Shown piece by piece: positions 1 through 36,508 of a stretch of 36,508 nucleotides of DNA (position 1 is the stretch's first letter; every line of letters starts with the position of its first letter). The stretch covers positions 1 to 36,508 of the forward strand of contig JASHQB010000120.1 of assembly GCA_030037775.1 (NCBI GenBank). The letters run 5' to 3'. Made by a program: the position numbers and the translations under genes. The DNA is from Candidatus Acidiferrales bacterium. GTDB taxonomy: Bacteria > Acidobacteriota > Terriglobia > Acidiferrales > UBA7541. Under the pieces are notes generated by a model. That model searched no databases, was not told the origin of the DNA, and worked only from the letters and a program-made list of their open reading frames with translations.

Positions 1-810
1 AAATTCCGGAGTTTCGCGTTCGATGCGTTCCTTCAATGCGCGGAGGCTGGAGCATATTTGAAAAGTTGGATAGTGCTTGAAGGTCAAGCCGAACGCCAGC
101 GAGGGGCCAAGCATCCATCCTTGTGGCTGCGGTGCGGTGCGCATCATTTGCAATTTGCAGCGCGTGAGGTTTTTCTCGCGAAGAGATTCGGGAAATAAGG
201 TCTGAAAGTCATCGCCACCGGCGACGATAATCGAGTCCGCCTCCCATCGTTGTTCCTTCGTTTCAAGGAGCGAAGTATCGACCCGGTGAACGGCGGTGTT
301 GAAGAAGAACTGCACGCCGTAGCGCTCGGAGAGAAACTTTGGCAGGCTGCCGACAACGTGGCGAGGGTCGACAGTCAATTCCGTGGGGCTCCAAAGCGCT
401 CCCAGCAGGCCTTTAGGACGAATGGCGCGGCTGCGCTCAAGCGTTTCGTGAGGGTTGAGCCAGGCGCACTCGTAGCCGAGAGATGGCGCCTTATCGCTGA
501 ACTCCTTGCCGACCGCAGCTTCGTCGTCGCGATAAGCAGCGTGCAGCGAGCCGGTGTCGAAGAAGGGCAGCTTGGCTTCCTGCAAAACTTCAAGCCACAG
601 GGCGCGGCTGCGGAGAGCCATTTCGTGCAAAGGCCCGGCGGGCTGGCCAATCGGCCAAATCATGCCGAAGTTGCGGATGGAAGCGCCCTTGGCGGCGGGA
701 TTTCGCTCGAAGACGGCGACGCGCCGGCCAGAACGCGCGGCGATGTAGGCATGGGCCAGTCCCACGATGCCCGCGCCAACGATGGCAACATCCAGCTTCT
801 GGGCGCTCAT
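1..810 (-). CDS. FAD-dependent oxidoreductase, DAO family (TIGR03364/HpnW-like), 3' end truncated by window edge
   Basis: Manual reverse translation from ATG at 808-810: MSAQKLDVAIVGAGIVGLAHAYIAARSGRRVAVFERN..., with an N-terminal GxGxxG dinucleotide-binding motif; frame open to position 1. Not in the supplied ORF track because it runs off the edge. Confidence 0.82.
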   Translation of the reverse strand, partial: MSAQKLDVAIVGAGIVGLAHAYIAARSGRRVAVFERNPAAKGASIRNFGMIWPIGQPAGPLHEMALRSRALWLEVLQEAKLPFFDTGSLHAAYRDDEAAVGKEFSDKAPSLGYECAWLNPHETLERSRAIRPKGLLGALWSPTELTVDPRHVVGSLPKFLSERYGVQFFFNTAVHRVDTSLLETKEQRWEADSIIVAGGDDFQTLFPESLREKNLTRCKLQMMRTAPQPQGWMLGPSLAFGLTFKHYPTFQICSSLRALKERIERETPEF

Positions 811-844
811 CAATTCTCCATTCCTGTGATGGCTCCTTCGAACA

Positions 845-3058
845 CTAACGGGCGGTCGGACTTGGTGTTAACTCGGGCTCTTGGGGAGCTTGCCATCGTG
901 CAGACAATACCTCAAAGACCGGCGAGGTTTTTAGCTTTTCCATCAGCGGGAGCGGCAAAGACGCGGTCAAGCCGTCCTGGCCCTGGGCGACGGCCATGAA
1001 GAATTGCTGCACATTGAAGCGGGTTCCGTTTGTGGGCGAGCGCAGCCCACGGCGGCGCGGCAGTCCCGCGTATTGTCCATCGGGCGAGAGGAAGCGCGCC
1101 TTTTGCGTGTCGGCAAAATAGGGCAGCAGGATTTCGGAGCAGACTTTCTGGCAGAGCGCGAGATTCTTGAGGCGGAAAATTACCTCGACGCGCTCGTAGA
1201 GATTGCGTGGCATCCAGTCGGCGCTGCCCAGATAGACTTCCGTATTGCCACCATTGCCGAAGACGAAGATGCGGCTGTGTTCCAGGAAGCGGCCAACCAC
1301 GCTGCGCACGCGGATGCGGCTGCTGATGCCCCGGACGCCGGGACGCAGCGCGCAGGCGCCGCGCACGATCAGCTCAATGTGGACGCCGGCTTGTGAGGCG
1401 CGATAGAGCGCTTCGATGATGCCTTTGTCGAGCAGGGAATTCACCTTCGCGACGATGAGTGAAGGCCGGCCGGCCTTGGCGTGGGCCGCTTCGCGATCGA
1501 TCAAGCTCACGCAGTTTTTGCCGAGGTTGAGAGGCGCGACGGACAATGGGCCGTAGTGCGCTTGCTCCGAATAAGCGGTGAGGAAGTTGAAAACGTAGTG
1601 CACGGCTTCGGTAATTTGCCGATTACAAGTGAGCAGGCTCAAGTCGGTATAGAAGCGCGCGGTCGACGGATTGTAATTGCCGGTGCCGAGATGAGCGTAG
1701 CGGCGGACTTTGCCATTGGCGTCGCGGCGGACCAACAGAGCAAGCTTGCAATGCGTCTTCAATCCCACCAGGCCGTGATACACCTGCACGCCGGCTTCCT
1801 GGAGGCTGCGCGCCCAGCGGATGTTGGATGCTTCATCGAAGCGGGCTTTGAGCTCGACGACAACCGTGACTTCTTTTTTGGCCGCTGCGTCCATGAGCGC
1901 CCGGACGATAGGCGAATCTTCGCTGGTGCGATACAGCGTCTGCTTGATGGAGAGCACGTCAGGGTCGCGGGCCGCACTTTCGATGAAATCGACCACCGTG
2001 GAATATGAATCATAAGGATGATGCAGGAGCACGTCGCGCTCGCGGATAAGCTTGAAGAGCGCGCGCGGCTCGCGTGGGACGCGCAGCTCCTTCGGGGCGA
2101 AGGGGGGAAATTTCAGGTCGGGCCGCGGCGTCTGGTCGTAGAAGTTGAAAAGGCGCGACAGGTTAACCGGGCCGTTCGCTTCAAAAATCTGTCCGGCGGC
2201 CAAACGGAAATTCGAGCGGAGGCGTTCGATGATCTCCGGGTCGGCGCCGGCTTCGATTTCCAGGCGCACGGCTGCGCCTTTGCGGCGGCGATGAAGCTGC
2301 AAGTCGACGGAATCGAGGATGCTTCGCGATTCTTCTTCACGGAGGTAAAGATTGCTGTTGCGTGTGACGCGAAAAGCCGCGGACGACAGGATTTTGTATC
2401 CGTGGTACAGGCGTTCGATGTAAGCCTCAACGATATCGTGAAGGAAAATGTACTCGATGGCGCCTTCGCCGGAGGGGATGCGAAAAACGCGGGGAAGGGC
2501 GCGCGGAACAGTGACCACTCCGAGGAAGGTTTGCGAATCTTTGCGTTTGCGTTGCAGAAGGCATGCCACGCAAAGGGCCTTGTTCAAGACGCGGGGAAAG
2601 GGATGCGCGGGGTCTACGGTGACGGGCGTCATCAGCGGCTCGACATGCTCGAGATAGAATCGTTCCACAGCCTTTCGCGCTTCCGGCTTTAATTGGCGGA
2701 AGTCGCGGACTCTGACCGACTCCTCGGCGAGTGCGGGCACGAGCTTTTCGCGCCAGCAGTCGTATTGATCCTTCACGAATTCGTGAAGGCCGGTGGAAAG
2801 CTGCGCCAGCACTTCGCCGGGCGCCAGACCATCCGGACCGGTTTCTCCATGCCCCTGCTCGGCCTGTTGCAGAAGGCCGGCGACGCGAACTTCCACAAAT
2901 TCATCGAGGTTGCTCGCGGTAATCGCGAGAAACTTGACGCGTTCGAGCAGTGGATTGGTAGTGTCGAGAGCTTCCTCCAAAACGCGGCGATTGAATTGCA
3001 GCCAGGAAAGATGGCGGTTAAAGAAAAAGCGCGGATGTTCTGACGTGGAGCGGCGCAT
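845..3058 (-). CDS. ppk1: Polyphosphate kinase 1
   Basis: 737 aa; FFNRHLSWLQFNRRVLEEA...LAITASNLDEF N-terminus, plus SIKQTLYRTSEDSPIV, HLGTGNYNP and VYLGSADWMPRNL motifs typical of PPK1. Confidence 0.97.
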   Translation of the reverse strand: MRRSTSEHPRFFFNRHLSWLQFNRRVLEEALDTTNPLLERVKFLAITASNLDEFVEVRVAGLLQQAEQGHGETGPDGLAPGEVLAQLSTGLHEFVKDQYDCWREKLVPALAEESVRVRDFRQLKPEARKAVERFYLEHVEPLMTPVTVDPAHPFPRVLNKALCVACLLQRKRKDSQTFLGVVTVPRALPRVFRIPSGEGAIEYIFLHDIVEAYIERLYHGYKILSSAAFRVTRNSNLYLREEESRSILDSVDLQLHRRRKGAAVRLEIEAGADPEIIERLRSNFRLAAGQIFEANGPVNLSRLFNFYDQTPRPDLKFPPFAPKELRVPREPRALFKLIRERDVLLHHPYDSYSTVVDFIESAARDPDVLSIKQTLYRTSEDSPIVRALMDAAAKKEVTVVVELKARFDEASNIRWARSLQEAGVQVYHGLVGLKTHCKLALLVRRDANGKVRRYAHLGTGNYNPSTARFYTDLSLLTCNRQITEAVHYVFNFLTAYSEQAHYGPLSVAPLNLGKNCVSLIDREAAHAKAGRPSLIVAKVNSLLDKGIIEALYRASQAGVHIELIVRGACALRPGVRGISSRIRVRSVVGRFLEHSRIFVFGNGGNTEVYLGSADWMPRNLYERVEVIFRLKNLALCQKVCSEILLPYFADTQKARFLSPDGQYAGLPRRRGLRSPTNGTRFNVQQFFMAVAQGQDGLTASLPLPLMEKLKTSPVFEVLSARWQAPQEPELTPSPTAR

Positions 3059-3226
3059 GGGAACCTCTGAGCAGGGTAAGCCTACAGCATGAATGTTACA
3101 GGGTGGTTACACGCTTGGCGATGCGAGGACAGGCAGGTTGACAATGGCGCCCGATTCGTGAGAGATTTTCCTTGTGGCGAATAAAAAGCGAAACTAATTG
3201 ATTGTGGTTTTTGCCGCCTACCTGCG

Positions 3227-4081
3227 ATGCCTCGGAATTTCGCGCAATTGCGCTCTCAAGTGGAAGGCGCCCTCGCCGGACGCGTTGCCGCTCCCTTTGA
3301 ATATCGCGAGCGCCGCGCCACAGAGAACACTTCCACGGGCATTGATGAAATCGATTTGTTGACGGGCGGATTTCCGCGAGGCGCGCTGACGGAAATCTTT
3401 GGCCCAGCTTGTTCGGGCCGGACAAGCCTGTTGGTTTCCGCTTTGGGGATGCGAACGGCCCAGGCGGAAGCTTGCGCGTTGATTGACGCATGCGATGCCT
3501 TCGACCCGTGCCAGGCAGAAGCCGCGGGCGTGGAACTGAAGCAGTTGCTATGGGTGCGCTGCCGGAATATCAATCATGCCCTTCGCGCCACGGATCTGCT
3601 TTTGCAGGGCGGCGGATTCAGTTTTGTATGCCTGGATCTAAGCGATGTTCCACGTAAAACAGTGCGCCAGCTTCCGCTGGATGCATGGTTTCGTTTCCGG
3701 CGCGCCGTGGAAAACACCCAGACGATTCTGGTGATCATCGAGCAAGAGCCGAATGCAAAAACGTGCGCTTCGCTGGTTTTGAAGCTCGAAGGCGGGCTGG
3801 TTCACTGGTCTACTGCACAGCCAAGGGAAATATCCGAAGCCCGCACGGGAGATTTTGCATGGCCATCCTTTGTGCGGTTGCTGGATGGCCTTGACGTGCA
3901 TGCCGGCGTGGTGCGTTCGCGCATAAACCCGGTCAGCAGAATGGAATTTCGCGAAGGGCGCATTTCCAGCGCTACGAGCGGTTCATCCAACTCCCTTGAA
4001 ACAATCTTCCGGGCAAACGCAATGCCGTGGCGCTTCACCGATGCGCGCGTTGAACCAAAACTCGGATCCTTTGAAGGCTAA
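3227..4081 (+). CDS. imuA: ImuA-like RecA-fold protein of the translesion mutasome
   Basis: 284 aa; STGIDEIDLLTGGFPRGALTEIFGPACSGRTSLL resembles RecA/ImuA N-terminal motifs; directly upstream of imuB and dnaE2. Confidence 0.85.
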   Translation: MPRNFAQLRSQVEGALAGRVAAPFEYRERRATENTSTGIDEIDLLTGGFPRGALTEIFGPACSGRTSLLVSALGMRTAQAEACALIDACDAFDPCQAEAAGVELKQLLWVRCRNINHALRATDLLLQGGGFSFVCLDLSDVPRKTVRQLPLDAWFRFRRAVENTQTILVIIEQEPNAKTCASLVLKLEGGLVHWSTAQPREISEARTGDFAWPSFVRLLDGLDVHAGVVRSRINPVSRMEFREGRISSATSGSSNSLETIFRANAMPWRFTDARVEPKLGSFEG

Positions 4082-4092
4082 ACAGGAGATCT

Positions 4093-5745
4093 TTGCAAAT
4101 ACAGCTATCGGAATCGATTGGCATGGCATTCGCTTCTATCTACGTCCCCGACTTTATTTTGCAGGCCGTATTGTGCGCTGAGCCTGCTTTGCGTGGCCGC
4201 GCGGTCGCTCTTTGGGACGGAACTCCTCCCCTTCGCAGCGTTGTGGCGGTGAACGATTCCGCGACGCAGGCAGGAATCGAAATCGGAATGACCGAGCCGC
4301 AAGCCGCTCAGTTTTGCGGAGTGGAAAAAAGGAATCGCTCGCGCACATGCGAGGAATCGCTGCACATAGCGCTGCTACAGATGGGCCGGACTATTTCTCC
4401 GCGAATCGAAGACACGACACTCGATACGATCGTGCTTGATCTCACGGGCCTGCATCGTTTTTGGGGCTCCCAGGAAAAAATTGCGCGTGAGCTGGCGCGG
4501 CGCGCGGCGGAACTCGGCTTGGCAGTGAATGTCGCGATAGCGGCAAATATCGATGTGGCTCTTCATGCCGCGCGGGGTTTCCCGGGAATTACTTTCATTC
4601 CTCGGGGTGAAGAATCGAAACGTTTGGGCCGCTTGCCTGTCCGCACGCTTTCTCCTTCCGTCGAAATTCTGGAAACGTTGGAACGCTGGGGCGTGAGCAG
4701 GTGCGAGGAATTGGCGGCATTGCCCGTCCTGCAGCTTTCCGAGCGGCTGGGTCAGGAAGGCGTGCGTTTGCACGAATTGGCGCGCGGCGCAAGCGTGCGT
4801 TCCCTGGTGCTGGCCGAATCGGAGATGCGTTTCGAAGAGGAGATCGAGCTCGAAGATGCCGTGGAGGAGCTTGAGCCGCTGGCGTTTCTGCTGGGGCGCC
4901 TGCTCGATCAATTGTGCGTGCGGCTGCAGGCGCACGCTTTGGCCGCCGCGGCGATTCATTTGCGACTTACGTTGGGCGATGCGTTCGAAAAAGAGCCGCC
5001 GATCCGTGGAGAAGCACCCGCCGCGGAAGCTCCCAAAAATTACGAGAAAACAATGCGTTTGCCCGTGCCAATGCGGGACTCGAAATTGCTTTTGAATTTG
5101 CTGCGTTTGCAATTACAAGCGGACCCTCCTCAGGCAACGATACGCAAAATTGCGCTTGCGGCCGAAGCGGCGCGGCACCGCGCGGCGCAAAATGGGCTAT
5201 TCCGCCGCAATTCCATTGATCCGGAAAAATTGGAGCTGATCATTGCGCGGCTGGCGAATCTGGTGGGCAGCCTGAACGTCGGCTCGCCGGAAACTATGGA
5301 TACGCATCGTCCCGGCGCATTTCGTATGAAGCGATTTGCTCCGACACCGAATGAAATGAAATTCCGCCGGAAAACTGGCCATACGATCGCGGCGGCAAAT
5401 CGCAAAGCAGAGGATGAACCCAAGCTGCGAAGGGCAACCGTTGCGCTGCGAAATTTCCGACCAGAATGGCTGGCGAAAATTGAACTACGGGAAGAGCGCC
5501 CTCTTCACATTTCTTTTCGCGGCATGCGCGGCAGAATTGTGGCGGCTTCCGGACCCTGGCGCACTGCGGGAGATTGGTGGCAGGAAGAAGCGTGGCATCA
5601 CGATGAATGGGACATTTATATACGCTTTGATTCTGGCGCGTTGTTCCTGGAGCGTGATTTGCCCGGGGAGGTGCAAGACGGCCTCTATCGTATTTATTAC
5701 GACGGTTTGCGCCGCAGCTGGTTTGTACGTGGAAGATACGATTGA
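4093..5745 (+). CDS. imuB: ImuB, Y-family polymerase-like accessory protein (probable start TTG 4093 or ATG 4123)
   Basis: 550 aa; FASIYVPDFILQAVL N-terminus, DTIVLDLTGLHRFWGS, DTHRPGAF and C-terminal GPWRTAGDWW...WFVRGRYD typical of ImuB. Confidence 0.93.
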   Translation: MQIQLSESIGMAFASIYVPDFILQAVLCAEPALRGRAVALWDGTPPLRSVVAVNDSATQAGIEIGMTEPQAAQFCGVEKRNRSRTCEESLHIALLQMGRTISPRIEDTTLDTIVLDLTGLHRFWGSQEKIARELARRAAELGLAVNVAIAANIDVALHAARGFPGITFIPRGEESKRLGRLPVRTLSPSVEILETLERWGVSRCEELAALPVLQLSERLGQEGVRLHELARGASVRSLVLAESEMRFEEEIELEDAVEELEPLAFLLGRLLDQLCVRLQAHALAAAAIHLRLTLGDAFEKEPPIRGEAPAAEAPKNYEKTMRLPVPMRDSKLLLNLLRLQLQADPPQATIRKIALAAEAARHRAAQNGLFRRNSIDPEKLELIIARLANLVGSLNVGSPETMDTHRPGAFRMKRFAPTPNEMKFRRKTGHTIAAANRKAEDEPKLRRATVALRNFRPEWLAKIELREERPLHISFRGMRGRIVAASGPWRTAGDWWQEEAWHHDEWDIYIRFDSGALFLERDLPGEVQDGLYRIYYDGLRRSWFVRGRYD

Positions 5746-8700
5746 CGAGACGATCGATGTACACCGAACTCCATACCCGTTCTGCATTCAGTTTTTTGGA
5801 AGGTGCTTCCCTGCCGGAAGAACTGGCCACAGTATGCGCAGAATGGGGAATGCAAGCGATGGCGCTGCTTGACCGCGACGGAGTGTACGGCGCGCCGCGT
5901 TTTTATCTTGCCGCACAAAAAGCTTCTATCGGGGCGCATATCGGCGCAGAAATTAGTGCGGTGGAAGGCTGGCGCTATCCCTTGCTGGTTTCGTCCCGCC
6001 TGGGCTATCAAAACCTTTGCCGTCTGATCACGAAGATGAAATTGCGCGCGGCGAAGGGCGAAGGCGGCGTTTTATCTTCGGAGCTTGCAGAATATTCAGC
6101 GGGGCTGATCTGCTTGACTGGAGGCGCGGAAGGGCCGCTGGCGCATGCCTTGCAGCGCGGCGGAACGGATGAAGGCAGCGCGTGTGTGCAGCAGCTCTGC
6201 GAATTATTCGGCCGCCAAGATGTCTACGTCGAATTGCAGCGGCATTATTGCCGGGAAGAAGAAGCGCGCAATCAAGCCGCGGTGGCCATTGCGCGGAAAC
6301 TTGGTTTGCCGTTGCTGGCCACCAATGGTGTGTGCTACGGGCTGCCGCAACGCCGCGAAGTGATGGATGTTTTCACGGCGATACGCCATCACCGCACTTT
6401 GGCCACCGCGGGCCGGCTGCTGGCGCGCAATTCCGAACGTTATTTGAAACCGCCTGCGGAGATGGAAAAACTCTTTTGCGATTTGCCAGAAGCGCTCGCC
6501 AATACCCATGAGCTTTCTTCGCGCCTGCAATTCAGTTTGAAGAATTTGGGCTATCAATTTCCCAACTATCCCGTTCCGGGCGGGCAATCTCAGGTTCATT
6601 TTCTGCGCGAGCGCGCGTACGAGGGCATGATTCGCCGCTACGGTTCCGGCGATGAGCGCGCGCAGCGGCAAATCGATCACGAACTGAGCATCATTGAAAA
6701 ACTTCATCTCGAAGGCTACTTCCTGATCGTTTGGGACATCGTGCGATTTTGCCGCGAACAAAATATTCTGGTGCAGGGCCGCGGCTCGGCGGCGAACAGC
6801 GCCGTTTGCTACGCGCTGGGAATCACGGCCGTGGATCCTGTGAAGATGGAACTGCTTTTCGAACGCTTCCTCACCGAAGAGCGTGGAGAATGGCCGGATA
6901 TCGACCTCGACCTGCCCAGCGGAGACCAGCGCGAACGCGCCATTCAGTATGTGTATCAGCGCTATGGAAAATTGGGTGCGGCGATGACCGCGAATGTGAT
7001 CACGTATCGCGGGCGCTCGGCGGCGCGCGAAATCGGCAAAGTGATGTCCTTCGATTCGGAAATCCTCAATCGCTTGACCAGTTTGGTCGGCCACTGGGAA
7101 TACCACGACGCCAACGACACGCTCGACAGGAAATTTCATGATGCAGGGCTGAATCTCGCGCATCCGCAAATCCGGAAATTCCTGGAACTTTGCACGGAGG
7201 TACAGGATTTGCCGCGTCATCTGGGGCAGCATTCCGGCGGACTGGTGATCTGCCAGGGCCAATTGGATTCGGTGGTGCCGCTGGAGCCGGCGACGATGCC
7301 CGGTCGCGTTGTGGTGCAGTGGGATAAAGATGATTGTGCGGATATGGGCATGGTGAAAGTGGATCTGCTCGGGCTGGGCATGATGGCTGCGCTGGAAGAT
7401 TGTTTACACATCATCAAGCAGGATTACGGCGAGAAAATCGATTTGGGGCGCCTGCCGGTCGGCGATCCCGCTGTTTACGCAGCGCTGCAAAAAGCGGATA
7501 CCGTGGGCATGTTTCAGATTGAAAGCCGCGCGCAGATGTCGTGCTTGCCACGGCTCCGGCCTACAAAGTTTTACGACATTGTCGTGCAAGTCGCGATCAT
7601 CCGGCCAGGCCCGATCGTCGGCGAAATGGTGAATCCCTATTTGAAGCGCCGCCAGGGCCGCGAAGCGGTTGACTATCCTCATCCTTCGCTTGAGCCAGTT
7701 CTCAAACGGACGCTGGGAATTCCTCTATTTCAAGAGCAACTGCTGCGCATCGCCATGATCGCCGCCGGATTCACGGGAGGCGAGGCGGAAGAGCTTCGCC
7801 GCGCCTTCGGATTCAAGCGCTCCGAAAAACGCATGAAGGAGGTAGAGCGGAAACTTCGCCTCGGCATGGATCGAAATGGGATTGGCCAGCAGGTGCAGGA
7901 CAAAATCATTCAGGCCATCACTTCGTTTGCGTTATATGGATTTCCTGAATCTCACGCCGCGAGTTTCGCTCTTCTCGCATACGCCAGCGCTTATTTCAAA
8001 TGCCATTACCTGGCCGCTTTCACCGCGGCCATGCTGAACAATCAGCCCATGGGATTTTATCAGCCAGCAACGCTGGTGAAAGATGCGCAGCGGCACGGCT
8101 TGAAAATCAAGCCCATCGATGTGACCTGCTCGGATTGGCTGTGCACGCTCGAAAAAACTGGCGTGGGTTTCAGCATGCGCCTCGGCCTGCGTTACGTCAA
8201 AGGACTGCGCGCCGATGTTGCCGCGATGATTGTCAGCGAACGCGCCATTCGCCCGTTTGCTTCCATAGATGAGCTCAAGCTTCGCGTCCCTGCCATCCAG
8301 AAAGATGAACTGGCCACGCTGGCGGCGATTGGCAGCTTGAATCACATCGGAGGCAAGCGCAACGGCCATCGCCGTGAAGCTCTGTGGCAGATCGAACGCG
8401 CCGCCCGCAGCGCCGGCCCTTTGCTCGCATCCGCGGAATCGTCAGAGCCAACAGAAAATCAATCGTCGGAGGAATCGAAAGAGTTCGAAATTTCCGCCGC
8501 TTCGCCTTTGCCCCCGATGAACTTGGAAGAGCGGCTGGTAGCTGATTTCAAAGGCACCGGCATGACCGTCGGCCCTCATCCCATGGGTTATTACCGCGCG
8601 AACATGAAGAAGCGCGGGATTCGATCGGCCATCGAGCTCACCCAGTTGCCAAATGGCATCCATGTGCGCGTTGCCGGCTCCGTCATTGCACGCCAGCGTC

Positions 8701-8933
8701 CCGGAACGGCAAAAGGTTTTGTGTTTCTGAGCCTTGAAGATGAAACTGGAATCGCCAATGCCATCATTACGCCGCAAGTGTTTGCGAAAAATCATCTGAC
8801 CATCGTCCATCATCAGTTTTTGCTGATCGATGGCCAGTTGCAGAATCTCGATAACGTCGTTTCCGTAAAGGTCGAACGGGTCGTGCCCTTGCAGATCACC
8901 AAAGCAGAAACCAGCTCACACGACTTTCATTGA
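5742..8933 (+). CDS. dnaE2: Error-prone DNA polymerase III alpha subunit DnaE2 (ATG alternative at 5757)
   Basis: 1063 aa; MYTELHTRSAFSFLEGASLPEEL, VQGRGSAANSAVCYALGIT, WPDIDLDLPSGDQRERAIQYVY, FQEQLLRIAMIAAGFTGGEAEELRRA; overlaps the imuB stop codon. Confidence 0.97.
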   Translation: MTRRSMYTELHTRSAFSFLEGASLPEELATVCAEWGMQAMALLDRDGVYGAPRFYLAAQKASIGAHIGAEISAVEGWRYPLLVSSRLGYQNLCRLITKMKLRAAKGEGGVLSSELAEYSAGLICLTGGAEGPLAHALQRGGTDEGSACVQQLCELFGRQDVYVELQRHYCREEEARNQAAVAIARKLGLPLLATNGVCYGLPQRREVMDVFTAIRHHRTLATAGRLLARNSERYLKPPAEMEKLFCDLPEALANTHELSSRLQFSLKNLGYQFPNYPVPGGQSQVHFLRERAYEGMIRRYGSGDERAQRQIDHELSIIEKLHLEGYFLIVWDIVRFCREQNILVQGRGSAANSAVCYALGITAVDPVKMELLFERFLTEERGEWPDIDLDLPSGDQRERAIQYVYQRYGKLGAAMTANVITYRGRSAAREIGKVMSFDSEILNRLTSLVGHWEYHDANDTLDRKFHDAGLNLAHPQIRKFLELCTEVQDLPRHLGQHSGGLVICQGQLDSVVPLEPATMPGRVVVQWDKDDCADMGMVKVDLLGLGMMAALEDCLHIIKQDYGEKIDLGRLPVGDPAVYAALQKADTVGMFQIESRAQMSCLPRLRPTKFYDIVVQVAIIRPGPIVGEMVNPYLKRRQGREAVDYPHPSLEPVLKRTLGIPLFQEQLLRIAMIAAGFTGGEAEELRRAFGFKRSEKRMKEVERKLRLGMDRNGIGQQVQDKIIQAITSFALYGFPESHAASFALLAYASAYFKCHYLAAFTAAMLNNQPMGFYQPATLVKDAQRHGLKIKPIDVTCSDWLCTLEKTGVGFSMRLGLRYVKGLRADVAAMIVSERAIRPFASIDELKLRVPAIQKDELATLAAIGSLNHIGGKRNGHRREALWQIERAARSAGPLLASAESSEPTENQSSEESKEFEISAASPLPPMNLEERLVADFKGTGMTVGPHPMGYYRANMKKRGIRSAIELTQLPNGIHVRVAGSVIARQRPGTAKGFVFLSLEDETGIANAIITPQVFAKNHLTIVHHQFLLIDGQLQNLDNVVSVKVERVVPLQITKAETSSHDFH

Positions 8934-8958
8934 AGCGAAGTTAGGCGACCGCGCTGAA

Positions 8959-9432
8959 TCAGTGTGACTTCAGCCGCAAGATTTCTCTGCCGATTGCATT
9001 GGCCACGGCGGCAACTTGAGCGTCGCTTTCGTATTCTTGCCGTGGCCAAAAGAATCCGCGAAGTCCATCGCCCTTTCGCCGCGGGACGACGTGCACGTGA
9101 AAATGTGGAACGCTTTGGCTGACGATATTGTTGACAGCGATGAACGTTCCCTCGGCATGCATCGCATTTTGCACCGCCATGGCCACCACGCGCACATTGT
9201 CGAAAACGGCGTGCAGCAATGCGGCGTCAAGATCCGTCAGCGTCGCCGCATGCCGTTTCGCGATCAGCAGGCAATGCCCCGGAAACAGTGGCCGGTGGTC
9301 GAGAAAGACGAAAGTATCTTCGTCTTCCCATACGCGAAAGGCATTCCCCGGATCATTTTGGATGGCGCAGAACGCGCATTCACGCTTGACCGAGCGCTGA
9401 GTTGATGGTTTTCGACGCACGCTGGTGTTCAA
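8959..9432 (-). CDS. HIT family protein
   Basis: 157 aa; CAFCAIQNDPGNAFRVWEDEDTFVFLDHRPLFPGHCLLIAKRH and FHVHVVPR (HxHxH-like histidine triad). Confidence 0.92.
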   Translation of the reverse strand: MNTSVRRKPSTQRSVKRECAFCAIQNDPGNAFRVWEDEDTFVFLDHRPLFPGHCLLIAKRHAATLTDLDAALLHAVFDNVRVVAMAVQNAMHAEGTFIAVNNIVSQSVPHFHVHVVPRRKGDGLRGFFWPRQEYESDAQVAAVANAIGREILRLKSH

Positions 9433-9443
9433 TCTCGTCCACT

Positions 9444-9449
9444 TATAAT
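9444..9449 (+). promoter_or_regulatory. Candidate -10 element (TATAAT) upstream of the Rieske oxygenase
   Basis: Perfect TATAAT in the HIT/oxygenase divergent intergenic region; no convincing -35 at 16-18 bp upstream. Confidence 0.3.
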
Positions 9450-9504
9450 ACAGCTTGAACCGGTAGCGTAGCGCCGAGCAAGTTGCCGAAGACTTCCCAA
9501 GCTG

Positions 9505-10698
9505 GTGAATTCAGGCCATAATCAGGCGGACAAAATGGAATCCCTCGCAGATGTCATCCACGCCTACAACCACCGCGCGCCGCTCGCGGAAGCGTATACG
9601 ATTCCGGCTGCTTGGTACACGGATGGGCGCCTCGCTCGACTGGAAAAACACGCCATCTTCCATCGGACCTGGCAGATGGTCGGCCGTGCCGATCAGGTCG
9701 CCGAGCCCGGCGAATTTTTTACGGCCGATCTGGACGGCGAGCCGCTCGTGGTTGCGCGCGGCGCCGACGGCGTGCTTCGCGCCTTTTATAATGTCTGCCG
9801 TCATCATGCCGCCGCTGTGGTCACCGAGCCTGCTGGCCACGCCGCGAATTTCCGCTGCCCTTACCATGGATGGACCTACGGCATCGACGGCGCGCTCAAG
9901 GGCACGCCGGATTTTGACGGTGTTTGCGATTTCGATCGCGGCAAAAATGGTCTTGTCCCCGTGCCTGTCGACACTTGGGAGAATTTCGTTTTTGTGAATC
10001 TCCATGCCCAATCCGAATCGCTCCGTGATTTTCTCGGCCACTTGGTGGAACGCGTGCGGCCGCTGCGCCTGGCCACGCTGTGTTTCTTTGAACGCCGTAT
10101 CTACGAACTGAACTGCAACTGGAAAGTCTACGTCGACAACTATCTCGATGGCGGCTACCACGTCCCGCATCTTCACAAGGGCCTGAACAGCGTTCTCGAA
10201 TATGCGAATTACACCATCGAGAACGAGGATCGCTTTTCGCTGCAATCGAGTCCGGTGAAAGCGTCCAATCCCGGCGCCGACGGTGACGCCGCTGCTACGC
10301 GCCACGGCGACCGCGCCTATTATTTTTGGCAATATCCGAACTTCATGCTGAATTGGTATGAAGGATACCTCGACACCAACCTGGTTTTGCCGCTTTCCAT
10401 CGATCGTTGCCGCGTGATTTTCGATTTCTATTTTGCAGAGGTGGATGGAGCAGCAGATGAGCACAACCGCCAGAGCGTCGCGGTCAGTCACCGCGTGCAA
10501 GAGGAAGATGTCGACATCTGCGAAGCGGTGCAGCGCGGCTTGCATTCGCGTGCGTATCGGGCCGGGAGGCTCTCGGTGCGCCGCGAGGCGGGCGAGCATC
10601 TTTTTCACCGGTTGTTGTATGCCGATCTAAGCGCGGCGCTAACGCGCGGCGACGCCGGATCCGCCGCGAATTTCGCGGAAGCACGACATGCTCGGTGA
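9505..10698 (+). CDS. Rieske [2Fe-2S] aromatic ring-hydroxylating dioxygenase, alpha subunit-like (GTG 9505; ATG alternative 9535)
   Basis: Rieske motif CRHHAAAVV...CPYHGW; non-haem iron region NYLDGGYHVPHLH; C-terminal VQEEDVDICEAVQRGL...FHRLLYADL. Confidence 0.92.
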   Translation: MNSGHNQADKMESLADVIHAYNHRAPLAEAYTIPAAWYTDGRLARLEKHAIFHRTWQMVGRADQVAEPGEFFTADLDGEPLVVARGADGVLRAFYNVCRHHAAAVVTEPAGHAANFRCPYHGWTYGIDGALKGTPDFDGVCDFDRGKNGLVPVPVDTWENFVFVNLHAQSESLRDFLGHLVERVRPLRLATLCFFERRIYELNCNWKVYVDNYLDGGYHVPHLHKGLNSVLEYANYTIENEDRFSLQSSPVKASNPGADGDAAATRHGDRAYYFWQYPNFMLNWYEGYLDTNLVLPLSIDRCRVIFDFYFAEVDGAADEHNRQSVAVSHRVQEEDVDICEAVQRGLHSRAYRAGRLSVRREAGEHLFHRLLYADLSAALTRGDAGSAANFAEARHAR

Positions 10699-10725
10699 CC
10701 CTCGGAATACGACAGGAAGAATGTT

Positions 10726-11904
10726 ATGGAAAAAATGAATGCAAAGGCAGGCGCGCAAGAGCGGCTCCGCGGAGCGCAGAAGAAAATGCTCTCGCTGAGT
10801 CATCGCATCCACGCGCATCCGGAGCTGGGATTCGAAGAAGAAAAGGCCTGCTCATGGCTTGCCGATGAATTGACCGGCGCGGGCTTCGACGTAAGGCGCG
10901 GCATCTGCGATTTGCCCACGGCCTTCGTCGCGCGCTCCGGGAGCGGCCCACTGCACATTGCTATTTGCGCCGAGTACGACTCGCTGCCGGAAATCGGCCA
11001 CGCCTGCGGCCACAATATGATCGCGGCCATGGCGGTCGGCGCGGGAATTGCCGCCGCGCACGTCGCCAACGACGTAGGGCTCACCGTCAGCGTCATCGGT
11101 ACTCCTGCGGAAGAGGTGGGCAATGCCAGCGGAAAGGTTGTGCTGCTCGAGCGCGGCGCGTTTGACGGAATGCACGCCGCGATGATGGTGCATCCTGCGC
11201 CGGTGGAAATGCTGGAAGCGCACCTGATCGCCGCTTCGATGTTCGACGTGCACTACACCGGCAAAGAAGCGCACGCCTCGGCTTTTCCGGAGATGGGAAT
11301 CAACGCTGCCGACGCCTTGACCGTCGCACAGACTTCCATCGGCCTGCTGCGCCAGCATTTGCGCCAGACCGACCGCGTCCACGGCATTACCACGCATGGT
11401 GGCGACGCGCCCAACGTTGTGCCGGCGCATACTTCGGCGCGTTACTTGGTGCGCGGCGAAAATATGGCGGAACTTGAGGAAGTGCGCGCCAAGGTGTACC
11501 GCTGCTTCGAAGCCGGTGCTCTAGCTACGGGCGCGAAACTCGAAATTTGCGGCGGCGATAAACCTTACGCCGACGTTCGCTACGACCATCAGATGAGCTT
11601 GATTTACAAAAAGAACGCGGAAGCGGCTGGCCGCAAATTCCCGGAGCTCGGCCCCGCGATGTCGCGCCTCGCCGCGTCAACGGATATGGGAAATGTTTCT
11701 TACGCCATTCCATCCATCCATCCCATGATCGGAATTAATTCTTTGCCCGCGGCCAATCATCAGCCGGAGTTCACCGCGCACTGCGTCACGGAAGAGGCAG
11801 ACCAGGCCGTAATGGAAGGCGCGCTGGCGATGGCGTGGACGTGCATCGAAATGGCCGGCGACTCAGGGGTTCGAGATCGCCTGATGAAAACCACGCACGC
11901 CTAG
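10726..11904 (+). CDS. M20 family metallopeptidase/amidohydrolase (AbgB/carboxypeptidase-like)
   Basis: 392 aa; HRIHAHPELGFEE, AICAEYDSLPEIGHACGHNMIAAM, TPAEEVGNASGK and GKEAHASAFPEMGINAADAL motifs. Confidence 0.93.
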   Translation: MEKMNAKAGAQERLRGAQKKMLSLSHRIHAHPELGFEEEKACSWLADELTGAGFDVRRGICDLPTAFVARSGSGPLHIAICAEYDSLPEIGHACGHNMIAAMAVGAGIAAAHVANDVGLTVSVIGTPAEEVGNASGKVVLLERGAFDGMHAAMMVHPAPVEMLEAHLIAASMFDVHYTGKEAHASAFPEMGINAADALTVAQTSIGLLRQHLRQTDRVHGITTHGGDAPNVVPAHTSARYLVRGENMAELEEVRAKVYRCFEAGALATGAKLEICGGDKPYADVRYDHQMSLIYKKNAEAAGRKFPELGPAMSRLAASTDMGNVSYAIPSIHPMIGINSLPAANHQPEFTAHCVTEEADQAVMEGALAMAWTCIEMAGDSGVRDRLMKTTHA

Positions 11905-11907
11905 CGA

Positions 11908-12660
11908 TCATTTCTCTTCGAGCAGCCGTTTCCAATGGGAAAGATGATTCAACGATGGCGCGTCCGTGTGGTCGATGACCAGAGGAGTGACGGACACTTC
12001 TCCTGCTAAAATCGCCGCGTGGTCCGTGTCCGCCGCAATGTCTTCCGTGATTTTTTGTTCATTCAGCCAGTAATAGGTTCGGCCGCGCGGGTCCTCGCCC
12101 TTTTGCAAAACGTTGCGCGTAATTTTTGGCGATTGGCGGGTGAAGCGCACGCCGCCGTTCCAAGGATTCGGAACGTTCACATTCAAGAGAACGCCTTTCG
12201 GCAATCCTTCTCGAAGTACCAAGGGAGCTAATCGTTCGATGAAGTGTGTGGCCGGAATGAAATCCACATTCGGCGCGCGTGAAGCAATGGAAATCGCGAT
12301 CGACGGAACGCGATTGATCGCCCCTTCCATGGCCGCGCCAACGGTGCCGGAGTAATAGACATTCTCGCCCAGGTTGGCCCCGCGATTGATGCCGGAGACG
12401 ACGAGGTCAGGGCACTCGGCCAGCAGAGTGTGGAAGGCAAGAATCAAGGCGTCAGCAGGGGTTCCTTCGATGGACCACTCGCGCTCGGCGAGCTGCTCTA
12501 CGAAAATCGGCTGCCTGAGGGTAAGTGACTGCGCCGCCGCGCTGCGTTCGTGCGACGGCGCCACAATCGTTACGGTTCCGATTCGCGCCAGCGATTTTGC
12601 CAGAGCGCGCAAGCCGGGAGCAGCGATGCCGTCGTCATTGGTCACTAAAATGTTGGGCAT
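11908..12660 (-). CDS. surE: 5'/3'-nucleotidase SurE
   Basis: 250 aa; MPNILVTNDDGIAAPGLRALA, VAPSHERSAAAQSLTL, VSGINRGANLGENVYYSGTVGAAMEG. Confidence 0.97.
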   Translation of the reverse strand: MPNILVTNDDGIAAPGLRALAKSLARIGTVTIVAPSHERSAAAQSLTLRQPIFVEQLAEREWSIEGTPADALILAFHTLLAECPDLVVSGINRGANLGENVYYSGTVGAAMEGAINRVPSIAISIASRAPNVDFIPATHFIERLAPLVLREGLPKGVLLNVNVPNPWNGGVRFTRQSPKITRNVLQKGEDPRGRTYYWLNEQKITEDIAADTDHAAILAGEVSVTPLVIDHTDAPSLNHLSHWKRLLEEK

Positions 12661-12721
12661 AGGAACGGATTCGAGCGCCGAGAGAACTCAATCCACCAGA
12701 GTGCCGCAATGCGGACAGAAG

Positions 12722-12798
12722 TGGTCGGGACGACTGGATTCGAACCAGCGACCTCACGCACCCCAAGCGTGCGCGCTACCAGGCTGCGCCACGTCCCG
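12722..12798 (-). tRNA. tRNA-Pro (anticodon GGG)
   Basis: Minus-strand cloverleaf CGGGACG-TG-GCGCAGCCTGGTAGCGC-G-CACGC-TTGGGGT-GCGTG-AGGTC-GCTGG-TTCGAAT-CCAGT-CGTCCCG-A-CCA; 7-bp acceptor stem, encoded CCA, TTCGAAT T-loop, anticodon GGG. Confidence 0.95.
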
Positions 12799-12819
12799 AC
12801 CGCGAGCAGATTTAGCGTA

Positions 12820-13308
12820 TCACCGGCCTTCGAGGAGGGTCAAGATAGCCAGGAGCTCTTCGCGCAGGTCGAGCAGGCATTTGCGCTGCGTTCGCGAGAG
12901 CTCGTGGTCGCGTTCACGAGCGGGCGGCTGGGGCACGGAAGGTATTTCAGCGCCTGGCTGGGCGCTCCCGTTTTGTTCGGCGAGATGGCGGCGCGCGCCG
13001 GCGATGGTGAAGCCCTCTTCATAGAGAAGGCGCTTGATTTCGAAAACCGTCTCTATGTCTTCACGGCGGTACATGCGATGGCCGCTCGAGCTCTTCACCG
13101 GCTCCAGAGTGGGGAATTCCGTTTCCCAGTAACGCAGAACGAACGCCTTCGTTCCGGTCAGTCGGCTGACTTCGCCGATGCGGAACAAATTCTTCTCGGG
13201 AACCGCCGATGCGTGTTGGGCCGCCGAAGCCATCTGCTCGATACTTTCTTTCGTTATCGTAAACCCATTCTGGGCGATGTCAATCCCGGCACACGCAGCA
13301 GAAAACAC
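12820..13308 (-). CDS. MerR family transcriptional regulator
   Basis: 162 aa; LFRIGEVSRLTGTKAFVLRYWETEFPTLEPVKSSSGHRMYRREDIETVFEIKRLLYEEGFTIAGARRHL. Confidence 0.92.
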   Translation of the reverse strand: MFSAACAGIDIAQNGFTITKESIEQMASAAQHASAVPEKNLFRIGEVSRLTGTKAFVLRYWETEFPTLEPVKSSSGHRMYRREDIETVFEIKRLLYEEGFTIAGARRHLAEQNGSAQPGAEIPSVPQPPARERDHELSRTQRKCLLDLREELLAILTLLEGR

Positions 13309-13327
13309 CGCTCAAACTGAGCCCGTC

Positions 13328-14986
13328 TCATTGCCGGTCGATCTTCAAGTCGGCGGTGCCGAGGAATCGGGGCGCTCGGCGGACGCGGGTCGTTTGTTCG
13401 AAGGCATAAGCAATCTTGATCAAGACCGGCTCACTCCAGGCGCGGCCAAAAAATGAAATGCCCACCGGCAACCCGAAAACGAACCCTGCCGGGACATTGA
13501 TGTTCGGGTAGCCTGCGACGGCGGCGGGAGATGAGCTGCCGCCGGTATCGTGGTCGCCATTTAATAGGTCGGTCGTCCAGGCCGGACCGCCCGTGGGCGC
13601 TACCAGCGCGTCGAGTTTGTATTTGTCCATCACGGCATCGATTCCTTGTTGCCGCGCGAGCAGGTGATTTTTCGCAAGTGCGTCCAGGTACGCCTTATCG
13701 GTGAGAGGGCCTCGTTTCTCCGATTCGATCATAATTTCCTGACCGAAATACAAAAGCTCTGAATCGTAATGGTTTTCATTGAACTCGATAATGTCTTTCA
13801 GCGAATGCACTGGCGCATTAGGGAATTGCGCAAGGTAGGCGCGCATGTCGGCTTTGAACTCATATTGCAGCACGGTGTTTTCCGATCTGCCAAATTGGTC
13901 GAGAGTCCCGATCTCGGCGGGATCCACGAGGGTCGCGCCTTCGCTCTTCATAGCATCGAGAGCATTCTTCATGATCGGATCAAGTTTATCGGGCAAGAAG
14001 AAGAGTTTTCGCACAACTCCGATGCGCGCGCCGCGCAAGCCGCCGCGGTCCAGAAACTTTGTGTAGTCGGGATACGCTTTTCTTCCCGGAGCTTTGGTGG
14101 CCGTGTCGTCCGGATCGATTCCGGCAATGGCGCTCAGCAGCGCGGCAGCGTCGGCAACGGTGCGGCAGATCGGCCCGGCGGTGTCCTGGCTATGCGAAAT
14201 GGGAATGATTCCCGCGCGGCTGACCAAACCGACCGTCGGCTTGATTCCCACCACTCCGTTTGCGGAAGAGGGGCACACAATCGAGCCATCGGTTTCGGTG
14301 CCGATGGTAATCGCGGCCAGGTTCGCGGAAACTGCGGCGCCGGAACCGGAACTCGAACCACATGGGTTGCGATCGACGGCGTAGGGATTGTGGGTTTGAC
14401 CGCCGCGGCCGCTCCAGCCGCTGGAAGAATGAGTGGACCGAAAATTCGCCCATTCGCTGAGATTTGTTTTGCCGAGAATCACGGCGCCCGCTTCGTGCAG
14501 GCGTTGCGCGACCGCAGAGTCTTTTGTTGGCGTGAAACCGGAAAGCGCGAGCGAGCCGGCGGTGGTCATCATGCGATCATAAGTGCCGATGTTGTCTTTG
14601 ATGAGCACGGGAATACCATGGAGCGGCCCGCGCGGTCCTTTGCTGTTGCGTTCGTCATCCAGCGAGTCCGCGATGGAAAGCGCATCGGGATTTAGTTCAA
14701 TCACGGAGTTAATGGCCGGACCCTGCTTGTCGATCTCCGCGATGCGATCCAGATATTTCTGCGCGATGGAATGGGCCGTGAATTGGCCGGATTTCATACC
14801 ATCTTGGAGCGCCGCGACCGTGGTTTCGTCGAGCTCGAACGGCGCGATATCTGGCGGCGCAGCCGTAGCTTCGCGGTGCGCCAGACTCGTGGGTGCGAGA
14901 GACGCAGCGCCAATCAGCGCGGCGGAGCCGAGGAATTTGCGGCGAGTCAGTTGCGACGCGCGATCATCGCTGTTTGTCGAAGGCAA
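13328..14986 (-). CDS. Amidase signature family protein with predicted Tat signal
   Basis: 552 aa; LTRRKFLGSAALIGAASL twin-arginine-like leader; GIPVLIKDNIGT and GSSSGSGAAVSANLAAITIGTETDGSIVCPSS amidase signature. Confidence 0.93.
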   Translation of the reverse strand: MPSTNSDDRASQLTRRKFLGSAALIGAASLAPTSLAHREATAAPPDIAPFELDETTVAALQDGMKSGQFTAHSIAQKYLDRIAEIDKQGPAINSVIELNPDALSIADSLDDERNSKGPRGPLHGIPVLIKDNIGTYDRMMTTAGSLALSGFTPTKDSAVAQRLHEAGAVILGKTNLSEWANFRSTHSSSGWSGRGGQTHNPYAVDRNPCGSSSGSGAAVSANLAAITIGTETDGSIVCPSSANGVVGIKPTVGLVSRAGIIPISHSQDTAGPICRTVADAAALLSAIAGIDPDDTATKAPGRKAYPDYTKFLDRGGLRGARIGVVRKLFFLPDKLDPIMKNALDAMKSEGATLVDPAEIGTLDQFGRSENTVLQYEFKADMRAYLAQFPNAPVHSLKDIIEFNENHYDSELLYFGQEIMIESEKRGPLTDKAYLDALAKNHLLARQQGIDAVMDKYKLDALVAPTGGPAWTTDLLNGDHDTGGSSSPAAVAGYPNINVPAGFVFGLPVGISFFGRAWSEPVLIKIAYAFEQTTRVRRAPRFLGTADLKIDRQ

Positions 14987-15063
14987 GTTGCAGGCTCCTT
15001 TTCGTGAACGTTTTGACCCAATTCAGAAAGTCGCAATGATTGTAAGCAAATCTGTTTGTGAAT

Positions 15064-16470
15064 TCACGGCGATTCTCGAGCGGACGCGCCGGCGCGGCGA
15101 GTACGTTGCTTGACACGCTGCTGAAAACGAATCGGCGTGCCGGTGAAGTCAAATTTCTTACGCAGCTGATTCTCCAGAAAGCGTTCGTAGCTGAAATGCA
15201 AGCGGCGCTTTTGATTGGTGAAAAGCACGAAGGTGGGCGGCGCCGCAGACGCTTGCGTAACGTAATAGATTTTGATCTTGTGCTCGGCGGGCGAAGTGCC
15301 GCGGTCGAGATCGACGCTGGAAAGCCAGCGATTCATTTCGCCGGTGGAAATGCGGCGCTGGCGCGAGGCGATGACTCTGTCGATGAGCGCGAACAGTCCG
15401 CCGGTACGCTCACCGGTGAGCGCGGAGAGAAAGATGATTGGGGCATAGTCGAGGAATTTCAATTTCTCGCGGATCAGTTTTTCATAATCGGCAATGAGTT
15501 TCATCGGATTTATATTCCCAGTGGTTTTCGACTTGCTTGCTTTGCCGGCGTGTTCGCGCGCCGCGGCCAGGGCCAAATCCCATTTGTTCACCACGACGAT
15601 GAGCGCGCTACCGGACTGCTGTGTATAACTCGCGATGGTGGCGTCATGCGAGGTGACACCGAGCAAGCCGTCAATGACAAGGAGGGCCACGTCGGCGCGC
15701 TCGAGATGGCGGCGGGCCATGACGACGCTGAGCTTTTCCGCGACAAGTTTCGTTTTTGCTTTGCGACGAATGCCTGCGGTGTCGAGGAAGCGATAGAGTT
15801 TGCCGTCGCGCTCGATGACGGTGTCAACGGCATCGCGCGTGGTGCCGGGTTCGGGCGAAACGATGGAGCGCTCTTCACCGGCCATGCGATTGAGGAGAGT
15901 GGATTTGCCGACATTGGGCCGGCCAACGATAGCGATATTGACTTCGGCGCCGGGCTCGGTGGCGGCTTCTTTCGGGAAATTTGCGGTGAGCGAATCGAGG
16001 AGATCATCTACGCCGAATCCGTGCTCCGAGGAAAGAGGAAAGACTTTGTCGCCGAGCTCATAGAAAGGGGCGGCGAGCGACATCTGACTTGGCGTGTCGA
16101 CTTTGTTGACGGCCACGATGAGCGGCTTGCCGGTGCGGCGGAGAAGTTGCGCGAGTTCAAAATCGAGCGGGACCGGGCCCGTTCGGGCGTCAGCGACAAG
16201 AAGTACGAAGGTTGCGTCGGCGATGGCGACGCGGGCTTGGCGGAGAATCTCGCCGGGAATGCCGGCCTTCTCCTCGGGAACGATGCCGCCGGTGTCGACG
16301 ACTTCAAAATGCTTGCCTTCCCATTCGGCCGTGCCGTGGATGCGGTCGCGCGTGATGCCGGGTTCGTCGGTCACGATGGAGCGTCGCGTGCCGGTCAGAC
16401 GATTAAATAGCGTGGACTTGCCGACGTTGGGCCGCCCGACGATGACGAGAGAAGGCAGATGTTCGCTCAT
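15064..16470 (-). CDS. der: Ribosome biogenesis GTPase Der (EngA)
   Basis: 468 aa with two G domains: VGRPNVGKSTLFNRL / DTGG / NKVD and VGRPNVGKSTLLNRM / DTAGIRRK / NKWDL. Confidence 0.97.
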   Translation of the reverse strand: MSEHLPSLVIVGRPNVGKSTLFNRLTGTRRSIVTDEPGITRDRIHGTAEWEGKHFEVVDTGGIVPEEKAGIPGEILRQARVAIADATFVLLVADARTGPVPLDFELAQLLRRTGKPLIVAVNKVDTPSQMSLAAPFYELGDKVFPLSSEHGFGVDDLLDSLTANFPKEAATEPGAEVNIAIVGRPNVGKSTLLNRMAGEERSIVSPEPGTTRDAVDTVIERDGKLYRFLDTAGIRRKAKTKLVAEKLSVVMARRHLERADVALLVIDGLLGVTSHDATIASYTQQSGSALIVVVNKWDLALAAAREHAGKASKSKTTGNINPMKLIADYEKLIREKLKFLDYAPIIFLSALTGERTGGLFALIDRVIASRQRRISTGEMNRWLSSVDLDRGTSPAEHKIKIYYVTQASAAPPTFVLFTNQKRRLHFSYERFLENQLRKKFDFTGTPIRFQQRVKQRTRRAGASARESP

Positions 16471-16613
16471 GGGATTGGAATTCTTCAGTTGCGCGATCTT
16501 TTACGCTACCACGTCTTGGTCAATCTGTCCGTGAGGGAATATCCGACGCAGCGGTCGTACCGCAGTGGAGAAGTGAGCGCGGCCGAGCGCCAGCAAGCCG
16601 CGAGAGGAGAAGG

Positions 16614-16631
16614 ATTCTCTTGCGAGAGAAT
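16614..16631. other. Perfect hairpin ATTCTCT-TGCG-AGAGAAT in the der/thiD intergenic region
   Basis: 7-bp perfect inverted repeat around a TGCG tetraloop, read directly. Confidence 0.6.
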
Positions 16632-16673
16632 GTTGTTGCGCTGTGGTGAGGAAGGCGCGTACATTCGGAGTAA

Positions 16674-16700
16674 GCCGGCGCCCGCAAGGATGACGCCGGC
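16674..16700. other. GC-rich inverted repeat GCCGGCG-N13-CGCCGGC upstream of thiD
   Basis: 7-bp perfect inverted repeat directly upstream of the thiD start region. Confidence 0.55.
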
Positions 16701-16709
16701 ATTTGTGCC

Positions 16710-17618
16710 TTGCGCAGAGGGCGCGGCGAATTGACGAGTACGAATCACAACCACAATCATCCTCCGATTCTGCTGACCATTGCTGGATTTGATCCTTCCT
16801 GTGGTGCCGGAGTAGCCGCGGATCTGAAGACCTTCGCGGCGCACAACTGTTACGGCGTCGCGGCGATCACGGCGCTGACGGCGCAATCGACACAGGGTGT
16901 GAAGTCCGTGCATCCGACGCAGGCGGCCGTGCTGCGCGAGCAGCTCGAGGCCCTTGCCGGTGATGTGAGTATCTCCGCGGTGAAGATTGGAATGCTTGGC
17001 AATAAAGCAAACGCGATGGTCGTCGCGGAGTTTCTGGACAAGAATCGTTTCGCGCACGTAGTTCTAGACCCGGTGATTACGCCATCGGCAGGGAATGCGG
17101 AATTGCTCGAGGCAAGCGGCGTGAAGTTTCTGCGCGACGAGCTGATGAAACGAGCGACGGTAATCACGCCGAATATGGACGAAGCGGCCCAGCTGTCGGG
17201 CGTGGAAGTGAAGGACCTGGCGGGAATGAAGGTGGCGGCGCAAAAATTGGCGGAGATGGGCGCGAAAGCCGTGATCGTCACCGGCGGGCATCTGGAAAAG
17301 CCGGCTGATGTGCTGTACGAAAACGGCGAGAGCAATCCCTTCGGTGGAGACCACGCGAAGAGCGAAAACACGCACGGCTCGGGATGCACGCTTTCGTCGG
17401 CGGTGGCAGCGCAGTTGGCGCTCGGGCAGCAGCTCCGCGAAGCGCTGATCCTGGCGAAGGCGTATGTATACAAGGCCATCGAAAAAAGTTACGGAATCGG
17501 CAAGGGGGCAGGGCCGCTCAATCAGCTTTTCCGGTTCCATCAGGAGCCGCCCGCGCGCGGCGTCCACGAAGTTCCTCAACACGGCATGCATCCTGCGGCG
17601 GAACCGACCACGCATTAG
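16710..17618 (+). CDS. thiD: Hydroxymethylpyrimidine/phosphomethylpyrimidine kinase (TTG 16710 or TTG 16731 start)
   Basis: 302 aa; ILLTIAGFDPSCGAGVAADLKTFAAHNCYGVAAITALTAQST and KSENTHGSGCTLSSAVAA. Confidence 0.95.
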   Translation: MRRGRGELTSTNHNHNHPPILLTIAGFDPSCGAGVAADLKTFAAHNCYGVAAITALTAQSTQGVKSVHPTQAAVLREQLEALAGDVSISAVKIGMLGNKANAMVVAEFLDKNRFAHVVLDPVITPSAGNAELLEASGVKFLRDELMKRATVITPNMDEAAQLSGVEVKDLAGMKVAAQKLAEMGAKAVIVTGGHLEKPADVLYENGESNPFGGDHAKSENTHGSGCTLSSAVAAQLALGQQLREALILAKAYVYKAIEKSYGIGKGAGPLNQLFRFHQEPPARGVHEVPQHGMHPAAEPTTH

Positions 17619-17751
17619 CCCTCGGTTCTTGCGCCGGAGACTATAAGAGGGCTCCCGCCTACAATCCTCGAACGTGGCACCGGGCACTCAAAAGAAGTGT
17701 GATCCGGTATTCCCCCTCCACGGAAAGCTGACGTGGGCAAACAGATGCGGT

Positions 17752-17780
17752 TTGAGCGCGGTTCGCGCGGGTTGTAGTAT
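17752..17780 (+). promoter_or_regulatory. Candidate sigma70-like promoter (TTGAGC-N17-TAGTAT) upstream of the DinG-family helicase
   Basis: -35 TTGAGC at 17752-17757, 17-bp spacer, -10 TAGTAT at 17775-17780, about 20 bp before the ORF start. Confidence 0.4.
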
Positions 17781-17800
17781 GGTAGCCCGACAATATTGGA

Positions 17801-19780
17801 ATGAGCTCAACCTCCTCGACACGAAAAATGGCCAAACAACCAGCGAGAGAGTCGAAGACTGAAGTGACGATGGCGGATGTCTTCGGGCCGCGAGGGATGC
17901 TGGAGAAGTGCCATCCCGGATACGAGTTTCGCGCGGCGCAGCTGGAAATGGCGGAGATCGTGGATGAAGCCTTCGCGCGGCATCAGCACGCGCTGATTGA
18001 GGCAGGGACGGGCACGGGGAAGACCCTGGCGTATCTGGTGCCGGCGATTCGCAGTGGGCGACGAGTGGTGATTTCCACGGCGACGAAATCTCTGCAAGAG
18101 CAGCTTTTCGAGAAGGACATTCCGTTTCTGCGGAAGCATTTTGCGCCGGAGCTGAAAGTGGCGCTGATGAAAGGGCGGAATAATTTTGTTTGCCGCGAGA
18201 AATTACATTTGATGGAAGGGCAGTCGGTGCTGCGCGGCATGGATGAAATCGATTGGTTTGCGCAGATCCGCGACTGGGAAAAGCTGACGGAAACGGGCGA
18301 CCGCGCAGAGCTAAATTTCTTGCCGGATGACGCGGAGCTGTGGAACCGCATCGACGCCCGAAAGGAGACTTGCACGGGGCAGAAGTGTCCGCAATTTCAG
18401 CAATGTTTTTTGACGGTGATGCGGCAGAGGGCGCAGGAAGCGGACGTGATCATCGTGAATCATCATTTGTTTTTCGCCGACCTGGCGCTGCGGCAAGACG
18501 ATTTCGGCTCGATTCTGCCGGAGTACGCGGCGGTGATTTTCGACGAAGCGCACGAGATCGAAGATGTGGCTAGCGATTATTTTGGGCGGGCGGTTTCGAG
18601 TTATCAGTTCGACGAACTGGCGCGCGACGGAGAGCAGACGCTGCGGATGCTGAACGCCGGCACGGCGGCGACACGGCGGCCTTTGACGCAGGTTTGCGAG
18701 CGGGCGCATACGTTTTTTGAAGGCTTCGCGCAACGCCAGGGGCGGTTTCCGTTCGAGCGAGAGGAGCGGCTGGCGTTTGTGGAGCGGAATCGCGAAGCAT
18801 ACGACGGCTTGGTGGCGGCGCTGAAGCGATTGGAGACGGAGTTCTCCGCGCTGAGCACGAAACCGGAAGAAGTGATGAACCTGGCGCGGCGTGCCGCGGA
18901 ATTGCGACGCGAGCTCGGATTTTTGCTGGAGAGCGACGAGAAAGGATACGTGTACTGGTTCGAGCGACGCGGGAAAGGGATTTTTTTGGTGGCGACGCCG
19001 ATCGACGTCAGCGAGATCATGCGCGAAAGGCTCTTCGGGCAGTTCGATACGATCGTGCTGACTTCGGCAACGCTGGCGGTGGGCGGGCGGTTCGATTATA
19101 CGAAGCGCCGGCTGGGAATTTCCGCGGCGCAGGAAAAAGTGCTGCCGCAGGAGTTCGATTATGCCAGCCAGGCGTTGCTGTACATCCCGAAGACGCTGCC
19201 GGATGTGCGCGACGCGCGTTTCGCGGAGAAGGCCGCGGAGGAGATCGCACGGATTTTGGAGCTGACGCGCGGGAGAGCATTCTGTCTGTTCACCAGCTAC
19301 GCGCAGATGCGGGAGATTCGCGAGCGACTGACTGGAACGGTGCCGTTTCCGCTGCTGCTGCAAGGAACGGCGCCGCGGTCGGCCCTGCTGGAGAGATTTC
19401 GGGTGACGCCGGGAGCGGTTCTGCTGGCGACAGCGAGTTTCTGGCAGGGCGTGGACGTGCCGGGGTCGCAGCTTTCCTGCGTGATTATCGATCGGCTACC
19501 GTTTGCGGTACCGTCGGACCCGATCGTGGCGGCGCGAGTCCGCGCGCTGCAAGATGATGGGCAGAATGCGTTCGCGGAATATCAGGTGCCGAAGGCAGTA
19601 TTGTCGCTGAAACAGGGATTCGGAAGACTGATCAGGTCACGGACGGATCGCGGGATTCTGTCGATCCTCGATAACCGTATCCAGCGGATGCAGTATGGTA
19701 GAATTTTTCTGGAATCGCTGCCCGAGTACGCCCTGACGCAGGACCTTGGCGAAGTCGCGCACTTTGTCGAACAACTTTAG
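17801..19780 (+). CDS. DinG/XPD-family ATP-dependent DNA helicase
   Basis: 659 aa; Walker A LIEAGTGTGKTLAYLVPA, Walker B VIFDEAHEIEDVA, four cysteines in FVC...ETCTGQKCPQFQQCF (Fe-S pattern), ATASFWQGVDVPG. Confidence 0.93.
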   Translation: MSSTSSTRKMAKQPARESKTEVTMADVFGPRGMLEKCHPGYEFRAAQLEMAEIVDEAFARHQHALIEAGTGTGKTLAYLVPAIRSGRRVVISTATKSLQEQLFEKDIPFLRKHFAPELKVALMKGRNNFVCREKLHLMEGQSVLRGMDEIDWFAQIRDWEKLTETGDRAELNFLPDDAELWNRIDARKETCTGQKCPQFQQCFLTVMRQRAQEADVIIVNHHLFFADLALRQDDFGSILPEYAAVIFDEAHEIEDVASDYFGRAVSSYQFDELARDGEQTLRMLNAGTAATRRPLTQVCERAHTFFEGFAQRQGRFPFEREERLAFVERNREAYDGLVAALKRLETEFSALSTKPEEVMNLARRAAELRRELGFLLESDEKGYVYWFERRGKGIFLVATPIDVSEIMRERLFGQFDTIVLTSATLAVGGRFDYTKRRLGISAAQEKVLPQEFDYASQALLYIPKTLPDVRDARFAEKAAEEIARILELTRGRAFCLFTSYAQMREIRERLTGTVPFPLLLQGTAPRSALLERFRVTPGAVLLATASFWQGVDVPGSQLSCVIIDRLPFAVPSDPIVAARVRALQDDGQNAFAEYQVPKAVLSLKQGFGRLIRSRTDRGILSILDNRIQRMQYGRIFLESLPEYALTQDLGEVAHFVEQL

Positions 19781-19837
19781 CTTTTTCGGGCGCGCAGTTA
19801 CGACCAGCGCGTATGGCATCGAAGGCGAGCGGAAGAG

Positions 19838-20212
19838 ATGTACGAGATCAGCGTGGACGAGAATTTTGCGGCGGGGCACTACCTTCGGGGGTACAAGGGG
19901 AAGTGCGAGAACCAGCACGGTCACAATTATCGGGTGCGGGTTACGCTGGAAGGGCGGGAGCTGGACTCGACGGGCCTGCTCTATGATTTCGTGCATTTGA
20001 AACAGATAATTCAATCGGTCATCCGGTCGCTCGATCATCGAAATTTGAACGATTTTTCCCCGTTCGACAAAGTCAACCCTTCGGCGGAAAACATCGCGAA
20101 GTACATTTACGACGAGACGGCGAAACAGATGCAAAAATCGGCAAACGGAGCGATGATTTCGGGAATCACGGTATGGGAGACGGAGAGCAGCGCGGCGACT
20201 TTCCGGCCGTGA
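19838..20212 (+). CDS. queD: 6-carboxy-5,6,7,8-tetrahydropterin synthase
   Basis: 124 aa; FAAGHYLRGYKGKCENQHGHNYRVRVTLEG and LYDFVHLKQII...LDHRNLND. Confidence 0.94.
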   Translation: MYEISVDENFAAGHYLRGYKGKCENQHGHNYRVRVTLEGRELDSTGLLYDFVHLKQIIQSVIRSLDHRNLNDFSPFDKVNPSAENIAKYIYDETAKQMQKSANGAMISGITVWETESSAATFRP

Positions 20213-20239
20213 AGCGTCGGTCGCCGGGGGCGTTCCTAC

Positions 20240-20431
20240 TTGAATCGGGCGTTCTACATTGTTGGGATTCCGGCCTTCATCGTGTCGTTTCTGTGGATGT
20301 ACTACGGCTATGGACTCAAACTGGCGCTGCCGGTGATCCTTGCAGAGCTAATTGCGGTGATTGGCGGCGTGATTTATTTGCGGCGCAAGGCGGGACAACC
20401 GGGCCCAGGCGGTCAGACGACAAACAGGTAG
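20240..20431 (+). CDS. Small hypothetical membrane protein (63 aa)
   Basis: MNRAFYIVGIPAFIVSFLWMYYGYGLKLALPVILAELIAVIGGVIYLRRKAGQPG: two hydrophobic segments with a basic C-terminal flank, fitted between queD and queE with TTG start. Confidence 0.6.
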   Translation: MNRAFYIVGIPAFIVSFLWMYYGYGLKLALPVILAELIAVIGGVIYLRRKAGQPGPGGQTTNR

Positions 20432-20447
20432 TTTCCGGCGACGAAAC

Positions 20448-21134
20448 GTGTTCATCACGGAGATATTCAAATCGATTCAAGGTGAAAGCACATACGCGGG
20501 ATTGCCGTGCGTGTTTGTACGGCTGACCGGTTGCAACCTGCGATGTACGTGGTGTGATACGGTGTACGCGTTTCATGGGGGGATGAAGTACAGCGTCGCA
20601 GACGTGATGAGCCGCGTAGCCGAACTGCAGGCGAGCAAGCCCGGAACACGAAGAGATTTGAGACTGGTGGAAATCACCGGCGGCGAGCCGCTGCTGCAGC
20701 CAGAGACGCCGGGGTTGGCGCGCCAGCTGCTCGATGAAGGCTACACAGTGCTGATTGAGACCAGCGGAGAGCGGGATGTGAGCGTTTTGCCGCGCGACGC
20801 GGTGAAAATCGTGGACGTGAAATGCCCGGATTCGGGGGAGAACGGGAAATTCAACTTCGCGAACCTGGATACCCTGGATCAGAAGGACGAAATCAAGTTT
20901 GTGATTGCCAGCCGGCGGGATTATGAGTTCGCACGCGAATTTACAGCGGAGCATGGATTAGTGGGACGAGTGCACGAGGTACTGTTTTCGCCGGTGTTTG
21001 CCGATCCGGAAGGGAAATGGCCGGCGATGGATGCGCGCACGCTCGTGGAATGGATTTTGGAGGATGGTTTGCACGTGCGGCTGGGATTGCAGATTCACAA
21101 ATTCATCTGGGATCCCGCGACGCATGGAGTGTGA
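20448..21134 (+). CDS. queE: 7-carboxy-7-deazaguanine synthase (radical SAM)
   Basis: 228 aa; FKSIQGESTYAGLPCVFVRLTGCNLRCTWCDTVYAF (CxxxCxxC) and EITGGEPLLQ. Confidence 0.95.
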   Translation: MFITEIFKSIQGESTYAGLPCVFVRLTGCNLRCTWCDTVYAFHGGMKYSVADVMSRVAELQASKPGTRRDLRLVEITGGEPLLQPETPGLARQLLDEGYTVLIETSGERDVSVLPRDAVKIVDVKCPDSGENGKFNFANLDTLDQKDEIKFVIASRRDYEFAREFTAEHGLVGRVHEVLFSPVFADPEGKWPAMDARTLVEWILEDGLHVRLGLQIHKFIWDPATHGV

Positions 21135-21152
21135 GAGCAATTCGCGATTCGT

Positions 21153-21854
21153 ATGCAAAGAGAGATGAGCGCGCGGGAAAAAGCAGTTGTGCTGCTGAGC
21201 GGAGGGATGGATTCGTGCGTGACCACGGCGATTGCCAATGAAACGCATCTTTTGGCATTGTTGCACGCGAGTTATGGCCAGCGGACGGAGAGCCGGGAGC
21301 GGCGGGCTTTTGAGGAAATCGCCGAGTTCTACGGAGTGCGAGAGAAACTCGTGGCGAGACTCGACGCCTTAGGAGAAATCGGCGGTTCGGCGCTGACAGA
21401 CGAGGGCATTCGGATACCGGAGAACCTGAGGGGAGGGTCCACGGACATTCCGGTCACGTATGTGCCATTTCGCAACGCACATTTTCTGTCGGTGGCGGTC
21501 AGTTGGGCGGAAGTGATCGGCGCAACGGCGATTTTCATCGGCGCAGTGTCGGAGGACAGTTCCGGATATCCGGACTGCCGGCCGGAGTATTACCATGTGT
21601 TTTCCGAGTTGGTGCGAGTCGGAACGCGGCCGGAGACACGAATCGAGATCTGCACGCCAGTGATTCACATGCGGAAGAGCGAAATCGTCCGGCGAGGAAT
21701 GGAATTGAAAGCGCCGCTAGAGCACAGCTGGTCCTGTTATCAAGGGCAAGAGGAAGCGTGCGGTGTGTGCGACAGTTGTCGGTTGCGCCTGCGGGCGTTC
21801 GCGGAGGCAGGATATGCAGACCCTATCGCCTACCGGGCGCCAGTTGCGAGATAA
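21153..21854 (+). CDS. queC: 7-cyano-7-deazaguanine synthase
   Basis: 233 aa; AVVLLSGGMDSCVTTAIA, SYGQRTESRE, HSWSCYQG...CGVCDSCRLRLRAF. Confidence 0.96.
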   Translation: MQREMSAREKAVVLLSGGMDSCVTTAIANETHLLALLHASYGQRTESRERRAFEEIAEFYGVREKLVARLDALGEIGGSALTDEGIRIPENLRGGSTDIPVTYVPFRNAHFLSVAVSWAEVIGATAIFIGAVSEDSSGYPDCRPEYYHVFSELVRVGTRPETRIEICTPVIHMRKSEIVRRGMELKAPLEHSWSCYQGQEEACGVCDSCRLRLRAFAEAGYADPIAYRAPVAR

Positions 21855-21888
21855 TAACCCAGAGTATCCAAAAGTAGGAGGAGTTCTC

Positions 21889-23046
21889 ATGAAGACATTG
21901 CTTTCGAGACTGGGACTTCCGGCGCTGCTGCTGGCGACGGCGTGTATGCTGGCGCCGGTGGCGCCAGCGCAGCAGTTGACGAGGCTTTCCGGTACTGTGT
22001 TGGATTTTGACGCGAAGCCGTATCCGGGCATGGTCATCACAATCACCAACAAAGGTAACGCGACAAAGTACACGGTGACGACGGACAAGGACGGAAAGTT
22101 CGTGCAAAACGGGCTTCCTATCGGAACCTACGACATCAATTTCAAGAAGGACAACATCGACTACACGGAGACGATGCAGATCAATGGAAGCATGGCTGAG
22201 ACGGGCGCAATTTTGAATGTGAACTTCAAGGATATCGCTGCGAAAACGGGCTATGACGTGAATGCCGCAAAGAAACGGGAAGAGGCGGTGAATCAGTTCA
22301 AACAGATGAAGGCGCATTTCGATAACGGCGTTCACGCCATGGATGATGCCAGCACAGCGAAGCAGCAATTGAAGACAGCTTCCGCGGATCAAAAAAACGC
22401 CCTTCAGGTCAGTATGAGCACTGATTATCAAACGGCCATCAGTGAGTTCGAACAAGCGCAGCAGGGCGCGCCGGACAAAGATCCGAACTTGCCGCTGATT
22501 CTGGGCGACCTGGGAGCGGCCTACGACGGAGCGGGCAAGTACGACCAGGCGATCGATACGTATCAAAAAGCGATAGCGATAAAACCGACGGCGGCACTGT
22601 ACCAATCATTGGGAACGGATTTGGCACGAGCGGGGAAAATGGATGATGCCGGGGCTGCTTGTGATAAAGCGGCAACAGTTGACCCGACGAACAAGAACGT
22701 CGGAGTGATCTGCTATACGAATATGGGCATCGTTCTGTCGAATGCCGGGAAAATGGACGAAGCGGTCGCGCCGCTGCAGAAGGCAACCCAACTCGATCCC
22801 AACGGCGCGGACGCGTGGTTTTTACTCGGCAACGCACTGGTCGCCGGGATCAGCACGAAGAAAGAAGGGACCAAGGACGTCTACGTGATTCCTCCGGGGA
22901 CGGAGGAAGCCTACAAGAAATACCTCGAATTGCAGCCAAACGGCCCATTCGCGGGACAGGCTAAGGAATCGCTGGACGCCGTGATGCAAATGAGCGGTGA
23001 AAAAGTGACCAACGAAATCAAAAACAAGAAACCCGGGACCCTGTGA
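21889..23046 (+). CDS. Secreted Cna/carboxypeptidase-regulatory-like plus TPR protein
   Basis: Start ATG 21889 after an AGGAGG-like site; MKTLLSRLGLPALLLATACMLAPVAPAQQ signal peptide; LSGTVLDFDAKPYPGMVITITNKGNATKYTVTTDKDGKFVQNGLPIGTYDI beta-sandwich; C-terminal TPRs (LGAAYDGAGKYDQAIDTYQKAIAI...). Confidence 0.87.
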   Translation: MKTLLSRLGLPALLLATACMLAPVAPAQQLTRLSGTVLDFDAKPYPGMVITITNKGNATKYTVTTDKDGKFVQNGLPIGTYDINFKKDNIDYTETMQINGSMAETGAILNVNFKDIAAKTGYDVNAAKKREEAVNQFKQMKAHFDNGVHAMDDASTAKQQLKTASADQKNALQVSMSTDYQTAISEFEQAQQGAPDKDPNLPLILGDLGAAYDGAGKYDQAIDTYQKAIAIKPTAALYQSLGTDLARAGKMDDAGAACDKAATVDPTNKNVGVICYTNMGIVLSNAGKMDEAVAPLQKATQLDPNGADAWFLLGNALVAGISTKKEGTKDVYVIPPGTEEAYKKYLELQPNGPFAGQAKESLDAVMQMSGEKVTNEIKNKKPGTL

Positions 23047-23053
23047 GGCTTGT

Positions 23054-23081
23054 GGCGGCGCTGCGGTTAGCGGGCGCCGCC
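23054..23081 (+). terminator. Terminator-like hairpin GGCGGCGC-N12-GCGCCGCC
   Basis: 8-bp perfect GC-rich inverted repeat just after the TPR gene stop, followed by a weak pyrimidine tract (gtccttacctttt). Confidence 0.5.
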
Positions 23082-23137
23082 GTCCTTACCTTTTGGACCA
23101 TTCGGATCACTCGCAAGCGACAAAATAAAAATAAATT

Positions 23138-23179
23138 GGATAGCTGACCGCTCGACCGTGCGGCCGGACAGTGCTATCC
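23138..23179. promoter_or_regulatory. Inverted repeat GGATAGC-N28-GCTATCC upstream of the PilZ/coiled-coil gene; possible operator
   Basis: 7-bp perfect dyad; the right arm overlaps a possible -10 (TATCCT), about 37 bp before the GTG start. Confidence 0.35.
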
Positions 23180-23216
23180 TTCTGCGCAACTCGGATACGC
23201 TCAACAGGGGGGAGAA

Positions 23217-25883
23217 GTGGCACAGGCAGCATCAACATACTTGGGAGAACAGCGGCGGCGAAGCACCCGCCTCGAGCAAGCTTCACCAGTGATCATTCGC
23301 GGCGTGGATTTGCTGGGCCAGCCATTTGAAGAGCGGACGGCGGCGCAGAATCTGAGCTTCCACGGCTGTCGATACCAGTCAAAGCACCATCTTCCCAAAA
23401 ACACGTGGGTCACGCTCGAAGTGCCTTCCGGTGAGTCTCGCGGGGAGGCCATGTGCCTGCGGGCCCGGGTGGCGTGGATCGAGAGACCGCGAACGCTGCG
23501 AGATCTGTTTCAGGTCGGCGTCGAGTTGGAAAAGGGCAAGAACGTATGGGGCGTGACGTTTCCGCCGAGCGACTGGAATGGCGGACCTTTGGCCGGCGCG
23601 GCTGTGGCCACTATGAGCGTCTCAACAGAAGCGGGCTCGCGCGCGGGGCAGGAGTCCCCCGACGCTGATCAAGAGACCTCCCTGGAAGTTTACTTGCAGA
23701 TGGCGCTGGCCCAAACGAACCGCGATTTCGCCCTTGCCGAGGACGAGCCGGAAAGCAGCACGCTGCTGGGGCAATTGCGCCAGGAATTCCTCGCGGAAGC
23801 GAGGAAGATGATTGCCGAAGTGCGCACTGTCGCGGATGAAGCGGCAAGGGAGAGAGCCAGCCAATTGTGCGATGACTTTGAGAACGCGCAAGAAGCGAGC
23901 GCCGAGGCGTTCTACAAGAAATGGATGGAGGAGTTCGAGCGTGGGAAAGCAAGTGCCAAAGAAGAGATCGCGTCGGCGCTGGCGGAAAATGTAGCCGCGC
24001 AAATCGCCAGTTTTCAGGCGGAAGTGCGTGGCGCGCTCACGAGCGAATGGGCGGAAAAACTGAGTCATGCACAAGTCGAGCGCTCGCAGTGGAAGACAGA
24101 GCTACAAGCATTGCGCGGAGAGGTGCGGGCAGGCTTCGACGAGACCGTAAGACGAAACGAAGAGCGATGGAATGAAGAGCTCCTGGAGATGCAGAGGGAG
24201 ATGGAGTCTTTGCGGGCGGCCAACGTGGCCGCGGCAGCGGCCGATACGGAAAAGGGCTCAATCGATACAGCAGAGTCGGCGAGAACCCAATTGCTCGCGC
24301 AGACCGATACGGCGCAGACGCAGTGGAATGAGTTGCTCGAATCATCGCTGGACGGCGCGGCGCAGCGTTTGAACGAGAAGCTGACCAATGCTTCACAAGA
24401 ACTGCTGCACCGGGCCGAGCAGGAAATGGCGAAGCGGCTGGCCGAGTTGCACAGGGAATCGGGACTGATCACGGAGACAAGCCGCGCAGCGCTGGACGAA
24501 TTGAAGAACGTGCTCGAATCAGAAGTGGCGCAGGCGAAAACTTCGCTAGCGGAGATCGAGCAGACAGCGGGGCGGTTTTCGGAGTATTCGCGGCAATTGG
24601 AAGCAGCAAGCCAGGACAGCTTGAACGAGTTGCGGCAGAGGCTGGAGTCGAGCGTCGCGCAGCAATGCGCACTGCTAGACAAGCGTGCCACGGAGCTCGA
24701 AGGTCAGTTTAGCAAGCGGACGGGGGTTCTGCTCGAACAGATGAGCCGAGAGACGGTGGCGCGTAGTGCCGAGGAAATTGACGCGAAGGTGGCGTCGGGG
24801 CTCGAGTGCGCAACTAAGGCGGCGGAAGAGCTCTCCGCACGCGAGGAGCAGGCGGAAGGAATTCTGCGGATTCATCGAGAGAGATTGCGGCAAGTTTCCG
24901 AACAAGTGCAGCGGGAGAGCGCCGCGCATTTGGCTTCAGGTCTGGCGGCATGGCAAAAAGACTTGGAAGGCACTCGCGCTCAGGCACTGGACCAATGGAA
25001 CACGGACCTTGAGGCGAATGGAGCGCGAGCGACTGAGGAGGCGTCAGCGGCGCTCGCGAAGGACACGGCTAGACAGTTGGTGGAGGCGGATGCGCAGCTT
25101 CTCGTGCAGGCAGAGCAGGTGATCGATACCGCGCAGGAGCGAATGCACAAAGGGTTGCATGCGATCGCCGGGAAATTCCGCAGCGAACTTGGGGAGATCG
25201 AAGCAACCGAGCTGGCCAGCACGCGGGAGAAGGTTGCGTTGGCAGCGCAGGATCAGGCTGACTCGGCCAAGAACGAGTTTGCCAAGGCGGCGGAAGAGGC
25301 GGCTTCCAGGTTTGGCGAAGTGATCAAAGAAACGACGGCGAGTGCGCTGCAGGAGTTCCGAGCGGCAAGCGAAGCAAAGGCGCAGGAGGGCCAGACGCGA
25401 CTGGCGTCCGCAGCGGAGAACGCGCTGCAAGGAGTTCAAAGCCACACGCAGAGTTCATTCGAGCACTTTCAGGAGCAGCTCGCCATCAAGATGGAGCAGG
25501 CGTTGAGGCATGCGGGCGAAACTCTGGCGCGTCAGTTTGAGACGACGCTCGAAAGGTTCCGCGCGCAAGGTGAGGCTGGGTTGGAGGAGTGGTCGGCCAG
25601 GCAGGCATCGCTGAACGAGCAAGCGCTCGAGAAGCATGACACGCAGTTGCAGGCGGCGAGCGGTTCGTGGGTGGAATCGGCTCTGGAACGGCTCGAGACA
25701 CTGAGCGAGGAGCGCGTCCATTCGGCAGTCCGCGCGACGGAGAGTAAAGTGCGCGAGGCGTGCGCCGACCTCTTCGATAGTCTGGCGCAAGCGATGAGGA
25801 AGCAGTTGCAAGGGACGCTGGAGATGCGCCACACGGCGCCCAGCGGGGAAACCAACCCGCAAGAACACCGCGCGTCCGCTTAG
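23217..25883 (+). CDS. PilZ-domain protein with very long Ala/Glu-rich coiled-coil region
   Basis: 888 aa; GTG start with upstream GGGGGGAGAAG; N-terminal RRRSTR (RxxxR) and NLSFHG ([DN]xSxxG) PilZ motifs; about 650-700 aa of low-aromatic, charged, Ala/Glu/Gln-rich helical sequence. Confidence 0.85.
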   Translation: MAQAASTYLGEQRRRSTRLEQASPVIIRGVDLLGQPFEERTAAQNLSFHGCRYQSKHHLPKNTWVTLEVPSGESRGEAMCLRARVAWIERPRTLRDLFQVGVELEKGKNVWGVTFPPSDWNGGPLAGAAVATMSVSTEAGSRAGQESPDADQETSLEVYLQMALAQTNRDFALAEDEPESSTLLGQLRQEFLAEARKMIAEVRTVADEAARERASQLCDDFENAQEASAEAFYKKWMEEFERGKASAKEEIASALAENVAAQIASFQAEVRGALTSEWAEKLSHAQVERSQWKTELQALRGEVRAGFDETVRRNEERWNEELLEMQREMESLRAANVAAAAADTEKGSIDTAESARTQLLAQTDTAQTQWNELLESSLDGAAQRLNEKLTNASQELLHRAEQEMAKRLAELHRESGLITETSRAALDELKNVLESEVAQAKTSLAEIEQTAGRFSEYSRQLEAASQDSLNELRQRLESSVAQQCALLDKRATELEGQFSKRTGVLLEQMSRETVARSAEEIDAKVASGLECATKAAEELSAREEQAEGILRIHRERLRQVSEQVQRESAAHLASGLAAWQKDLEGTRAQALDQWNTDLEANGARATEEASAALAKDTARQLVEADAQLLVQAEQVIDTAQERMHKGLHAIAGKFRSELGEIEATELASTREKVALAAQDQADSAKNEFAKAAEEAASRFGEVIKETTASALQEFRAASEAKAQEGQTRLASAAENALQGVQSHTQSSFEHFQEQLAIKMEQALRHAGETLARQFETTLERFRAQGEAGLEEWSARQASLNEQALEKHDTQLQAASGSWVESALERLETLSEERVHSAVRATESKVREACADLFDSLAQAMRKQLQGTLEMRHTAPSGETNPQEHRASA

Positions 25884-25903
25884 GAACAATCCTTCAGAGG
25901 TTC

Positions 25904-25920
25904 GGAGCGCGACGCGCTCC
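25904..25920. terminator. Possible bidirectional terminator hairpin GGAGCGC-GAC-GCGCTCC
   Basis: 7-bp perfect stem with 3-nt loop between the convergent PilZ/coiled-coil and aminotransferase genes; lacks a clear T-tract. Confidence 0.4.
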
Positions 25921-25945
25921 AGCTGCATCGTCGCCGTCAGTAGCC

Positions 25946-27064
25946 CTATGAGCGTCCGATAATTTCGTGAAGCGATTCGCAGACGTAGTCCACTTGCTCG
26001 GTGGTCAACTCCGGGAATAAGGGCAGTGCCAGCACTTGCTGGCAAGCGCGCTCGGCATGAGGAAAATCGCCGGGCTTGTAGCCTAGGTAGGCGAGCGCTT
26101 TTTGAAGGTGAAGAGGTAAAGGGTAATGCACTGCAGTGCCGATTCCCCAATTCTTGAGCTCTGCTTGGACAGCATCGCGGTTCTCGACGTAAATCACAAA
26201 GAGATGGTAGGCGCAGTCGTCGCGAGGGTCGTCGTGTGGAAGCCTCAGGGCCAGTCCGTCTAGTTTCTCGCGATAGCGTTGAGAGATGGCTTTGCGGCGA
26301 GCAGACCAGACGTCGAGATGACGCAGCTTGATGCGCAGCACTGCGCCTTGAAAACCCTCCATCCGATAGTTGTAGCCGATGAAGTCGTGGAAATAGCGGC
26401 GAAGTTCGCCGTGGCTGCGTGCGGAGCGGCAATAGTGGGCGATGCGATCGTCGTTCGTCACGAGCGCTCCCGCTTCGCCATAAGCGCCAAGATTTTTCGA
26501 AGGATAGAAGCTGAATGCGCCGCAGATGCCGAGAGCGCCGACGCGTCGTCCGCGGAAGCGGGCGCCGTGAGCCTGGGCGGCATCTTCAATCAACGAGAGC
26601 TTGTGCGCGTCGGCAAGTTTCTGGAAGGCCTGCATGTCGACGGGACGCCCGTAAAGATGAACGGGGAGAATGGCCTTGGTGCGCGGAGTGATGGCCGATT
26701 CGGCGAGGCGTGGGTCAAGATTTGCCGTGCGCGGATCGATGTCGGCGAAGACAATTTTCGCGCCGGTGTAGGCAATCGCTTCCGCGGTAGCGATGAAGGT
26801 ATTCGGAGTCGTGATGACTTCATCGCCAGAGCCTACGCCGGCGGCCAAGAGTGCGAGATGCAGAGCGCTGGTGCCTGAATTGAGAGCGATGCAGTGTTTG
26901 GCCTCGCAATAGGAGGCGAACTCCTGCTCGAAAGAAGCGACCTCGTCGCCGAGGCTGAAGGCAGCGTTGCGGCAAGTGCGGTCGATGGCTTCGAGAATCT
27001 CCGCCCGCAGCGCGGCGTACTGTTCTCTTAGGTCGTAGTAGGGCACCGCGGCGATCGTTTTCAC
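25946..27064 (-). CDS. DegT/DnrJ/EryC1/StrS family aminotransferase
   Basis: 372 aa; YYDLREQYAALRAEILEAIDR, IALNSGTSALHLALLAAGVGSGDEVITTPNTFIATAEAI, SFYPSKNLGAYGEAGALVTND (PLP lysine). Confidence 0.95.
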   Translation of the reverse strand: MKTIAAVPYYDLREQYAALRAEILEAIDRTCRNAAFSLGDEVASFEQEFASYCEAKHCIALNSGTSALHLALLAAGVGSGDEVITTPNTFIATAEAIAYTGAKIVFADIDPRTANLDPRLAESAITPRTKAILPVHLYGRPVDMQAFQKLADAHKLSLIEDAAQAHGARFRGRRVGALGICGAFSFYPSKNLGAYGEAGALVTNDDRIAHYCRSARSHGELRRYFHDFIGYNYRMEGFQGAVLRIKLRHLDVWSARRKAISQRYREKLDGLALRLPHDDPRDDCAYHLFVIYVENRDAVQAELKNWGIGTAVHYPLPLHLQKALAYLGYKPGDFPHAERACQQVLALPLFPELTTEQVDYVCESLHEIIGRS

Positions 27065-27167
27065 CCCTTAACTTTACTGTTTCGCGCGGCGCCGCGCAAA
27101 TGCGAAGCCGTGCGCTTTTCCATGTGCCCGCGAAGGGCTCGTGATAATCTTTTGAAGGAGTACGCCA

Positions 27168-27995
27168 ATGGTTTTCTCTTGCATGATCGCAGAGAAATGG
27201 CAACCCGCTAGCGAGGCGGCGACTCCGGAAGCCGCGATGAAAGCTCGACCCCAACTGACGCTATCGGTCATCATTGCCGCCTACAATGAACGCCCGTTCA
27301 TCGAGGAGATCCTGCGTCGCGTGCAAGCGGTTGGCCTGGCGCACGAAATCGTGATTGTCGACGATGGCTCGACGGATGGGACGCGCGAATGGCTCGCAGA
27401 GATGTACCGGCGGCAGCAAGCGGGCGTGACGGAAGCGGAAATCATCGACGGCGAGGCATGGCTGCACTTGGAGCAGATCCGGTTTCTGTTTCAGGAGCCT
27501 AACCAGGGTAAGGGCGCCGCACTGCGACGCGGATTTTCTGAGGCCTGTGGCGACATTTTGCTGGTGCAGGATGCTGATCTGGAGTACGACCCGCGCGATT
27601 ATGCCAAGTTGCTGGAGCCGATCCTAGACGGGCGCGCGGACGTGGTGTATGGTTCGAGGTTCTTGGGAGGACCGCAGCGGGTTCACTTTTTCTGGCATTA
27701 CGTGGGCAACAAGTTTTTGACTTTGCTATCCGATATGCTCACCAACCTGAAAATCACAGACATGGAGACTTGTTACAAGGTCTTCCGGCGTGAGGTTATC
27801 GGCAGCATGCGGCTGCGCTCGAATCGATTTGGCTTCGAGCCGGAAGTCACCGCGCGGATTGCCAAGGGACACTGGCGAATTTACGAAGTGCCGATCTCTT
27901 ACGCCGGACGGTCCTACGAAGAAGGAAAGAAGATCACGTGGAAAGATGGGGTGACGACGCTTTTCGCGATCCTGAGATATCGCTTCTTCGATTGA
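27168..27995 (+). CDS. Glycosyltransferase family 2 (DPM1-like)
   Basis: 275 aa; LSVIIAAYNERPFIEEILRRV...EIVIVDDGSTDGTREWL and DADLEYDPRDYAKLL. Confidence 0.94.
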   Translation: MVFSCMIAEKWQPASEAATPEAAMKARPQLTLSVIIAAYNERPFIEEILRRVQAVGLAHEIVIVDDGSTDGTREWLAEMYRRQQAGVTEAEIIDGEAWLHLEQIRFLFQEPNQGKGAALRRGFSEACGDILLVQDADLEYDPRDYAKLLEPILDGRADVVYGSRFLGGPQRVHFFWHYVGNKFLTLLSDMLTNLKITDMETCYKVFRREVIGSMRLRSNRFGFEPEVTARIAKGHWRIYEVPISYAGRSYEEGKKITWKDGVTTLFAILRYRFFD

Positions 27996-28176
27996 GGTGA
28001 GCAAAAGAAACTTGCGATGTCGGCCGAATTGGCGAGTTCCATGCCCATCCGCCGGATTGTGGAGCTGGAGCGGCCTCAGCTTCTATCGCCCGAAGTGAAA
28101 ACGCAGCCCAAGCGCCGAAGAACGAGCGCCATTTTGCCCTTGCACGGCGGAAGACCTTCGCAGCAGATTACCGCGA

Positions 28177-29478
28177 ATGCTTCGGGGGATTGCTTTGAGG
28201 GACATTGAGAAACGGGCAGCCGTTCTGTCCTTTGCTGTAATCATTTTCTGCGCCGTCATTTATCAAGCCACAGTTCTGTGCTTGGCTTGGCACTGGGGAG
28301 ATTCTCGCGAGGTGAACAAGCAAATCCGCGGGGCGAATCTGGTGCCGGGGAATGCGGACGCATGGGATCGGATCGGAGAAGCGCTTGCGGTCAATTTCGA
28401 TGCCCAGCCCGCCGAGGCGATCTCGTTTTTCGAGCGTGCGGTGAAGGTGAATCCGCGGTCGGCACACGACTGGATGGATCTGGCGCAAGCAGAAGAGGCC
28501 GAAGGAAACGCTTCGCAGGCTGATGCGGCGTACAGACAGGCGAAAAGGGACTATCCGATTTCTGCAGAGATTTCGTGGAAGTACGGAAACTTTCTCTTGC
28601 GGCAAGGGCAAACGTCCGCGGGCTTGGAGCAAGTGCACCAGGCGCTCGTCACAGATCCCAGCCTGGTTCCACTGGCGATCTCGCGAATCTGGAACCTCGA
28701 CCCCGATGCGAATGTAATCCTGCACGATGTGCTGCCGGAGGGGCAGCAGGCTCGGTTTAGGGCACTCGACTTTTTCGCGGAGAGGCGCGAGGAGGCCGCG
28801 GCTCTCGAGACGTGGGAAGAGATCGCAACGCTCGCGAAGGCCAAGCCCATAGATGTTCACGATGTGTTCGCTTTCCTCCAGTACCTGATCGCTTCCGACC
28901 AGGCCAAGAAGGCGGAACTTATCTGGCGGGAAGCGCTGAGCGCTGCCCGGTGGCCTGAAGCGATGGTGCCCGGCTCGCAGATATGGAATGGCGGCTTCGA
29001 GGAGCCAATCGTTAACGGCGGTCTGGATTGGCGCTTTGAGCAGGTGCCGGGCGAATATGTCAGCACGGATTCGAACTTTTGTCATTCTGGCGGGAAGTCT
29101 TTGCGTGTCGACTTCACCGGTGGTGTGAATCTGGATTTCTATTACGTTCACCAGATCGTGCCAGTCGAACCTAGCACCCATTATGTTTTCCAGTACTTCA
29201 TGCGCACACAATCCATTTCGACCGAGAGTGGGATGCGATTCGAGATCCTGGATTTGAACGATAATGAAGTCAGCTTAGTGACGTCGGACATGAAAGGGAC
29301 TAATCCCTGGACTCCGGTGCAAACAGACTTGGCTACCGGTCGCAACACTCATTTCCTCGATATCCGGCTGCGCCGGTTGCCCAGCCGTTTGTTCGACAAT
29401 AAACTGAGCGGAACCGTCTGGGTGGACGATGTCAGTCTTTCGCAAGAAACAGCAGTGGGCGCGGAATCGCATCCGTGA
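28177..29478 (+). CDS. Membrane-anchored TPR protein with C-terminal jelly-roll/CBM-like region
   Basis: 433 aa; single N-terminal TM (AVLSFAVIIFCAVIYQATVLCL), TPR-like helices, then IWNGGFEEPIVNGGLDWRF...SGGKSLRVDFTGGVNLDFYYVHQIVPVEPSTHYVFQYFMRT...GTVWVDDVSL, resembling carbohydrate-binding beta-sandwich modules. Confidence 0.75.
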   Translation: MLRGIALRDIEKRAAVLSFAVIIFCAVIYQATVLCLAWHWGDSREVNKQIRGANLVPGNADAWDRIGEALAVNFDAQPAEAISFFERAVKVNPRSAHDWMDLAQAEEAEGNASQADAAYRQAKRDYPISAEISWKYGNFLLRQGQTSAGLEQVHQALVTDPSLVPLAISRIWNLDPDANVILHDVLPEGQQARFRALDFFAERREEAAALETWEEIATLAKAKPIDVHDVFAFLQYLIASDQAKKAELIWREALSAARWPEAMVPGSQIWNGGFEEPIVNGGLDWRFEQVPGEYVSTDSNFCHSGGKSLRVDFTGGVNLDFYYVHQIVPVEPSTHYVFQYFMRTQSISTESGMRFEILDLNDNEVSLVTSDMKGTNPWTPVQTDLATGRNTHFLDIRLRRLPSRLFDNKLSGTVWVDDVSLSQETAVGAESHP

Positions 29479-30737
29479 GAGCGATTCGCGTCGGCATTTG
29501 CGTGCTGGCGGCGTTCGCCGTGCTGGCATTCGGCACTGTGGAAATATGGTCTGAGTCAATCCTCGAAGGGGGCGCGGCGGCGCTTTTCCTGTGGTGGGCG
29601 ATTCTCGTGTTTCTCCGGCGTGACATCGAAATCCGCTGGAACCGGATCTTCTGGCCAGTTCTGGCGTTCCTAGGAATCGTGAGCGTTCAGTTGGCGTTTG
29701 GAGTCACGGCCTATCCCTTTTTGACGCGTGTTGCACTGCTAAAAGTTGTGGCCTGCGCTTTGCTATTTTTTCTCTCGGTGCAATCGTTCCGCACACGCCA
29801 CGATTTGAGATTCGTCGCGTGGTTCTTGATGAGCTTTGGCTTCGTCGTGGCCGTGCTGGGAATCGCACAGAACTACACCTCGCACGAGGTACTTTACTGG
29901 TTCCGACCCTTAACCGAGGGCGGCAGCCCATTCGGGCCCTACGTGGACCGCGATCATTTTGCGGGGTTCATGGAGCTGGTTGTGCCTGTGGGGATGTCTC
30001 TCATAGTGTTGCGGGGAGTGCCGCGCGAGCAGATGATGTTTACGGGGATTCTGACCCTCCTTCCGATCCTTGCTTTGGTCCTGACTGGCTCTCGAGGCGG
30101 AATCGTAAGCTTGGTATTCGAAGTGGGCCTGTTGGCGGCATTAATGCGAGTGCGCAAGGCTAGATTCCAAGGCGCAGCGGTGGCCGCGATTCTGCTGACA
30201 GCGCTGGCTGCCCTCATGTGGCTCGGGGCAGGCAAGGTGTTAGACCGGATGAAAGAGTCATCGGCGGACCTGTCCGCGGATCGACGCGTCACGATGCTGA
30301 AGGGCGCATGGCATATATTCTTGGATCACCCGTTGGCGGGCACAGGTCTCGGCACGTTGGTGGCGGTATATCCGAAATACGAGGCGTTTTATGATGGGAG
30401 AATTGTAGATCACGTGCATGACGACTATGCGGAAGCGCTGGCCGAAACGGGGGTCGCCGGAGGATTGTGCGGGCTGGCATTCCTGGTTCTGCTTTTTCGA
30501 GACGCCAGGAGGCGGCTACTGACGGAAGGGCAGAGTCCCTTTTCGCAGGCGGTTCATACGGCCGGAACGGTCGCGTGCGCGGGTTTGCTGGTCCACAGTC
30601 TGGTCGATTTCAATCTGCATATCCCCGCCAATGGTCTGGTTTTTCTGCTGCAGGCCGCCGTCGTTCTTTCGCCTGCATTTCACCGTAGGCAAGCAGGCCT
30701 TAATCACCTGACACGGGTACAAGAGTTCCGCCATTGA
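29475..30737 (+). CDS. O-antigen ligase/polymerase family membrane protein (Wzy/WaaL-like)
   Basis: 420 aa polytopic protein; SRGGIVSLVFEVGLLAALM and HVHDDYAEALAETGVAGGLCGLAFL motifs; start GTG overlaps the upstream stop as GTGA. Confidence 0.88.
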   Translation: MRAIRVGICVLAAFAVLAFGTVEIWSESILEGGAAALFLWWAILVFLRRDIEIRWNRIFWPVLAFLGIVSVQLAFGVTAYPFLTRVALLKVVACALLFFLSVQSFRTRHDLRFVAWFLMSFGFVVAVLGIAQNYTSHEVLYWFRPLTEGGSPFGPYVDRDHFAGFMELVVPVGMSLIVLRGVPREQMMFTGILTLLPILALVLTGSRGGIVSLVFEVGLLAALMRVRKARFQGAAVAAILLTALAALMWLGAGKVLDRMKESSADLSADRRVTMLKGAWHIFLDHPLAGTGLGTLVAVYPKYEAFYDGRIVDHVHDDYAEALAETGVAGGLCGLAFLVLLFRDARRRLLTEGQSPFSQAVHTAGTVACAGLLVHSLVDFNLHIPANGLVFLLQAAVVLSPAFHRRQAGLNHLTRVQEFRH

Positions 30738-30783
30738 CATTCAGAGAGACCCTAAGTCATAGTTTCGCGGGGTAATATAGCAC

Positions 30784-31836
30784 ATGGCTTTGACGGTCCG
30801 GAGAGCACTGGACTGTATTAGGGTTGGGTTTGTCTTGACTTTCCTGCTCCTGCTCGGATGTACCGCTGCGTTCACCCAAGGCCAAGACCGAACTCAAACT
30901 CCGCAGCAGACCAATAGCCGTATCGCCGAGCTTGCGGCGGCCAGTTCGCACCCGCGCACAGGGGATATCCCCATTGGGGCCGGTGATGTGGTGCACATTG
31001 ACGTTTTCGACGTACCGGACCTCTCCCATGATGTGGTAGTTGGCGAAACGGGATTGATATCCCTGCCGCTGATTCCGGAGCGCATTCCGGTCGCCGGGTG
31101 CACGCCTTTTGAGCTCGGGCAAAGGATCGAGAAACTCCTTCAGGTAAATGGCTTGGTGATGCATCCACAGGTATCGGTGTTTGTGAAGGAGCAAAACAGC
31201 CAACCCATATCCGTGGCCGGTGCCGTAGCGCACCCGGTTGTCCTACAACAGTCGAGGCCGACAACTTTGGTTGAGGCGCTTGCCGCGGCGGGCGGTGTCG
31301 CGGATGACGCGGGGGACAGTATCCTGATTGCCCGCCAGAAGACGCAGGCGGCGACTTGCGGCGAACCGGACCCGCCCGATCCCGCGGCCGATCCAGAGAT
31401 GATACACGTCAAGGTCTCTGAGCTGGAGAACGGCAATCCGGCGTTCAATATTCCTGTCTATGGCGGCGACGAAATCACGGTGCCGCGTGCCGGAATTATC
31501 TATGTTGCGGGAGCCGTGGTGCAACCTGGTGGCTACGTGCTCAATGATCCTGGGGCGACATTCAATATCATGAAAATGATTGCACTGGCCCGTGGACTAA
31601 CGGGTACAGCCAAAACCAACAGCACCGTGATTTTGCGCAAGGACGCTGCGACCGGCCAAACGAAAGAGATCTCTGTCAAATTGAAGCGAATTCTGGACCG
31701 CAAGGAGCCGGACGTTCGGCTCTACGCGGGCGACATTCTGTATGTTCCCGGCAGCGGAGCGAAACGAATTCTGGGTTTGGCCGGAGGCGCTGCCATCGGA
31801 ATCGGAACCGGACTGGCGATTTACCGCATTCCGTAG
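30784..31836 (+). CDS. Polysaccharide export protein (Wza-like, SLBB domains)
   Basis: 350 aa; IGAGDVVHIDVFDVPDLSHDVVVGETGLISLPLIPERIPVAGCTPFELGQRIEKLL, VAGAVAHPVVLQ, VAGAVVQPGGYVL, LYAGDILYVPG. Confidence 0.93.
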   Translation: MALTVRRALDCIRVGFVLTFLLLLGCTAAFTQGQDRTQTPQQTNSRIAELAAASSHPRTGDIPIGAGDVVHIDVFDVPDLSHDVVVGETGLISLPLIPERIPVAGCTPFELGQRIEKLLQVNGLVMHPQVSVFVKEQNSQPISVAGAVAHPVVLQQSRPTTLVEALAAAGGVADDAGDSILIARQKTQAATCGEPDPPDPAADPEMIHVKVSELENGNPAFNIPVYGGDEITVPRAGIIYVAGAVVQPGGYVLNDPGATFNIMKMIALARGLTGTAKTNSTVILRKDAATGQTKEISVKLKRILDRKEPDVRLYAGDILYVPGSGAKRILGLAGGAAIGIGTGLAIYRIP

Positions 31837-31868
31837 AAACAGGAAGAAGGAAAGGCTTCTTTGATCTG

Positions 31869-34151
31869 ATGGACGAAGCACCGAAACTGATTCCGGTCGA
31901 GCGACGAAGGGATTCGCTGGCGGTGGTGTCTCCGCAGCCACCGGTTGCCTGGGCGCAGACGACACGCGAGACGAACCTTCTGGATTACCTGATCATTCTG
32001 CGGAAGCATCAGTGGATGATCCTGACGTTTCTCCTGTTGGTGGTGACAATCGTCACTATCGCGTCTTTCAAAATGAAGCCCGTGTATGTCGCTTCGGCGC
32101 GAGTAGAAGTGGATCCTGAGAATGACAATCCTTTGCCGTTTCAGGACAACAACTCTTCGTTCCAAGAGTATGTTGACATGGACGATTACATCGAGACGCA
32201 GACAAAAATCATCCAGAGCGAAACGCTGGCGATGGATACGATTCGCTCGCTTGACCTGCCGCGCTATCCGGAGTTTGGCGGGGATCCCAAAGCGCTGGTA
32301 AACGCGGGTCCGAATCAGAAAGAGCCACCGATTTTGAGCGACTTTCTAAGCCGCCTGACGGTGAGCAGGGTTCCCAACAGCAGACTGATCGAAGTGCAAT
32401 TTGCAGCACAGGATCCCGCACTTGCGGCCCAAGTGGTGAATACCCATCTGGAAGATTATAAGGAGCACAACTTCAAAAGCCGATACGACGCCACCATGCA
32501 GGCTTCGGATTTCCTCTCCTCAGAGCTCGAAGAACTGCGGGTCAAGATGGAGAAATCAGACGCCGCGGAGGTCGCCTATGAACGACAGAACCAGATTTGG
32601 ATGGTGGATGCGAATCAAAACACCACGACACAGAAACTGCAGGAGCTGAGCAATGCACTTACGTTGGTTCAGACACAACTGGCGGAGAAGGAAGCCGTCT
32701 ACGACTTGGCGCATTCGGATGACAGCGCGTCAATGACCGCGGTGCAAAGTAACCCCGTCGTGCAGGATTTGAATAAGACCAAGTTACAGCTCGATGCGCA
32801 GTACACAGAGGCGCTGGCGCAATTTGGTCCAAACTGGCCAAAAGTCCAAGTGCTCAAGGCGCAAGACGATGCGATCGCCGCCCAATTGAAGAACGCGAAG
32901 TCCGAGGCCGTGCGGCAGATCGACAACGATTATCACCAGATGGAGGCGCGTGAAGCTTTGTTGGAGCGGGACCTGAACCGGCAAGAACTGCAGGCAGACA
33001 ACATGGCGCAGAAGCTCGTCGAATACAACATGTTAAAGCACGATGCCGAGTCGAACAAGGAACTGTATGACGGGCTGTTGCAGAAACTAAAAGAAGCGGG
33101 CATTTCCGCAGGCCTTCGCTCGAGCAACATTCGAATCGTTGATCCGGCACTTGTGCCATCCACGCCGGCGCGCCCGCAAAAGGCGCGCAACATCCTGCTC
33201 GCATTTTTGATAGGCCTGGTCGGCGGTGTCGGCTTGGCTTTCCTACGCGAGTACCTGGATAACACGGTGAAGTCGCCGGACGACGTGCAGAATTTGTCCG
33301 GCCTGCCCTGTCTCGCTGTGGTTCCTTCGTTTGCAAGCCGGAATGGGAGTCGATCGCTAGGGCGCCTTTCGAAACAGGTGGGTGTGAGTGCCGGCGGCGA
33401 CTCGCGCGTCGAGCTTGTTTCGTTACAGCAACCGAAGTCGCTGGTATCGGAGGCATTTCGCGCGTTAAGGACCTCTTTGCTGCTGTCGCAGGCGGAGCAC
33501 GCGCCTCAGGTGATTTTGGTGACCAGCGCCTTACCGCGAGAGGGGAAAACGACCTCCGCCGCGAACCTGGCGATCACGCTGGCGCAATTGGGCGACCGCA
33601 CACTGTTGATGGATTCCGATCTTCGCAAACCGGGAATTCGGCGCGCCCTGAATCTTCCCAATGGGCACGGTCACGATATTGGGCTGAGTTCCTATCTGGC
33701 GGGCGTGGCGCCGTTGCACGACATTATCGTGCGGCATCCAACCGTGCCCAATTTGGATGCAGTTCCCACTGGGCCGATTCCACCGAATCCTGCCGATCTG
33801 CTCTCCTCGCACCGTATGGCGGAGGCTATTGACGACCTCCGTCAGCACTACAAATTCGTGGTGATCGATTCGCCTCCCATTATGGCAGCGACAGACGCTG
33901 TAATTCTCTCCGCATTAACGGATGGAGTGCTTCTGGTTGTCTGGAGCCATGAGACGCCGAAGGAAGCGTTTTCGCGCACGCGAGATTTGCTCGCAGCCGT
34001 GAAGGGGCGCTTGCTCGGTGTTGTGCTCAACGCGGTAGACTCTGGGGCTCCGGATTACTACTACTCTTACCGATACTATCCGTATTCGTATGGCTATGGC
34101 GAAGACGAGGAAGTGAAAGCAATTCGCCAGGGGCCCGAGAAGATTTCCTAG
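31869..34151 (+). CDS. Wzz/GumC-domain polysaccharide co-polymerase fused to BY-kinase (tyrosine autokinase)
   Basis: 760 aa; N-terminal Wzz region with TM, coiled coil, second TM; SALPREGKTTSAANLAI, TLLMDSDLRKPGI and FVVIDSPPI motifs; Tyr-rich C-terminus. Confidence 0.94.
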   Translation: MDEAPKLIPVERRRDSLAVVSPQPPVAWAQTTRETNLLDYLIILRKHQWMILTFLLLVVTIVTIASFKMKPVYVASARVEVDPENDNPLPFQDNNSSFQEYVDMDDYIETQTKIIQSETLAMDTIRSLDLPRYPEFGGDPKALVNAGPNQKEPPILSDFLSRLTVSRVPNSRLIEVQFAAQDPALAAQVVNTHLEDYKEHNFKSRYDATMQASDFLSSELEELRVKMEKSDAAEVAYERQNQIWMVDANQNTTTQKLQELSNALTLVQTQLAEKEAVYDLAHSDDSASMTAVQSNPVVQDLNKTKLQLDAQYTEALAQFGPNWPKVQVLKAQDDAIAAQLKNAKSEAVRQIDNDYHQMEAREALLERDLNRQELQADNMAQKLVEYNMLKHDAESNKELYDGLLQKLKEAGISAGLRSSNIRIVDPALVPSTPARPQKARNILLAFLIGLVGGVGLAFLREYLDNTVKSPDDVQNLSGLPCLAVVPSFASRNGSRSLGRLSKQVGVSAGGDSRVELVSLQQPKSLVSEAFRALRTSLLLSQAEHAPQVILVTSALPREGKTTSAANLAITLAQLGDRTLLMDSDLRKPGIRRALNLPNGHGHDIGLSSYLAGVAPLHDIIVRHPTVPNLDAVPTGPIPPNPADLLSSHRMAEAIDDLRQHYKFVVIDSPPIMAATDAVILSALTDGVLLVVWSHETPKEAFSRTRDLLAAVKGRLLGVVLNAVDSGAPDYYYSYRYYPYSYGYGEDEEVKAIRQGPEKIS

Positions 34152-34169
34152 CCCGAGAGGAGATGTTTC

Positions 34170-35216
34170 ATGCGTGCACTGGTTACCGGAGGGGCAGGAT
34201 TCATCGGTTCGCATCTCGCCGAGGCGCTGCTGGCGCGAGGCGACGATGTTTTTATCCTGGATGACCTTTCGACGGGCAGCGTCGAAAATATACGGCACCT
34301 GAAGAGTTGCGCCAAATTTCACTACGTGTTCGACGCGCTGCAGAATCGCCATTTGCTCGCGGAGATGGTCGATGAATCGGATGTCGTGTTTCATTTGGCG
34401 GCCGCTGTCGGAGTGCGCCTAATCGTCGAAAGCCCCGTTCGCACTATCGAAACCAATGTGAACGGCACGCAGTTAGTACTGGAGGCCGCGAGCAAGAAGC
34501 GGAAGACGGTATTTGCGGCGTCGACATCGGAAGTGTACGGGAAGAGCACCAACGTTCCATTTTGTGAGGATTCCGACCTTGTTCTGGGCCCGACAACGAA
34601 GGGCCGATGGAGTTATGCGGCATCGAAGGCACTTGATGAGTTTCTGGGGCTGTCCTACTGGAAGGAGAAAGGGCTGCCCGTGATTGTGGCAAGATTCTTC
34701 AACACCGTTGGCCCGCGGCAGACCGGACGTTATGGGATGGTCTTGCCGAATTTTGTTTCGCAAGCACTTTCGGGCGAGCCCATCACCATTTATGGAACGG
34801 GAAAACAGTCGCGGTGCTTTTGTCACGTGAACGATGCGGTGCAAGCTATCCTGCGGTTGGTCGACAGCGGCCAGGCTGTGGGAGAAGTGGTAAATGTGGG
34901 CAGCGATCAGGAGGTAACGATCGAAGAGCTCGCGCAGGTCGTGAAGCAACGCGCAGACAGTAGCTCGGCGATTGTGTATGTTCCGTACGATCAGGCGTAC
35001 GAACCTGGCTTTGAAGACATGCTGCGACGCGTGCCTTCACTCGAGAAACTGGAGATGATAACCAAATTTTCCCCGCAAACTCCACTCCCCGCCATTGTAG
35101 ACAGTGTGATTGACCATTTCCGCGGGAAGCGCGAGGTGTTGACTACCGACGCGGAGGCGGAAATCGCCTTGCTCGCGAGAGCCGTGAGCGAGGCTGGGGG
35201 AACGGCTACCCCATAA
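34170..35216 (+). CDS. NAD-dependent epimerase/dehydratase (extended SDR)
   Basis: 348 aa; VTGGAGFIGSHLAEALLARGDDVFILDDLSTG, ASTSEVYGKS, SYAASKALDEF (YxxxK). Confidence 0.95.
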   Translation: MRALVTGGAGFIGSHLAEALLARGDDVFILDDLSTGSVENIRHLKSCAKFHYVFDALQNRHLLAEMVDESDVVFHLAAAVGVRLIVESPVRTIETNVNGTQLVLEAASKKRKTVFAASTSEVYGKSTNVPFCEDSDLVLGPTTKGRWSYAASKALDEFLGLSYWKEKGLPVIVARFFNTVGPRQTGRYGMVLPNFVSQALSGEPITIYGTGKQSRCFCHVNDAVQAILRLVDSGQAVGEVVNVGSDQEVTIEELAQVVKQRADSSSAIVYVPYDQAYEPGFEDMLRRVPSLEKLEMITKFSPQTPLPAIVDSVIDHFRGKREVLTTDAEAEIALLARAVSEAGGTATP

Positions 35217-35242
35217 AATCCCTCGATCCCGACGGAACAAAG

Positions 35243-35974
35243 ATGGCGCACCCGAACGCCACATCGGAGATGGCGGCTGAGTCATTCGTATACTCCGGGA
35301 CTGAGTTGGACGCCATGGCAGAGGCGCGCAACTACTGCCGCTGGATCATGCGGTACTTCGCTCCTTACTTGGGGGAGCGAGTTGTTGAGATTGGAGCCGG
35401 TACTGGGACGTTTTCCGAGCTCCTGCTCAATAGCGAACGGACTGCGGATCTGGTTCTTTTCGAGGTCGCTCCTAATTTATTCCCGCTGCTTCGCCAGCGG
35501 TTTGCTGACCGTGATGTAGGTTTGCATTTTGGGGCCTTTGATCCAACGGCACTAGAGGGTCCCGCAGATTCGATCGTGCTGGTGAATGTTCTCGAGCACA
35601 TCTTGGATGATGCGGTCCTCCTCTCGCAAATTCATGCGTCCTTGCGTTCCGGTGGCACTCTACTCCTATTCGTGCCGGCGTTGATGTGGAATTATGGCTC
35701 GTTGGATAAGGCGTTTGAGCATCACAGGCGATACAGCAAAGGCGGTTTGGTGAAGAAGCTGCGCGCTGCCGGATTCCGCGTGAAGCAAGCACGTTACGTC
35801 AATATCATGGGCATTGCGTCCTGGTTTCTTGCAGGCAAGCTGCTGCGGCAAACTACACTAAGGCCGGCCCAAGTGCGTTGGTATGACCGTTGGATCGTTC
35901 CGTGGAGTTTCAAACTCGAACAGATTTGTGAGCCGCCGCTGGGTCAAAGCCTTTTGGTAGTGGCGGTGAAGTGA
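35243..35974 (+). CDS. Class I SAM-dependent methyltransferase
   Basis: 243 aa; VVEIGAGTGTFSELLLNSERTADLVLFEVAP motif I and following region; VNVLEHILDDAVLLSQIHASLRSGGTLLLFVP. Confidence 0.9.
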   Translation: MAHPNATSEMAAESFVYSGTELDAMAEARNYCRWIMRYFAPYLGERVVEIGAGTGTFSELLLNSERTADLVLFEVAPNLFPLLRQRFADRDVGLHFGAFDPTALEGPADSIVLVNVLEHILDDAVLLSQIHASLRSGGTLLLFVPALMWNYGSLDKAFEHHRRYSKGGLVKKLRAAGFRVKQARYVNIMGIASWFLAGKLLRQTTLRPAQVRWYDRWIVPWSFKLEQICEPPLGQSLLVVAVK

Positions 35975-36029
35975 TCAGCCTGAGTTCGACATGTGCGTTG
36001 ATCGTTACGAAAGGATCGGCTGCTGAGCG

Positions 36030-36508
36030 ATGGCAAGTCAGCTAGCATTGACGCCGCGAGAAGAAACGAAAGGCGAGAACCGGGCTGCGAACGGAGATCG
36101 GTTGGCCCGCGACGCGATTGTCCTGTCCGGCTGGACCTGGGAGGCTTTTAATGTTCCGGAAAGAATCTCACTGGCCCTCGCGCGCCTTGGAGCCAGAGTT
36201 CTTTACTGTGAGAACCCGGTTTCGTTTTTTCGCGGCAAAGCACATTCACGTCAAGAGGTTGAACGCGGCATTTACCGGACAGGGCTTGAGTTTCTAGGCC
36301 ATAGATTGAATCGCATACCAGTGTTTTTCCCGCAAGTCCAGTCGAGGCTATTGGCCGGGCAGATCATGCGCAATGCGAAGGATCTTGAGCTTAGGAATCC
36401 TCTGTTTGTTTATCCTCACGGAGATTTTGTTTCCTTATGCTCGGAGTTCAAAAAGAAGGGGTTTTTCTTGGTGCACGTTTGCATGGATTACCCGGAATCT
36501 GGGCAGGC
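36030..36508 (+). CDS. Glycosyltransferase-like protein, 3' truncated by window edge
   Basis: ATG 36030, open to the window end: MASQLALTPREETKGENRAANGDRLARDAIVLSGWTWEAFNVPERISLALARLGARVLYCENPVSFFRG...; N-terminal GT-B-like Rossmann start, in EPS gene context. Confidence 0.6.
   Translation, partial: MASQLALTPREETKGENRAANGDRLARDAIVLSGWTWEAFNVPERISLALARLGARVLYCENPVSFFRGKAHSRQEVERGIYRTGLEFLGHRLNRIPVFFPQVQSRLLAGQIMRNAKDLELRNPLFVYPHGDFVSLCSEFKKKGFFLVHVCMDYPESGQ

Follow-up and report, generated by a model that had tools for sequence, protein, structure and literature searches.

A PilZ-domain protein of Candidatus Acidiferrales with a helical rod of about 700 residues and a predicted right-handed supercoil

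Most known outputs of PilZ domains are enzymatic, brake the flagellum or act through small adaptors, and to our knowledge few long cytoplasmic right-handed coiled coils have been characterised. Among characterised PilZ proteins that have a self-assembling helix, the closest is XCC6012 of Xanthomonas, a tetrameric protein in which short heptad helices are inserted in the PilZ domain, and which has neither intact c-di-GMP motifs nor reliable c-di-GMP binding (PMC3131395). The handedness of coiled coils follows from the spacing of their hydrophobic residues: periods above 3.63 give a right-handed supercoil, which is slight at 11/3 and strong at 15/4 (PMC4786415).

We analysed a gene for a PilZ protein of another build in a stretch of 36,508 nucleotides (the window) from a Candidatus Acidiferrales bacterium (contig JASHQB010000120.1). 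The gene and its parts are as follows.

23206..23214, + strand: Shine-Dalgarno-like AGGGGGGAG, just 5' of the GTG start of the PilZ-rod gene, read from the sequence
23217..25883, + strand: PilZ-rod protein, 888 aa, GTG start, from the open reading frame and full-length homologues
23253..23588, + strand: PilZ domain, residues ~13-124, with R14xxxR18 and N45xSxxG50, from Pfam PF07238, a profile match to PilZ domains of the same genome and the alignment
23589..23681, + strand: variable, low-confidence linker, residues ~125-155, of low conservation and with pLDDT about 25
23682..25820, + strand: helical rod, residues ~156-868, with hydrophobic period 3.735 and a predicted right-handed supercoil, from composition, periodicity and AlphaFold2
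25599..25820, + strand: C-terminal rod end, residues ~795-868, a better conserved part of the rod in the alignment

The open reading frame at 23217-25883 is a real gene, as its clear ribosome-binding site and its full-length homologues show. Searched as a whole, the 888-aa protein gave no match in Pfam or NCBIfam, but its N-terminal 130 residues scanned alone match PilZ (PF07238) at 29.0 bits against a cut-off of 22.5; the missed match is probably due to the composition correction in a long, biased protein. PilZ matches are also found in 33 of the 39 family members (E<=0.1), and a profile of the domain aligns with 14 further PilZ domains from this genome at 98.6% (hhalign, E=6e-16). By sequence, the N-terminal region is a genuine PilZ domain, as the initial annotation had proposed from the motifs RRRSTR and NLSFHG, both present exactly as it described them. 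Searched against the PDB by sequence, the domain profile found no PilZ relative. The AlphaFold2 model of the domain, built on an alignment of two sequences, has four strands and a pLDDT of 42.5; with this low-confidence model Foldseek places VCA0042 with c-di-GMP first and lists BcsA, PA0012 and the PilZ domain of CesA, none at E<=0.001. In the genome as a whole there are 17 matches to PilZ and about a dozen to GGDEF.

The two c-di-GMP motifs of the domain differ in their conservation. The arginines of RxxxR, present as R14xxxR18, are invariant across the family alignment, as are R15 and G50, whereas [DN]xSxxG, present in the window protein as NLSFHG (N45xSxxG50), is intact in four of the five members of its genus (the exception, in genome G001, reads SLSFHG) and is off consensus at residue 1, residue 3 or both in the other full-length relatives. 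In the window copy the two motifs are canonical, which makes binding of c-di-GMP plausible. For the family as a whole c-di-GMP control is doubtful and would not be an obvious conserved property, since most relatives carry a degenerate second motif. This degeneracy (to IINCHG or a similar sequence in the commoner paralogue described below and in family f6) speaks for a different reading, that the PilZ domain is insensitive to c-di-GMP and mediates protein interactions at the head of a structural rod, for which XCC6012 offers a precedent as a coiled-coil PilZ protein that does not reliably bind c-di-GMP. Given the invariant RxxxR arginines and the canonical NxSxxG in the window protein itself, we regard such a non-sensing head as rather unlikely.

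Beyond the PilZ domain the protein contains no YcgR or synthase domain that we could find, and its output part is the rod. The residues after the domain are enriched in Ala, Glu, Leu, Gln, Ser and Arg; Lys is scarce and the net charge is -48. No transmembrane-like segment is seen in the sequence, in agreement with the initial annotation. Only one Pro occurs within residues 161-858, and AlphaFold2 models residues 156-868 as almost entirely helix with short breaks, at low to moderate confidence (mean pLDDT 52.8), as expected with an alignment of only two sequences. At 1.5 Å per residue, a helix of ~700 residues would be about 100 nm long. Among relatives the sequence of the rod evolves fast, while helicity, periodicity and approximate length are retained.

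The large hydrophobic residues of the rod recur with a strict period. Over residues 161-858 the spectrum peaks at 3.735 with a power of 41.6, and the best of 500 shuffles reached about 12; with full-length homologues in many genomes as well, chance is excluded. All 39 relatives in its own family peak between 3.68 and 3.78, and in their mean autocorrelation lag 15 stands highest, followed by 11 and 4, with negative values at lags 14 and 28. Taken over the whole rod, the family-average power is 16.5 at 3.735, 7.6 at 11/3 and 1.4 at 3.63. The hydrophobic stripe is narrow, with 57-63% large hydrophobics and few charges at its centre.

A classical heptad coiled coil was considered and ruled out by the peak at 3.735, since the power of the window rod near 3.5 reaches at most 2.3. 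What had been called a giant coiled coil from the sequence is thus retained as a long helical rod but not as a heptad one, for which SMC of the same genome, with a period of 3.505, served as the control. The observed period lies within the range of 3.67-3.75 for hendecad or pentadecad right-handed coiled coils and, because the repeat falls between hendecads and pentadecads, a right-handed supercoil of this type is predicted for the rod. The phase of the stripe shifts between residues about 380 and 580 in the window protein, which may mark a stutter or hinge in the rod. A search of the rod for long-range charge periodicity, of the kind that staggered filament assembly would give, returned no significant signal, and filament formation, one suggestion of the initial annotation, found no positive support in the analysis.

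The strongest rival for the rod is an amphipathic helix of apolipoprotein or phasin type, lying on a membrane or storage granule to which the PilZ domain would control recruitment, because the best matches of the family profile among solved structures are apolipoproteins: ApoA-IV (E=9e-12), ApoE, ApoA-I and apolipophorin-III. The weakly hydrophobic 11/15-residue repeats would also suit it. Apolipoprotein repeats are expected to have a period of 11/3, and a stripe of period 3.735, with hardly any power at 3.63, coils around the helix and so fits a supercoil better than a flat surface. The net charge, the few Lys and the near absence of Pro also speak against a helix lying flat, no Pfam family of this kind is matched, and the window sequence searched singly gives no match to apolipoproteins; the profile score may reflect composition and periodicity only. 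We consider a lipid-surface helix improbable.

Homologues (E<=0.001) were found in 47 of the 61 related genomes, some of them PilZ-only matches and many full-length, in frames of about 800-1400 aa; the genera g9 and g12 gave no match. None was found at E<=1e-14 in 246 other genomes of the phylum, a sample apparently without families f1 and f6. A collinear relative with 60-62% identity occurs in a Candidatus Acidiferrales bacterium MAG. In a tree of the PilZ domains, the window gene falls in a well-supported clade of 12 rows, ten of its own type and two of related medium-length proteins, nested within family f1; the window gene is a derived paralogue (paralogue A). The commoner paralogue B is present in nearly all f1 genera, between dnaX-ybaB-recR and genes for an MsbA-type ABC protein and LpxB (gene names that we read from the sequences). 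It carries an internal block, AEWYxKKAQTxMQ...FASELDHYSRSYVEH, which is strongly conserved in f1 and unrecognisable in the window protein, and which may be a partner site. All matches to this block at E<=1e-6 lie in family f1, those that could be traced are PilZ-rod loci, and no other head domain was seen on it. Many paralogue-B proteins (L041-L070) have a short motif in the linker before the rod, roughly (N/K)V(R/H)VLPxP, which is absent from the window protein. Directly downstream of a paralogue-B gene, at L051:5919-7740 (- strand), lie three proteins without a Pfam match, which recur at this place in many genomes.

The same design of PilZ domain, linker and rod is found in a second family of the same class (f6), whose rods span about 400-1000 residues and have periods of 3.70-3.79. 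Several f6 rods contain internal tandem repeats of 38, 57 or 72 residues. At L125:5885-9409 (- strand), a 1174-aa PilZ rod has 57-residue tandem repeats that are near-identical (38/40 residues at offset 57 and 40/40 at 171), which suggests that this rod was lengthened recently. Another PilZ protein, of 371 aa at L136:5728-6843 (- strand), combines the domain with a DnaJ-like domain (HPD motif, recognised by eye) and TPR-like repeats.

Paralogue A has a conserved locus, QueC-TPR-PilZrod-DegT, which is kept in the genera g1, g3 and g8. In the window, the two neighbours of the PilZ-rod gene are as follows.

21889..23046, + strand: exported CarboxypepD_reg and TPR protein, the conserved upstream neighbour of paralogue A; an internal ATG is the likely true start
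25946..27064, - strand: DegT/DnrJ/EryC1 aminotransferase, a conserved convergent neighbour

The listed reading frame of the upstream neighbour (21763-23046, + strand) has a start that overlaps QueC, and the protein read from the internal ATG at 21889 begins with a stretch resembling a signal peptide or lipobox, followed by CarboxypepD_reg and TPR.

The initial annotation had linked the protein to exopolysaccharide (EPS) genes. Within the genus of the window, glycosyltransferase and Wzy-Wza-Wzc genes do lie downstream of QueC-TPR-PilZrod-DegT, in the three genomes with enough contig (the window and two more), and this proximity could indicate that the rod organises the adjacent Wzy-Wza-Wzc machine. 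However, a genome of another genus (G006, g3) retains the QueC-TPR-PilZrod-DegT core with none of these EPS genes over more than 20 kb downstream, and the commoner paralogue B has a different locus, next to dnaX-ybaB-recR. The conserved neighbourhood thus extends over three genera and the EPS genes over one; an EPS role rests on gene proximity within that genus, and we judge it very unlikely. In G001 and G004 a cassette of four genes is inserted in the EPS stretch. At L035:2616-6698 and L033:13337-17619, the glycosyltransferase and Wzy genes are separated by a run of PqqD-like, transglutaminase-like, asparagine-synthase and HPr-kinase-like genes; from its gene content this run looks like a lasso-peptide biosynthesis cassette, and it is absent at the corresponding place in the window genome.

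The explanation that we prefer, and to which we would give about an even chance, is that the protein is a PilZ-headed, right-handed homo-oligomeric rod which acts as a c-di-GMP-responsive spacer or scaffold. It would be cytoplasmic and soluble, with a PilZ head bearing both canonical motifs, a flexible linker and a nearly unbroken amphipathic helix of ~700 residues. We infer that several chains would associate along the narrow hydrophobic stripe (period 3.73) into a right-handed coiled coil, and the rod would be a mechanical spacer, an idea suggested by the fast divergence of its sequence while helicity, period and rough length persist. Binding of c-di-GMP to the PilZ heads may then change the cargo of the heads or the attachment site of the rod, so that the whole would work as a messenger-controlled tether or scaffold. 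A wider proposal, that a class-restricted family of ~100-nm c-di-GMP-controlled right-handed rods forms a new cytoskeleton-like spacer or scaffold in Acidobacteriota, is offered tentatively, as the less probable of the two. Through a PilZ head carried by a very long right-handed rod, c-di-GMP would gain a purely structural output. The tight period of 3.73 across highly divergent sequences also provides a natural series for the study of right-handed coiled coils. In the open literature searched, neither a characterised homologue nor a PilZ domain on a long right-handed rod was found.

Among known systems, YcgR/VCA0042, BcsA and stand-alone PilZ proteins share with the head of the protein the PilZ profile, RxxxR and [DN]xSxxG. 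The rod shares a periodicity of 11/3 to 15/4 with right-handed coiled coils such as the pentadecad stalk of YadA and the hendecad b subunit of ATP synthase, and ATP synthase b' is among the matches of the rod-family profile to solved structures; these are, however, stalks that sit on the surface or are anchored in a membrane and have no nucleotide-sensor head, and no homology to the window rod was established. With apolipoproteins A-IV, E and A-I it shares amphipathic helical repeats of 11-residue type (profile E down to 9e-12), but the window protein is bacterial, has a period of 3.735 and a PilZ head and almost lacks Pro, and the likeness is probably convergent. The cytoplasmic tail of ZorA in Zorya defence is likewise a long cytoplasmic helical bundle, with a weak profile match (E=0.001), whereas ZorA is a MotA-like membrane motor subunit and the window protein has no transmembrane segment, and homology is not established here either (PMC11890865). 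XCC6012 has in common with the window protein the pairing of a PilZ domain with a self-assembling helix, the assembly being predicted for the latter. The two differ in that the rod of the window protein is C-terminal, about 700 residues long and non-heptad, and in that its motifs are intact.
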